From Prorocentrum cordatum (lineage: Eukaryota > Sar > Dinophyceae > Prorocentrales > Prorocentraceae): DNA of 64,000 bases. Below the pieces are notes generated by a model, which searched no databases, was not told the DNA's origin, and saw only the letters and a list, made by a program, of their open reading frames with translations. Where the stretch lies: the NCBI GenBank assembly GCA_963575745.1, contig CAUYUJ010014324.1:90810-154809 (forward strand). Reading direction: 5' to 3'. Every line of letters starts with the position of its first letter. The stretch's first letter is position 1. Position numbers and translations under genes: made by a program. Positions 1 through 64,000 of this stretch are shown here, piece after piece.

Positions 1-65
1 ATAACCTCGTGGAGGTCCGCGCGGTGCTCCGAAAATGTTTGTGTTTTCTTCGAGCCGCCGTCATT

Positions 66-69
66 GCCA

Positions 70-114
<45 letters not shown>

Positions 115-117
115 CGT
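66..117. repeat. (CGT)n microsatellite
   Basis: An uninterrupted run of CGT triplets. It makes an Arg-only stretch in the plus frame and is simple-sequence DNA, not a coding signal. Confidence 0.9.
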
Positions 118-282
118 GAGCCGCCGCCCTCGGGCTCGGCCGGGCAGGTCCCTGGCGCCCGGCCGCCACCGCGACAGGTCGGTGGCGAAGGCGCTGAGGC
201 AGTAGAGCAGCTCCGTGGGGCCCAGCTCCCGCTTGCGCGAGAGAACCTGGGCCCTGCCGCTTGTTCCCGTGCCCTCTGTCCT

Positions 283-446
283 GCCTCCTCCTCCTCCTCC
301 TCCTCCTCCTCAGTTCCTCCTCCTCCTCCTCAGTTCCTCCTCCTCCTCCTCCTCCTCCTCCTCCTCCTCCCCCTCCTCCTCCTCCTCCTCCTCCTCCTCC
401 TCCTCCTCCTCCTCCTCCTCCTCCTCCTCCTCCTCCTCCTCTATCC
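283..446. repeat. (TCC)n pyrimidine tract
   Basis: About 160 bp of almost pure CCT/TCC on the plus strand with two short TCAG interruptions. All three plus frames read as poly-Ser, poly-Pro or poly-Leu, so the overlapping ORFs are artefacts. Homopurine-homopyrimidine mirror tracts like this can form triplex DNA. Confidence 0.9.
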
Positions 447-1092
447 TCATCAATCCTTCTCCTCTGTCCTCCCCTTCAACCTCCTCTGTCCTCCTCGTCC
501 TCCTCTTCATCCCGTGTCCTCCTTCTCCTTCCCCTGGCCACCTCCTGCACCCTCCTTCCCGTCTTCTACCCTCTACCGCCTTCTCCTGTATTCCCTTCCG
601 TCCTTCTCATCCTCTTCCGTCACATGCAAGGTCACGAACCCTTCAATGACGCACTTGCTCCTGATTTTCGTTCCAGGTTCGTTCCAGTTTCGTTCTGGTA
701 CGTTTCGCCCTGGGGCAACACTAAACAGACATTGATACGAAAGCCGAACGAGACTGAAACGAAACCAGAACGAACAAGCGACGACAGTGGAGCGAAAACA
801 GAACGTCCCACCGCTGATTAAAAAACGAGTATCAGGCGACAACGTAACATATTATTTGACACCTCGAGAGCCTAAAGACCACACACCAAACCTCCTCTCT
901 CCCCCCATCCACCGTTACAGCGGGTACAGCGGTGCTGTACCACAGCACCTCGATATGTAACACTCGAGGAACACAATTGCCTCCGATCCACAAACACCCT
1001 GGGTTCTGTTCGTCCGGGGGCCGCAGGGGGATGATAACAACACCCTCAGGGCACCCTCTGGCAGGCCCATTCCCCTTTCGATGTGCCTGATG
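447..1092. other. No gene seen; one imperfect foldback
   Basis: CT-rich DNA grades into mixed sequence. Positions 672-775 hold an imperfect inverted repeat: a GTTCGTTCCAG-like arm returns as CCAGAACGAAC. No protein family, RNA gene or promoter signal was recognised. Confidence 0.5.
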
Positions 1093-1126
1093 TATCCTCC
1101 TCCTCCTCCTCCTCCTCCTCCTCCTT
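1093..1126. repeat. (TCC)n microsatellite
   Basis: A short CCT/TCC run on the plus strand. Confidence 0.85.
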
Positions 1127-2167
1127 GGTCCTCCTCCTGTATCCTCATTGCCCTCCTGTGTCATCCTCCTCGGTTTCATATCCTCTTCTCTGACCCCCCC
1201 TGCCCCCACCCACGCCCTCGGTGCGGGCCACCGTGCCCTGGAGGCTGCAATGTCAACTCGCGTCGAATCTGGAAAAACGGACCAAGTCGGAACGTGCGTC
1301 AGATCAGCCGCGCCAAGGTGCACAATACCGCCGTGCAAGCATCGTGTCGCAGCGGAGTGTCGGAGAACATCGGAACCGAATCGGACTGAGCTGGCCGCAG
1401 TCGAAATCGACTCGGATCGGTCGAATCGATGTGGGCCCAGCCCGAGCCGTTTCTTGACGGGCTTGGGGCCCAGAAGGAGCCTTGAGGGGGAATTCGGGGG
1501 GGGACGGGCTCAGGGCGAAAAGCATCGACCCGAAATCGGCGAAGCATCGCCGATAGCTCGGCGATCGGCTTCCCCATTGCGCATTCCGAGCGTTCATCGG
1601 GGGTCATCGGGCCCCCATCGGCGCTCAACGGGCAATTCGGGGTTGATGCGCCCCCGACCTGAACCTGCCCCCTCCCGACGTGGCCGCTCAGTTCCCGAGG
1701 CCTCCAAGGGCCGAACACGCAACAGAACCGCCCCTCGCGCCCTCCGCGGCGGCTGCCCGGATCTGGCCAGCGGGAGACCGCCGAATGCCGCCGACGGCCG
1801 CCGACTCGCCGACGGGCCGCAGACGGCCGCCGACGGCCGTCGAAAGCCGCCAGCGGCCGCCGATCACCGCGGACGGCCGGCGATGGCCGCCGGAGGCCGC
1901 CGGAGGCCGCCGACAGTCTCCGACGACCAGCGAAGACCGGCGGCGGCCACGACGGTGGCAGCGTCGTGCGATGAGTCAGTGGGGATTCGGGGTGACTGCG
2001 CGATTCGAGTCGTTCTTTGAAGATGTCGCTGGCGATTCGGACTTCCAAGGTCTCAAAACGGCGCGGTGAAATTGCGGTCAGGGCACCGAAGGCCTTCGGG
2101 CCGATCTCAAGCCCTTTGTGATTATGTCTGGGGCTCGCATGTGTATGCGGATGAGTTCTCGACAGTA
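1127..2167. repeat. GC-rich spacer with degenerate GCCGCCGAC repeat
   Basis: Nothing is recognised in the first 600 bp. From about 1745 to 1940 a degenerate 10-13 bp unit of the type CGGCCGCCGA recurs many times. Long ORFs on both strands here read as Arg/Ala/Pro-rich low complexity and come from the absence of AT-rich stops. Confidence 0.55.
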
Positions 2168-2177
2168 AATGCTAGCT

Positions 2178-2336
2178 TTAGGTCGGGCATGTCCCCCTTC
2201 AGGGGGATTCTGGACGAAGAAAAACAAATAGCCCAAATAATACTCCCAACAATAAATATAAATAGTAGAAGAATCGTCCCAGACTCTGGTTTGACTATTT
2301 TCGAATATTCCTCCTGTAGAGGGACAGGCCCGACTT
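2178..2336 (+). mobile_element. MITE family 1, copy 1 (intact, with TSD)
   Basis: A 159-bp non-coding element that starts TTAGGTCGGGC and ends GCCCGACTT. The outer 28 bp or so are imperfect terminal inverted repeats (GTCGGGCATGTCCCCC against GGGACAGGCCCGAC), and the interior is AT-rich. It is flanked by a perfect 10-bp direct repeat AATGCTAGCT at 2168-2177 and 2337-2346. Target duplications of 9-11 bp are typical of Mutator-like elements, so this is probably a non-autonomous MULE derivative. It has no ORF of its own. Confidence 0.85.
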
Positions 2337-2346
2337 AATGCTAGCT

Positions 2347-2577
2347 GCGTGTGTATGACCGTACGAGATGCGGCGCGACAAGGAGATGAGGCCGCGCGTA
2401 AACGCGCGAGTGCGCGACTTCATTGACTCCCGCCTCGCGTATCCGAAATGCCGCGGGCGAAGGCCCCTATCCTCGAACCTCGGGGGAATGGAGGAGAGAG
2501 AGAGAGAGAGAGAGAGCGGGGCGGGGAGAGGGACTGGACGGACCAGGGCCCCCCCCCCAACCCACGCGGGGTGCACC
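2347..2577. other. Spacer with (GA)n run
   Basis: No gene recognised. A (GA)n microsatellite occupies about 2492-2515, followed by G-rich and then C-rich sequence. Confidence 0.5.
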
Positions 2578-2580
2578 CTT

Positions 2581-2616
2581 TTTTTCCCAACCATCCTGTG
2601 GTGTTGGGTCCTCGTT
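2581..2616. repeat. Left boundary motif of the array cassette, copy A
   Basis: Thirty-six bases beginning TTTTTCCCAACCATCC are identical to 50348-50383. In both places a CT-rich stretch and then a tandem array of the same family follow. Here the array is displaced to 11404 by the retrotransposon. The motif holds the short inverted repeat CCCAAC...GTTGGG. Confidence 0.75.
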
Positions 2617-2676
2617 TTGAAGAGACGGCGCCCCGCGTTCCTCACCTCCTCCCCCTCCTCCCCCCCTCCCTCCTCC

Positions 2677-2678
<2 letters not shown>

Positions 2679-2735
<57 letters not shown>
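2679..2735. repeat. (ATC)n microsatellite, left flank of the LINE
   Basis: An uninterrupted CAT/ATC run. A matching run on the same strand lies at about 11358-11400, on the other side of the retrotransposon. On the minus strand the endonuclease reading frame runs straight into this repeat and takes its TGA stop from it (2733-2735), which shows that the coding sequence is cut at this point. Confidence 0.9.
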
Positions 2736-2737
<2 letters not shown>

Positions 2738-4899
2738 CGGCCGAGCCGAGCTGGCGCGAGGGGGCGGGGGTGGGATCACGCTGATACCCTCCGCTGATGC
2801 GGCTCCCCTTTCCCGCCCCCGACGCCGACGCATCGCTGACGCCCTCTCCAGTGGCCCTCGCACTGCTGGCTGCCGCTGCCGCTGCGAGGCTCGCGAAGGA
2901 GTTCACTTGGGGCTGGGGTGGGATCGCGCTGTCCCCGTCCGCAGATGCGGCTCCCATCCCCGCCCCGTCAGACTGGCCCTCTGTGACGCCGACCTGCTCA
3001 CCCTCGTCGCCATTGCCACCCTCGTACTGGCTGAGGCGCTCGTAGGCGTAGTGCGTGCAGAGGTCCATCCACTCTACCTTGTCCTGCTGCGCGTCGGGGG
3101 CGTGCAGGCGCGGCAGCCAGCCGTTGGCCAGTCGCGCCAGTGTGCGCCTGACGCCTGCCTCACCCACCTCGATGGCACTCCACCCCCCCGCGTCCATTGG
3201 GCAGGTGGCAGGCCTGCGAAGCACTGGTGGTAGGGGAGCGACGTCGCGTATGCCATTCTCCGTCTCGGGATAGCCGTGGACGATGGGCGCGCCTGGGAGG
3301 GGCCTGCTGTAGCCACCCCGCTCCTCCAGCCAACGCCTGGACTCGTGGTAGCTGTCCGCCGTCCTGCGCAGCTCCTCCTCCCAGCAGTCGGGGTCGAGAA
3401 GGCCTAGCTGCTGAAGAATGCGCACCAGCTCATGCCTGCCTGTGCCGCCGCGACGCCAGGCAGACTCGCATACTTCCCTGGCCGTCTGCAGGCGACGCCC
3501 AAAGTTCTGGGCCAGGCCCGTCGCAATGTGCGTCGGCAGCCCCAGCATGCGAAAGATGTAGGGCACGCAATTTTCCAACCACTCGTTCTCGTCCGCGTAG
3601 TGGTCGGGGTTGCTGGGGTTGGAGACCCACCCGCGGGCACGGCGCCCGAGCACCCGCTTGTAGCGCTTGATTGCCCTGGCCTCCATACGCTCCGCCGCCC
3701 GCTCGTCGTTGTCCAGCTGGCACTGGATGAGCCCTGCCGAAGAAACGGCATCCGAGCCTCCGCCGACGAGCTGATGGAGCTGCGTGAAATAGTCGCTCAG
3801 ATGCATGAGCTTCTTGCCCTTGTAGCTGGCCTTGGGCCCCTTGATGGGGCGCGCCCTGGCCTGCGTGCCGAAGCTGAAGCTCGGCGGGCCCCCGCGGCCA
3901 CGGTGCAAACTGGCGTCGTCAGGCGGGATCTGGTAGATCCAGACGAGCTCGTTCTCCACTCCCCGGCACAGGGCGCGGTCTACCCCCGCCATTGCCTGCG
4001 TGTCCTCCCCCACGCCGATAGCGTCCCGCAACTCGTCGTGGTTCCACTCCTTGGCTGGCATAGGCCCATAAGGCCTGTCCTTGGGAAAGGCTGCGGGGCC
4101 TTTGACGCGGAATGACTGGCCAATGTCGCCCTGACAAGCCAAGGAGAGCTTGACCCCGATGTGGGGCCTGCACGGGTTGGCGTAGCCCTGCTCCGTCATG
4201 TTGAGGCGCTCGCACCCGCTGACGAGGTCCAGCATATCTACGCTGACGATGAACCAATCGAGCTCAGATGGCTCCTTGACGGGGGAGTGCTGGCAGGTGC
4301 CCTTGCCCGTGTCGACGACGTGTCCGCCCAGCTTGCGCAGCCAGTGCCCCGCGCGGAGGTGGAACCTGCCAGGCTCGACGTTCCAGTCCCCCGCCAGGAC
4401 CCAGGGCTTGCCAGTGCACTTCAGCGTGGCTCCAACCTGCTGCAAGACGCTCTGGCTGCGCTCGCCCACGTCGTCGTTGTCCAGGTAGACCGAGCCCAGC
4501 AGGAAGCCTCCAGGCACGAGGCCATTGATGTGCACGATGGTAGCGCGGCCCTCGGCTGCGTGGCAGCTGTCCTTGCTGCCGCCATCGCCTGGCCCGCACA
4601 TGCCACGCGAGGTGCGCACGGCCACGCCAGTGCCGCTGCTGACGGCGCGCTGGAGGCCTGCGCCGACCGAGCCCACCCCTGGGGTCAGCACGGCGCTCCA
4701 GCCAACCTGCCGACACCACTGCTCCTGCTCCACGGCGCGGTAGCCGTTGAGGTGGTGCTCCTGGATGCACAGTGCGTCGCCGAGGTGAGCCACCGCCACC
4801 GCCTGCTGTTGCGGGTCCTGCTGCTCGCCGAGGATGGTGGTGAAAGGGCCCCATCCGCTGCCGTTGAGGCTCACGATGGTGAAGTGGGGGCGGCTACCC
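2733..4899 (-). CDS. LINE ORF2, endonuclease half (truncated)
   Basis: About 720 open codons on the minus strand. The N-terminal 250 residues form an AP-like endonuclease/exonuclease/phosphatase fold, which in LINEs nicks the target DNA. Visible motifs in order are SLNGSGWG (near 4860), CIQEHH (near 4760), AGDWN (near 4390), SELDWFIVS (near 4255) and PHIGVKL (near 4160); these match the family's Asn, Glu, Asp-Asn and His positions. A long linker of unknown fold follows. The stop codon lies in the (ATC)n repeat, so the natural continuation into reverse transcriptase is lost on this strand. The start is uncertain: the open frame continues upstream through ORF1 out of frame, and the coding sequence proper begins near the ORF1 stop. 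Confidence 0.8.
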
Positions 4900-6098
4900 C
4901 CGCTTCCCCCTTCTGCGTATCCCCGCGGAGCGGAGGCCTTGGAGGAGCTTCTGGGCACGAAGCTTGCGCATGGCGGCGGCTGCGGCGGCCTTGGCTGCGG
5001 CGTCGCCTGCTGCCTCGCCGTTGCCCACCTCGCCCGCCACGGCCTCTGCTGCCCCCTCCTCGGTGGCCTCTTCCTCCAGGGAGTCCAGGATGACGTCGAC
5101 GTCCTTCTCGTCGATCTCCTGCTCGTCGCCGCTCCCGTCGCGCTCCGCCGCGGCACCTGCTGTGGCAACGCGCTGTGCCAGACGCCGCAACTCTGCGACT
5201 TGGCCGTCCCATTGCTCAGCGAAGCCAGGGGCGAGCATGCCTGAGCACTGGTTAAGAGCGGCGAGGAAAGCGGTGGCTCGCTCCCCCTCGCTGAGTTGGG
5301 CGCCTGGGGACGCTGGGGCAACCGTCCCTCGCGGCCCTTCCTCCCGCTGCTGTGCTTCACGCTCGCGGAGCTGTTGCGCCAGGAGGTTGTCGATGAGCGC
5401 CTGGAGCTCCTTCTCGCCGGCCTGACTCTGCGCATGTTTGCCCTCCAGCTCGAGCTTGTGGGCCTGTAGTTCAGCGAGCTGCTTGTCCGCCGCCGAGATC
5501 CTGCTCGCCAAGGCCGCCGTGGTGGCCTCCTGGTTCTTCTGCTTGCGCTCCAACTCGCTGAGCTGGACTGATGTGGGCTTGGTTGCTGCCAACTCGTTCT
5601 CCAACTGCTGCGCCTCCTGCCGTTTGGATTCGAGAATGGCCTCCGCGCCGTCCACGCCCTCGATCTTCTTGATCTCACTTCGTAGCTTGCCCAATCGGCG
5701 GACACGTTCAGACTTGTCGTCAGGCTGCGACCCGACGCCTGCCGCCCCAGCGCCACCGCCATCGACTCCTGGTCCTGCTTGGCTGCTGGTCTCCAACTTT
5801 TTGACCTTCCTCCGCAACTGGTTGAGCTCGTGGCGTTCTCTGGCGTCCAGTTGTGACATGCCCTCCACCAAGAACTCGTACCAGAACCGCTTTCCCACCA
5901 GTCGTAGCCGCAGCTCCTGCAGACGTGCCGAGAGCCCCAATTCTTCTTGGCTCCGCACTGGGGGCAATCCCAGACCCTGGGCGCTGCACCGCTGCCGCCC
6001 GCGCCTGGAGCTTGGCCGCCCCGCTGTCCACGGCTGCCACTGGCTCTGCCGCCGCCGCCGCGCGCGGCACCACGAGCACCGCCTCCACGTCCTGCCAT
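4894..6098 (-). CDS. LINE ORF1: zinc finger plus coiled-coil protein, frameshifted
   Basis: A probable RNA-binding ORF1 protein of about 400 residues. A start at MAGRGGG (6098) leads through a Gly/Arg/Ala-rich stretch to a RanBP2-type zinc finger, W-D-C-x2-C-x4-N-x6-C-x2-C (5915-5975). The body lies in another frame from about 5890 to the stop at 4894. It holds Leu/Glu/Lys heptads (LNQLRRKVKKLE, KLRSEIKKIE and a longer helix near 5430-5540), an acidic patch and a basic tail ending RRRGKRG. The finger and the coiled coil are one frame step (-1) apart near 5890, through mutation or programmed shifting; I cannot tell which. Zinc finger and coiled coil followed by an overlapping endonuclease frame is the normal LINE ORF1-ORF2 order. 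Gene limits are inferred. Confidence 0.65.
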
Positions 6099-6286
6099 TG
6101 GTCGAGCCCGCCGCGGCTGGGCTCCCAATCGGGCGACTGGGGCCGGGTGTCGGTGATGTAATATGGAAAGAACTGTGGCCCAAAAGGCCTCACTGAAAGC
6201 TTGGAAGATTGGGAATCTGACCCAAGAATGGACGCGACGGCTAGAGCCAGCCTCATGAGACCAGACATCTGCCCTGATCGCGCCAC

Positions 6287-6308
6287 CTTGAGCCAAAATG
6301 GCTACGGA
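6287..6308 (-). other. Dinoflagellate spliced leader (SL), genomic cDNA copy
   Basis: Read on the minus strand, all 22 nt match the known dinoflagellate SL: T, then CCGTAGCC, ATTT, TGGCTCAAG. The SL is added to mRNA 5' ends by trans-splicing and is not normally encoded next to genes, so a genomic copy marks reverse-transcribed mRNA. Its position, with the LINE ORF1 5' leader directly after it and the oppositely oriented half directly before it, marks the 5' terminus of the copied RNA. It also contributes the first ATG of the plus-strand ORF (6298-6300). Confidence 0.92.
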
Positions 6309-9300
6309 CATGCGTGAGGACAGCTGGCAGGCCCCCGAGGGCGCGCGCAACAAGTACGCGCGCAAGGTCCGCGAGTTGGAGGCCAGCGACCCCGGCGCAT
6401 GGGCCATCGCTGACGACGAGCACTACTGCTACCTGCAGGGCGTAAAGCAGTTCATGCGGTACCACGGCGGCAGGCGCGAGGGCAGCGACTGCAGCTCCGA
6501 CGGCGACGTCAGCAGCAGCGGCGACGGAGCAGCGCAAGCGAGCAGCAGGGCGCCCAAGCCCCCGTCCACGGTGGGCCTTCCCCTCGGCGCCCAGTGGGCA
6601 GCACGCGTGGCCCTGGCCGCCGAGTGCCCCAGCCTGCCCCCCTTGGCCGACTGGGCCGCTGAGGCCAGGGCCGAGGCGGAGGCCGATGGAGCAGCCTTCG
6701 CCGTCATTCGAGGCCAGGGCTTCAAGGAGTGGATCCGTCACTCCATGGCTGAAGGCGCAGGCGGGCTCCACGCCTATCGGCGCGGGCCCAGGGCATGGGC
6801 CCCTGACGACGAGTACAATGGGGCCCCAGCCCATGCCCCAGACCGAGTGAAGGTTGTGGCGAAGCAATCGTCAACAGAGGTCTGGCGGGTCAGGCGAGAC
6901 CGTGACAGGTTTCGGCCGCAGCTCCCGCGCTCTGGCGGCGAGGCCCTCCCCAGGCCCTCAGCCGATGAGCTGCGCATGGCCGCCAGGACCTTCAGGCACG
7001 GCACTGGCGTCGGCAGCGACCGCCTCAACCCGCGGAAGGCCGCGGACCTCAGCGACGAGCTTCTGGAGGCAGTCGTTGACTTCGGGATGAAGTGTGAGGA
7101 GATCGGCGGCTGGCCCGACGTCATCACGGACTCGCTTGTGGTCATGCTTCCGAAGCCACAGGGCGGGTTTCGGCCCATTGGGCTGCTGGGCTGGCTCCCT
7201 CGCCTTTGGAGCCGAGTCCGTCAGCCCGTGGCGCGGCGCTGGGACTCGCAGATTGACCCTGGCGTCGCAGGCGCCTTCTGGGGGGGGCGCGGCCGCGCGG
7301 CCGAAGAGGCCGTCTGGTGGCAAGCCCTGCGCGCAGAAGCCGCACACGCACGTGGAGAAGGAGCAGCAGCGGCGCTCATCGACCTATGGAAGGCCTACGA
7401 GCTCGTGGACCTGGCCATCATCCAGGGCCGTGGCGTCCTGGCTGGCTACCCTCGGCGCCTGCTGGGCATGGCCCTCACCCTGTACGCGGGGGAGCGCCGC
7501 TTCATGCTTGATGGTAGCGTGTCCGAGCCCTACCTGCTGGATGCGGGACTCATCGCGGGGTGCTCGCATGCGGGTCGGCTCCTCAAGTGCGGCCTGCTGG
7601 TGCCCGCGGACGAGCATGCGCGGCTGTGGCGGGCGCTCGAGCCCAGAGTCACCCTCGCCATCATGTTCGACGACTGCTGCGTCGGCTGCCACGGACCGAT
7701 GGCACAGGTCGCAGCCTACATGGCCCAGGCGGCGAAGGCGGTCATCTCACAGCTGGAGGCCCTAGGCTGCAAGGTCTCAGCAGCAAAGAGCGAACTGCTG
7801 GCCAGCTCGCCAGAGCTGGCATCACTGGTCGCCAAGCTAATGGGAGGCATCGCCTTCCCCATCGCCGACTCGGTCAAGAACCTGGGGGTCGACTACTGCC
7901 TCGACGGCCAGGCGTTCGTGGTCCTCGAGAAGCGGCATACGAAGGCGGCACCCCAGTTGCAGAGGTTGCACGCCATCCGCTCGCAGGAGACCCCAGCAGC
8001 AGCTCGAGTGGCGAACACTGGTCTGCGGCCTGCTACTCGCTATGGGCTGAGTGTGGTGGGTTGGCCGACGTCGCAGCTCAACAAGTGGAGGAGCCAGGTC
8101 AACGCCGTTCACCATGGGCGCGGCCAAGGCAAGAGCCTCAGCCTCAGTTTCCTCCTCAACAAGCGTCTGCACTGCGACCCGCTGCACGGCCACGTGGCGC
8201 TGCCCATTGTCGCATGGGCCAAAGCGGTGCAGTTCAACTCGGACAGTAGGGACCTGAGGGCCCTGGGCAGCGCTTTCGCAGGGGCTAGGACGTTGCTGGC
8301 CAGAGGCGGGCCTGAGGCGTTGGCTGGACGCGGGCCAGCTGCTGCGTGCGTGTTAGCCTGCCACCGCCTGGGCTGGACCGCCACACTGCCAGGGTTGCTC
8401 ACCAACGACAAGCAGCAGCCTCTGGACCTACGGACCCTGGGGGCCTCCACGCTCGCCAAGCACATCGCCGACGGCCACGAGAGGGCGCTGTGGCGAGCAG
8501 CGAGCAAGCACCCAGGGCTGGAGCACCTGCGCGATGGAGGCGCCCTGTCCAGTATCAGGCGCACACTGGCACGCAAGCGCATGAGCAAGCAGAAGGCCAA
8601 GCATATGAGTTCTGCCAAGAACGCGCTGGTCGGATGTCTCTGGCCCGTGGCGCGGCGGTTCTTTGAGGAGCGCCCATTGGCCTCCTCTCCTTGGTGCCCC
8701 AGGGGGTGCCCTGCGCACGGCGCAGTGCGGCGCCTGGCGTGGCAGTGCCCAGCCACCGAGGCTAGCCGCGCCGAGTGGATCTCCAACGAGGAGGCGGACG
8801 AGCGGTGCCCCCATGGCGACACCCCCTTCCGCTCCATCGTCGGTATGGCCAGCATCGGGGGAGAGGAGGACCCGCTCTGGTCCCGCGCTCTTGCACCCGA
8901 GCACCGAAGGGCCCTGCCACCGCCCACCGACACCAGGGAGGCGCGGAAGGAGGGCCGTGCCGACTTGGTGGGGCAGCCGCTCTCGGGCGACCTCTTCACG
9001 GACGGGAGCGTTCTGGACCCCAGCCTCGTCTCGGCGCGCGGCGGCTGGGCGGTCGTCGTCATGGGGCCCGACGGCGAGGCAGTCAGCCTCTTCGGGCCGC
9101 TCCCCTGGCCGTATCCACAAGAATCAGGGGCAGCGGAGCTGGTGGCGGCCATCGAGGGCATCCAGAGCTGCTTACCACCTGTGCGGATCTTCACGGACTG
9201 CAAGCTGCTCGTGGACGGCTTCGCGGCGGGCAAGGCGTGGTGCCTGCAGTGGCAGCGGCCTTACCGCGAGCTATGGGTGCGGTTCTGGGCGGCCCTCGAC

Positions 9301-10263
9301 GACGTGGGGGTCGGCAGCGTCACCATCCACAGGGTGAAAGCGCACGCCGCGCTGGCGGACGTGCAGGCGGAGCGCGTCACGGCCTGGCAGCGGCGGGGCA
9401 ATCACAGCGCCGATGCCCGCGCCGTGCAAGGCGCGCAGATGCATCCCAGCGACGACGACGTGCGAGATAGGAGCCGCAGGCAGGATCGTCTCGTCAAGAA
9501 GGTCTTCTGCTGGCTGGGTGCGGCGATGCAGGACGGCGACGCCGAGCTCACGGCAGCGGACGGGCACGAGGGCCCAGGCATGGAAGCAGTTCGGTGCGAT
9601 CGGCGCGGCTGCAAGATGCGATGGCGAGCTCGCTGCAGTTTCCCCGACTGCCCGCAGCGCGCGTGCGGGCGGCACGGGACGTGGCTGGACGTCGACGGCG
9701 ACACGGTCTGGGCCTGCCAGCGGTGCGCGGGCAGGGGCGACGCGCTCGCGGGCTCCTGGGCCTCTGGGGCCGAGAGCAGTGGCGGATCGGTAGCTGCAGC
9801 CGCGGCGCTCATCACGGCGGGCGCGGCGCTGCTGTCCCACAGTCAGGCCAGCGAGGCACCAGCACAGGTGGAAGGAGACGAGGCGCGTGCAGGGCGAGTC
9901 GGCAGCGGCGCGCCTGGCGGCGGCCAGCGGGGAAGCCCACCGACGTCTGGGGGCCCTTCTGGGGCCGTTGGCGGGCCCCCGCCGCTGCCGCCGCCGCAGC
10001 TCCCGCCGTGGTGGGGATTCGACGCCCACGGCTCCCACGACCTGTGGCGGGCTGGTAACCACCTCTTCTGCGTGAAGTGCGGCTACTGGACGCAGAGCCG
10101 TAGGATGGCGGGCCTGGCAGCGGAGTGCCCGAAGGCCCCCAATAACGATAGGCAGAAGGCGGTGCTCAGCAGGCTGAAGCGCGGCCTGCAGCCCGCTGGG
10201 ACGGGCGGCATCGGTGACCCTGAGCCGCTGCGGCGCATGCGCAGGCGCGTCGATGGTGGCTAG
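6298..10263 (+). CDS. LINE ORF2, reverse transcriptase-RNase H half
   Basis: An uninterrupted frame of 1321 codons. Reverse transcriptase motifs are PKPQGGFRPIGLL (residue 285), DLWKAYELVD (first Asp 362), GLIAGCSHA (about 420) and the catalytic box MFDD (456-459), in which Met replaces the usual aromatic first residue. A thumb region is followed by a zinc knuckle CPRGC...W-x-CP (about 800) and RNase H with D902 (FTDGS), E947, D967, H1016 and Asp near 1039, so all catalytic acids are present. A Cys/His cluster (1100-1144) and a C-terminal HDLWRAG...FCVKCGYW motif (about 1246-1264) complete it. The first ATG is inside the antisense SL, so the natural start is missing; the next ATG is at 6310. 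The lack of stops suggests a young copy. Confidence 0.85.
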   Translation: MATDMREDSWQAPEGARNKYARKVRELEASDPGAWAIADDEHYCYLQGVKQFMRYHGGRREGSDCSSDGDVSSSGDGAAQASSRAPKPPSTVGLPLGAQWAARVALAAECPSLPPLADWAAEARAEAEADGAAFAVIRGQGFKEWIRHSMAEGAGGLHAYRRGPRAWAPDDEYNGAPAHAPDRVKVVAKQSSTEVWRVRRDRDRFRPQLPRSGGEALPRPSADELRMAARTFRHGTGVGSDRLNPRKAADLSDELLEAVVDFGMKCEEIGGWPDVITDSLVVMLPKPQGGFRPIGLLGWLPRLWSRVRQPVARRWDSQIDPGVAGAFWGGRGRAAEEAVWWQALRAEAAHARGEGAAAALIDLWKAYELVDLAIIQGRGVLAGYPRRLLGMALTLYAGERRFMLDGSVSEPYLLDAGLIAGCSHAGRLLKCGLLVPADEHARLWRALEPRVTLAIMFDDCCVGCHGPMAQVAAYMAQAAKAVISQLEALGCKVSAAKSELLASSPELASLVAKLMGGIAFPIADSVKNLGVDYCLDGQAFVVLEKRHTKAAPQLQRLHAIRSQETPAAARVANTGLRPATRYGLSVVGWPTSQLNKWRSQVNAVHHGRGQGKSLSLSFLLNKRLHCDPLHGHVALPIVAWAKAVQFNSDSRDLRALGSAFAGARTLLARGGPEALAGRGPAAACVLACHRLGWTATLPGLLTNDKQQPLDLRTLGASTLAKHIADGHERALWRAASKHPGLEHLRDGGALSSIRRTLARKRMSKQKAKHMSSAKNALVGCLWPVARRFFEERPLASSPWCPRGCPAHGAVRRLAWQCPATEASRAEWISNEEADERCPHGDTPFRSIVGMASIGGEEDPLWSRALAPEHRRALPPPTDTREARKEGRADLVGQPLSGDLFTDGSVLDPSLVSARGGWAVVVMGPDGEAVSLFGPLPWPYPQESGAAELVAAIEGIQSCLPPVRIFTDCKLLVDGFAAGKAWCLQWQRPYRELWVRFWAALDDVGVGSVTIHRVKAHAALADVQAERVTAWQRRGNHSADARAVQGAQMHPSDDDVRDRSRRQDRLVKKVFCWLGAAMQDGDAELTAADGHEGPGMEAVRCDRRGCKMRWRARCSFPDCPQRACGRHGTWLDVDGDTVWACQRCAGRGDALAGSWASGAESSGGSVAAAAALITAGAALLSHSQASEAPAQVEGDEARAGRVGSGAPGGGQRGSPPTSGGPSGAVGGPPPLPPPQLPPWWGFDAHGSHDLWRAGNHLFCVKCGYWTQSRRMAGLAAECPKAPNNDRQKAVLSRLKRGLQPAGTGGIGDPEPLRRMRRRVDGG

Positions 10264-11357
10264 GCTCTTTCTTGCCACGCTTGCCGCCTCGCTCTGTCTG
10301 CCATCAATTGAACAGACGTGTGTTTAGCACACGGCTGTTCGGGCTGCCTCTGCAAGGCAACCAAACCCTACTTTGGTGCCTCAGGTCGCGTGAGGGTGTT
10401 GCCTTGCGGGGGCAATCGCTGCTGCGAGGCGCGTTCCGCGCCGCTCTCCAGCAGCGCCGCCCGTCCCAGTGCTGAGGCGGAACCAAGTGCGCAGGGGTTT
10501 CCACACGCACGGGATCGGGCTCGGCTGCCAGCGGCAACGTAGCAGGTTGGCATCTGGCCAGGACCCGCTGCGATGTTGGTGGCGAAGTGCGGCCGCTTGC
10601 ACGGTGTTTAGTCGGGCGCGCTTGTGCCTTGCATGCTCGCCCTGCGGAAGCTGAACCAGGTGCGTAGGTTCGCCCACGCACGGGATCGGGCTCCGTCTGT
10701 TCTGTGTTGCTCTGCCCCCGCTCTCGGGTGGAGGCTGAACCAGGAGCGTAGGATTTCACACGCTCGGGATCGGGCTCTGCTGCCAGCGGCAACGTTAGGT
10801 CCCTTGGACGCGGCGATGCTGCAGGCTAAGCAGCCTTTGCTCGGCGCTCGTGTCCCGCTCTTGAGCTAGCTCGTGCCGTTGCACGGCTCTCGCTCGAGCG
10901 GAAGCTGGACCAGGTGTGTTGGTTTCCACGCACTGGAGCGTTCCGTTTAATGTAGTGGCTGGCGCGCTTGCCGCGACGGCCAGCGCTTCTTGCGCCCCAG
11001 TTTGCTCTGCTCTGTGCCGCCAGTCGGAGGCTGGACCGTGGTGGTAGGTTCGCACACCGCCATGGTTGCCTCCGAAGGCCACCGCATTGCAAACCTTCCC
11101 TGTCTGTGGCCTGGTGCCAGCGGGAGGTTTGCGGTGCTGTGGCACCTCGAGCCAGCATGCTGAGTTGCCGTGAATGCTCGATGCCCTGCCTTCCGCTTGC
11201 CTCGGCCGAGGCGGATGGCGTGGCCTCTAGTCTTCAGGCGAGGCTGCGAGTGTGCCTTGGGCACGGGTCAGGCCTTGCGTCCGCAGCGCCAGAGGGAAAG
11301 GCCATGGCTTCGGGAGGCTGTATCGAGCGGGGAGCTCCAGACCTTCTTGGATGCGTG
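10264..11357 (+). repeat. LINE 3' untranslated region with degenerate tandem units
   Basis: No ORF of merit. A unit containing GGAAGCTGAACCAGGTGCG, GTTTCCACACGCACGGGATC and CTGCCAGCGGCAACG recurs in decaying form near 10478, 10645, 10731, 10898 and 11023. The first part (10275-10345) can fold into short hairpins. The stretch lies between the reverse-transcriptase stop and the (ATC)n repeat, so it is most simply the element's 3' UTR. Confidence 0.6.
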
Positions 11358-11358
11358 G

Positions 11359-11400
<42 letters not shown>
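11358..11400. repeat. (ATC)n microsatellite, right flank of the LINE
   Basis: An uninterrupted ATC run on the same strand as 2679-2735. It merges at once into the first unit of the 90-bp array (ACCACCGATTTCGGCATACC). The two runs are best read as one original microsatellite split or duplicated by the insertion. Confidence 0.88.
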
Positions 11401-11401
<1 letters not shown>

Positions 11402-11555
11402 CCACCGATTTCGGCATACCCCTCATACGTTTCGTGGCCCCATAGGGAGCTCCGCCGAAGGCCCCAGTGGCAGGGTACGCATGCCTCCCCACCACCCATT
11501 TCGGCACACCCCTCACACGTTTCGTGGCCCCATAGGGAGCTCCACCGAAGGCCCC
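11401..11555. repeat. 90-bp tandem array, left block
   Basis: Nearly two units of the array described at 11998-13255, cut off from it by the 11556-11997 insert. Confidence 0.85.
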
Positions 11556-11997
11556 ACGCCCGCGCTCGGAGACGTTCCTCGCGGCTCAGACGCTCAGAAG
11601 TTCGCATTCGAAAGTGCGGCCTTCAGCTGCAGCGCTCCTCTGGAAGTGCCACAGACCGAACGGGGCGTCGTCGGCCACTGCTCGCCGGTTCCTCCCTGTC
11701 CTGGAAGCAGGCAGGCGGACCCCCGCAGTGCTCCTCACTCCTATCAGCGCCCCTGGGACAGTGCCGTTGTCGAGGCAGGAGATGCGATCCGAAGCGCGCC
11801 TTCCAGTGCCGTGGCAACAATTGGGGGCGCTGCAGAAGGCGCGCCTCCGCTCGGAAACGTTCCTCACTGTTCAGGCGCTCAGGAATTTGCATCCGAAAGT
11901 GCGGCCATCAGCTGCAGCAGTCCTCTGGGAGCGCCACAGACCGAACAGGGCGTCATCAGCCGCACCGCGCCGATTCCTCCCTCTCGTGGCAGCAGGC
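11556..11997 (-). repeat. Inserted copies of the 294-bp repeat family, inverted
   Basis: About one and a half units of the family that forms the 27.3-29.3 kb array, in the opposite orientation. Diagnostic blocks GAAAGTGCGGCC, TCAGCTGCAGC and CTATCAGCGCCCCTGGGACAG recur, with the first block at 11610 and 11895 (285 bp apart). The copy interrupts the 90-bp array. Confidence 0.8.
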
Positions 11998-13255
11998 AGC
12001 AGGGTCCGCATGCCTCCCCACCACCCATTTCGGCACACCCCTCACACGTTTCGTGGCCCCATAGGGAGCTCCACCGAAGGCCCCAGTGGCAGGGTCCGCA
12101 TGCCTCCCCACCACCCATTTCGGCACACCCCTCACACGTTTCGTGGCCCCATAGGGAGCTCCACCGAAGGCCCCAGTGGCAGGGTCCGCATGCCTCCCCA
12201 CCACCCATTTCGGCACACCCCTCACACGTTTCGTGGCCCCATAGGGAGCTCCACCGAAGGCCCCAGTGGCAGGGTCGCATGCCTCCCCACCACCCATTTC
12301 GGCACACCCCTCACACGTTTCGTGGCCCCATAGGGAGCTCCACCGAAGGCCCCAGTGGCAGGGTCCGCATGCCTCCCCACCACCCATTTCGGCACACCCC
12401 TCACACGTTTCGTGGCCCCATAGGGAGCTCCACCGAAGGCCCCAGTGGCAGGGTCCGCATGCCTCCCCACCACCCATTTCGGCACACCCCTCACACGTTT
12501 CGTGGCCCCATAGGGAGCTCCACCGAAGGCCCCAGTGGCAGGGTCCGCATGCCTCCCCACCACCCATTTCGGCACACCCCTCACACGTTTCGTGGCCCCA
12601 TAGGGAGCTCCACCGAAGGCCCCAGTGGCAGGGTCCGCATGCCTCCCCACCACCCATTTCGGCACACCCCTCACACGTTTCGTGGCCCCATAGGGAGCTC
12701 CACCGAAGGCCCCAGTGGCAGGGTCCGCATGCCTCCCCACCCATTTCGGCACACCCCGGCACACCCCTCACACGTTTCGTGGCCCCATAGGGAGCTCCAC
12801 CGAAGGCCCCAGTGGCCTGGTTCGCATGCCTCCCCAACACCCATTTCGGCACATCCCTCACACGTTTCGTGGCCCCATGGGGATTTCCACTGAAGGCCCC
12901 AGTGACTGGGTTCGCATGCGCCCCCACACCCATTTCGGCACACCCCTCACACGTTTCGTGGCACCATAGGGAGCTCCACCGAAGGCCCCAGTGGCTGCGT
13001 TCGCATGCCGCCCCCACACCAATTTCGGCACACCCCTCACACGTTTCGTGGCCCCACAGGGAGCTCCACCGAACGCCCCAGTGGCTGCGTTCGCATGCCG
13101 CCCCCACAACAACTGCGGTGCACCCCTCACACGTTTCGTGGCCCCATAAGGAGCTCCACCGAAGGCCCCAGTGGCAACGTTCGCATGCCGCCCCCACACC
13201 CATTTCGGCACACCCCTCAAACGGTTCGTGGCCCCATAGGGAGATCCACCGAAGA
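11998..13255. repeat. 90-bp tandem array, main block
   Basis: About 14 units. The central units are nearly identical and lie exactly 90 bp apart (GCATGCC at 12008, 12098, 12188); units decay towards the right end. Each holds CATTTCGGCACACCCC, TCACACGTTTCGTGGCC and CCATAGGGAGCTCCACCG. Because 90 is a multiple of three, 30-residue repeats appear open on both strands, so the long ORFs (such as those at 10968-12893 and 11956-13203) are not evidence of genes. Confidence 0.92.
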
Positions 13256-13278
13256 CGGTACTCACACCAGCATTACTC

Positions 13279-13311
13279 ACAACTGCATATGGTTGGGTCC
13301 TTCGCCAGGCT
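13279..13311. repeat. Right boundary motif of the array cassette, copy A
   Basis: Thirty-three bases beginning ACAACTGCATATGGTTGGG are identical to 51540-51572, which ends the related 77-bp array. Beyond the motif the two loci differ. Confidence 0.8.
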
Positions 13312-13738
13312 AATTGTTTTCTTGCTTGTGTTAAAAAATAACGGGCACACCGCAGAGGAGGGATGCCCCAACAGCTCCGCAAAAGGGGCGGGGTCTGGTC
13401 CCAGGCCGGTGCTTGGCGGGTGCTTCGCCGATATGGGGTTGGGAAGTCGCGCAAGCAGGCCGGGGGGGGACCCTGACCACTCGCAAAAGGCAGCCGTCAA
13501 GAGCAGCCAAGATCTGGTCGCGATGGGGGGGAGATGGGGAAGGGCCAGGGGCCCGCGCCCATCGGCGAAGCAATATGAACAAAAACCGTCGCCGTGGGCC
13601 TCCTCGTTCGCCGCAAACCTCCACCAGCCACGGGTGGGGGCTCGGTAGACGGAAGCGGCAAGGCGGCGGCGGCGGTCCTTGACCTTCAGCGCGGGGACGG
13701 TTTGGGGGCGACAAGCGTGCAGGCGCGCACGAAGAGGA
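13312..13738. other. No gene seen
   Basis: Mixed GC-rich DNA with short G runs and ORFs of no recognisable family. Confidence 0.45.
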
Positions 13739-13754
13739 GACCATGGGCAACACG

Positions 13755-13970
13755 AGGAGGAGGAGGAGGAGGAGGAGAAGGAGCAGGAGGAAAAGAAGGG
13801 AGGACGAGGAGGAGAGAGGAGGAAACGGAGGAGGAAAGACGAGGACGAGGACGAGGACGAGGAGGAGTACGAGGAGGAGGATGAGGAAGAGGAGGGGGAC
13901 GAGGAGGAGGACGAGGAGGAGGAAGAGGTGGAGGTGGAGGAAGAGGAAGAGGGACGAGGAGGCTACCAGG
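13755..13970. repeat. Purine tract (GGA/GAC)n on plus strand
   Basis: About 215 bp of GAGGAGGA/GACGAGGA. Frames read poly-Glu/Asp or poly-Arg. Its strand polarity is opposite to most pyrimidine tracts in this window. Confidence 0.88.
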
Positions 13971-14224
13971 ACCCCACTTGGGAGGCCTGAGTGGGAGGAG
14001 GCAGGGCGAGGACAAGGACCAGGACATCCGCATAAGGGGGCCAGCGTCAACACCTACGAAGGAGCTGTGCGTGCGACTCGCCAATCCCCTGCGATCAGAC
14101 TGTGCCGCAGGCCCAGTCGTGAGAGTTTCGGTATAATCCTCCCTCCGTCGGGACTCCCAGTGCCTGAGCCTCCGACGCCGACTGGGCAGGGCGAGGAGGA
14201 GAGGGAGGAGGATAGGGCGACGCA

Positions 14225-14374
14225 ATCTATACATATCCACTGCTCCCTGGCCAGGCCCATCCTGAACACAGCAGCTGTGTATACGCCACGCCCTCCTGGT
14301 TTGGCTAGGAGGGCGTATACACAGCTCCTGGGTTCAGGATGGGCCTGGCCAGGGAGCAGTGGATATGTATAGAT
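14225..14374. repeat. Near-perfect 150-bp hairpin (foldback element)
   Basis: Two arms of about 70 bp, starting ATCTATACATATCCACTG and ending CAGTGGATATGTATAGAT, pair almost perfectly around a short loop near 14298-14309. It resembles a MITE or foldback element and shares the GTGGATATG...TATAGAT motif with 58866-58950. Confidence 0.85.
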
Positions 14375-14545
14375 TTCGTCCCCCGAGAGGAGCACCCGCC
14401 GGCGCGAGGAGCAGGAGGGAGGCGCACGGACGGCGCGCCTGCAGCCCGAGCTCGGGGAGCAGCGCGGCGGCGCCGTCGGCCTCCACCGCCAGGAACGACA
14501 CGGCGGCGTAGGCGAGCGACCGGCCTGCGCGGCCGCTGCCCTCGA

Positions 14546-14580
<35 letters not shown>

Positions 14581-14749
14581 AGGCCGGGGCTCCCCGTCCT
14601 CGTCCTCTGCGTCCTCGTGCTGCCTCGTGCTGCCGCCTCATCGCCCCCCTGCTCACTCTCCGCTTCCTCCTCCTCCTCCTCCTCCTCCTCCGCCAAGCGT
14701 CGAGGCTGCGGCTCCTCCTCTTCCTCTTCGTCGTCCGCTCCGTAGCGAT
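14375..14749. repeat. Spacer with (CGT)n and (TCC)n runs
   Basis: Holds (GTC)n at about 14537-14577 and (TCC)n at 14668-14693. The minus frame is acidic-rich here, continuing past the copia fragment, but no domain is recognised. Confidence 0.55.
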
Positions 14750-14779
14750 GCCGATCAGCTGCATACCCGCCGGACTCCG

Positions 14780-15789
14780 ACTCTGGGATGATCTGGGCTC
14801 GGTGTCATCCTCGTTCAGCGCCAACTCTGCGCCCGTGTGTTTGCCCTTCTTGTGGCGCCAGGCTCCGAAAATGAACCTCTTGCGCAACTTCTCGCAAGTC
14901 GCCTCGAACTGCTCGCCGGCTCCGCCCGCGACGTCGTCCACCGCGAGGCGCGCGATCCCGAGCGGGACCCTCTGGCCCCCCAGGCAGAAGACGCAGCCAT
15001 CGAAGGCGGAGCACTGACAGCCACTCTCCTTAGCGTAGTCCGTGAACGAAGATAACCGCTGCACTGGGGCATCTCCCAATCCGTAGAATTAGGTCGGGCA
15101 TGTTCCCCTACATGGGGATTGTGGGCGAAAAATAAAAAATAGTCAACACATACACCTAAAATAATCAAACACATGCTGAAAAAATCGTCCCAAGACTATT
15201 GTTTGACTATTTTTGGATATCCCTCCTGTAGAGGGACACGCCCGACTTATCCGTAGACCGTAGACGGCCATGGGCAACTCCGCCAGCGAGCCAGTCCCGA
15301 CGTCGGAGGCGCCTGTCCGATGCAAGTCCACATGCCGGCCTCCCTGCGTTCGATCGAGGGGGTCGCGTGCCGCGGAGGCGGAGGTGATGTCGGCCAGCTG
15401 GAGCGTCCACTTGTTGGTTCACAGAATCTGCAAGATGAGGAACACAGAGTCCTTGCCGACCACGGGACTGTGGGTCTCCAGGTCGAGCAAGTCGAGGTTG
15501 GCATGGCCCTGACCGTCCACGGTGCCTTGGCCATCCTCCAAGTGCCGTCGATTTGGAAAAGCAGGGGCACCTTGCTTGCATCTGCGTCCTCGGAGTCGCC
15601 ATCCTTGTCCGTCAACGCCCATCGGGGGACCATGATACAACGGGCCTTATCGGGATCCTGTCGAACTGCATCCGATTCCCCAGGTGGTAGTACTCGCGCG
15701 GCGCCAACGCGCATGATGTTAATCCACTCGCGCCGCTTGGCTGAGACATAGGGCTGATATCTGTCAGAGTGAGGAGGGCGGACGGTCAT
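14780..15789 (-). pseudogene. Decayed Ty1/copia reverse transcriptase
   Basis: Read on the minus strand. The 15789 end begins with the typical copia region KRREWINIM...VPRWALTDKDG. After a frameshift it continues with GHANLDLLDLETHSPVVGKD, where an RDSPT-like segment is expected, then TNKWTLQLADITSAS (LQ.D...AF-like). It then reaches VYGL just before a MITE; beyond the MITE comes GDAPVQRLSSFTDYAKESG, then DGCVFCL and the catalytic-box counterpart RLAVDDVAGGAG (near 14930), then KLRKRFIFGAWRHKKGKHTG. The order and spacing fit the copia polymerase, with the VDD Asp pair kept. At least two frame changes and the MITE make it a pseudogene. No integrase, protease or long terminal repeats were found nearby. 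Confidence 0.72.
15089..15248 (+). mobile_element. MITE family 1, copy 2, inside the copia gene
   Basis: A 160-bp copy with termini TTAGGTCGGGC and GCCCGACTT and an AT-rich interior. The 10-bp flanks ATCCGTAGAA (15079-15088) and ATCCGTAGAC (15249-15258) are a target duplication with one mismatch. The insertion splits the conserved YGL...DAP motif of the copia reverse transcriptase, so it is younger than that element. Confidence 0.88.
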
Positions 15790-16195
15790 TCACTCTCCCT
15801 GGGTGCGTGGCTGAAGTGGACTTCCGCGGTGCGGACTCTTGTTGTGTTTTTGGTGCGCATCTTTCGGGGATGGACAAACCCCCCTTTAGTAAAACGTGGT
15901 TTAGTGAAAACGACCTGAGGCCCAAACCTGGCGGGCGCAAGCCTGGAAAATAACGGCCACGGCGCCATCTCGAGAACCGAAAACGGACAATTCACTAATC
16001 GACGTGTCACTGTTGGGGGTTCTGTCCACCCCCGATTGTTGTGTTTTTGGGGCGCACCTTCTCGCTTCCGCCGCCTTCTGCCAGCCGTCCGCTGGCTTCC
16101 GCCAGCGCAGGCGGCCTCGCGCTGGCTTCCGCCAGCGCGAGGCGGCCTCGCTCTATACTTCCGCCGACCTCCCGCCGCCCTCCGCCGAGGAAGAC
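15790..16195. other. No gene seen; short repeats
   Basis: The phrase TTGTTGTGTTTTTGG recurs at about 15840 and 16037. A short repeat GCTGGCTTCCGCCAGCGC recurs at 16090-16140. The minus frame from 15786 may be further decayed retrotransposon, but no motif is clear. Confidence 0.4.
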
Positions 16196-16545
16196 GTCAA
16201 CTCCTCCTATCCTCGAAGGCAAGGCCCTTTTCGGAGGATTGCAAAAAAAACGAAGGATTGCAAAAAAAACCCTGGATTGAAGGATTGCCAAAAAACCCTG
16301 GATTGCAAAAAACGAGGGTTTTTTTGAAATCCTGTTTTTTTTTTGCAATCCTTCGTTTTTGCAATCCTTCTATCCTCGAAGGCAAGGCCCTTTTCGGAGC
16401 GCCCCATATGCCCCCCCCCCCGCCGAGGAGCTCGAGAAGGGGATCGACTCCTTCTATCCTCGAAGGCAAGGCCCTTTTCGGAGCGCCCCATATGCCCCCC
16501 CCCCCCCCGAGGAGGAGCTCGAGAAGGGGATCGACCACAGGATTG
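16196..16545. repeat. Minisatellite: 86-bp and 20-bp units
   Basis: The unit CCTCGAAGGCAAGGCCC plus its flank occurs at about 16210, 16375 and 16460; the last two are about 86 bp apart. Between the first and second copies, a roughly 20-bp unit GGATTGCAAAAAA recurs four or five times and returns as its inverse TTTTTGCAATCC. Confidence 0.8.
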
Positions 16546-17588
16546 ATGTACCCGAAAACTGATTCGTTCGTCGAATCTGTTCCGTAGATCTACTTGATAT
16601 TCTGCATGTTTGCCGTGGGTTCGACGAACAAATCAGCTTTGGGGCAAGTCAATGTTGTAGTCGATCCTCTACTCGAAGGGCGTGATCGCGCGCGGGCGCC
16701 TGAGAAGTCCCGGAGGCGTGGCCGGATCCAGGGCGACGCGGCGGCGAAGAAGTCGGCCACCGCCGCCTCGGAGGCCTCTCGCGGCGTCCGGCGCGCAGGC
16801 GGTGCTGGGCGGCTTCTGGCGTCTCCCAGAGCAGAGGCCTCCCACTTGGAACACCGCGGGGACTGCTAAGTGGACAGGGGAGGTATAAGCGGATGCCACG
16901 GTGGGTCAAATCTGGCCTGACCTGGCTTACAAGTGGATTGCTTGTGCCCTGAAACGGTGAGGGGCCTTCGATAACCCCTCTGAGCGGGTGGGGACTACTT
17001 CGCCCAGATCTTTAATTCCTTAAGCCAGGCATGTCTAGCCATCTAAAATCAAGCTAGGTGCTCGTTTAGGGGTTAGACTCGGTACAATCCTGGTTAGCAT
17101 TCCCCTTTTAACCCTCGCATCCCCTTAGCAACTCCAGCGGTGATCCAAGCACATGGGGTCGGAGTAAATGTTGTCGGAGGATCGTGCCACATTGTCGATG
17201 CACCGATGCATCGGCAATACACTGCCGACGTCGGCGATGCATCGTCACCGTCGGCGACGATCAAATCGGGCTGCACATCGAGCCGCATCTCCAGTGCCTC
17301 GGCGAAGCGGCACGTTTCTCCGACACCATTTACTCCGACCTTATTTGGGAGGCCTGGAATGAAGCAAGCGGGTCCTGAGGTAAGCGGGTTCTGGATTGTG
17401 GCTCGCCAGAATCATGCAGACTTGAACCTCTGGGGGCCCTCGCCGGGCCCCAGAACTGTCAAAGAACGACTCGGCCTGCAGGGACCATGCATGGAAACAA
17501 CACGACATCATCCAGACGTGCGAGGTCATGATTTTTTTTCAATGCGCTGCTGCAACCAAGATTGTAGTTTCTTCAAGGCCCGGACCAC
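16546..17588. other. No gene recognised
   Basis: A moderately AT-richer, non-repetitive stretch. Positions 16880-17115 contain several short potential stems (for example CTAGCC...GGCTAG-like near 17035), which could be an RNA gene, but I match no known RNA. A CGATGCATCG-rich segment at 17195-17245 forms local palindromes. Confidence 0.35.
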
Positions 17589-19340
17589 CAATTTCCCAGG
17601 CGCTCCGGGACGCTCTTGGGCGCTCCTAGGGTGTTCGGCATGGGCCTCCGGAGCGGTTGCAACACCCCAAACGACCTGGAGAACTTCGTGGAGCCCCCCA
17701 CCAGGCGGCCAAAACTGTCAAGGAGCGCCTCTGGACGGCCCAAGCGGCATCCAAGACGCCCGACGAGGCCCCCACGAGGGCCACAATATGCAAGAATCGC
17801 CCCATGCCGTCTCGAAAACGCATATTTCAAGCTTATTCGCCTCTTGGGGTTCAAGGCGTCCAAGACGGCCCCAGAGGCCCCCAAGAAGGCTCCAAGACCG
17901 CCAAAGAGGGCCCCAAGACGGCCCAAGAAGCCCCCAAGACGGCCCCAAGAGGAGGCCCACAGGAGGAACCCGAACGGACAGTTCGAGCCTTCGGTCCGGA
18001 GACGCCACTAGGAGGCCCCACGAGGCCCCCAGGAGGCCCCAAGATGGCCCCAAGAGGCCCAGTAGCTGCTTCCAACATTGGCCCTGAGCGCGATCCGAAG
18101 AGACCCCAAGAAGCATCCCTGAGGACTCTGACTCACAAGTCAAGCCCGCTGGCGGGGTGGGCCAAAGGCCATCAGATCCGCCGCCCCCTGTTGGCTTGCC
18201 ACAGGGGTGCCTGGCGTGCTAAACCCAGCTGGTTTGGCTTGGGCTCTTTTTCCCAAAGAATTTCCCCTGGGGCTTCGGCCCATCCCGCCGACCACCCGGA
18301 AGGGACCGCAAGGCGCCGAATTCTTCCAAAAACTCGCCAAAGACGACTCAAGATGGCCTTCAAGACCGCCATAATGGCCCAAGATGGCCTCCAAGATGGC
18401 CAAGATGGCCTCCAAGACGGCTAAGATGGCCTCAAGATTCTTCCAAGGCGTCCCAAGATGCACCCAAGACGGCCCAAGATGGCCTCAAGATGACGGCAGA
18501 CGGCACAAGAGGCCCCCAAGAGGCTTCCAAGACGGCCCAAGAGGCTCCCAAGAGGGCCTCCAGGAAGGCCCGAAGAGGCAAAAGCATTGATTTGTCAGAT
18601 GGTTTGTGCTAAAGGATTTACTCCTTTTCGGCCTTCCGACGGCCTTCCGACGGCCCAAGTGTCCCCAACGATCGCCCCAAGATTGCCCAAGACGCCTCCA
18701 AGATGGCCCCAGAACGTCCCAAGAGGCGCCACGACGGCCCCGAGAGGCATCCAAGAAGCCCGAGATGGCCTCCAAGACGGCCCTGGAACACACCAAGAGG
18801 GCTCCAAGTCGGCCGAGAGAGGCTCCCAAAACGGCTTCCGACGGCGTCAGACGGGCCAGGAGGCCATCAAGACGGCGAAAGATTGCTCTAAAGGTTGCCC
18901 AATACGGCCCACGAGGCCCCCAAGAAGGCCTCCAGGAAGGCCTAAATATGCCAACATGATTGATGTACCTGTGGTGCTTGAAGGATTTGGGGATATGCTT
19001 CTTCTCGGCCTTCCGCGACGGCCAAAGAGCCCCCAGAGATCGCCCCAAGATCGCCCGAGAGGCCTCCACGGTGGCCCCAGAACGGCCCAAGAGGTCCCCA
19101 AGGCAGCCCCAAGACAGCTCAAGAGTCCTCCCGAACACCCAAGGTGGCCTCCAAGACGGCCCTGGAGCACCCCAAGAGGGCCCCAAGTCGGCCGAGAGAG
19201 GCGCCAAAGACGGCTGCCGACGGCGTCACACGCGCCACGAATGGAGGCCCCCAAGAGGCCCAAGGATGCCTCCAAGATGCCTCCAAGATGCCCAAGGACG
19301 CTCCAAGGAGGCCTCAAGTGTGCCCCCAGAGGCTCTCAAG
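17589..19340. repeat. Helically phased CCAAGA/GGCC repeat block
   Basis: Degenerate units of the type CCAAGAYGGCC. In 17862-17950 successive AAGA steps fall at 17862, 17883, 17894, 17904, 17915, 17925, 17936 and 17947, a mean spacing near 10.6 bp. A larger unit of about 370 bp, an AT-rich lead of about 60 bp followed by the phased part, is directly duplicated (about 18590-18955 and 18956-19320). The long plus-strand ORFs rich in Pro, Arg and Lys follow from the 21-bp double period and are not convincing genes. Confidence 0.75.
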
Positions 19341-19400
19341 ATACCTCATCCTCCTCCTCCTCCTCCGCCTCCTCCCCTCCTCTTGCTCCTCCACTTCCTG
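19341..19400. repeat. (TCC)n microsatellite
   Basis: A CCT/TCC run directly following the phased repeat block. Confidence 0.8.
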
Positions 19401-19571
19401 ATCTTCCCCGCCGTCCTCCCCCAAGTGTTCCCCGAGGGGGTTCCACAACGGCTGGGGGAACACGTGAACGGATAGCTTGGCTGAGCTCCTGCCACAACGC
19501 TCGGCCACATGGGCGATTCCACAAGGCAGGGGCGACGGTGACTCGCCGCAGGCGTCTTCGGTATTCGGGAT

Positions 19572-19696
19572 TCGAGGATCTGGCGCGCAGGCGCCAGATC
19601 CACAGAGGGGGGAGACTACGCCCCGAAAAATGATGCCCGTCTTTGCGACAGAAACCGCCAATCGCTAATCCACGCGTCGTGATCCATGTCTGCGTT
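19572..19696 (+). repeat. Foldback family 2, copy 1 (divergent)
   Basis: It begins with the perfect palindrome GGATCTGGCGCGC/GCGCCAGATCC. It ends with CGCTAATCCACGCG and TGATCCATGTCTGCG, the right terminus shared with 54963-55138 and 61414-61590. Confidence 0.65.
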
Positions 19697-19989
19697 TCCT
19701 CGACGCTCATCCTCCCCCTCCTCCGAGCAGGGCCGGCCGTCCCAGTAATCCAACACGCCAGCCACCGAATGCTCTCAGAGCAGGGCAGACTGAGAGCAAC
19801 ATCGACTGAAAGACTGGACTCCAAAGAAGGTTCTCAGCCAGTCATGTTGGGAGAACACCTGGTGCAAACCACAAAAAGAAGGCTGCTCGTGCGTTCTCTG
19901 GTGGGCCTACGAGCAGGCCAAGACGCCTCGCCACTGTTCCAATAGCAGAGAGCAACGCAATCGTTGGTCGGGCACATGCTGACACGGTG
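19697..19989. other. No gene seen
   Basis: A unique-looking spacer between two foldback copies, without a recognised feature. Confidence 0.4.
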
Positions 19990-20122
19990 AGATCCGCGAA
20001 CCTGCAGCGAGGGCGCCAGACCCACGGATCGGGGAGACTACATCCCAAAACATGCTGCCCGACATTGCGACGGAGGCCGGCCACCGCTAACCCACGCGTC
20101 GTGACCCGTGTCTGCGTTTCCT
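19990..20122 (+). repeat. Foldback family 2, copy 2 (divergent)
   Basis: GATCCGCG...GGCGCCAGACCCACGGATCGGGG and the right terminus CGCTAACCCACGCG...TGACCCGTGTCTGCG align with the other family members. It is again followed by TTTCCTCGACGCTC and a (TCC)n tract, as after copy 1, so the two may be a segmental duplication. Confidence 0.65.
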
Positions 20123-20127
20123 CGACG

Positions 20128-20252
20128 CTCCTCCTCCTCCTCCTCCTCCTCCTCCCCCTTCTCCTCTTCCTCCTCCTCCTCCTCCTCCGCCTCCTCCCCT
20201 TCCTCCTCCTCCTCCCTCTCCTCCTCCTGCTGCTCCTCCTCCTCCTCCTCCT
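20128..20252. repeat. (TCC)n pyrimidine tract
   Basis: About 125 bp of CCT/TCC with CTT and CCC interruptions. Confidence 0.88.
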
Positions 20253-20634
20253 TTTGATCCGATGCATTTCCCGCTGGGCCTACGGAAAATTCATGCGGCG
20301 ACAGCGCGCCAGCGACGCCGGCGAAGCCATTCAAGGTTGAACTCCGCATGATAGAACGACGCGGAAGCGATGAGAAACACGGTAACGCCACAAGATCAGA
20401 CGGAATTCAACCGTGAACGAGAAGGGCTACGATCAGTTCAAGAGTGAACGATCGAGGCATTGTTATGACGCGACCCCCCAAAAAGTCCGGACCCATTGCC
20501 CGCGACCAGCTCTTCTCCCTGAGTCTACTTTTTAACGGTCCCGAGGCCCGGTATGGGCCCCCAGATGCAACGAAAAACCTCCGGTCGCTTTTTTGGGGGG
20601 TCTGCTGTGCCAGATCTAGAAGAAAAGAAAACTG
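20253..20634. other. No gene seen
   Basis: Mixed sequence. Part of 20455-20600 (TTATGACGCGACC, GTCCGGACCCA, CCCGAGGCC) resembles 54780-54900, so it may be a further dispersed repeat. Confidence 0.4.
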
Positions 20635-20791
20635 CATAAAATCAAAACTCGTGGCGCCCTGCATGCGCAGATTTCTTGGATCTGCGCTGGACCCACCCTC
20701 TCTGGCGCGCGGAGCCCGCCAGGGGCGGCGCCGGGGGGGCCCAGCGCAGATCCAAGAAATCCGCGCGGAGCGCCAAAGATTTATGTTTATA
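20635..20791 (+). repeat. Foldback family 4, copy 1
   Basis: Terminal inverted repeats of about 45 bp. The left side contains GTGGCGCC...TTTCTTGGATCTGCGCTGG; the right side contains CCAGCGCAGATCC, AAGAAATCCGCGCGG and AGCGCCAAAGATTTATG. The centre is GC-rich with GGCGCGCGG. There is no ORF. Confidence 0.8.
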
Positions 20792-20809
20792 AAAAGTTGT
20801 TCCTTCTTG

Positions 20810-21388
20810 TTCTTCTGCTTCTTCTTCTTCTTCCTCTACGACGATGGCCCGACATCCTGCCCCACAGAGGCATCCGAGAGCGCTCCGAGAAGACCCCAAA
20901 CAGCATCCCTCAGGACTCTGACCCACGTCAGCGCCGTCGTCGTCGTCGCCGCCGCCATCCTCGTCGTCGCCGCCGCCGTCGTCGTCGCTGTCCCCCTTCG
21001 GGGTCGGCGGCGCCGGCCGCAAGGCCTTCGCAGCCCTCCCTCGCCGTGCCGGATCGCGCCGGCCGGCGGGCGCGCCTGTCCCCTCCCCCTCTCCGCGCTG
21101 TGGCCGTACGCCTGCGCGCGGGGGGGGGCGCGCAGGGCTCCCCCGTGGCGCTGCGAAGCGCAGACGCCGGCCTTCGCCTCCTGCCAAGGATCTGGAGGCG
21201 AAAGGGTCCATCGGATGCCGCCCTTCGCCTGGTGCTGCTCCGCCTCCTCCTCCTCCTCCTCCTCCTCCGTGCCTGTTCCTTACTTCTCCCTGTCGCACCC
21301 CGAAGCAAGTTTTGAAGGCGGTCCCGGCGATTCGGCTGGGACTTCCTTACCACTTATGACCCTGAAGCCTACAAATTGGCAGCGGCTT
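20810..21388. repeat. Spacer with (TTC)n, (GTC)n and (TCC)n runs
   Basis: (TTC)n lies at 20810-20835, GTCGTC/GCCGCC runs at 20935-20990 and (TCC)n at 21240-21268. Both strands carry long GC-rich ORFs without recognised domains. Confidence 0.55.
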
Positions 21389-21389
21389 C

Positions 21390-21722
21390 GCAGATGGAGG
21401 GCGGGTAGTTTTCGAAATGTGGCTCTCGCCTTAGCGCGGCGCACATACGTTCTGGAATTTTGCAAGAGTTCCACGGATTCAAGGCGGGTGGTTTTCAAAA
21501 TGTAGCTCTCGCCTTAGCGCGGCGAAGAGGTTAAAACATACACAAGTTTCGCGGATTGAGGGCGGGTGGTTTTCAAAATGTAGTTATCGCATTAACGCGG
21601 CGCACATTCGTTTTGAAAATTCGCCACAGTTTCACGGATTGAGGGCGGGTGGTTTTCAAAATGTGGCTCTCGCCTTAGCACTGCGCAGATTCGATTGAAG
21701 AACTTGCAGAACAAATCACGGA
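21390..21722. repeat. 81-bp tandem repeat, four units
   Basis: The block GGGCGGGTGGTTTTCAAAAT recurs at about 21399, 21482, 21562 and 21643 (81-83 bp apart). Each time CTCGCCTTAGCGCGGCGCA and a TTTCACGGATT-like segment follow. Confidence 0.88.
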
Positions 21723-22043
21723 TTCACATCATCAACGTGCCAGAACTGGTGTTTTGAAAGGATTCTGGATTATGCGGGTGCAACAATTATGTTGATTCGT
21801 TGTGTTGAAGTCCCAGGAAGGGCGTGCTGGCGCGATTCACGATTGTCAGGACGCAACAGTCAAACTGTTCCGTGGCGTTGGAATCCCGAGAACAATGTTT
21901 TGGCAGGCTTCAGGGTCTTCAAGCGGTTTTCCAAAGAGGCAGCTCCTTCCATGGAAATGAACCGTTGCAGGGGCCTGTGAAGAGGGAGCCTGGGGGGAAG
22001 GTTGCTTCCAGCATCGTTGATGACTCTTGGGTTTACACTGGTG
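21723..22043. other. No gene seen
   Basis: An AT-balanced unique stretch. Short ORFs of 60-70 codons occur without recognisable motifs. Confidence 0.4.
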
Positions 22044-22057
22044 CTCCTCCTCATCCA

Positions 22058-22190
22058 TCCTCCTCCTCCTCCTCCTCCTCCTCCTCCTCCTCCTCCTCCT
22101 CCTCCTCCTCCTCCCCTTCCTCATCCTCCTCCTCCTCCTCATCCTCCTCCTGCGCCTCCTCCTCCTCCTCCTCCTCCTCCTCCTCCTTCC
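22058..22190. repeat. (TCC)n pyrimidine tract
   Basis: CCT/TCC with a few CAT and GCG interruptions. ORFs here read poly-Ser, poly-Pro, poly-Leu and, on the minus strand, poly-Glu. Confidence 0.9.
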
Positions 22191-22600
22191 CTGCTGCCTC
22201 GGTTTCGGGGCGCGGCGGGGCGCGGCCCGCGTCCGACGCGCTCCGCGGGGCCTGCGCCGGAGGGCCAGCCTTGCCTCCTGTGTGTTGCGATGTGCTGGAA
22301 CTGCACATGCGCTGCGCGTGTGCTGCAAAGTTGTTTTACCCAGGCCGCAATGTGTCCTTACCACAGAATTGCGGGAGGTGCGAATAAATCTAACTCGCGC
22401 GGTGTTTATGACAGATTGCAGGTGTTACACCTGAATTGCAATGCGCTTGCGCAGCTCATATTCGTCCTACCAGCCCTCTGGGCGCAGGTGGTCGAGAGCG
22501 TTTCCTTTTCCGGCCTCCTTCGTTTCCCTGCTCGGGAGGTGCAACTCCCCGCTTCCCTAGGTCTGGACGGGCTCCCCCGCGACGGGTCAGAGCGTCCATG
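22191..22600. other. No gene seen
   Basis: A GC-rich part (22200-22280) and a more balanced part. Frames open through it are extensions of the (TCC)n ORFs. Confidence 0.4.
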
Positions 22601-23130
22601 ATGGCCAAATATAGCTTCAAGACGGCCTTAGCTAGCCCAAGCTGACCTCCAATATCGCCCAAGATACGTCAAAACGGCTCAAGGTAGCCTCCAACACGCA
22701 TCCAAGGAGGCCGCAAGACGGCCCAAAAACGGTTTCAAGTGCCCTCCGAACCCTCTAGTACAGTGTGTTCTGCCTTTTCGCTTTGGAGGCGTCAAGGTGG
22801 CCCCACGATGGCCCAACATAGCCCAAAGAGAGGCCCAGGAGGGCCCCAAGACGGCCACATAAGCGTCCACGAGCACCCCAAGAACGGTCCAAGAGGGCCC
22901 CAACACGCCCCTTCTGGGCCTCCGAGGGGGGAAGAACTAAATTGAATACCCCCCTCTCTTCTTGAGCGAAGGGGACCTACCCGGCCGCAGGAGGCCTCTC
23001 AGACGACCCCAAAAAGCCCCAAGAGGGCCCCCAGACTCCAAAAAAACTAAAGAAATCTCAAAATAGCCCCATTCGAGCCCGAAGGAAGCCCCACGGGGAC
23101 CCCATGGGAACCCGCAAGGTGGGTCCAACT
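22601..23130. repeat. Phased CCAAGA/GGCC repeat, second block
   Basis: The same degenerate AAGANGGCC units as at 17589-19340, again with a TTTTCGCTTTGGAGGCG-type lead (22770-22790). It decays to CCCCAAAAAGCCCC-like units after 22925. Confidence 0.65.
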
Positions 23131-23224
23131 GTGCCCCAAGAACCTCTCGCAACAACTTTTCGGGCCCCCGTATACTAGAACATCCGATTTTACGACGGAT
23201 TCCAATGTGAGGGGGTCGGGCCTC

Positions 23225-23570
23225 AGTTCAACCTCCTCGCGCCGCGTTCCTCCTGCTCCTCCTCCTCCTCGCGCCGCGCTCCTGCTCCTCCTCCTCCTCC
23301 TTCCCTTCCTCATTTTCTGTTTGTCTCATTCGCCTCTTCCTCCTGCTCCACCTCCACCACCTCCTCTTCCTCCTCCTCCTCTTCCTCGTCCTCCTCCTCC
23401 TCCTACTCCTCTTCCTCTGACCCCCAAAATGGCCCCAATCATCACCAACGCCAGCAGCACCACTTGCCCTAATGTGGTTCCAACAGGGCAACAGAGCACC
23501 ACAAACAATAACACCAGCAGCATCACCACCACCGCTACCACCACCACCGCCGCCATCACCAGCAGCCGCA
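23225..23570. repeat. Pyrimidine tract followed by (ACC)n-type run
   Basis: (TCC)n with interruptions occupies 23240-23425. A CAC/ACC/AAC triplet-rich stretch at 23440-23570 reads Thr/Asn/Ser-rich. Confidence 0.75.
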
Positions 23571-24589
23571 CACGAGTCCGAGATAAACTTCATTGCGGGG
23601 GAAATAAATCAATGATGCATATGGGGATGCGAATCTCAACTGTGTGACGAGGGCGACGAATTATAGATGCAGTCGCCTGCGCCAGAGACGCTTACCACAA
23701 GGAACAGCCCGGCGTATGTTGCACCGGTTTGCATCTTAAACATCGCTGCGGCAAGCTATGTGTGATCCGCCCAGGGTGGACGCAGCCACCTGCGATTGAG
23801 ACGGTCGCCACGGGGGTCACTACGTCATCTCTTGCGCCGTTTTGATTCTCCAACTTCAACGCGGGACTCTATGCGTGATTTTTGGTTTGAGGGCGGCCGC
23901 GCACTTGCATGCTTCCAGCCGTCCATGATTTACCAATTCCCCTGTTGATCGTTTCTGGGTGGGCTGGTGGAGATACGTTTTTAATCAACGGCCACAGGCG
24001 AGCGCGCCAGCGGCGAGTCCAGTCAGAGCGGGGCGCGCAGAGACGAATTAACCTAAAGCGGTGGGCCGAAGCCTCAGCAGCACCTCGACGGCGGGCTGGC
24101 GAGTGGAAAAGGCTGGCGGGAAACTGGGTAACAGTACTGCCTGGGTGCATGCATGCAACGCGTCGGAAGCAGCTGGCGGCCAGGGAGACCGGCGACCAGG
24201 GACACCAGCAGACTTGGAATTAGTTGCAAGGGCGCAGGCCCCCCGACTACTGCGAGCGAGCTGGTGGGGGCACTTTTTTTGTTCGCGGCCGCAAGCGAAG
24301 GCGCAGGCGGCGGGTCGGTAAGTCCGGGGCGCGGTCCTTACTAATTTACAGCGAGCAGCAAACTAGAGCGCGGGGTCAAACCTAAGCTGCAAAAGCCGCC
24401 GAGCTGCGCTGCGGTGAGCTGGGGGCGCCAGGGCCAGGAGGTCGGAAGCGGTCCACCATCACCGACATGCATCAAATTGCCAGGCCAAATGAATCAGGCT
24501 GGTGGGGAAATTCAGGAATCGCAGGCCAATATGCCGGTGCTAGTAGCTTCTACACATCACTTGCCACGAAAGTAATTAGCTGTGCCAGG
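23571..24589. other. No gene recognised
   Basis: About 1 kb of non-repetitive sequence. Short ORFs exist on both strands but none has a recognisable domain, and no tRNA or other RNA was identified. Confidence 0.35.
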
Positions 24590-24945
24590 GCAACGAATCC
24601 AGGAACGGATGACGGCCGTTTGCACGTGCGTAGCAGGGGCCGAAACCCATCCAGGAATGGCATTGCGACCAGGGCAAAACATAGCACCCGAAGGCCAGGA
24701 ACGGCTGACAGCCGTACATACTCGTGTAAACCAACCCCAACTGAACCAGGCTGATACCATGCAGAACTGTCGGTGCAAAACGGCAGCGTGAATGCCAGGG
24801 GCCAGGAACGGCTGACGGCCGTCTGCACGTGTGAAGCATGAGACCGAAACGAAACCCAGGAACATGGCATAGCGGCCAGGACATAGCATAGCACCCGATG
24901 CCCAGGAACGGCTGACGGCCGCACATACGTGAGCAACTGGACCAG
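24590..24945. repeat. Degenerate tandem repeat with GACGGCCGTC core
   Basis: The block CCAGGAACGGCTGACGGCCG, followed by TRCACGTG or TACATACGTG-like text, recurs at about 24598, 24692, 24803 and 24903. Intervening CATAGCACCCGA segments also repeat. The core GACGGCCGTC is self-complementary and occurs again at 29371-29485. Confidence 0.7.
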
Positions 24946-25700
24946 CACCAGGAGCAGGGGCCATGGCGACCAGAAGCCACAGCGTGCAGCCTTGTCGCCG
25001 CGACGGCGCCAGAGGCGGTTGCAACCCTGAGCGCGCCGAGGTAGACCGACTGTCGTGGCCGACCTCGGCGGCGCGGGGAGCGTGAGAGAGCGCAGGCTGG
25101 GCCGCGTGCACTCGGGGGCCCCATGCGCCAACGAGCGGTTGGGCATGTGAAGCAGGGGGGGGGGGGGGGGGGGGCAGGAAGCCAGGGCCGCGGGGGCTGC
25201 TGCGGGCGCGGCTGCCTGGGGAGGGGCGGAGGGGGCGAGGGGCCCCAAGAGGCGGCGATGGCAAGAAGGGGCGGCGTAGGGCCACCACCCCGGAATGCAC
25301 CTTTGCGCCGCGGAGAGCCCGGGGGCGGCGGGAAGAGCAAGCCCGCTGAGCGAGGGCAGGGGCTTGCGGGCTGGCAGCGCCCAGCCAGAGGTGAAACAAG
25401 TATAGCGCACGCAGCGCTGACACCGACGCACCAAGGAGCGACGGCGCGGGGCGGTCCAGGCGGCGCGCGGTGCGGGCCAACATGACGGACGGCGCCGACA
25501 CGCCCGAAGGCGTCAGCTGCGTCCGCGGCGCTGGCGGGGGCGCGCGCGCGGACGGCCCTGGCCGCCGCAGCCGCCGGGGGCAGCCAGCGAGGGGCGACAG
25601 GGCCACCGGCGAGCAGTGGGCGGCGAGGGGCAGGAAGGGCGGGGCGGCGGCAGACAAGTGTGAAACACGGGCGAGCGCCCCCGCAGAGCTTTAGGAGACG
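24946..25700. other. GC-rich region, all minus frames open, no gene seen
   Basis: A poly-G run occupies 25147-25164. Three minus-strand frames are open for over 800 bp, which reflects base composition. Just to its left on the sense used by the gene candidate (25706-30456) this would be its downstream flank. Confidence 0.4.
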
Positions 25701-25705
25701 ACCAC

Positions 25706-26250
25706 TCACTGTTTCTTGCCCTTCCTGGGCGCGCGGCTGTCAGCGTGGCCCTTCGCCGCCTGGCGACCCCTGCAAGCGCCGCCGCTTCCGCCCAGGTACC
25801 GATGCCGCAGCTGCGCCCAATCAACGCCGAGGTCCAGCGCGTCGTTCACGGCCCGTGCGTCGCACTTGTGGCTGCGGAAGGAGCACAGGAGGCAAGTTAG
25901 CTGGTCGCGCCGTAGCGGGTCGAGCGCGCCTTTGCTGCTGGGCAAGGCATGCTGCTTGGCGAACGCGTGCCGGGCGCCTGCGAACATCGCCCCAAGGGTG
26001 ACTTGAAGCCGCCCCATCGCCTCGCCAGGTGTCTCCCCGGGAAGGTCCCACTGGATGTCGCCGATCTTAGCTTTATACAGCTGCTGTCCCGAGTCGGGGT
26101 CCAAGGGTTCTGGCCATTGGCACGCGGCGGGCCCCGTTGCCAAAGGTGGGGTGATCAGCGGCTGGTCCTTGGCCCGGCGACTGCTGCTGCTGCTGCTGCT
26201 GATGCTGCTGCTGCTGCTGCTGCTGCTTCTGCTGCCGTTGCTGCTGGCGC
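25706..26250 (-). CDS. Candidate last exon, WW-like segment
   Basis: Minus-strand frame ending at 25706. After a poly-Ser (AGC)n run it reads as ordinary protein. A segment ACQWPEPLDPDSGQQLYKAK...IQWDLPG has the W...G..Y...QW..P layout of a WW domain. It is followed by a helix-like part with Cys pairs (LTCLLCSFRSHKC) and a basic tail ending RKGKKQ. WW domains bind proline-rich peptides; the match here is short and unproven. The N-terminal limit is unknown because the (AGC)n run is open in all three frames. It is proposed as the 3' exon of a gene starting near 30456. Confidence 0.4.
26179..26241. repeat. (GCT)n trinucleotide run
   Basis: GCTGCT with a few changes. On the minus strand it reads poly-Gln, poly-Ser or poly-Ala according to frame. 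It lies inside the candidate gene. Confidence 0.88.
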
Positions 26251-26536
26251 GCCCGCCGCCCGTTGTCTGCCGTCTGCCAGGCCCGCCAGCGCGGTCGACG
26301 TCGCTGGGGGCCAGGTTTCGGCCCGAAGGCGGCGGGGAGACTGGAGAGTCGCCGGTCGGGGAAGCCAGGCAGGGCGTCCACCCGCTGCTAGGCAGACGCG
26401 CTGGGGGCGCGTTCCGGCCGCGCCGCCGTCGCCCATCGGCGCTCGAGCTCGCGCCATTGCCAGAGAGGGAGGGGCCAGGATTAGAAGTGGCAGCCAGGGG
26501 AGTGCGGCGGCGGGCGGTTGCCTGCCCCTGTTCCTG

Positions 26537-27262
26537 TCAGCGTTTCAAGTCCTGCGCTGGCGCCACTTCCGCGCCCGTCCCGTGAGCGGCGGGCAGCTCC
26601 TGTTCAGCGGGCTCTCCCAGCGTGTGCTCCGCAAGATGCTCTGGTTCTCTACTCGGTTGCGCCCGCCCCTGGCCCTGCTGTCTGCGCTGCCGCGCGCCCT
26701 GGTCGCGAGTCTCCGGCGAACCAGCCCCGCTGTCCTTGACAGAGGGCTCGAACTCTGTTTGCGACAGCTCTGGTTGCTTGATTCCGCCGAAAAGACCGCG
26801 CATGGCGTCGAGCAGCGCGGCGGCAGCTGGGGCAGGGGCGCCCGGCGGGGCCATGCGGGCTGGCGCGGGCCGCGCAGTTGGCCGCCAGGCAGGGGCTGGA
26901 TCGCTTCCGGCAGCTCGGGCAGAAAGGGGCGTTGCCCTGAGGCGTGCGGGGGCAGGCCCCTTTCGCTGGCGTTCGCCTTCGGGCCCGTGCCCGCCCTCGC
27001 TCACGGGCGCGCCCCCATCGGTCGCCGCGAGGCTCTCGCCGGTCGCGGGAGTGCCGCCGGTCGTGCCAGGTGCGTGCACGTACGGCGACGCCGTTTCCAT
27101 CGCCAGAGCGCAAGTCTCTTTGTCGGGCGTGTCCTGGGCGCCTGGAGGGAGCGGCTGAGGTTCGCCGTCCACTCGGGCGGATTCATTGGCAGGGGCAGGA
27201 GGGCGAATGGGCGCGAAGGGGCTTCTCCCGACGAGCTGGCGGATGGCTTCGATGTCCTGCCC
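26537..27262 (-). CDS. Candidate internal exon, unknown protein
   Basis: Minus-strand open frame of about 240 codons. It begins near LQGQDIEAIRQLVGRSPF, just after a CTTACAGG sequence that could be a splice acceptor, and ends at a stop at 26537. It is Pro/Ala/Glu-rich, with one more ordered part, AALLDAMRGLFGGIKQPEL, near 26780. I recognise no domain. Amino-acid usage differs from the neighbouring repeat frames, the main reason for listing it. The upstream extension of the same frame to 28372 runs through the 294-bp array and is discounted. Confidence 0.35.
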   Translation of the reverse strand, partial: GQDIEAIRQLVGRSPFAPIRPPAPANESARVDGEPQPLPPGAQDTPDKETCALAMETASPYVHAPGTTGGTPATGESLAATDGGAPVSEGGHGPEGERQRKGPAPARLRATPLSARAAGSDPAPAWRPTARPAPARMAPPGAPAPAAAALLDAMRGLFGGIKQPELSQTEFEPSVKDSGAGSPETRDQGARQRRQQGQGRAQPSREPEHLAEHTLGEPAEQELPAAHGTGAEVAPAQDLKR

Positions 27263-27269
27263 CTGTAAG

Positions 27270-29370
27270 GCTGGCCCACGGTCCCCCTGTTCGGTCCGTG
27301 GTGCTCCTAGAGGACTGCGGCAGCTGAAGGCCGCACTTTCGGAAACAACTTCCTGAGCGCCTGAGCTGCGAAGAAAATCTCCGAGCGCGGGCCCGCCCTC
27401 TGCAACGCCCCCAATTGTCGCCGCGGCACTGTCTCCAAGAAAGAGCGCGCTTCGGGTCGCATCTCCTGTCTCGACGACGACACTGCCCCAGGGGCGCTGA
27501 CAGGAGCGAGGGGCACTATAGGGGGTCTGCCTGCCTGATTCCAGGAGAGGGGGGAACCGGCGCGCTGCGGCTGACGCCGCCCCGTTCGGTCCGTGGCGCT
27601 CCCTGAGGACTGCTGCAGCTGATGGCCGCACTTTCGGATGCAAATTCCTGAGCGTCTGAGCTGTGAAGAAAGTCTCCGAGCGCGGGCGCGCCCTCTGCAG
27701 CGCCCCCAATTGTCGCCGCGGCGCTGTCTCCAGGAGGAGGCGCGCTTCGGGTCGCATCTCCTGCCTCGACAGCGACGCTGCCCCAGGGGCGCAGGCAGGA
27801 GTGAGGGGCACAATGGGGGCCCGCCTGCCCGGTGCCAGGAGAGGGGCGAAACGGCGCGCCGCGGCGCACCGCGCCCTGCTCGGTCTGCGGCGCTCCCAGA
27901 GGGCTGCGACAGCTGAAGGCCGCACTTTCGCGCGCGGATTCCTGAGCGTCTGAATTGCGAGGAACGTCTCCGAGCGCAGGCGCGCCCTCTGCAGCACCCC
28001 CAATTGTCGCCGCGGCACTGTCTCCAGGACGAGGCGCGCTTCGGGTCTCATCTCCTGCCTCGACAACGACACTGCCCCAGGCACTGCGGGGGTCAGCCTG
28101 CCTGCTTCAAGAGGGAGGAATCGGCGCGGCGCGGCTGACGACGCCCAGAGGACTGCTGCAGCTGATGGCCGCACTTTCGGATGCAAATTCCTGAGCGTCT
28201 GAGCTGTGGGGAGCGTCTCTGAGCGGAGGCGCGCCCTCTGCAGCGCCCCCAAGTGTCGCCGCGGCACTGGAAGGCGCGCTTCGGGTCGCATCTCCTGCCT
28301 CGACAACGGCGCTGTCCCAGGGGCGCTGATAGGAGTGAGGGGCACTGCGGGGGTCCGCCTGCCTGCTTCCAAGAGAGGAACCGGCGAGCTGTGGCTGACG
28401 ACGCCCCGATCGGTCTGTGGCGCCCCCAGAGGAGTGCTGCAGCTGAAGGCCGCACTTTCGAACGCGAACTTCTAAGCGTCTGAACCGTGAGGAATGTCTC
28501 CGAGCGCGGGCGCGCCCTCTGCAGCGCCCCCAATTTGTCGCCGCGGCACTGTCTCCAGGAGGGGGCGCGTTTCGGGTCGCCCCACCCTGCTTCGACAGCG
28601 ACGCTGTCCCAGGGGCGCTGATAGGAGTGAGGGGCACAATGGGGGTCCGCCTGCCTGCTGCCAGGAGAAGGGGGAAACTGCGCTCCGCGGTTCGCGAAAC
28701 CCTGCTCGGTCTGTGGCGCTCCCAGAGGACTGCTGCAGCTGAAGGCCGCATTTTCGGATGCAACTTCCTGAGCGTCAGAAAAATAAGGAAAGTCTCCGAG
28801 CGCGGGCGCGCTCTCTGCAGCGCCCGCTATTGTCGCCGCGGCACCGTGTCCAGTAGGGGGCAAGCTTCAGGTCGCATCTCCTGCCTCGACAACGACGCTG
28901 TCCCAGGTGCGCTGATAGGAGTGAGGGGCGCTGCGGGGGTCCGCCTGCCTGCTGCCAGGAGAAGGAGGATACGGCGCGCCGCGGCGCACCGAGCCCTGTT
29001 CGGCCTGCGGCGCTCCCAGAGGGCTGCTGCAGCTGAAGGCTACACTTTCGGACGCGGATTCCTGAGTGTCTGAATTGCGAGGAACGTCTCCGAGCGCGGG
29101 CGCGCCCCTCGCAGCGCCCGCCCATCGCCGCGGCGCTGTCTTCAGGAGGGGGCGAGTCTCGGGTCGCATCTTCTGCCTCCGCAGCGACGCTGTCCCGACG
29201 GCGCTGATAGGAGCGAGGAGCTGTTGGGATGACGGTCTGCCTATTGCGAGGGGAAGGTGGGAATGGCGCGCTGAGGCAGGCGAGCCCCTTTTCGCCCTGG
29301 ATCTCGCTTTGCGGACTGTTGCAGCTGCCGGCCGCACTTTCGGAAACGAGCCCCGGTTCTGCTCCAGGGG
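27270..29370. repeat. 294-bp tandem array, eight units
   Basis: The marker GCACTTTCG or a variant occurs at 27333, 27628, 27922, 28171, 28452, 28748, 29042 and 29333. Spacings are 295, 294, 249, 281, 296, 294 and 291 bp. Units contain CAGCTGAAGGCCGCAC, GGGTCGCATCTCCTGCC and GGCGCTGATAGGAG. Frames stay open because 294 is a multiple of three. The same family lies inverted at 11556-11997. In the gene model for 25706-30456 the array would be intronic. Confidence 0.9.
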
Positions 29371-29485
29371 CACGGCTGACGGCCGTCCGATCGCTTTGTA
29401 TCAGTGGGGGCGCCAGGATCACGGCTGATGGCCGTCTGATCGCCTTGCATCAGGGGGATGCCAGAATCACGGCTGATGGCCGTCT
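29371..29485. repeat. Short tandem repeat, about 49 bp, three units
   Basis: CACGGCTGAYGGCCGTC starts at 29371, 29420 and 29468. Each unit carries the self-complementary GACGGCCGTC or a near variant, as at 24590-24945. Confidence 0.85.
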
Positions 29486-29869
29486 GCGCGCTTTGAAATT
29501 TGCGAGGGGGGTCTTTGAGCGCGCGCTCGCCCCCTGCAGCAAACCCATCTGCCGCCGCGTTTCCAGGAAGGGGCGCGCTTTCGGGCGCCTCGGCGGCGCC
29601 CGCGAAACCACTGCGCCTGGGGCGCTGATAGGCGCGAGTAGCTGGAGGGGCGCCTGTTTGCTTGCCTCCAGGGGAGGGAAGGACCGACCCGCTGTGGCTG
29701 ACGATCGCCTGTTCTTTCTGTAGCTCTCGATGGCGACTGCTGCGGCTAACGGCTGCGCGGCAAGATGCGCAGTCCAGGATATCGTCGGATTGGCGATTGT
29801 CTGCAAGCGAAACGCCACCTTCCAATGAATGTGCGACGGTCGTCGAGCGAAGAGCTAACCTCAGATTTG

Positions 29870-30456
29870 TGACTGTCTCCAGGTGGGTCCGCTCTATGCC
29901 CAGGGAGCGCGTTCGCAACGGCGTCCGCCGCGCGCCTAGCAGCCTGGGCTTGATCCACGACGGCCGACCAGAGGGAGGCCTGCGAAGCCCTCGCAGCGGC
30001 AGCGGCGCAGGCCATGGCGGCGGCAGCGGCAGCTGCGTCGGGCGCATCACTGGCGGCGCGGACGCGGAAAGCGTCGGCAGCGCTGGCGGTGCCGGGGGCG
30101 TCGGCCGCGGGCCAGCGAGCGCGGGCAGCGCCGCCCCGCCCGTGGGCGTCGGCAGCGTCCGCGGCGTTGGCGGGGGGGCGCGAGTAAGCCGCCCTGGCCG
30201 CACCAGCCGCCTGGAGGGCGCTGGCGGCGGAAGCGGCGGCGGGGCTACCCAGGCCAGCGGCGTCAGCGGCGTTGGCCGCGCTCGCGGCGGCGGGCGCGCC
30301 ACGAGGACAGGTCGCGTCTGCCGCGCCAGCAGCGCGCGTCGCGTTGGCAGCGCTGAGGAACCCCAGCGGGCAGTCGCGGGACGCGGCAGCAGCGTCCAAG
30401 CGGCGCTGGGCAGCCGCGCGCATCTGCCGGCGCCGCCGCGCCGCCGCGGTCTCCAT
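29870..30456 (-). CDS. Candidate first exon, Ala-rich protein
   Basis: On the minus strand an ATG at 30456 opens a frame of about 195 codons before a possible splice site. The protein begins METAAARRRRQMRAAAQRR and then is very Ala-rich, with scattered Asp, Arg and Ser; no domain is recognised. Support comes from context: an SL-like sequence ends only about 38 nt upstream, a typical short dinoflagellate 5' leader. The 3' limit is a guess (near CACAAATCTGAGGTTAGC). Alternatively this is compositional noise in GC-rich DNA. Confidence 0.4.
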
Positions 30457-30493
30457 CACCCGGGCCCGCACGCCGCACCTGAGCAGGGGCGGG

Positions 30494-30529
30494 CTCGAGC
30501 CGAGACGGCTTGAGCCAGAGGGCTACGGA
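30494..30529 (-). other. Degenerate spliced-leader relict, possibly tandem
   Basis: On the minus strand 30529-30509 reads T, CCGTAGCC, CTC, TGGCTCAAG. This equals the dinoflagellate SL outside its AT-rich centre, where ATTT has become CTC. Directly downstream, CCGTCTCGGCTCGAG (30508-30494) looks like a second, shortened copy. Tandem SL relicts are known where retroposed SL-mRNAs are trans-spliced and retroposed again. The match is imperfect and chance cannot be excluded. Confidence 0.55.
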
Positions 30530-30785
30530 ACCGCGCAGGCGGGGCTACGCGAAGCGTCGATAATTAACTTACACTGGACATATTTAAAAGTATTAAACGA
30601 CCGCCGAGATACGACAGTGCTAAACGGACGAGCGCAGACTCTGTAATCTTACGAGCCATAGCAAGCAGTTGCTTTCGGGCCATCGGGCGCCTCTTACGCT
30701 CTCTTACTCGAGCGCAAGCGCATCCGGGACGGTGGAAGCGGCTGGGGCGGCGACGCGTCGTGCAATCCAACAAAAAAAGGATCTG
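30530..30785. other. No gene seen
   Basis: A short AT-richer spacer upstream of the candidate minus-strand gene; it could hold its promoter, but no motif is recognised. Confidence 0.35.
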
Positions 30786-30787
30786 GC

Positions 30788-30855
30788 AAACCCCTCCTCC
30801 TCCTCCTCCTCCTCCTCCTCCTCCTCCTCCTCCTCCTCCTCCTCCTCCTCCTCTT
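30788..30855. repeat. (TCC)n pyrimidine tract
   Basis: An almost perfect TCC run. Confidence 0.9.
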
Positions 30856-32878
30856 CCCCTCCTCGGCGTCGCGCGGCGCGCGCCGCCGCCGTTAGTCACG
30901 CGGTGGTCGATGTTTCGGCCGCGTGCGCTTCAGCAGTCTCCGCCCTGTCACCCAGGACAGGCTTGGGGGTAAGCGACAGGCTCGTATTCGCTACCGTTGC
31001 GCGTGCTTCGCGACCTCGGAAGTTTGGCCAGCATGATCCAGCATGCTATCCTCCTCCTCTTCCTCCTCCTCCTCCTCCTCCTCCTCCTCCTCCTCCTCCG
31101 CCCTCTCCTTCCCTGTGGGGTTTCGGCCCCGCTGTGCCTCCTCGATCGGTCCCCGTCGGTCTTCTCGGGCCCTCGGCGTGCGTTCGGTGTTCGCGGACCC
31201 TCGGTCGGTCCCGCGGTCGTCGGTGCCCCCCTCTCCTCAGTGCGGGCTGCGCCCCCCCTGTGCATCCCTCCGTCTCTCTCCGTAGTCAGTTTGGCTTCAA
31301 GGCTCGTGCGCTTGCTTTCGGCTCCCACGCGCGATCGGGAGGAAGCAGGACTGCTGCGGGTGCAGGGTCGGGGAGGGCTTCTGCCGAGGGGGCAAGGGAG
31401 AGCGGGGGAGGAGACGGGGCGGAGAGGAACGGGAGCACAGCTGGAGGGCCAGGGAAGTGGGAGGAGCGATGTGGGGGCGGGGGGGACGCACGAGCACGGA
31501 GACCGGGCAGGAGCAGGTGCGTCGGGGGGGAGAGGAGGAGGACGAGGGCAGGCAGGGGCACGCGGGGGGGGACGAGGAGGAGGAGCATGCGTATGTTTAG
31601 GGACATGTGTTGCGTGTTGCTGGCTGGCCCGAAACACGGTCGGCGATCAAAACGGGCACGAGAATGATGAGGAATTGGGTGCCGCAGGGGACGACACAGT
31701 CTATGAGAAATTGAGGCGGAGATGGGGAGATGAAAGAAAAGGGTATCGAGTATCCGGGGATCCCTTAACTAATGATCAAGTTGTGGATGAGTGTCATTGC
31801 TCTAGGCGCCAGAATTGATTGATTTTGAAGTCCTATCTTCAGGGCATCGCTAAGAGGTCAGGGTGTGAGAGGCGTTGCCCGTCTGTGAGGAGCCCTGTAG
31901 GCAAACCAGAACTAGCATATAGACGATATGAATTCGACATCGAAGGCCGCTCTGTAGTGGGGATGGAAAGAATGGTATGGCGATATCCTCAGGCGCCCCT
32001 TGACTCTTCCTTAAACCTCAAAATGTCTTCAGAATTGCGTACGGCAGGTTCGTGTCGTGATGATCGATGATCCCAGCGTCAATGTCTGGCATCGCGTGGG
32101 CCATGCAACACTGAACGATGGGCAACTTTTCGATTGCCAAACCGTACCATGCTGGTTGTTGTTGGGCCGCTGGCGGTGTTCAACCTTGAATGCCTACGGC
32201 GGGGCCGCTGCCGCGTCGACTCTGCCGTAGGTGTCCCTGTGTCCCTCGAACTTCCTTGAATGTTCACATGTTTCGTTGGGTCCCTTGGACTCTCTGGAAC
32301 TCTTGTGCGGACCTATATATTTCTGGCCTTGCCCATGATTGCCCTGCAGCCCCGCACGCAAGAACCTATCAATCAATATAGCGGGACGGTTCAGAACATC
32401 CGTGGGCAACAACGGCGCGCATAACTATCTAGTAGCGTCGGAGTTCGCTTTGTAGGATTACCCATCCTCCCATCCCATCTTCCTCCTCACGCCTTCTCCT
32501 TTCCACCCGGCGCCCCAGAGCCCCTAGAACCTAGAATCCAGAACAACCGATAGACATATCCAAACCAACCCTGGAACGCTCCTCCTCCACTGCAAGGGTG
32601 TCATTTCGCAAGCTGGATACCTGGGTCGTGCTGGGGGGAGACGAAGCGGCGGCGAGCAGCGCGACGAAGAGGAAGAGAAAGGAGAAGGACGAAGTGGGGC
32701 CTGGGGGAGCGAAAGAGGAGGTGGAGATAGGGGAGGCTGGCTCTTGCGAACCGACGCGGGTTCGAAGCTGCCCAACGCTGTCTCATCACTCACCAGGCGC
32801 TGATTGGAGCCACTGCGCTCTTGAGACGGCGTTGCGAGGGCAAACGAGGCCCCCATGACTTGCCAGATGGAGCGGGAG
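30856..32878. other. No gene recognised; second (TCC)n run
   Basis: (TCC)n lies at 31047-31100. From 31440 to 31590 the DNA is G-rich. From about 31650 to 32450 it is AT-richer and unique in this window; short ORFs (31819-32070 on the plus strand, 82 codons) show no known domain. Confidence 0.4.
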
Positions 32879-33155
32879 GTGGGTTGGTTTGCCCGCTTCC
32901 GACGACACTTCTCCCGCGGCCACCACCGTGTCAATGTTGAGCTATAGCAGCAATGCCTCGCTCTCCTGGGGCTTTGCTGTGTTCCTGCTCGTTAACATGT
33001 ATCACGTGTGCGGAGCTACACTGTCAATGTCGCGCTTTCCTGTGGCGTTGCTGTGTCCCTGCTCGTAACGCACAACGCCAGAGGCGGCGGAGAGCTTGAC
33101 AGATCCACCTACCGAAAGTGGGCTGGCTTGCCCGCTTCCGACGACACCTCTCCCG
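32879..33155. repeat. Direct repeat, 239-bp spacing
   Basis: GCCCGCTTCCGACGACAC occurs at about 32892 and 33131 within a 37-bp near-identical block. A CAATGT...TGCTGTGT-CCTGCTCG segment is also repeated (about 32932 and 33025). Confidence 0.75.
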
Positions 33156-33324
33156 GGAGGATACTGGCCACCCCGCACGGGCCGTGGGCGACAGGCCCCC
33201 GGCCGCGGCTCGCTGCCCTGCCTGGCTTCGTCTGCGGCTGCCTCTCGCTGCCGGCCGCCACTCCGACGCCCCCCCGCATATGTGCCCCCATGGCTCGCCC
33301 AGGAAGGAGCAGGGAGATGAATCC

Positions 33325-33990
33325 CTGCCCGAATTATCAGGATGCGCGATAAGGATGCAAGGGCCTGGGGCGCCCATTTCGAAGCTCCCCGAGCGGGGCG
33401 CGGCCAACGAGGTTGGTCAAGGATGGACCGAGGAGGCAAGGATGCAAGGGTCCCCTTGGGAAAATCGCTCACCCTTACTATGCTTGTAGACTGTACGGCT
33501 GGGCCTCGGACAGATTAACATCCTTCAAGAACACGAGACCCTCCACTGGCCAAACTGAACAACACCCGAGAGCACCCTCCCCCAGGATGCACAAGAACAT
33601 CCAACAGAAACGAAGAACATCAGGGTACCCTCCCCGAACTGACTTCGATCACATACAGTCGGTCCAGATTATCAGGATGCGCGATAAGGATGCAGGGGCC
33701 TTGGGCGCCAATTTCGAAGCTTCTCGAGCGGGGCGCGGCCAACAAAAGTGGCCAAGGATGGACAGAGGAGGCAAGGATGCAAGGGTACCCTTAGGAACAT
33801 CGCCCATCCTTAATTTGCGGGACAACTGAACGGCCGGACCTCGGACAGAAGAACATCTTTCGACCCTCCATTGGCCAAACTGCACAACACTCGAGGGCAA
33901 ACTCCCTCAGGATGCACAAGAACATCCAACAGACACGAAGAACATCAGGGCACCCTCCCCGAATCGACCTTGATCACCCTCATGAGGCAC
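33325..33990. repeat. 335-bp direct duplication
   Basis: ATTATCAGGATGCGCGATAA starts at 33333 and 33668. The following text (TTTCGAAGCT...GAGCGGGGCGCGGCCAAC, AGGATGCACAAGAACATCC) repeats at the same offset, with divergence. Confidence 0.88.
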
Positions 33991-34046
33991 ACAGTCAGCA
34001 GACACGAAGAGCATCAAAGTACCCTCCCCGAACCGACCTCGTGGGG

Positions 34047-34160
34047 AGCCAAAAGGTACCGATACCGCTGCTCCTCGGACCTCTCCCAGGGTAAGCTCTG
34101 ACCAGGATTTCGAGGCGCATCCAGCGTTCGTGACGAGAGCCTCCCAGGAGCCCCCAAAAA
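34047..34160 (+). repeat. Dispersed repeat R1, copy 1
   Basis: About 110 bp, CCAAAAGGTACCGATACCGC through GATTTCGAGGCG to GCCTCCCAGGA, matches 35750-35860 with roughly 20% divergence. Function unknown. Confidence 0.75.
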
Positions 34161-34614
34161 GAAGAAAACGACGAAGGGAGGGTCGCTCGATCATATCGAC
34201 CTCGGTCCGACCGTATGGATATGGCCCCCTGGGGGGGGGGGAGGCCTTCGCGGCGGCGAGCAGCGCGACGGAGAGGTCCTGCCCCGGTGGGGGGCCGCAA
34301 TTGCGCCGCCCGCTGGAGGGCGCGGGGGGGCACGCCGCCGAGGCCGAAGCGGAGAGGCGGCGACGGGGGGCGGGGGCAGAGAGAGAGGGAGCGGAAGGGA
34401 GGGGCAGAGGGGGAGAGAGCAACGGAGAGAGAGAGAGAGAGAGACAGAGAGGAAGAGAGGCAGAGAAATAACGATACATGCATATATCTATATATATAGA
34501 TATATATACTGATGTACCAATCTATACAGAGACAGAGAGCGGCAGACAGAAAGAGAGAGAAAGAGAGAGCGAGATAACAAAAGAGAGAGGGAGCAAACTT
34601 GACTGATAGAGAGA
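34161..34614. repeat. G-rich stretch, (GA)n and (TA)n runs
   Basis: (GA)n with variants occupies 34380-34470 and again 34530-34615. An AT run, TATCTATATATATAGATATA, sits at 34484-34510. No gene is seen. Confidence 0.75.
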
Positions 34615-34810
34615 GAGATGCTTGTGCATGTGTGTTTCCACACTCACATATACACATGCATGCGTGTTGGTGTGAGTGTCTGCGTGCACATATTAGACAC
34701 ACGCGTACGGTACAGCTGCACATGATTATATAGGTGCGCGTAGGCCCGTGCGTGCACATGTATAAGCACACATGTACTCATACCTCATACATATCTATAT
34801 ACGATTACAC
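34615..34810. other. Alternating purine-pyrimidine (Z-DNA-prone) stretch
   Basis: About 190 bp dominated by TG, CA, GC and TA steps, such as GTGCATGTGTGTTTCC, ACATGCATGCGTG, GTGCGCGTAG and CGTGCACATGTATA. Such alternation favours left-handed DNA under supercoiling. Confidence 0.6.
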
Positions 34811-35749
34811 ATCCTTTGCATATCAGTTGTATAAGGGCACGTGAAAGCAAAGGTACCATTGGGACTTCGATAATCCTTACGATCAATGTTGACTGTAGCG
34901 TACAGGGGCCTCCTTGGGACCTCTCAAGCTCCTTGGAACCCAGCACACCCCGTGACAACAAAGTCGGGACCCTAGGACGGCTGATCGGGCAATCCCGCGT
35001 GCCCTCGCACTCACCGTCAAACACCAAACGATTGACTCAAGCCCTTGCTCCTCGCACGCCTCGGCACTGCTAGACATTGGACACTGGCCAATCCTGCCAA
35101 GATCTGTCCAACTCCACCGTGTTTTCGCTCGGGCCCCGCACCACTGGGTCTGCGCCGATCTGGCTCCCGCAGGCGAAGGATGCAACTGGGCCGAGGACGG
35201 ATCTGAGGGATCCGATGAGGCGTTCTGCGTCTTCCGGGCCCTGGCACACAGGCCCGCGGCACGGGGCTGCGCCGCGCCGCACTTTCGAGCCGCGCTCCGA
35301 CGAGGCGACGAGAAAGGCACATTGGGCGACCCGCGCCAGGAACACCACAACGGCCCAGCGAGGATCGCACATCTCGTCGGGATGACCCTCCGCACGCACG
35401 CGCCCACCTCGTCGGAGCGACCTCGTCGAGAAGACCTGAGCGCCACGGCACGCCAGCGCACCTCCCGCTCGGCAGGGGGAGCGGCCCTGCCTCCCGCGAG
35501 TTTTCGGCGGCCAGCTCGAGCACGTGGCCGCGGGCGGGCACGGGGAGGGCTAGAGACCGAACGCGACCCGTCTGGTGCGACGGTACGCGCACGGGCATGC
35601 TCGCTGTGATCGGAGGGGTCCTGGTGGGTGGCGGCGAGCCAGGGGGGGGGACTGAGAAGGAGAAGACCTCCCCAGAGGACGGCGGGATTTCTCGCCGAGG
35701 TGGGGCAGAACCCAGCCCAGAGGCTCGTCCTCGGAGCGCACGGGAAATC
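34811..35749. other. No gene recognised
   Basis: A unique, GC-rich stretch. Minus-strand frames are open for almost 300 codons in two registers, but neither shows a domain and the Pro/Arg/Ser bias is that expected from composition. Confidence 0.4.
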
Positions 35750-35860
35750 CAAAAGGCACCGATGCCGCTACTCCCAGACCTGTCCCAGGGTGCGTTCTGA
35801 TCAGAATTTCGAGGCGGGTTCAGCGGTGACGACGAAGGCCTCCCAAAATGCCTCAATTCA
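35750..35860 (+). repeat. Dispersed repeat R1, copy 2
   Basis: CCAAAAGGCACCGATGCCGC...GAATTTCGAGGCGG...AAGGCCTCCCAAAA aligns with 34047-34160. Confidence 0.75.
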
Positions 35861-35884
35861 AATGGTGCAAAACGAGCCAGGGAT

Positions 35885-36035
35885 CTACTGACCCAGGTCA
35901 ATCCAAACCCAGGTCAGCCAGGCCCTGCAAGACCCTGCAAACCTGCAGCATCCTGCAGGATCCTGCACCCAATACCAGGTCAACGTGACCTGGCTCTGCA
36001 AGATCCTGCAAGATGTGGCGCTCTGACTGACCTCC
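35885..36035. repeat. Short palindromic CCTGCA/TGCAGG cluster
   Basis: Many close copies of CCTGCA, GATCCTGCA and CCAGGTCA in both orientations, for example TGCAGCATCCTGCAGGATCC. There is no coding signal. Confidence 0.65.
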
Positions 36036-36095
36036 GTTTGCATTGACCCCCGTCTCTTGAGCCCCGAAACGAAGCAATGGTAGCGGTGCAGTGGA

Positions 36096-36265
36096 GGCCA
36101 GTCCACAAGAAACCTTCCACAAGAAACCCTCCCCTGGGGCCCCAGGACGTCCATTGATTTTTGGTGTGGGGACGTCGCGCTCTCCACATCAAAACCATCG
36201 AAACCCAAGAAACCCAGGGCAGCCTGGAGGCAAGCAGGGTGGTTCTTGGCATGGGCCCCCACTAC
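36096..36265 (+). repeat. Dispersed repeat R3, copy 1
   Basis: The segment from CACAAGAAACCTTCCACAAG through CCCCAGGACGTCCA and CTGGAGGCAAGC to CATGGGCC matches 62850-63005 over about 160 bp. A decayed mobile element is possible; no ORF was identified. Confidence 0.8.
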
Positions 36266-36416
36266 AGCGGTATCGGTACTTTTTCCTCCTCTGAAAGGAA
36301 GACCGCTCCGCAGGTCCTGGGGCGTGAAGGTCCACACCCGCCTCGTGCACGCGGGCAGCAGCGCCAGGACCTGCCACGAAGGGGGCTCCTGCTCCTCCAC
36401 CCGCCACTGCGACGAA

Positions 36417-36476
36417 GAACGAGGCGGAGGAGGAGGAGGAGGAGGAGGAGGAGGAGGAGGAGGAGGAGGAGAACGA
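36417..36476. repeat. (GGA)n purine tract
   Basis: A GGA/GAG run on the plus strand. Confidence 0.88.
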
Positions 36477-36599
36477 CGAGGACGTTGCTGAGGTCGTGGA
36501 CGGAGGCGTGCTAAGACTCTCCAACATCTGGGTATAACAACATTTCCGGTCTGCGCGCGAAGGGGCGGCCCCTGTTTGTCCCCGCACCCAGAGTACCCC

Positions 36600-37170
36600 T
36601 GGCGGCAGCCTGGGAGCAGCCCGGACTCCCCCGGAGCACTTCGGGAGTGCTCCAAGAAGGCCCCTGAGACGGCCCAAGAGGGCCCCGAGTCACCGAGCGA
36701 CCTGTCCAAGACGCCCAAGATGGCGTCCAGAAGGCCCGAGACGCCTTTCAAGACGCCCCAAGAGGCCTCCAAGAGACCCTCCAAGAAGGTTCCCAGAAGT
36801 AGCATTTAGTAATTAGCCATAGGTTTTTGACACATTTTGGCGTTCTCGTCTTTTCGGCTACCCGGCGCACCAAGACGGCCTAAGAAGTCCCCAAGATCGC
36901 CCCAGCACGGTCCAAAATACCTCCAAGACCGCCCCAAGACAGAACCAGAGGCCTTCAAGATGGCCCAAGAAGCCCCCAAGATGGCTTCAAGAGCGAGCCC
37001 AGACGGGGGACCCGAACGGGCATTTCGAGCTGCAGGCCTCAAGGGGCCGCCAAAAGGCCCCCCAAGAGGCCCCCAAGAAGTCTCCAAGAGGCCCCAAGAG
37101 GTCCTAGAAATACAGCCAGGAGGCACCAGAGAGGCCCCCCAAAGCCCCCGAGACGCCTTCTAAAGAGGCG
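36600..37170. repeat. Phased CCAAGA/GGCC repeat, third block
   Basis: The same family as 17589-19340. An AT-rich lead (36800-36850, TTTTGGCGTTCTCGTCTTTTCGGC) separates two phased parts, repeating the lead-plus-phased layout seen there. Confidence 0.7.
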
Positions 37171-38240
37171 ACTGTCCACGTCCAAATTTGGCCACACAAT
37201 GGCCCAAGAAGCTATCGAGAGGCCTCCTACTCCTCCTCCTCCTCCGCTCCTCCTCCCTCCTCCTCCTCCTCCTCCTCTTCCTCCTCCTCCTCCTCCTCCT
37301 CCTCCATGTCCTCGTCCTCATACTCATCCTCATCCTCCTCGCTCGCCACGAGCTCACCAACGAATAGCACCAGTCATGCAAGATGGGCTCAGGGGCCATC
37401 ACAAAACAGGCCGCGGGACGGAAGACCAGCCCCGAAGAGGTCGAGAGGTCCGGGGGCCTGCGCCGCAGCGCATTAAAGAAGGCCACGCAACACCGGATGT
37501 CTGCAATGATAGGGGGGGCTCTGCAGGGGCTCCTCCTCTTTCTCATCCTCGTTCTCCTGCTCCTCCTCCTCCTCCTCCTCCTCCTCCTCCTCCTCCTCTT
37601 CCCTCCTCTTCCCTTTCCAGGGGGGCTGCCACCACCCCAATATGCCGAACGCAACGCCTCAGAAAAACAACCGCCGCCCCCTGCAGCTCCCACACTGCCG
37701 ACGACCACTCGGCCAGTCGACCGCGGTCCGCCAAATGGGCCGGCGGAATAAGCGAAGCGATTCAATATATACCCGTCGGTCGGAAGAAGTGGGTAGAAAC
37801 ATGAAGTAGGAAGGCGTCGGAAAACGATTGGGCTTCCACCCGCCCTCTGAACAGAACGGACGAGGGAATACCACTCGACTCTTGAAATACATATTTTCGA
37901 CGACTGGCGTGTAGGTACAAATCCAAGGATTGCCCATGTTTCTCATGTGTCCTGGACGTTCGTCTTCCACTCCACTTCCAATAGGTTCCCATCTTTTCAT
38001 CGGAATCGGCGATTATCTGTGTCTGTGCCTTTACTTTCCCCTCCTGATCTACTGGGGGAACAGCGGGAATCTCTGAGAAGCGGCGTGCCTGAGGATTGTA
38101 CGGAGTGCAGTGGCCGTGTCAGGGCGCGCTCAGGAACGCCCCCGAGCGGTTTCTCATCCAGGGCCTGCCTGACCTCCGCCTCATCCCCCTGCCGCAGTCG
38201 CCGCTGGCCTTACATTAGAAGAAGAACGAAACAACGTAAG
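37171..38240. repeat. Spacer with two (TCC)n tracts
   Basis: (TCC)n occupies 37228-37345 and 37553-37608. The remainder (37350-37550 and 37610-38240) is unique and shows no recognisable gene. Confidence 0.6.
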
Positions 38241-38387
38241 CATGAACTTTTGGCGGATTTCTTAAATTCGCGCTGGACCGCTCTCTGGCGCGCGGAGCGC
38301 GCCAAAGGCGGCGCTGGAGGCGCCACCAGGGGGCCCAGGCGCGGATCCAAGACAAACGCGCGGAGCGCCACAAATTTATGTTAATGT
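38241..38387 (+). repeat. Foldback family 4, copy 2
   Basis: The left end ATGAACTTTTGGCGGATTTC and right end CGCGCGGAGCGCCACAAATT are inverted relative to each other. The GC-rich centre, CTGGCGCGCGGAGCGCGCC, matches copies at 20635 and 54230. Confidence 0.8.
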
Positions 38388-38489
38388 GCTTTTGTTCTTC
38401 TTTTATGCATACCCGGAGGTTGCGGCCGCGAGTCGGAGAATGGCGATGTCTGATGGACCTGTTTTCCACCACCACCATAAGCTGGAGGG

Positions 38490-38625
38490 GGGACGGAGGT
38501 GGAGGACGAGGAGGAGGAGGAGGAGGACGAAGAGGAGGAGGAGGAGGAGGAGGACGAAGAGGAGGAGGAGGAGGAGGAGGAGGAGGAGGAGGACGAAGAG
38601 GAGGAGGACGAGGAGGAACCCCTCC
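38490..38625. repeat. (GGA)n purine tract
   Basis: GGA/GAC/GAA on the plus strand. The minus strand reads poly-Ser or poly-Leu in the overlapping ORFs. Confidence 0.9.
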
Positions 38626-38822
38626 CCCTGCAACTGATGATGGTGGTGGTGGAAAACAGGCCCATCAAAATCGGCTCAAAGTAGGTCCCCCGACCCATCC
38701 CGGGGCCCAAACGCAACACTTGCCCGAACCGCGCCCAGCCGTGGCGGCGAGGGGGCCCCCCTGAAGACCAGCTGCTGGCCAGTGTCTCGAAAAACCCTCC
38801 GCTGACTGAGGGTGCCCTGTGG
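38626..38822. other. No gene seen
   Basis: A short GC-rich spacer between a purine tract and a MITE fragment. Confidence 0.4.
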
Positions 38823-38905
38823 TTAGGTCGGGCATGTCCCCCTACATGTGGATTTTTTGCGAAAAATGAAGAATACTCAAAAGGAATACTCCAAACAATT
38901 GTGGG
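38823..38905 (+). mobile_element. MITE family 1, copy 3 (left half only)
   Basis: TTAGGTCGGGC, then ATGTCCCCCTACATG, GGATTTTTTGCG and AATACTC align with the left half of the 160-bp element. The right terminus is missing, so it is truncated. Confidence 0.78.
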
Positions 38906-39096
38906 GCCACCAGGCTGTAGGGCGAAGGTTCGCAGTTTCCTGTGCCAGTTGCAGCTTCCAGTGTCCATTATTGCAATTCTGCTTCTTGCTGCTTACTGTT
39001 CCTTGTTGATGGACCGCGCGAGTGGGGGAGGCCAAAACCGGGCACTTCTACCACGCCCTGAGCGTGTGCTCTGAATTGCTGGGGTGGGTAAAAATT

Positions 39097-39535
39097 GGCA
39101 CCCCTCACGCAGATCGGCGGGGTCAGGGTCCAAAAACACAGGGGATGTGCCACATGTCTGAAATTCGGTGGCACCCCTCACGCAGATCGGCGGGGTCGGG
39201 GCCCCAAAACAGATGGGATTTGCAACATTTCTGAAATTTGCTGGCACCCCTCATGCAAATCTGTGGGGTCAGGGTTTAAAAACACATGGGATTTGCCACA
39301 TTTCTGACATTCGGTGCCACCTCTCACGCAGATCGGCGGGGTCAGAGTCCACTAATATAAAGGATTTGCCACATTTCTAAAATTCGGTGGCACCCCTCAC
39401 GCAGATCGGCGGGGTCAGGGTCCACAAATACAAGGGATTTGCCACATTTCTGAAATTTGCTGGCACCCCTCACGCAGATCGGCGGGGTCAGGGTCCACAA
39501 AGACAAGGGATTTGCCACTGATCATCCTCTTCTCC
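39097..39535. repeat. 73-bp tandem repeat, six units
   Basis: GGCACCCCTCACGCAGATC or a variant starts at 39097, 39170, 39243, 39316, 39389 and 39462, exactly 73 bp apart. Each unit also has GATTTGCCACATTTCTGAAAT-like text. The register is not a multiple of three, so only short ORFs result. Confidence 0.93.
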
Positions 39536-39694
39536 AGATCGCCCAAACCAAATCAAAACTAAAGTTTTGTCGTAATCTTCGGCCTCTGGGGTCCCTCGAC
39601 GGACACTGGGGCTGTCAAACAAATAGTTCGGGGTAAAATTTTGGCCCCGGGGAAGGGGTCGGGGCTTCCAGGGACCGCGTATTGAACAACATCC

Positions 39695-40215
39695 AAGATT
39701 CCTCATCCTCCTCCTCCTCCTCGTCCTCCTCCTCCTCCTCGTCCTCCTCCTTTGGGGGCCGGACGAGAGGGGGGTGGGGGGGGGCAGCAAAGGGGGGGTC
39801 AGCGAATCGGCTCACCCAGCTGGTTGTCCTTCCTCATGCTCTTCCTCCTCTTCCTCCTCCTCCTCCTCCTCCTCCTCCTCCTCTCTGGTTCTCCTCTCCC
39901 CCCTGCTCCTCCTCCCCTTGCTCCTCCTCTTGCTCGTCTTCCTCCTCCTCCTCCTCCTCCTCCTCCTCCTCCTCCTCCTCCTCTTGTGCTTGTGTTTCTT
40001 CTTCTTCGTCCTATTATTATGATTATTATTCCTCTTTTCCACCTCCTCCTCTTCCTCCTCCTCGTCCTCATCCCCTTCCTCCTCTTCCTCCTCCTCCTCC
40101 TCCTCCTCCTCCTCGTCTTTTTCGGTATCCCCCTCGTCCTCCCCCTCCTCCACCTCCGCGTCCTCGCCGTCGCCCTCGTCCTCGTCTTCGTCCCCCTCTG
40201 CCTCCTCCTATTTTT
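39695..40215. repeat. Long (TCC)n pyrimidine region
   Basis: Three close tracts (39700-39755, 39835-40005, 40035-40215) separated by G-rich and AT-rich bits. The 392-codon plus ORF here is low-complexity Ser/Pro/Leu and not a gene. Confidence 0.88.
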
Positions 40216-40640
40216 CATCCTCGGGCATCCCCCGTGCCCGGTGCCCGACATTTCCCCGATCGGTCCACGGGTGCAAACTTGGCAAACAAGAGTTGTGTTC
40301 TGCGTTTTCTCCATCCCCTCCTCCTTCACCTCCCCCGCCTTTGCTTCCTCCTTTTCCTACTCAGTTTTTTACTGTTGCTCCTTATTAACGATGTGATTCC
40401 TACTATCTTTATCGATCGTATTATTTATTGCATATCGGTACGCTCGTTCCTTTTCGTAGGTTGTGCATTAGTAATACGTTCGAATGCTGACTACTCTTGT
40501 TCATACTCGTTTCCTTGTTTCTTACTCGTATGTTTATTTATCTTATTATTCGTGTTCTGTTTCCTATGGAGATCATTATTGTTATGTGTTTCCTCGTCCT
40601 CCTCCTCCTCCTCCTCCTCTTCCTCTTCCTCAAACTCAGA
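40216..40640. other. AT-richer spacer, no gene seen
   Basis: Positions 40330-40600 are T-rich (for example ATTATTTATTGCATATCGG) and stand out from the GC-rich surroundings. A further (TCC)n run lies at 40598-40628. Confidence 0.5.
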
Positions 40641-43600
40641 GCCACGGCGTCACTCGCTGTGCCGAAACGCGCCAAGAATCCACCAACACATGCTAGAGCA
40701 AACTCGACTTGTCCGGCGGATGCTCTGGGGGGGAATTGCTCAGGCGGGGGCTGCAGCACCGCTCAACGATGTGCTGCCAACCAAACCTGCAGAATGGGCC
40801 CAGTGCCTTGTCTTGTGCACTTCAGCTTTGCATTCGGCTTCAGCTGCGGGTGCACCGTGAAATGCCTTCGGGCCATCTCATCCGAATCGGATTTTCCGCT
40901 CGCGCGGACACTCCTCTCTATCTTGTTGTCGCTTGCCTTGCTCGCCCCGTCGGTCTTGCCTCCCCTCCCCGCTGCTGCTGTTGCTCCCCCCGTCCAGCTC
41001 AGAGGATACCGAGTTCCTCGAAGTCTGGCTTCGCACGCCGCCACGTTCGCATGCGTCGGCCACCGCCACTGTCGCTGTCGCCGTCACCCGAGTCGGCGGC
41101 ACTGACGAGGGGGCGACGGCGGCAGCGGCACTGCCGAGACGCGCCCAGTCCGGCAAGGCACGAGGGTGCAAACCAGATTTGTCTGGCTGATGCTCTGGTG
41201 GGGGGTCTGTGCTCAGGAGAGGCTGCAAAACCGCTTTGCGATGCGCTGTCAATCAAACCTGCAGGATGGGCCCTGTCCGCTCATCTGTGCCCTTCAACTT
41301 TGGTTTCGGCGTCAGCTGTTGGCGCACCGTGGAGCGCCTTCGGGCCAGCTCACCAGGAGTCGGAGTTTCCGCTCGCGCAGGTGCTCCCCTCTGTCTTGTC
41401 TTGTCTGGCTCCCCCCTTCCTTGTGTGGTTGCGTTTCTCCCCCCGTCTGGCTCAAAGGATATCGGACTCCTCGCAGCCTGGCTTTGCGCGCCGCCAATCT
41501 TGGACGCGTCGGCCAGAGCCACTGTCGCTGTCGCCGTCGCCCTGGTCGGTGGCCCTGACAAGGTCGACGGCGGCAGCGGCACTGCCGAAACGCGCCCAGC
41601 GCTCAGCAAGGCACGAGGGCGCAAGCCCGACTTGTCTGGCTGATGCTCTTTGGGGCGGGGGGCCTGCGCTCAAGGAGGGGCCGCAGCGCCCTTCAACGAT
41701 GCGCAGCCAATCGAATATGCATGGGCGGGTCTCCCCATCTTGCTGTGCACTTCAGCTTTGGCTTCGGCTTCAAATGTCGGGGCATGGTAGAACGCCTTCG
41801 AAACAGCTCGCCCAAGTCGGATTTTCCGCTCGCACGAGCGCTTCCCTCTATTCTGTCTTGTCATGTCTTGCCCCCGTCGGTCTTACCTCCCCTCCCGTCT
41901 GCTGCCGCTGCCCCCCCCACCCGGCGCGCAAGATGCGAGCTCCTCGCAGCCTGGCTGAGCAGCGTCCAGGCTTGGACGCGTCGGCTATCGCCACTGTCGC
42001 CGCCGCCCGAGTCGGCGGCCCTGACGACGGGGTCGACGGCGGCAGTGGCAGCGACGAAACGCGCCCAGGGCCCAGCAAGGCACGAAGGTGCAAACCCGAC
42101 TTGTCTGGCCGATGCTCCGGGAGGGGCCCGCGCTCGGGGGGGGCTGCAGCACCTCCCAACGACGCGCGGTCAACCGGATCTGCAAAGTGGGACCTGTCCA
42201 TTTTTCTGTGCGCTTCAACTCTGGCTTCGGCTTCAGCTGCGGGCGCGCCGTGACGCGCCTTCGGGCAAGCTCGCCCGAGTCGGACTTTCCTCTCGCACGG
42301 GTGCTCTCCTGTCTTCTGTTGTCGCGTTTTGCTTTCCCCGTCGGTCTTGCCTGCGCTCCATGCTGCTGCTGCTGCTACTCCCGTGCCGAAGCGCGCCCGG
42401 AGTCCAGGGTGCAAGCCCGACTTGTCTGGCTGGCGCCTTAGGGGGGGCCTATGCTCAGGGGGGGCCGCAGCGCCGCTCGGCCATGCGCTGTCGACCAAAT
42501 CTGCAGAGTGGTTTCCATTCCATGTGTCTGTGCACTTCAGCTTGGGTTTCGGCTTCAACTGCGGGTGCACCCCGGAGCGCCTTCGGGCCAGCTGGCCCGG
42601 GCCGGATTTCCCGATCGCGCAGGTGCCCACCTCAATCTTGTCTTGTTTTGGCTTGCTCTCCCCGTCGGTCTTGCCCCCCCCCCCCCCCCCCCCCGCGGCG
42701 CCGCATTTGCCCCTCCCCCGTCAGGATCACCTCCACGCAATCTGGCTTCGCGCGCCGCAAGGCTTGGGCGCGTCGGCCACTGCCGCTGTCTATGTCGCCG
42801 CCGCCCACGTCGGTGGCCCTGGCGAAGGGGCGACGCGGGCGGTGGCGATGCCGAAACGCGCCCAAAGCCCAGATCCCAGCAAGGCACAAGGGGGGTGCAA
42901 ACCCCGAACTTTCCGGCCGAAGCTCTGGGGGGGGCCCGCGCTCGGGGGGGGCTGCAGCACCTCCCAACGATGCGCTGTCAACCGAATCTGCAGGGTGGGC
43001 CCGTGACATTTCTCTGCGCTACAGCTCTGGCGTTGGCTTCAGCCGTGGGTGCGCCGTGGTGCGCCATCGGGCCAGCTCGCCCGAGTCGGACGTTCCGCTC
43101 GCGTAGGTGCCCCTCTCTGTCGCGTCATGCATGGCCCTGTTCTCCCCGTCGGCTTTGCCCCCCCCCCCCCCCCCCCCGTGGCCCCCTGCAACTGCTGTTG
43201 CTCGCCCGATCCGGCTCGGAGGCTCGCAGGACGCCGGGCTCCTCGCAGTCCGGCTATGCCCGCCGCCAGGCTTGGGCGCGTCGGCCACCGTCGCCGTCGA
43301 CGTCGCCGCCGCCCGAATCGGTGGGCCTGACGAGGGGGGCACGGCATCAGTGGCAAAGCCGAAACGCGCCCAGAGCCCAGCAAGGCACGAGGGCGCGAAC
43401 CCGATTTTTCTAGCTGATCCTCTGTGCCGGGCCCGTGCTCAGAGGGGGCTGCGACGCCGCTCAACGATGTGCCGTCGACCAAACCTGCAGGGCTGGCCTT
43501 TCTAATTCCTGCGTTCTTCATCTCTGGCTTCGGCTTCGCCGTGTTCGGGCCGCATCGCGCGAGTCGGATTTTCCGCTCGCGCGGGTGCCCTCCTATGCCT

Positions 43601-46600
43601 CGTCCTGTCCTGACTCTCCCCGTCAGTCACCCCCCGCTTCGCGCCGCTGCCGCCGCTGTCGTTGCTCCCCCCGTCCGGCGCAGAAGATATCGCGCCCCTC
43701 GCAGTCTGGCTTTGCACGCCGCCAGGCTAGGGCGCGTCGGCCACCGCCGCTGTCGCCGTCGCCGCCGCCCGAGTCGGCGGCCCTGACGACGGGGGCGACG
43801 GCGACCGTGGCAGTGCCGACGCGCGCCCAGAGCCCAGCAACACACGAGGGTGCAAACCCGAGGTGTCTGGCCGATGCTCTGGGGGGAGGCTGCGCTCAGG
43901 GGGGGCTGGAGTACCGCTCAACGATGCGCGGTCAACCGCGCCTCTGCAGAATGGGCTTTGGTTTCGGCTTCGGCTGTAAGTACGCCGGGAAACGTCGTCG
44001 GGCCAGCTCGCCCAAGTCGGGTTTCCCGCTCGTGCGGGTGTTCCCATCTGTTGTTTTGTCGTGTTTTGCTCTCCGCGTCGGTCGTGCCCCCCCCCCCCCC
44101 CCGGCAGCTTCCGCCGCCCCCCGCCGTCGTCAGAAGATATCGGGCCCCTCGCGCTCTGGCCTTGAGCGCCGCAAGGCTTGGACGCAGGTGCTCCCTCTGC
44201 TTTGTCTTGTCTTGCCTGCCTCCCCTCCATTTTCCTGCTGCGTTGCCCCCCGCGCCCGGCCCGGAGGATATCGAACTCCCCGCAATCTGGCCATGCGCGC
44301 TTCCAGTCTTGGACGCGTCGGCCGCCGCCGCCGTCGCCGTCGCCGCCGCCCGAGTCGGCGGCCCCGACGGCGGGGCCGCGGCAGCCGTGGCAGCGCCGAA
44401 ACGCGCCCGACGCCCGGCAAGGCACGAGGGCGCAAATCCGACTTGTCCGACTGATGCTCTGGGGGTGGGGGCCTGTGCTCAGGAGGCGCTGCGGCGCCGC
44501 TTGACGATGTGCCGTCGACCAAATTTGCGCGGCGGGCCCTCTCCATTCCCCGTCGCATGGTGATGTGGCTTCGGCCGCGACGCCGTGGAGCGCCCTCGTG
44601 CCAGATCGACCGAATCGGATTTTCTGTTCGCGCGGGTTCTCCCCTTCTGTCCTGTTTTGTCTTGCGTTGCCTGTCTAGCTCTGCCCATCGGTTTTACCCT
44701 CCTCCCTGCCGCTGCCGTTGACCTCTCCGTCCGGCTCGAGAGTGCATCGAACTCCGCGCAGTCGCGCCGCCAAGATTGGGCGCGCCTGCCGCCGCCGTTG
44801 CCGCTGTCGCCGCCGGCCGAGTCGGCGGCCCTGACGAAGGGGCGACGGCGGCAATGGCAGCGCCGGAACGCCCCCAGAGTCTAGCGAGGCAGGCGGGTGC
44901 AAACCCGACGTGTCTGGCTAGGGGCGCGTGCTCAGGAAGGCTGCAGCGCCGCTCAACGATGCGCCGTCGACCAAGTCTGCGCGGCAGGCCCTCATGATGT
45001 TTCTGTGCACTTCAACTTTGACTTTGGCTTCAGCTGCTGGTGCACCGCGAAACGCCTGCGGGCCGCATCGCGCGAGTCGGATTTTCCGCTCGCGCGGGGG
45101 CTCCCCTCTGTCTTGTCCTGCCTTGTCCTGCTCTCCCGGTCGGCATCCCCCCCCCATGCTGCTGCCGTTAATCCCCCCGCCTGGTTCAGAATATATCGCG
45201 CACCTCGCAGTCTGGCTTGGCGCGCCGCCAAGCATGGGCGCGTCGGCCACCGCGGCGTCGCCGAAACGCGCCCAGAGTCGAACCGCGGTCCATCAAAAAC
45301 TGCAGGGTGGACCCTTCCGATGTCTCTGTGTACTTCAGCTTTGGCTTCGGCTTCAGCTGTGGGTGCACCGTGAGACGCCCTCGGGCCAGATCGCCCAAAT
45401 CTGATTTTCCGCTCGCGCGAGAGCTCCCCTGTGCTGCATTGTATTGTCTGGCTCTCCCCGTCGGTCCTTCCTGCTCTCCCTGCTACTGCTGTTGCTCCCC
45501 CCGTCTGGCTCGGAGGATATCGGGCCCCTCACAATCTGGCTTTGCGCGCCGCCAGGCTTGGGCGAGTTGGCCGCCGCCGCTGTCGCTGTCGCCGTCGCCC
45601 GAGTCAGTGGCCCTGACGAGGGGGCGACGGCGGCCGCGGCAGTGCCGACGCGCGCCCAGAGCCGAGCAAGGCACGAAGGTGCAAAACAGAGGCGCCTGGC
45701 CGATGCTCGGGGGGGGGGGGGGGCTGTGCTCAGGGGGGGCTGCAGCGCCGCTCAACGATGCGCTGTCAACCGAATCTGAAGGGTTGGCAAGTCCCATGCT
45801 CCTGTGCATTTCAATTACGGTTTCGGCTTCACCTGTGGGCGCACCGTGACACGACTTCAGGCCAACTCACCCGGGTCGGATTTCCCGCTCGCGCGGGCAC
45901 TCCCATTCTGTCTTGTCTTGTCATGCGTTGCTCTCCCCGTCGGTCTTGTCCCCCGTCTCCCTGCTGATGCTGTTGCCCCACCCGTCCGGCGCAGAAGATA
46001 TGGAACTCCTCGCAATCTGGCTCTGCACGCCGCCAGGCTAGGACTCATCGGCCACAGCCACCGTCGCTGTCGCCGTAACGTGAGTCGGCGGCCCTGACAA
46101 AGTGGCGGCAGCGGCCGTGGCAGAGCCGAAACGCGCCCAGAGTCCAGCAAGTCACGAGGGTGCAACGCCGACTTGTCTGGCTGATGTGCTTGTTGGAGGG
46201 CTTGTGTTCAGGGGGGGCCGCAGCGCCGCTCAACGATTTGCTGTCGACCACACCTGCAGGGTGGGTCCTTCTGATTTCTGTGCGCTCCAGTTTTGGTTTC
46301 GACTTCAACTGTGGGTGCACTGTGAAGCGTCTTCAGGCCAGATCACACGTGTCGGACTTTCCGCTCGCACAGGTGCTTCCCTCTGTCTTGTCCTCCCTTA
46401 TTTTGCTCTCCCCGTCGGTCTTGCCCCCCCCCTCCCTGCTGCTGCTGCTGCTGCTCCCCCCGCCAGGCTCAGAGGATATCGAAGTCTTCGCAGTCTGGCT
46501 TTGCGCGCCGCCAAGTTTGGACGCGTCGGCCGCAGCCGCTGTCGCTGTCGCCACAACATTGAGTCGGTGGCCCTGACAAGGGGGCGACGGCGGCAGTAGC

Positions 46601-46840
46601 AGCGCCGAAACGCGCCCAGAGTCCGGCAAGACATGAGGGTGCACACCGGACTTGACTGGCTGATGCTCTGGGTAAGGGGGCCTGTGTTCATGGGGGGCCG
46701 CAGCAACGCTCAGAGTGCTGTTAACCAAGCCTGCAAGGTGGGCCCTTCGCATTTTGTCGTCGGCTTCAGCTGTGGGTGCACCGTAAAACGCCTTCGGGCC
46801 AGCTCACCCGAGTCTGATTTTCCGCTCGCGCGGGTGCCCC
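40640..46840 (+). repeat. Satellite of about 470 bp, 14 units
   Basis: A tandem family whose marker, CCGAAACGCGCCCAG or a variant, recurs about every 380-570 bp: near 40665, 41140, 41589, 42055, 42389, 42853, 43363, 43823, 44397, 44865, 45263, 45647, 46127 and 46607. Each unit then has GCAAACCCGACTTGTCTGGC, a G-rich run, CTGTCAACCAAACCTGCAG, CTTTGGCTTCGGCTTCAG, GATTTTCCGCTCGCGCG, a C-rich run and GTCGCCGCCGCCCGAGTCGG. Units are strongly diverged, with length changes in the G and C runs. The 300-500 codon ORFs change frame within units and encode no known domain, so I treat it as satellite DNA. Confidence 0.85.
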
Positions 46841-46844
46841 CCCT

Positions 46845-47395
46845 CTTCTTCTTTTTCTTCTTCTTCTTCTTCCTCCTTTTTTTCCTGCTCCTCGTCCTCG
46901 TCCTCGTCCTCCTCCTCCTCGTCCTGGTCTCGTCCTCGCCCTCGTCCTCCTCCTCCTTCTCCTCCTCCTCCTCCTCCTCCTCCTCTTCCACCCCTTCCTC
47001 CTCCTCCTCCTCCTCCTCCTCCTCCTCCTCCTCCTCCTCCTCTTCGGTCTCCCCCCTCCTCCGCCTCCTCCTCCTCTTTTCCTTATTACTCTTCTTCTTA
47101 TCATTGTTATATTCTTCTTACTCGAAAGATTGCTATAATTGTTCGTTTTCTTCGCATTATTCATTCAATTCTGATTAGTCGTATGTTTCTGATTATGGAA
47201 GAATTACGATCGTTCTTCTTAATATTAGTTTTCTCCTTCTTCTTCCTCCTCCGCCTCCTCCTCCTCCTCTTCCCCTTCCCCCTCCTCCTCCTCTTCCTCC
47301 TCCTCCTCCTCGTCCTCCTCCTCCTCCTCCTCCTCCTCCCCCTCCTCCTCCTCCTCCTCCTCATCCTTCTCCTCCTCCTCCCCTCCCCCTCCTGC
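46845..47395. repeat. Pyrimidine region (TTC)n/(TCC)n flanking an AT-rich core
   Basis: (TTC)n then (TCC)n at 46845-47085, an AT-rich core at 47085-47230, then (TCC)n to 47395. It closes the satellite on its right. Confidence 0.88.
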
Positions 47396-48399
47396 TACCC
47401 CCCTCCCTGACCGGCGACATCCGATCCTGGCCACTTTTGCCCCCCACCCTGGGCGGAGGCCGACCGACGCGCTCAAGGCGGGGGACCTCGCGCGTGACCG
47501 CGTCAAGGCCCACCTGGCCGGCCCTCCCCGCCCTACCAACGGGGGGGGGCCCTGTCGCTGCCCGAGGCTGCCCGTGCTCCTTCCCAGCGGCTGGCACCCC
47601 AGGCTCTGAGCATCGCTCAACCGATCCCCATCCCCACCAGCGTGGGCTGGGCCCCACTGGCCCCGTAGGCTGCTCTTTCCGGGTGTCGAGGGGCATATCC
47701 CCAACTGAGGTGGTGAGACGGGGGGGCTCGAGATGTAGCTGGGGAGTTGGATAGGGTTGAACGATACTGAGGCTCCCTCGCGTCGCGAGACCAAAAGCAA
47801 CAACGTGGAATGTCCCAGCGGAGAACCGCGGGTAACACCCGGAAACCGCTAAGAGGACGCCCTCATCCAATCCATCCTGCAGGTGCTGCTCAGCCATCCG
47901 GATGAATGCGACGGACGTTTTGTTATTGTTTTCGATGCTCTGCCTCTGGGGCCCTCGCTAGGCGAAACAGTCGTCAAAAACCGATGTTCCTTTGTCATCT
48001 TGAGCCGACTCCAAACGAAAAGCTGGTCCTGGGGAAGGGGTCAAGACCTCCGGGGGCCCACGTTGTAAGAGAATTCATGACGTCGGAGAACTGGGACAAC
48101 GGTCAGCATGAAGGAAGCGGGCCCTGTAGAAGCAGGGTCCAGGATGTTTGTTGGTTGTTTTTCGGGGCGTTCAACAGGGGGGGCGTTCAAGAGGGGCGTT
48201 CGCCAATCGTGGCCCGAGGCATGTGCGCGAAAAATGAGGGAACCAGGGGACGCAGTGAAATCCCACAAGCCCACTGGGCGGTGGTCTAGCGCGTTGTTCA
48301 ATTTTCCCACTTCCCCTTCGGGGAGGCGTGTACCACTGTTCCTTATCAATATACGCACAACCCACCGGCCTGGCGACAAACCCGAAACCATGAGAACAC
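47396..48399. other. Unique stretch, no gene recognised
   Basis: A minus frame (47361-47897, 178 codons) has a fairly even composition at its N-terminal end (MAEQHLQDGLDEGVLLAVSG) but matches nothing I know. Plus strand 47905-48110 has TCATCTTGAGCCGACTCC and ATTCATGACGTCGG, vaguely like 54790-54930. Confidence 0.4.
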
Positions 48400-49028
48400 C
48401 CCCCGCCATCCTTCGTAAAAGAATCATGCGAAGTACCCTTTGCACGAGAATTTGAATCATGCGCGGACGCCCAACGATCAATTTGCAGGGCTTTTTGACA
48501 GGGACGGCGGGGTGCCGTCATACTCCCCGCTGTGCAATGCCAGCACCACCCCACTATCCCTTGCAAACACAATGCAAAATACACTTTGCACAAACATCTG
48601 GATCATGCGCTGAATTCCCGCGACCGCTCTGCACGGGCTTTTGTCAGTGACTCGGGGGTTTGATGCCAACACCCCCCAAACCACCTTTTGCACGAAACAA
48701 CACGAAGTGCACTTTTCACCAGCATCTGGATCATGCGCAAGCGCCCCGCGCTCACGTTGCGTTGGCATTCGTCAAGGATGGAAGGGGTGCCGGCATATTG
48801 CCTGCTTTGCGCGGGCCCATCATCCCTAGGATCAGTTTGTCAGGGATGGCGGGTGGCGGCATACTGCCAGTTGTGCGACTGCCCACCATGCCGGTCAGAA
48901 AACATATTCAAAATTATCGAGGACGCACACTCGCACATGACACGCCGCTCGCAAACATGTTGTCATTTCGCATGAGTTTTGTTGACAGGGACGGTGGGAG
49001 GGCCGACATATTGCCCAATGTTGCGTAA
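48400..49028. repeat. Degenerate tandem repeat of about 140 bp
   Basis: CATCTGGATCATGCGC or a relative occurs at about 48450, 48595 and 48725. GACAGGGACGG...GCCG(T/A)CATA occurs at about 48498, 48765, 48840 and 48985. The units are strongly decayed. Confidence 0.65.
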
Positions 49029-49259
49029 TTGGTTCGCCTGGCGCAGTTAGCATGTGCGGCGCACCTCGCGGTTTTCGTTCCTCTGGCTAGCGTCTGCAGT
49101 GGTTCCCAATGGTTGTCGATGGCAGCCCCTGTCCATGCTGAGACTTGGATGCTACTTGTGTGTTGGGAGGGCGCCTGGTTGCTTATGGGTGGCTTGGCAA
49201 CCCCCCCATACCCTCTCCTTGTACATGGGCGTTGCGCCCCGCGGGTAGTTGGATCGCCT

Positions 49260-50110
49260 TGTTGGCCCAAGGGGGCCTCATAGAGCCCACGATTACTTCC
49301 AAGATTGCTCAAGATCGCCCCAAGACGTCTCCAAATAATCCACGGAACCCCGCTAAACAACCCTCAATGAGGGCAACATTTTCCGCAACTGTACAGTAGG
49401 ACAACTCGGCGATCCCTTGTTTTTTCAAGGCGTGTGAAATTCTTCCCTTCCTGATGCCCCACCCGGGCCCGCACACAAAAAAAAAAAAACTGATCCCCCT
49501 CACGGCCGTGGGCGGCTCCCGGACGAACGCACCATGACGGGAGATATGGCCCCAAAGCAAGCGAAGGCAGCCTCAAGAGGCCCCCAAGACTGTTCAAGAG
49601 GGCCCCGAATCGCCAACGGATCCGTCCAAGACGCCCAAGATGGTCTCCAAACGGCCGAGGATGCCCCCACGACGCCCCTAAGACGCCTCCAACAATCCTC
49701 CCACGAAACCCACCAAGAGGGGAGACATGATTCCATGATATATGGCATCTGGCCATTGGGGCCTACCGATGGTCCAAGACGGCCCACGAAGCCCCCAAGA
49801 TCGCCCCGAGAACTCGTCCAGACGGCCCAAAAGCGGCCCCAGGGGGCCCCATGACGGCCTCAGAGGGTTTCAAAATGGCCCACGACGCTCCCAAAACGAT
49901 TCCAGGATGGGGGGCCCAGACGAGGGACTAGAATGGACATTTCGAACACTCGGCTTCGAGGGACTCCCAGGAGGCGCCGAAGCAAGGGATGCAACAGTTT
50001 TCCCTGAGGCCCCACAAAGCCACCACGACGCCCCCCCAACAAAAACCCAATCAGCATCCAGAGGGCCCTAAAGCTGCCCCCCACAAGTCCCGTGAGCGGT
50101 CGGCAGAGAC
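49260..50110. repeat. Phased CCAAGA/GGCC repeat, fourth block
   Basis: Degenerate AAGA/GGCCCC units as elsewhere, interrupted at 49370-49500 by a unique AT-rich insert with a 12-A run (49478-49490). Confidence 0.65.
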
Positions 50111-50347
50111 CCCAGGAAACATCCCTGAGGACTCGCACAAGAGACCTCCGGGCCCCTTAGAAACCTAAGAAGGGCACACAAGAGGCCCCCACCAAGCCCC
50201 ACGCGGATCCCATGAAGGCCCGAAACTCCGCCCCACCAAGCCTCCGACAACGTTCTGACAGGACCCCAAGAAACATCCGTGAACAAGGGGTGTCGGAATC
50301 GCCGGGGGGCCCAAGGTATGGCCCCAAGACCAAATCCTGCTTCCTCT
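50111..50347. other. Spacer, degenerate continuation of the phased repeat
   Basis: CCCCAAGAAACATCC-type units grade into the boundary motif at 50348. No gene. Confidence 0.45.
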
Positions 50348-50383
50348 TTTTTCCCAACCATCCTGTGGTGTTGGGTCCTCGTT
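50348..50383. repeat. Left boundary motif of the array cassette, copy B
   Basis: Identical over 36 bases to 2581-2616. A CT-rich stretch and then directly the 77-bp array follow. Confidence 0.8.
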
Positions 50384-50454
50384 CCCCGCGCTCCTTCCTT
50401 CCCGCCCTCCTCCCCCCTCCTCCCCACCCACCCCCCTCCTTGCCTCTGCCCTCG

Positions 50455-51495
50455 GCACACCTCTCACACGTTTCGTAGCCCCATAGGGAGCTCCACCGAA
50501 GGCCCCAGTGGGGGTGTCCACATGCGGTTCCCTCACCCAAGGCGGCATTTCGTAGCCTCATAGGGAGCTCCACCGAAAGCCCCAGTGGGGGGGTCCACAT
50601 GTGGATCCCCCACCCAGGGCAGCGTTTCGTAGCCCCATAGGGAGCTCCACCGAAGGCCCCAGTGGGGGTGTCCACATGCGGTTCCCCCACCCAGGGCAGC
50701 GCTTCGTAGCCCCATAGGGAGCTCCACCGAAGGCCCCAATGGGGGTGTCCACATGCGGTTCCCCCACCCAGGGCAGCGCTTCGTAGCCCCATAGGGAGCT
50801 CCACCGACGGCCCCAGTGGGGGAATCCACATGTGGTTCCCCCACCCAGAGCAGCGTTTCGTAGCCACATAGGGAGCTCCACCGAAGGCCCCAGTGGGAGT
50901 GTCCACATGCGGTTTCCCCACCCAGGGCAGCGTTTCGTAGTCCCATAGGGAGCTCCACCGAAGGCCCCAGTGGGGGTGTCCACATGCGGCTCCCCCCACC
51001 CAGGGCAGCGTTTCGTAGCCCCATAGGGAGCTCCACCGAAGGCCCCAGTGGGGATGTCCACATGCGATTCCCCCCACCGAAGGCCCCAGTGGGGGTGTCC
51101 ACATGTGGTTCCCCCACCCAGGGCAGCGTTTCGTAGCCCCATAGGGAGCTCCACCGAAGGCCCCAGTGGGGGTGTCCACATGCGGTTCCCCCACCCAGGG
51201 CAGCGTTTCGTGGCCCCATAGGGAGCTCCACCGTAGGCCCCAGTGGGGCTGCCCGCATGCGGTTCCCCCACCCAGGGCAGCGCTTCGTAGCCCCATAGGG
51301 AGCTCCACCGTAGGCCCCAGTGGGGGTGTCCGCATGCGGTTCCCCCACCCAGGGCAGCGCTTCGTAGCCACACAGGGAGCTCCACCGAAGGCCCCAGAGG
51401 GGGTGCCCGTCCCCCACCCAGGGCAGCGCTTCGTAGCCCCATAGGGAGCTCCACCGAAGGCCCCAGTGGGGGTGTTCGCATGCGTCTCCCCTACC
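50455..51495. repeat. 77-bp tandem array, about 13 units
   Basis: CATAGGGAG starts at 50482, 50559, 50636 and so on, 77 bp apart. The core TTCGTAGCCCCATAGGGAGC plus TCCACCGAAGGCCCCAGTGG is the same as in the 90-bp array at 11401-13255; the rest of the unit (GTCCACATGCGGTTCCCCCA, CCCAGGGCAGCG) differs. Overlapping ORFs on both strands are repeat artefacts. Confidence 0.92.
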
Positions 51496-51539
51496 CAGAG
51501 GTAGCGCCACCGAAAACGATATTCGTATTTGCGGTATAC

Positions 51540-51572
51540 ACAACTGCATATGGTTGGGTCCTTCGCCAGGCT
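51540..51572. repeat. Right boundary motif of the array cassette, copy B
   Basis: Identical over 33 bases to 13279-13311 and placed, like it, shortly after the last array unit. Confidence 0.8.
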
Positions 51573-51920
51573 GAACATTGTTCCTCCTCCCCTTACTTTC
51601 CCCCCTTTTCCCCCTTCCTCGTTCCTTATTCGCCCTCCTCCTCGTCAGCATTCTCCTTCTCGAATTATGTTCCCCCCTCGTCGTTCTCTCCCCTCCTGGT
51701 CTTATTCCCGCGGCGCTCGGTGCGTATAGCCCCATTGAAAACTCCCGCCCACACCGTTTTGCCGCATCGGCCATTCCCACCGCAATGATGGCCTGCGTAC
51801 TACAACAATCCCCGCAAACCACGGTTGCTCGTTTCTCCGCTCGGTGATCCTTTATTTGTTTTTTGTGTTTTAAATGACGCGTGCTCCCAAAGGTCGCCCC
51901 GTCACCTGGCGCGCAGCACA
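51573..51920. other. No gene seen
   Basis: A CT-rich stretch, then mixed sequence with a T-rich patch near 51850. Confidence 0.4.
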
Positions 51921-52442
51921 TCAGCGGCTCGGCTCACGCATCTGCTTTCCGTTTGCGTTGTTTGGCCTCGAACGTAAACTCCTGACGCTGACCCGCGCAT
52001 TTCCGACACGGCCTCTCCCCAACCGCGTCGTGGTTTCTCCGTGCTTCCAGCACCCCCGTCCTATGTTCAACAAGCAGCATCCACTTGTCGCTCGAACACC
52101 GCACTCTGCCAGCGCTGTCGTTTCACTTCGCGTTGCCACAACAACAACAACCTTCACCTCCTCGGCGCCGCAAACTTCCGCCTTGCTCCCATTGTCACCG
52201 CACCGCGTCCGTCCATCGCCCACCCACGTTGCTGCGCATGTTCCGCGACTCTTGCACCATGTTTCGTCAACGCTCTTCATGTCCGCTGTGCGCTCTTCAC
52301 GGCACGCCGACGTCTCCTCTGTCTGGAACTTGTACTTCGTGGGCGAATCTACCAGCAGCCTCCGCCGGCGCCGTCCGCGCTCGTCTCGCGGCATCAGCTG
52401 CGCCTTCGATTCCTCCCACGCCTCCCTTCGGAGAACCTGCAA
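51921..52442 (-). CDS. Open frame of unknown product (weak candidate)
   Basis: A 173-codon minus-strand frame with balanced composition, including nine or more Cys residues and charged segments (LRREAWEESKAQLMPRDE near the start). No domain, signal peptide or membrane segment is recognised. The plus strand is open for 191 codons over the same bases, which weakens the case. It is listed because the region is not repetitive within this window. Confidence 0.2.
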   Translation of the reverse strand: MQVLRREAWEESKAQLMPRDERGRRRRRLLVDSPTKYKFQTEETSACREERTADMKSVDETWCKSRGTCAATWVGDGRTRCGDNGSKAEVCGAEEVKVVVVVATRSETTALAECGVRATSGCCLLNIGRGCWKHGETTTRLGRGRVGNARVSVRSLRSRPNNANGKQMREPSR

Positions 52443-52707
52443 CGACTAATTCGCGCCAGACATATCCCGCCGCTTTCGTCGCGCGGCTTCCGGTCGTAGA
52501 GGCCAAGATATCAGTGGCCCCCCCCGTCTGCGCACGCGCGTACGGAGAAAATGGGTACGAGGCCCAACAGAGAAAGGTGGTCCGAGAGCGACGGCGCCCG
52601 TGGCGAAGTGCCGAACGAGTATCGCCGCCCCGGGCCCGACATGCGAACACCGTCTCGGCGGGAGGAGGGGGAAAAGCGAGAAGACTCTGGAGACTCTGTC
52701 TGCCGGC

Positions 52708-52882
52708 TTGGGCGTGGCTTAACGGGGGGGTCATAAATGGGGAGGTCAGAAACGGTCCCCTTTCGTGCCCCTTGCGGGCCCCTCCGGAGCCCCAGGGCGC
52801 TCGTTTAGGTACCGTTTGGGTACCTTTTCGGACCACTCTCGCCACCCCCCCATGTATGACCCCCCCATTACGCAACGCCCAA
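52708..52882 (+). mobile_element. MITE-like element with 35-bp terminal inverted repeats
   Basis: The left end TTGGGCGTGGCTTAACGGGG continues to GTCATAAATGGGG. The right end CCCCATGTATGACCCCCCC continues to GCAACGCCCAA. These are inverted copies with a few mismatches over about 35 bp. The element is about 175 bp with no ORF. CCGGC directly flanks both ends, a possible 5-bp target duplication. A single copy was seen in this window. Confidence 0.72.
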
Positions 52883-52896
52883 CCGGCTACACGCAT

Positions 52897-53042
52897 GGAG
52901 TGACCCCGGGTAGGCGGGACCTCTGGTGCGCGGCTCCTCGGGGGCCGCGGGCGGACCCACACACGGGCCTCGCAGGACGCTGCCATCGCATCGCGCTCTT
53001 CGATCGGGGGACCCGCAGTGGGCCCGCACCAGAGGTCACTCC
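52897..53042. repeat. Foldback element with inserted arm segment
   Basis: GGAGTGACC...CCTCTGGTGCG on the left pairs with CGCACCAGAGGTCACTCC on the right; the left arm carries an extra 15 bp or so. It lies 14 bp beyond the preceding MITE-like element. Confidence 0.65.
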
Positions 53043-53690
53043 GGCGAGGGGTCGCTCCGACGTCCAGTCGACTCTGACCGGCACGAGGCTCTACGCAGCG
53101 AGGGCGAGAGCCCCCCCGGCCCTCTCCCTGGGCCAGGAAGGCCCCTCAGGAGGGGGGGGGGGCGGCCGGAGATGAGGCCGTGGACACGCGAGGGGGGACG
53201 AGAGTAGGCACAGGAGGAGGAAGATGTCTCGTCCTCTTCTCCTCGGTCTTCCCGTTTTGCTTTAATTATCTATCGCATCGCCGATGGCCTCCGGAGCGGT
53301 GCTTCCAGGGTCACCTGGCACCAGCTTGCCCTGGTGGGGCGGGACGGCTACGTTCACCGAACCTGGCAGCCACCAGGAGCAAGGAACCAGAAGGAGGAAG
53401 GAAGAGAGCCCTCGCAAAGGGCCGCCAAAATCCGTACCGCCATGCTTCTGTTCCGTACGCTGACGCCTGGGGTCTGCGCGCGCACCACCACGGGACCCCC
53501 TCACTGCGTCAAGGGGCGGGGTTCAGCCCTCCAAAGGCTGGGGGAGGATCGGGGAAGACGAGCACGGGAGGACCTCGAGCCTCGAACCTCCTCCTGCTTC
53601 TCTTCCTCCGCCTCCTCCTCCCTCGCATTCGCGCATCGCATCGCATCGCCAGCTAAAGACTGCTGCCCGCTGGAGCCCATGAAAACCCTT
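53043..53690. other. No gene seen
   Basis: GC-rich DNA with a poly-G run at 53151-53162. Open frames on both strands lack recognised domains. Confidence 0.4.
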
Positions 53691-53988
53691 CCTGTTCTTC
53701 CTCCTCCTCCTCCTCCTCCTCCTCCTCCTCCTCGAGGGTAACCATTTCTTTTTTTGTTTCCCTCCTCCTGCTCCTGCTCCTCCTGCTCCCTCCTCCTCCC
53801 CCCCTGCCCCCATCCCCGTGCCGTGCAGGCCATGCGCGAGGGAGCACCGCCCTCGCGCGTATAGCGCGCGTGAGGCCCTCGCGATGGCACCGGTGCCACC
53901 CGGCCGAGGCCCCGAGCGTGCCAGGTGTGCGAGGTTGACTCGCCACCTGTCTGCCCGCGGAGCCGCGGCCCCCCCCTGCGAAGGTCGG
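53691..53988. repeat. (TCC)n tract and GC-rich spacer
   Basis: (TCC)n lies at 53697-53734, followed by a looser CTCCTG run to 53810 and GC-rich DNA. Confidence 0.7.
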
Positions 53989-54162
53989 GTCGGGCGAAAG
54001 GGTCGCTCAGAATCAGCTCACGTAGCTGATTTTCCCGGCGCCTCCTGGCGCCGGAGGCGCTTATGTATCGAGGAATGGGCACCTCGGTGGGGCCGGAACC
54101 AGCTGCATGCAGCTAATTTCGTAACCCCCCCTTTCCCAATCCCCCCCTTTCGTCCGGCCCGA
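53989..54162 (+). mobile_element. MITE family 3, copy 1
   Basis: It begins GTCGGGCGAAAGGG and ends CCCTTTCGTCCGGCCCGA, which are inverted relative to each other. Inside are small perfect palindromes CAGCTCACGTAGCTG and AGCTGCATGCAGCT and the block TATCGAGGAATGGGC. There is no ORF. Confidence 0.8.
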
Positions 54163-54229
54163 GAAGGGGAGAGGAGGGTGAGGGCTGTGTTGTTCCCATC
54201 GCTCGAAGAAGGACAAGCGCCACAAGCAG

Positions 54230-54384
54230 AACATTTGTGGCGCTCCGCGCGGACCTCTTGGATCTGCGCTGGACCCCCCTCCCTGGCGCGCGGAACGCGC
54301 CAGTGGCGGCGCCGGAGGCGCCGCCCGGGGGGGGCCGCCGCGGGTCCAAGAAATCCGCGCGGAGCGCCAAAAGTTCATGTTTAT
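54230..54384 (+). repeat. Foldback family 4, copy 3
   Basis: TTTGTGGCGCTCCGCGCGGA on the left pairs with TCCGCGCGGAGCGCCAAAAG on the right. The centre is CTGGCGCGCGGAACGCGCC. This is the best-preserved copy of the family in this window. Confidence 0.85.
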
Positions 54385-54404
54385 GGCGGTGCTTCTTGTT
54401 TTCG

Positions 54405-54590
54405 AATCGTGCTTAAGGATCACATCCCAGAGATAATCCCGCGCACCCCGAGGAGTATCGCAGCGGTGTTTTCCTGGCACGCTGGCTAAGTGCCGAACGA
54501 GCATCGGCTCCCAGGGCCCGCCACGTCAACAACCTGCAGTCTCGATACTCTCCTGGTGCTCGAGATTGTTTCTGGCGGCCAAGGCTGGGT
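54405..54590 (+). repeat. Dispersed repeat R2, copy 1
   Basis: GATCACATCCCAGAGATAAT...CTCCCAGGGCCCGCCACGT...GGTGCTCGAGATTGTTTCTGG aligns with 61200-61350. The function is unknown. Confidence 0.7.
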
Positions 54591-54962
54591 GCCCTCCTCT
54601 GCACTCACATCGACGTCTGCGATGCGTCACGAGGCCGTGCGAACCTGCGCGCGCGAACTCGAAAAAAGCGGAGGCGGCCGTGGACCTCCCGGAAAAAACC
54701 CGTGGCAGAGGGGCACGGTAACCCTCCGGCCCGCGCAGCGCGCATGCGCCAGGCTCAGAGCAGCAATCCCAGACCCCCGAAATCATGATTTTCTCATGAC
54801 GCGAACCCCGGGGATGTCCGGACCCACTCTCCAGGACTGGCTTCTCGTCTTGAGCCGTTGTCTGACAGCCCCGAGGCCTGGCAAGGTCCCCCAAAGGCCG
54901 AACATGGCGAAAAACTGCAGGTCATGATTGTTGTCATGACTCGAGGGGGTCTGGTCGGGGGC
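54591..54962. other. No gene seen
   Basis: Contains CATGATTTTCTCATGACGCG and, about 150 bp on, GTCATGATTGTTGTCATGAC, which could be the ends of another short inverted element (about 54783-54942). Confidence 0.45.
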
Positions 54963-55138
54963 GCGCAAACATGGATTAGCGATCCATGGATCTGGCGCGC
55001 GGTCGCCAAATCCATGGATCGGGGGAGGAACCCTCGCCAAAATGCGGCTAGTGCCGCCTCGTTTGGCGGCGGAAATCTGCGATTTCCCATGGAAGCGGGA
55101 CCCGTCGCTAATCCACGCCCCCTTGATCCATGTTTGCG
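54963..55138 (+). repeat. Foldback family 2, copy 3
   Basis: The end CGCAAACATGGATTAGCG is matched by CGCTAATCC...GATCCATGTTTGCG at the other end. An internal palindrome is built on CCATGGATCTGGCGCGCGG and CGCCAAATCCATGG. Length 176 bp; about 85% or more identical to 61414-61590. Confidence 0.82.
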
Positions 55139-55334
55139 ATCGCCAGGGTTTGGGTGGGCTCCCATCCGGCTCCCCGTGCCCTGCCCACAGTATGGCGGCC
55201 AGGTGCTGCGCGTGGAGGTCCATGCGCTGGGCCGACTCTGCGGCGGCGACAAAGAGGCCCTGCGGAGGGGCGGCCGCCTCGAGACGTCCCCCCGCCGGCG
55301 GGGGTGGAGGCCTCCGTCCGGCTCCTCCTGGTCC
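55139..55334. other. No gene seen
   Basis: A GC-rich spacer before the pyrimidine region. Confidence 0.4.
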
Positions 55335-55700
55335 TCTGCTCTGCTCCTGGTGCTCCTCCTCCTCCTCCTGCTCATTCCTCCTCTCTCCTCCACTTCTCTT
55401 CTGCTCCATTCCTCCTCCTCCTCCTCTAACTCCTCCTCCTTCTCCTCCTCCTCCTCCTCCTCCTCCCTCCTCCTCCTCCTCCTCCTCCTCCTCCTCCTCC
55501 TCCTCCTTCCCTCACCCTCCTCCTCTTCCTCCTCTTCTCCTTCTCCGTCCACTCATGCTCCTGCTCCTTATCCCTGTCTTCCAGCTCCTCATTCTTTCCT
55601 TCTCCTCCTTCGTTCCTCCTCCTCCTCCTCCTCCTCCTCCTCCTCTCGTCGTCCTCCTCCTCCTCCTCCTCCTCCTCCTCCTCTTCTCTCGTCCCGCTCC
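55335..55700. repeat. Long (TCC)n pyrimidine region
   Basis: About 365 bp of CCT/TCC/CTT with few interruptions. The 385-codon plus ORF and minus-strand Glu/Arg ORFs are artefacts of it. Confidence 0.9.
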
Positions 55701-55854
55701 TCTCCTCTCTCCTCACCCGCACCCCTGCGGCTCCTCCCGAGGGCGGCCGCAGCCAGACCCCTCCCATCCCAGGAGCGAGCAGGGCCCGCCCAGGCTACCC
55801 CCCGAAAACACAACGGTGTGTCCCCACGCTTTCCGATTGCGCCCACAGGTTTCT

Positions 55855-56410
55855 GCTTGTTGCTGGTGGTGGTGGTCGCGGTGGTTTCGTTGTTGGTGGT
55901 GTTGCTGCTGCTGTTGTTGTTGCTGGTGGTGCTGGTGATGGTTTTGTTGGCGGTGGTGGTGGTGCTGCTGCTGTTGCTAGTGTTGGTGGTGGTGTTGTCG
56001 GTGGTTTTGCTGTAGTTGGTGTTGTGTTTGGTGTGACTGGCGTTGTTGTCGTTGCTGTGATTGTAGGTGTAGTAGTTGATGCTGCTGTTGCTGGTGTTGT
56101 TGGTGTTTTTTGTTGTGTTCGTGTTGGTGTTGATGTGGCTGATGTTGTTACTGTTGTTGCTGCCATGGTGTGTGTTGTTGGTGGTGATGGTATTGATGTT
56201 GTTGTTGGTGTGGTGGCTGATGGTGTGTTGTTGTTGAAAGTGTTGTTGTTGGTGGTGCTGTTGCTGGTGATATGGTTGGTGGTGCGCCTGTGGTTGTCGT
56301 TGTTGGAGTTGCTGCTGTTGCTGGTGGTCGTGTTGCTGTTGTTGCCGTGGTTGGTGGTGGTGCTGTTGTTGTTGTTGTTGTTGGTGGTGGTGGTGTTGTA
56401 TGTGTGTGCA
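55855..56410. repeat. (GTT)n/(GGT)n region
   Basis: About 550 bp of mixed GTT, GGT and GCT triplets, purine-pyrimidine mixed but almost free of A on the plus strand. The minus strand reads Asn/Thr-rich. It ends in TGTGTGTGCACGTGTGTGTG, an alternating stretch at 56400-56425. Confidence 0.9.
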
Positions 56411-56559
56411 CGTGTGTGTGCACGGTCTCTCGATCTCTGTGGTCCGCCACTGGCCTTGTCATTGCACCTGCCCTCCTGGCCCACTGACTCCCGAGGTCGC
56501 CTCCCCGCCGCTGGGCAACTCCCTTTTGTGCCCCCCCCCGTCTTGGCCGCAATACATGA

Positions 56560-57112
56560 CGGGCTCCAGGGCGGCCTTCAAGAAGGGGGCCTCCCAGGAG
56601 ACACAGGCTGAGGACCCAAGATCTCGTGAAAACTGCGGGGCTGCACGGTGCTGAGGTGCACTTTCTGGCTTTGAATCAACTCCGAGTCGGTAAGCCCTAC
56701 AACCTCGCTGCCGTAGTGGTTGGCCTGATCCAGGCTGGCATGGTGTCAACGCGAGCTTCTCAAAACGCTGCCGTCAGTCTGCGCGCCCTTTGCCACTGCG
56801 AACACGTCCGCCTGCAATGCCATATATGCCTAGGTTGGCTGCTGCATCCTGCAGCTGCTGGGGACCTGCGTATTTCCCAAGAGCCTTATTACTAGGGGTC
56901 CCTGACTTTAGTGGACGCAGCGAGGACAACAGACTCGTGGATGGCGATTTCCCCGTCGAGGTCGGTTCCGATCATGTGCCGCATGCTGTCCGAGGCTGCT
57001 ATGAGGGTCTGGCTGAGGCTCTCGGGGCAAGTGTTCTGGCCTTGGAGGAAGAATTTATCAATGAACAAATGGATTTCGGTGGGAATTGTATCCTGGACTC
57101 AGACATCTAACG
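56560..57112 (-). pseudogene. Decayed LINE reverse transcriptase fragment
   Basis: On the minus strand from 57112: IPTEIHLFIDKFFLQGQ (catalytic-box region with IDK where DD is expected), then SDSMRHMIGTDLDGEIAIHE and SVVLAAS. Past stops and frame changes come LGKYAGPQQLQDAAANLGI and, further on, ANHYGSEVVGLTDSELIQ. The order matches the palm-thumb-downstream part of dinoflagellate-type LINE ORF2; compare SKSELLASS, NLGVDYCL and RYGLSVVGW in the 6298-10263 gene. Several stops, frameshifts and the lost catalytic Asp make it non-functional. Recognition is by pattern, not by a search. Confidence 0.6.
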
Positions 57113-57199
57113 GCACGGTTCAATACACCTGGATGGCAACAATGGCGAGACCACCGCCTGCTGGTACTCAGCACAGCGGGCTGCCCACAAAGATGGCCT

Positions 57200-57243
57200 G
57201 CTCTCTCGCTCTCTCTCTCTGTATATATACATATATAGATGTA

Positions 57244-57274
<31 letters not shown>

Positions 57275-57395
57275 TTTGTTTCTCTCTCTCTCTCTCTGTC
57301 TCTATCTCTCTCTCTCTCGGAGGAGGAGGAGGAGGAAGAAAAGGAGGAGGGGGAGGAAGAGGCGGAGGAGGAGGAGGAGGGCGAGGAGGAGGAGA
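57200..57395. repeat. (CT)n then (GGA)n tracts
   Basis: (CT)n with variants, 57205-57318, changes abruptly to (GGA)n at 57319-57395, so the purine-rich strand switches at that point. Confidence 0.88.
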
Positions 57396-58272
57396 TGGGG
57401 AGGACAACTCGCTGGGAAGACTTCGCATCGATGCCACCCTCGCGTCGCAGCCAACCCTCGCCCCCAACATCGCCGTGAAGGTGGAAACCAAGACAGCAAC
57501 CCTGGGCGCAAAGAGGACCGTCAATTCTCAGGCGCATCCCGCGCCAAACCTGGCGGCCGCGGAATCTGCCCACCTCTCTCCAAGGGGGGCAGACATTCAG
57601 CTGGCTCGGGTCCCGCAAGGCGACCAAGATCCGCGCCGCCACAGAGCCGCATCGCCGCCTCTTCCTCTGGGCCCAGGCGGGCTCACAACTTCGGACAAAC
57701 ACGGGAGGGGGCGTGGCCTCCGACCCCGCGTTTCCTCGGCCTCGGGTCGCCCTCCACGTGCCGCTGAGAGGGTGCGCCCGCAAGCTCAGCCGAAGGCCCA
57801 CTGCCCCGGGCTCTCGGCACGACCGCGGCGGACGGGGCAGGTCCCGCAGTCCCAACGTCACCCGACTTCCCAGCTCTGGCCACCTCTTAAGCACGGACTC
57901 TGGACTGCATCACCGCGAGGACAGGCTTAGGCGGGGCCTCTCGCCCAAACTGCAAACTCCGCCCGACAAGCGACAGGCTCTCCGCGCCACTCCCGGGATT
58001 TCCCGAGACAGCGCCCTTCCAAGGGGGGGCCCCTTCTTGTCGCGCACTTGCCACGCGCGTGGCAGGACAACATGCAATCTGGGCCACTCACCCAGCTGGT
58101 GTGAAGAGTGCAGAACCCTCCCTCCCAGGCCTCTCCACCCTCCACCCCTCGCCGCCGCCGGGGCACTACTCAGCGCCCGCGGGGGGCGGGCAGGCGGGAC
58201 CAGTGGAGGGACGCGCGGAGCGCGGCAAGGCTCCCGCAGGCCTGCGGCGTGAGTTCGCTGGTCGCAGACTGA
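57396..58272. other. No gene recognised
   Basis: A GC-rich unique stretch. Long open frames on both strands (up to 339 codons plus, 278 minus) are explained by composition and carry no domain I know. Confidence 0.4.
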
Positions 58273-58432
58273 AGTCGGGCCTGTCCTCCTACAGGGGGAT
58301 GTTGGACAACAAAATAAGAAAAGGCAGAACAATACCGCAAAATGGTCAAAACAGAATCAACAAACATCGTCCCCAGACTATTGTTTAACTTTTTGGGGCT
58401 ATTCCTCCTGTGGAGGGACAGGCCCGACTCAA
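58273..58432 (+). mobile_element. MITE family 1, copy 4
   Basis: AGTCGGGCCTGTCCTCCTAC at the left and GGAGGGACAGGCCCGACT at the right form the terminal repeats. The flanks TCGCAGACTGA (58262-58272) and TCACAGACCGA (58433-58443) agree at 9 of 11 positions, an aged target duplication. Confidence 0.82.
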
Positions 58433-58443
58433 TCACAGACCGA

Positions 58444-58865
58444 GCAGTGCCACGGTCCCGCCGGGAGGAGGATCGCAGTCAGGAGCAAGGAAAGGCGGCA
58501 CCAACACCAACAGAGCGAGGAGATGCGAGGAGTCGAGGGGGAAACTCCCTGGTGGTGTGGTCGCCCCCTCTCGCTCGAGACATCCCCAGCCTCCAGCTCG
58601 ACGAGGCACCGTAGGCCTCCTCGCTGGCGGTGGGCCCCCTGGTGGTGTTGGCATCGCTCCTCCTCCCTCCGAGGAGGAGGAGGAGGAGGCCGCGCAGCAC
58701 CGGCCCGCACCGTGAGCGCCCTGCGGCAGGAAGGGAGGAGGAAGGCGAGGCCCCCGCAGGCCGCTGGCCGCCCCCGAGCAGGAGTGCACGGATTCTGCTC
58801 CTGCGAGGCGAGGACTTGTCCATATCCGCCGCCTGGGAGCCGACGTCCTGGTGCCCCAGCGGGCG
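58444..58865. other. No gene seen
   Basis: GC-rich, with a (GGA)n run at 58668-58690. Confidence 0.4.
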
Positions 58866-58916
58866 GTGGATATGGATATAGTTCGGCCCCAGGGGGCCGA
58901 ACATGTCCATATCCAC
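58866..58916. repeat. 51-bp palindrome
   Basis: GTGGATATGGATATAGTTCG pairs with CGAACATGTCCATATCCAC around GGCCCCAGGGGGCC. The downstream ATGTATAGATTCC (58926-58942) and upstream TCCATATCCGCCG (58816-58830) suggest a larger decayed element related to 14225-14374. Confidence 0.78.
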
Positions 58917-59129
58917 CGGTGGCGGTCATGTATAGATTCCCGCCTCGGAGCTCTGACGTTGCAGTGGCAGGGCCGTGGAACCAGCCCCAGAAGTCGAGTG
59001 CGACGGCAGGTTCGGCGCAGGGGAGCTGTTCAAGCGAGGTGCGAGTCAGTGGGGGCTGAATGTTCGGCCATTGATGGGGCATGAGCTTGCATGGGCCCAA
59101 GGTGCTCCAGGCTGAAAGACATCGCTGCC

Positions 59130-59650
59130 AGGAGGCGTAAGTTCATGGCGCTACGCAGCGTCATAGAGCGCAAATCCTCTTCGCTGTGGCACACTGGTGC
59201 TCTGTCTGTTGCCGGCGATGGAAGTCATGTGGTTTGAGTTTCAGACGCGGCGCTCAAATATTTTCGCAGTATGGCAGCAACTCTGGCAGGAGGGAAGAAG
59301 CACGGCGGTGTGACCGGCTGTCTACGGGCGAATCGCGACCCACTGCATGACCCCTATCTTCGAATGTTCGCTCGGAGTCACCATCAAGTATCAGGATCAG
59401 CTTGGGAAGGCCCAAGAGGGCTTGGGCCATCTTGCAGCAGCGCGTGCGGGACAATCCGACGTGGCAGATAGTGAAAGGGCCCATGACGGCCTGTTGGACT
59501 TCGCTCCGAAGGGTTGGATGGGATATGGAGCCAGCGCGCATCTGTACTTCCGACCTCGGGCATCGCATCCATCGAATTGCTGCCTGTCCTCCTGACGTCA
59601 GGCTCGACATCATCGCAGGCACCCAAAGGTGGCAGCAGAAGAGGTTGTTC
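59130..59650 (+). pseudogene. Decayed LINE ORF2 fragment (downstream of reverse transcriptase)
   Basis: The plus frame reads RRKFMALRSVIERKSSSLWH, GALSVAGDGSHVV, a stop, VSDAALKYFRSMAATLA, then ANRDPLHDPYLRMFA. After a frame change it reads NPTWQIVKGPMTACWTSL, RRVGWDMEP and DVRLDIIAGTQRWQQKR. This resembles the region after the polymerase in dinoflagellate-type LINEs (a tyrosine-Gly...SD...L-R segment, then GP-A...L...GW). At least one stop and one frameshift are present. Identification rests on recalled family pattern. Confidence 0.5.
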
Positions 59651-59921
59651 CTGCATAGTTGTGGGAGCATCTGTGGGAGAACACGTGGAGGGCTTAGGGC
59701 GGTATCGTGTCCTCGTTACGTGGGGGTGCCCTCTCCGCGGTCTGGGCCGACGCGATCCCCCTCCCTGCAGCAAGGGCCGAACAAGACTACGGCATCGCCC
59801 CTGTGGGTTCCTACGGCCACGTGCGACATTGCTGTGAGTCCCGCATTCACGACGGTGAGACTGACGTTCTGGGCGAGCCCGTGCCTGCGGCTTTTGTTGA
59901 GCCACCGCGGGGCCCGTAGGA
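59651..59921. other. No gene seen
   Basis: May be a further decayed part of the LINE fragment; no motif is clear. Confidence 0.35.
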
Positions 59922-60080
59922 TGAGGTCGGGCCTGTCCCCCTACAGGGGGATTTGGGGCGAAAAATAGAAAGTGGTCAAAAAACGTATTCCAAACATGCT
60001 CAGACACGATCAAAAGATCGTCCCCGTACCATCTCTCACTGTTCTTGAACTCTCCTCCTGTAGAGGGACAGGCCCGACTT
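59922..60080 (+). mobile_element. MITE family 1, copy 5
   Basis: GAGGTCGGGCCTGTCCCCCT at the left and GAGGGACAGGCCCGACTT at the right. No clear target duplication remains, perhaps because family 3 inserted only 7 bp away. Confidence 0.82.
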
Positions 60081-60087
60081 GACTCGG

Positions 60088-60281
60088 GTCGGGCGAAAGG
60101 GGGGGACAGCAAAGGGGGGGTTTGAGAATCAGCTCACGTAGCTGATTTTCCCGGCGTCGCCCGGCGCCGGGAGGCGCCCCTTTTATCGAGGAATGGGCCC
60201 CTCGGTGAGGCCGAAACCGGCTGCATGCAGCAGATTTCGTAACCCCCATTTTCCCAATCCCCCCCTTTCGTCCGGCCCGAC
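60088..60281 (+). mobile_element. MITE family 3, copy 2
   Basis: GTCGGGCGAAAGGGGGGG at the left, CCCCCCTTTCGTCCGGCCC at the right, with the same internal palindromes and the TATCGAGGAATGGGC block as copy 1. Confidence 0.85.
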
Positions 60282-60508
60282 TGGACCTCGGGAGCCCCTC
60301 GCCGGCCGGTGCCGGCACGCCGCGGGTGGGCCACCGCTCCCTCCAAGCGCATGTTGTGGGCCCCCGCTTCGGCGGCCGGCCCCGCGTGGGGCTCCGGGCC
60401 GCCGAGGCCATCATCCTGCGGCCTCCCGGTGGGGCTCGGCGGCCGGGGGGCCCCTGCTGGCGGCGCGCAGAGGGGGGGGGGGTGGGGGGAGGGGGGGGGC
60501 TTCGTCGG
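60282..60508. other. GC-rich spacer
   Basis: Contains long G runs (60472-60500). No gene. Confidence 0.45.
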
Positions 60509-60699
60509 GTCGGGCGAAAGGGGGGGATAGCAAAGGGGGGGTTTGAGAATCAGCTCACGTAGCTGATTTTCCCGGCGCCTCCCGGCGCCGGAGGCGGCCA
60601 TGTATCGAGGAATGGCCCGGCGGCGGGGCCGAAACCAGCTACATGCAGCAGATTTCGTAACCCCCCCTTTCCCAATCCCCCCCTTTCGCCCGGCCCGAC
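60509..60699 (+). mobile_element. MITE family 3, copy 3
   Basis: The same termini and internal blocks as copy 2. The flanks TTCGTCGG (60501-60508) and TCCGTCGG (60700-60707) suggest an 8-bp target duplication with one mismatch. Confidence 0.85.
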
Positions 60700-60707
60700 T
60701 CCGTCGG

Positions 60708-61076
60708 AGGAGGCTGCTTCTTCGAAGGCGCCGGCCCCGCATCTGCAGATGAAGCCCGCGCCTTCGAAGCGGCAGGGGTGCTTCCAGGAAGCCCTCCCGC
60801 CTCCCCGCACCCCCCTCTCTGCGCGCGGCTGGCTTTGAGCTTCGTGGACGGGAGTTGTCTCCCTTCCGCCCAGCATGCCTGAGGTATCGGGCAAACACCC
60901 CCCCCACAAGAACCTCCCCGACAAGCGAGGCCGTTTAGGAAACGCACCCAAGGAAAGAATCGAACAGGGCAAGGTTGTTTCGTAAACGCCCAAGGCCGTT
61001 TAGTAAACGCCAAGTGTCCGGTCCAGTCCGTCTCTGAGACCTGGTGGCCTTGTGAGTTTCGTGGACGGGAGGTGTC
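60708..61076. other. No gene seen
   Basis: GC-rich DNA. The phrase GTTTCGTAAACGCC / GTTTAGTAAACGCC repeats near 60976-61010, and GTGGACGGGAGKTGTC occurs at 60845 and 61061. Confidence 0.4.
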
Positions 61077-61155
61077 TTAGGTCGGGCATGTCCTCCTACA
61101 CGGGGATTTTTTGTTTGGACGAAAAATAAAATATACCCCAAATAAATGCTCCCAG
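61077..61155 (+). mobile_element. MITE family 1, copy 6 (left half only)
   Basis: TTAGGTCGGGC, ATGTCCTCCTACACG and GACGAAAAATAAAATA match the left half; the right terminus is missing. It is followed by dispersed repeat R2, as if that insertion or a deletion removed the rest. Confidence 0.78.
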
Positions 61156-61197
61156 CATGGGCTGGCGATCCAGATGGCTCCTCGGTTTATGCTGCTC

Positions 61198-61350
61198 CCA
61201 TCGTACTTAAAGACCACATCCCAGAAATGATTTCGAGCACCCGGGAAAGTGTCGAAAGAATGTCGAAACAGTCTCCCAGGGCCCGACACGTGAAAACCCG
61301 AGAGTGTTTGGGTACTTTTCTGGTAGTCGAAATTCATTCTGGTGATCCAG
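61198..61350 (+). repeat. Dispersed repeat R2, copy 2
   Basis: GACCACATCCCAGAAATGAT...GTCTCCCAGGGCCCGACACG...GTAGTCGAAATTCATTCTGG aligns with 54405-54590. Confidence 0.7.
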
Positions 61351-61413
61351 GCTACAGTAGGTCTGAACATCATAGATGCCACGGGGCTGGGCCAGCGCCT
61401 CCCCCGTCGGGGG

Positions 61414-61590
61414 CGCGCCAACCTGGATTAGCGATCCGTGGATTTGGCGCGCGGTCGCCAAATCCACGGATCGGGGGAGGTGCCCTCCCCAAAATGCGGC
61501 CGGTGCCGCCTCGCTCGGCGGCGGAAATCCGCGATTTCCCATGGAAACGGGACCCGTCGCTAATCCACGCCCCCTTGATCCATGTTTGCG
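61414..61590 (+). repeat. Foldback family 2, copy 4
   Basis: GCCAACCTGGATTAGCGATC at the left and CGCTAATCCACGCC...GATCCATGTTTGCG at the right. The internal palindrome is GTGGATTTGGCGCGC / GTCGCCAAATCCAC. Confidence 0.82.
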
Positions 61591-61621
61591 ATCGCCTGAT
61601 CCCGACACTGCCACGGCAGTT

Positions 61622-61779
61622 TCAGGTCAGGCGTGTCTCCATACAGGCGGATGTGTGGAAGAATTTAGAAAGTACTCTACAAATATTCAACAATGCTCAA
61701 AGCTACTCCAAACAATCGTCCCCAGACTACGTTTTAACTATTTTTGAACAGTCGTCCTGTAGAGGAACATGCCCGATTT
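61622..61779 (+). mobile_element. MITE family 1, copy 7 (divergent)
   Basis: AGGTCAGGCGTGTCTCCATAC at the left and GTAGAGGAACATGCCCGATTT at the right are decayed terminal repeats with an AT-rich interior. Flanking 10-mers GGCAGTTTCA and GGTGGTTTCT agree at 7 positions, so no firm duplication. Confidence 0.7.
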
Positions 61780-61789
61780 AAAGGTGGTT

Positions 61790-62640
61790 TCTGATGTGCA
61801 GCCCACGTTGCGAGAAAGAACCTCTTGGGACTTTCAACGCACTCTGGGCAAGGCGGAGCAAGGCATGCTGCGATCTGCGCCGATCTGCTTCGCCACCACG
61901 AAGGGCGCTCTCTCCCCCAATGTTGTATGGTTCCCCGCCCATCCGAACATCAGAGAGACCATTGGGCAAAATGTTGCCCTCGAGCGTTGGGCTGGAGACT
62001 TCTGCGCGTTCTTTGTTCCCGCCAAGCTCGGTTCTGCCACTCACCGTGTTGTTGTCCCTGAGGGCTTCTCGAACGCCTTGGATGGTGACTTTGCGTATCG
62101 TGAACCGGCCATTCAGTTGTAAGCTTGAGCAACCTGGATGTTGTTGCAAGGCCAACGGTGGAACGGTGACCAAGTAGATTCCCTCCTTCCGCTCCAACAC
62201 CCTCGGCCCCTTCAACTCAAGACCACCAAGCACCCGATCTGGCACAATGCTGAACTCGGCGAATGGCGGTGCCGTCATTGCGGCAAATGGCAATCACAAC
62301 TGCCCCTCAAAAACATGCTCACGCAGAAAACCACCCGTAATTGTTAGTCGTCTCCCGTGCAGCGCCTAGTCCATGAGGCTTGGTTAAACTCACACGGGAA
62401 TTCTTTCAGTGTGTACCGACCGAATGCTGTGCAAGTGGCGCTTGACGCTGCTGCGAAGCGGTCTCAAAATGGTTACCCTAGGCCTGACGATGAGGTCCAA
62501 GGACCGCCCACTCCTGTTACCGTGCACCCTCGGCCCGAGAGCTTCCCTGAATTTGAAAACCTGGGGCATGCGGTGTTTAGAGTCGGCGAACATTTCTGCT
62601 GACGAAAATGCGGAGGCCACGGAACTCCTGGCTCCCTTGT
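61790..62640 (+). pseudogene. Broken coding-like region of unknown identity
   Basis: Three consecutive plus-strand segments in different frames read like ordinary protein. First (to 62122) is ERTSWDFQRTLGKAEQGML through VVPEGFSNALDG; second (62138-62347) contains HPIWHNAELGEWRCRHCGKW; third (62357-62602) starts MQRLVHEAWLNSHGNS. The H-x-IW...C-x2-CG-x-W pattern resembles the HDLW...CVKCGYW motif at the C-terminus of the LINE gene at 6298-10263. It may be a decayed retrotransposon or an exon-intron gene. Base composition is less GC-extreme than the surroundings. I do not recognise the first segment. Confidence 0.35.
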
Positions 62641-62749
62641 AAAGCTGGCGTCTCGGTGCAAAGGCGTTGCCGAGAACCCCCACGCGAGCGAACCAACGGA
62701 TGAAGGCTCGCAGGATGGAGGCTGTCACGAACCCTGAGGCAAGAGTTGA

Positions 62750-62849
62750 ACTCGTTTAGTTGTCTGTTGCCCCCCCCCGTCGCCCGCTGTCTTCCCACCC
62801 ACCCCAACGCCGCATACCTCATCTTCGGCATGGTACAGTAGGGGCCCGA
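62750..62849. repeat. Direct repeat flanking R3, left copy
   Basis: GTTGTCTGTTGCCCCCCCC and CGTCGCCCGCTGTCTTCCCA recur at 63005-63050, on the other side of R3. Confidence 0.7.
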
Positions 62850-63005
62850 CCACAAGAAACCTTCCACAAGAAACCCAACCCTGAGACCCCAGGACGTCCA
62901 GTGATTTTTGGCGTGGGAACGTCTCGCTCTCCATCGCGAAAACCTCGAAGCCCAGGGCACCCTGGAGGCAAGCGAGGTGTTTCTTTGCATGGGCCTCCAC
63001 TGTAG
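62850..63005 (+). repeat. Dispersed repeat R3, copy 2
   Basis: CACAAGAAACCTTCCACAAG...CCCCAGGACGTCCAGTG...CCTGGAGGCAAGCGAGG...CATGGGCCTCCACTG matches 36096-36265. It sits between two direct copies of a 45-bp sequence (62758-62805 and 63004-63050). Confidence 0.8.
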
Positions 63006-63050
63006 TTGTTTGTTGCCCCCCCCGTCGCCCGCCGTCTTCCCACCAAGCGC

Positions 63051-64000
63051 GACTGGGGAGGATGGGCTGGGGCCTCCCTTCTTTCGTGCGCCCCTCGCGC
63101 AAGCAGCGGCTCCCGTGTTGGCGGGCAAACCCACTGCTTCTTCACGCGCTGGACCCCTATGGTCGCCACCCGAGGCTTCCAGGAGGCACATCGGACTGTG
63201 CCTCCTCTGAAGGGGCCCTGGGACACACAAATAAATAGACACGAATAACAGGATTCCCTATATTTTTCAATATTGTCTTGGTTTTTGTCTTCCCCCCCCT
63301 CCCCATATTTTCTTATATTTTCTGGGGAATCGACGATTAGATGTGGCTGTGCTATTTTTTCCCCTCCTGATCCTCATGGTACTCCTACATCCCGGAGGGG
63401 ACGAGGAGAAGGACGAGAAACAGGCTGGAGGAGGAGGGGGAAGGCTGCAGGAGGAGGCCGGGGGGGGGGCCGCCGTGGCGCCGCGGCGGAAGCCTCGCTG
63501 CAGTACCCAGCGGCCGCGAAGCCCCAGAGCGTGTTGGCCAGCTCCTGGGGGGCAACGGGGCCGCTTCCTCCTCCACGCCTCTCCCTCCCCCCATGCGGCC
63601 TCCTCCTCCTTGCGCGTGGCCGTTGTTTTTTCGTTTGTTGCCCCCCTCGCGCGTGGCCGATGCGGCCTCCTCCTCCTCCATCCCCCCCGCGGCGGAGCAG
63701 GCGGGCGTCAAGACGTGACCCGAGAAGCGTCGAGCTGCAAAAAGAGGGCATGGGCCTGGGCACGGGGCCCGCGCATGGCCCCTTGGAGGCTCTCGGCGCG
63801 ACGCCGGGTGGTGCTGCACTGCTGACGTCGTCGGGGGAACACCCAGACGCCCAACGAGGAACCGATGGTTCCCGAGGCAAAACGGGTTGCCTCCCCTCCT
63901 CGTACTCGGCCTGGCCCGCCTTCGAGGGGGCCGCGCCCGAGCCTCTGCGCCCAGTGCAGGCTGCTGCCCGCGGACAGGCCGCACTGGAAGAGGCGAGGTC
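63051..64000. other. No gene recognised
   Basis: Mixed DNA, T-rich at 63240-63330. From 63390 it is GC-rich, with purine-rich runs at 63400-63470 and TCC runs at 63568-63690. Open frames on both strands lack recognised domains; the window ends inside this stretch. Confidence 0.4.

Follow-up and report, generated by a model that had tools for sequence, protein, structure and literature searches.

The dinoflagellate Prorocentrum cordatum carries a LINE-like element whose endonuclease and reverse transcriptase halves lie on opposite strands, back to back at a spliced leader. The question raised is how one retrotransposon came to be split in this way, and whether it is one retrotransposon at all. 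The initial annotation of the window (the whole 64-kb stretch of DNA that was analysed) had proposed twin priming, a process that yields inversions with internal deletions (described in PMC2837659). The features are as follows (coordinates in the window, strand, description).

2677..2735, plus: left target flank, (CAT)19 + CA (repeat scan and sequence; same target type and phase in other copies)
2736..6308, minus: LINE 5′ half, inverted, RNA nt 1 to 3573 (in line with the 3′ half, on one strand, in 20/20 fetched copies)
2736..3788, minus: long EN-RT linker (mostly coding by codon use)
4368..4793, minus: APE-type endonuclease domain, Pfam stretch (PF03372, 8.8e-6; fold search)
4897..6189, minus: ORF1-like coiled-coil region, in a different frame in the window copy (coiled coil judged by eye)
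5901..5975, minus: zinc-finger-like CxxC motif, WDCPQCGAKKNWGSRHVCRSCG (56% identity over 25 aa to the relative P0001, E 6.7e-4)
6099..6308, minus: 5′ UTR, 210 nt with the leader counted in (MAGRGGG.. begins at an ATG, RNA nt 211)
6287..6308, minus: dinoflagellate spliced leader, all 22 nt, with which the LINE mRNA begins (reference sequence from PMC6050394)
6308..6309, no strand: inner joint, where leader 5′ end and RT half meet (39 nt fewer than in the intact element, 35-39 allowing for microhomology)
6309..11358, plus: sense 3′ half of the LINE (strand comparison with fetched copies)
6310..10263, plus: RT + RNase H ORF, 1317 aa (ORF, Pfam, relatives P0001-P0004)
8992..9435, plus: RNase H domain (PF00075, 1.5e-7)
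10264..11358, plus: 3′ UTR (3′ end common to the family copies)
10472-10524, 10645-10695, 10729-10779, 10899-10946 and 11025-11074, plus: five covarying stem-loops of the 3′ UTR (covariation)
11359..11401, plus: right target flank or element tail, (ATC)14.3

Domain content of the two halves

The minus-strand half matches the endonuclease family PF03372 at 26.1 bits (cut-off 24.5). When its predicted fold was searched against the PDB, the best match by E-value was human LINE-1 ORF2p (7e-10), with the R1Bm endonuclease also listed; TM-scores were modest, owing to the fact that only residues 1-255 or so of the model are confident. Judged by profile and model, this half carries an endonuclease of the exo/endo/phosphatase fold, as in APE-type LINEs. 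The plus-strand half scores 32.1 bits for RNase H (cut-off 25.8) and 16.4 bits for RVT_1, which is under the cut-off of 29.6. It shares 28% identity over ~1000 aa with P0002, itself a 43.1-bit match to RVT_1, and residues D358, K361, Y363, D454, D455, D898, E943, D963 and D1035 are invariant in a five-row alignment (A2). These nine residues have presumed catalytic roles. The homology to P0002 and the invariant aspartates point to a reverse transcriptase, as in APE-type LINEs. A PDB sequence search with this half was without match, and its structure prediction was too poor in quality for use. The strand assignment of the initial annotation (leader, ORF1 and endonuclease on minus, reverse transcriptase and RNase H on plus) is thus borne out by the DinoSL match, PF03372, RNase H and the homology to P0002.

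A protein search with the RT half found four relatives, P0001-P0004, in all of which the endonuclease precedes RT/RNase H. The N-terminal start and zinc finger of the window element resemble the N-terminus of P0001. Protein searches with the endonuclease half and the EN-RT linker returned no relatives, Pfam gave no match to the coiled-coil ORF1-like region, scans of IMG/VR gave no relative and Rfam gave nothing above a family cut-off.

The reading frame of the 5′ half is disrupted in the window copy: zinc finger, coiled coil and endonuclease do not share one frame, and there is one surplus nucleotide near 2800. The plus-strand ORF at 6310-10263 is uninterrupted, and its codon-use signal is in frame already at 6310-6381, the first block tested; the joint is therefore close to 6310. 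In the EN-RT linker the coding signal disappears over the last ~50 codons. The spacing between landmarks comes to 710 aa in the window halves, versus 252-335 aa in P0001-P0004. Collinear copies also have this long linker, which shows that it is a trait of the family itself. The endonuclease tail resembles the beginning of the RT with a score of 62, equalled in 2/300 full shuffles, but this was rejected as unremarkable after local-composition shuffles (49/400).

Collinear copies in the same genome

Besides the window copy, the P. cordatum genome (4.13 Gb) has at least 39 copies, 94-99% identical; 20 long sister copies were fetched from this genome. All 20 have both halves on one strand, 5′ before 3′, with a spacer of exactly 39 nt (13 codons). 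The window copy is therefore a single element that has its 5′ half turned round and lacks 35-39 nt at the joint. It had been predicted that the codons ending at 2736 and those starting at 6309 would be adjacent, or nearly so, in an intact relative, which this spacing supports. The divergent arrangement was seen in 0/20 fetched copies, a set selected by best match which gives no inversion rate. A naturally divergent (bidirectional) element, which has nothing in its favour besides the window copy itself, is thereby refuted for the copies seen, and the order of domains in P0001-P0004 likewise speaks against it. The inverted arrangement represents one event, in the window copy.

Nor do the halves derive from two LINE families, another outcome that had been named as fatal to twin priming. 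They belong to one subfamily, their substitution levels being correlated over the 20 copies (rho 0.85, p 2.6e-6). The halves do not overlap: the top same-sense match between them scored 35.4 bits, where 40 codon shuffles gave up to 36.8. Several sister copies are about equally close to the two halves, which would also suit dual priming, proposed in PMC2837659, in which two cDNAs are made from two different RNAs of the same family; sister RNAs cannot be distinguished from a single RNA by sequence. However, independent inner ends would rarely fall within 39 nt of each other without overlap in an 8.66-kb RNA (~0.5% if uniform, by our estimate), making this origin highly improbable. The many near-identical copies could also invite a misassembly, or a library chimera of two copies. 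However, a random chimera would not yield non-overlapping halves 39 nt apart, a joint at the RNA end and CAT repeats on both outer sides, and we give this explanation even less credence.

Leader, CAT repeat and inner joint

The DinoSL sequence TCCGTAGCCATTTTGGCTCAAG at minus 6308-6287 is the sole match with up to 3 mismatches in the 64 kb, and none was found in 100 shuffles. Counts of 5′ ends rest on 39 copies besides the window copy. Within 2 edits, 37 of these have DinoSL at the 5′ end; the exact 21-nt leader core occurs somewhere in the fetched stretch of 29/39, and a 15-nt leader relic is additionally present in 8/39. The relic is the mark of repeated trans-splicing. With a 5′ leader and leader relics, the family has the hallmarks of DinoSL-tagged retrocopies. 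A second relic in the 5′ UTR of the window copy was sought, and the candidate is weak, its score being equalled in 40/1000 shuffles and in 4.4% of 614 window stretches, and was set aside.

CAT arrays of at least 7 units occur in the 64 kb only at 2677-2733 and 11361-11399, at the two element ends. The claim that the outer end of the inverted half stops at a microsatellite at 2736 is correct, as the (CAT)19 array adjoins it. CAT repeats also adjoin the 5′ end in 38/39 other copies, the exception, L030, having a degenerate CAT-rich stretch. The microsatellite is therefore the insertion target, as it is for nearly all copies examined. Upstream fractions of CAT-register triplets reach 0.5 in 37/39 copies versus 2/1065 window 60-mers; L030 passes this threshold though degenerate, and L043 and L044 fall below it yet end in CAT units. 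All 17 copies with a readable 3′ end run into ATC-type repeats, 16 through GGATGCGTGG and the 17th through GGATGCGTTC. The left flank in the window ends in CATCATCA. Moreover, CAT directly precedes CCGTAG (or a one-base variant) in 33/39 normal copies, equivalent to CATCA plus the T of the leader, so that the repeat-leader junction of most is in one phase. Flanks differ beyond the repeat, as seen in part, and we infer that each copy was inserted independently. Such recurrence in one simple repeat points to a microsatellite-targeting LINE, with cleavage of CAT by its endonuclease predicted. In the window, CAT repeat flanks the insert on both sides, and the length of any target-site duplication is unreadable within it.

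The inner joint, placed at 6308/6309 by the leader end, had been described as lying exactly at the leader 5′ end. The leader does end at 6308, but 2 nt (GA) are common to the intact sequence, so the exactness holds only to 2 nt. The GA is present at the joint position in 19/20 intact copies, and TG at the priming point in 18/20. At positions 5 and 7 past the joint the window copy has bases that none of the 20 intact copies share, and for this reason a few filler bases may be present. The accompanying claim, that the mRNA is trans-spliced and copied to its first nucleotide, holds as to the leader at the RNA 5′ end and as to the first nucleotide only within 2 nt, since the first 2 nt of the leader are made ambiguous by the microhomology at the inner joint and by the shared T at normal 5′ joints.

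Twin priming requires the inverted half to reach the target on its outer side and an RNA 5′ end on its inner side. It does reach the target, and the inner joint is no more than 2 nt from an RNA 5′ end. A collinear copy that was inserted normally and had its 5′ half inverted later by DNA recombination should give a similar end product, and otherwise lacks direct support. It would need one breakpoint at the flank/leader boundary and another that loses 39 nt. Of 64 inverted-repeat pairs listed at 2400-11700, the 25 longest include none that exceeds 33 nt and none that pairs both breakpoints. Later inversion is thus also highly improbable. Taken together, the collinear copies, the 39-nt loss and the joint at the RNA 5′ end support twin priming. 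The sequence very probably records how a LINE that targets (CAT)n and has a trans-spliced mRNA was inserted through target-primed reverse transcription, with twin priming. The endonuclease would nick the bottom strand of the CAT repeat, and a first cDNA, begun at the RNA 3′ end, would extend to about nt 3613. A cut in the top strand at CATCA^T would free the 3′ end ...CATCA, the proposed second primer, whose terminal CA would anneal to UG at RNA nt 3574-3575. A second cDNA primed there would extend to the capped leader end, and the two cDNA ends would be joined over the GA microhomology. Pairing at the proposed priming point comprises only 2 nt and a T:G wobble.

A broader reading, to which we give about even chances, is that the family lacks a 5′ end proper to itself and propagates only via trans-spliced mRNA. 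The host leader would renew the 5′ end in each round, and the next acceptor would be an AG in the previous leader, either in CAAG or in GTAG, the latter producing the 15-nt relic. With (CAT)n-guided insertion and the tandem 3′ UTR hairpins, both ends would be host-supplied or guided, and the enzyme would be a candidate maker of leader-tagged retrogenes.

Comparison with known systems

In PMC2837659 and PMC4245944, twin priming is documented chiefly for L1. Here, primer end, priming point, second-cDNA end and joint can be read to within 2 nt, because the 22-nt leader marks the RNA 5′ end, the insert sits in a triplet repeat and intact copies are up to ~98.6% identical. The twin-priming inversions at the 5′ side of human L1 (Ostertag and Kazazian 2001, cited in PMC4245944) are alike: the 5′ segment is inverted and adjoins the target, the 3′ segment is in sense, the internal deletion is small and there is microhomology. 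Unlike them, the inverted part of the window element extends to a spliced-leader-marked RNA 5′ end, and the element sits in a CAT repeat in a dinoflagellate host; the cell assays described in PMC4245944 gave inversions from human L1 in human cells and, in DT40 cells, a single insert of Nimb-2_DR.

Microsatellite-targeting non-LTR elements are known (Kojima and Fujiwara 2004, cited in PMC4640811), among them the (TG)n-specific Togen (PMC4640811). The window family resembles them in that nearly all copies examined lie in one simple repeat, mostly in one junction phase, and differs in its (CAT)n target, RNase H, single ~2500-aa ORF and trans-spliced RNA. With the DinoSL-tagged retrogenes of dinoflagellates (PMC6050394, PMC12014239) it has in common a genomic leader and the leader relic CCATTTTGGCTCAAG; unlike those, the tagged sequence is a retrotransposon that itself encodes enzymes. 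In PMC6050394 the enzyme behind such retrogenes is given as unknown, with LTR elements favoured, and the family provides a concrete non-LTR element with a trans-spliced RNA in dinoflagellates. The trypanosomatid L1Tc/ingi elements are likewise LINEs in a trans-splicing host (PMC8190864). However, L1Tc has its own Pr77 promoter giving unspliced transcripts (PMC8190864), whereas genomic copies of the window family begin with the leader of their host.

Layout of the LINE at 2736-11358

The window has a dinoflagellate-like GC content of 63% and contains a perfect dinoflagellate spliced leader (DinoSL). Three of the four protein relatives found are named Prorocentrum cordatum, with identities of at most 33% over the query. 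The initial annotation placed leader and endonuclease on the minus strand and reverse transcriptase (RT) and RNase H on the plus strand, and domains, leader and ORF were indeed found on those strands.

Parts of the LINE
6308-6287, minus: leader, 22 nt, at the start of the RNA-sense stretch 6308 to 2736
after the leader, minus: 5' UTR, up to an ATG at nt 211
ahead of the endonuclease, minus: zinc finger and coiled coil
minus: endonuclease (PF03372), with a predicted fold resembling LINE-1 ORF2p and R1Bm EN
last element of the stretch 6308 to 2736, minus: long linker
6310-10263, plus: RT and RNase H ORF
ending at 11358, plus: 3' UTR

The direct RVT_1 score of the RT half fell below the cut-off, no solved structure matched this half by sequence search, and its predicted structure model was poor; homology to P0002, a database protein relative, and the invariant residues point to RT. 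A codon model trained on this half scored positively in frame from the first block past 6309 (with the exception of block 6526-6597, slightly negative), which places the joint near 6309 independently of the leader. An in-frame ATG for the ORF (MATDMREDSW) comes from the antisense leader (6298-6312, plus), and a gene finder could therefore place the start of the RT gene inside the leader. The linker contains a repeat of ~58 nt with a spacing of 148 nt (2761-2966), and one extra nucleotide over 49 codons, counted by eye, suggests a frameshift near 2800 in the window copy.

Collinear copies in the same genome

The window's own assembly (4,128,499,153 bases, 21,875 contigs) was searched with the 5'-half DNA (3000-5900). 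Of 258 candidates, 40 were scored as matches. One is the window's own copy; the others represent at least 39 copies at 94-99% identity, a lower bound for the genome. Twenty were retrieved as 8-10 kb stretches; selection by quality of the 5'-half match biases the sample to long, young copies and makes it uninformative on the frequency of truncation or inversion.

In all 20, the 5' half is followed on the same strand by exactly 39 nt and then by the 3' half. The contig of L010 terminates within the 3' half, and the listed 3'-half match stops at 3'-half nt 3804 in L020 and 4065 in L028. A single open stretch of 2519-2529 aa spans both halves in L014, L016 and L026, so the element can be one ORF, with the 39 nt accounting for 13 codons. 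It follows that in the window copy the 5' half is inverted and a 39-nt gap is present. The codons at 2736 and 6309 had been predicted to be nearly adjacent in intact copies, and 39 nt separate them; a divergent arrangement was seen in none of the 20.

Substitutions relative to the window are 1.1-3.0% for the 5' half and 1.35-4.5% for the 3' half. Their ranks agree across the 20 copies (Spearman 0.85), and the nearest group, L009-L017, is identical for both. Judged by sequence, the two halves are of one family and one subfamily, rather than of two different LINE families as had also been considered.

Leader, joint and CAT-repeat target

A leader within 2 edits was found in 37 of the 39 copies. 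The exceptions are L030 and L033, whose leaders are aberrant; L033 has a leader fragment immediately next to the CAT repeat and, with it, a short internal duplication. Leader followed by CCATTTTGGCTCAAG occurs in 8/39 copies, a type of relic that PMC12014239 describes in retrogenes of dinoflagellates. As proposed for the LINE mRNA, these tags show at sequence level that the family RNA has been trans-spliced, and in the 8 relic-bearing copies more than once. The 5' end would be regenerated at the AG of the old leader.

Intact copies mostly read ..GGCCGTT TGGCGAGC .. CAGTCGA CATGTGCGAGG.. In the window, the priming point (the outer end of the inverted half) has GGCCGTT TGATGATG, given in RNA sense and running into the repeat, and the joint (6308/6309) has CTACGGA CATGCGTGAGG. 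Window and intact sequence have TG in common at the former (present in 18/20 intact copies) and GA at the latter (19/20), and bases 5 and 7 past the joint differ in the window from all 20. Reverse transcription to the first nucleotide of the RNA had been claimed; the second cDNA extended to leader nt 3 at least, with nt 1-2 compatible but ambiguous.

The microsatellite noted at 2736 is a CAT repeat (2677-2735), and such repeats adjoin other copies too: within 60 nt upstream of the leader, CAT-register triplets stand at half or more of positions in 37/39 copies, against 2/1065 60-mers from the window. L043 and L044 are below this line, yet end in CAT units; L030 is above it, but with a degenerate CAT-rich stretch. 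ATC-type repeats come next in all 17 of the 20 long copies with a readable 3' end, the first bases being ATC in 16 and GTC in L018. CCGTAG or a one-base variant is directly preceded by CAT in 33/39 copies. The window left flank ends CATCATCA, which matches the phase of these copies if the first T of the leader is RNA-derived. This junction phase, in the 33 copies and the window flank, speaks for cleavage of the top strand at CATCA^T. The top-strand 3' end there would be joined to cDNA in normal copies, and may have been the primer in the window copy.

A 90-bp satellite (11400-13254) lies directly right of the LINE-bearing CAT repeat, and in L013 the repeat is likewise followed on the right by satellite-like sequence. 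Elsewhere, a MITE-like element of ~160 bp with terminal inverted repeats is present in two copies (2169-2345 and 15080-15257, 80% identical) with perfect 8-bp duplications (ATGCTAGC; TCCGTAGA), and partial matches occur near 38.8, 58.3, 59.9-60.1 and 61.1-61.8 kb. An imperfect palindrome at 14215-14384 is 86% self-complementary over ~170 bp.

3' UTR stem-loops and known systems

A tandem array of five stem-loops, all of one kind, occupies 10472-11074 (plus; z-scores -2.4 to -5.6). For these five rows the covariation score was reached in 0/500 shuffles, and 4 pairs were changed on both sides against a shuffle mean of 1.6 (reached in 13/500); the RNAalifold covariation term was slightly unfavourable (+0.64). 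The stem-loop model found no comparable match in the rest of the window (next E 0.39). Among 17 long copies (L010, L020 and L028 were omitted, their 3' ends being unreadable) it gave 71 matches, 2-5 per copy and five in 10/17; L015, L022 and L027 have three each, with ~130-145 nt of the array missing. These 71 matches (31 of them distinct) were fitted to the model and share descent. In them, 35 cells were changed on both sides compared with 12.6 after shuffling (0/500 reach it), and the number of both-side-changed pairs was reached in 106/500 shuffles.

No dinoflagellate LINE described as leader-tagged or (CAT)n-specific was found in the portions of the literature covered, which include PMC8045281, PMC3229502, PMC3942190, PMC7789003, PMC11453091, PMC10666404 and PMC7245778, most subscription journals and preprints lying outside it. 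Other sources treat twin and dual priming (PMC2837659, PMC4245944), target-specific LINEs (PMC4640811) and L1Tc (PMC8190864). According to PMC3747384, 3'-end stem-loops accompany template recognition in 'stringent' LINEs, and by analogy those of the window family may have a role in template recognition.
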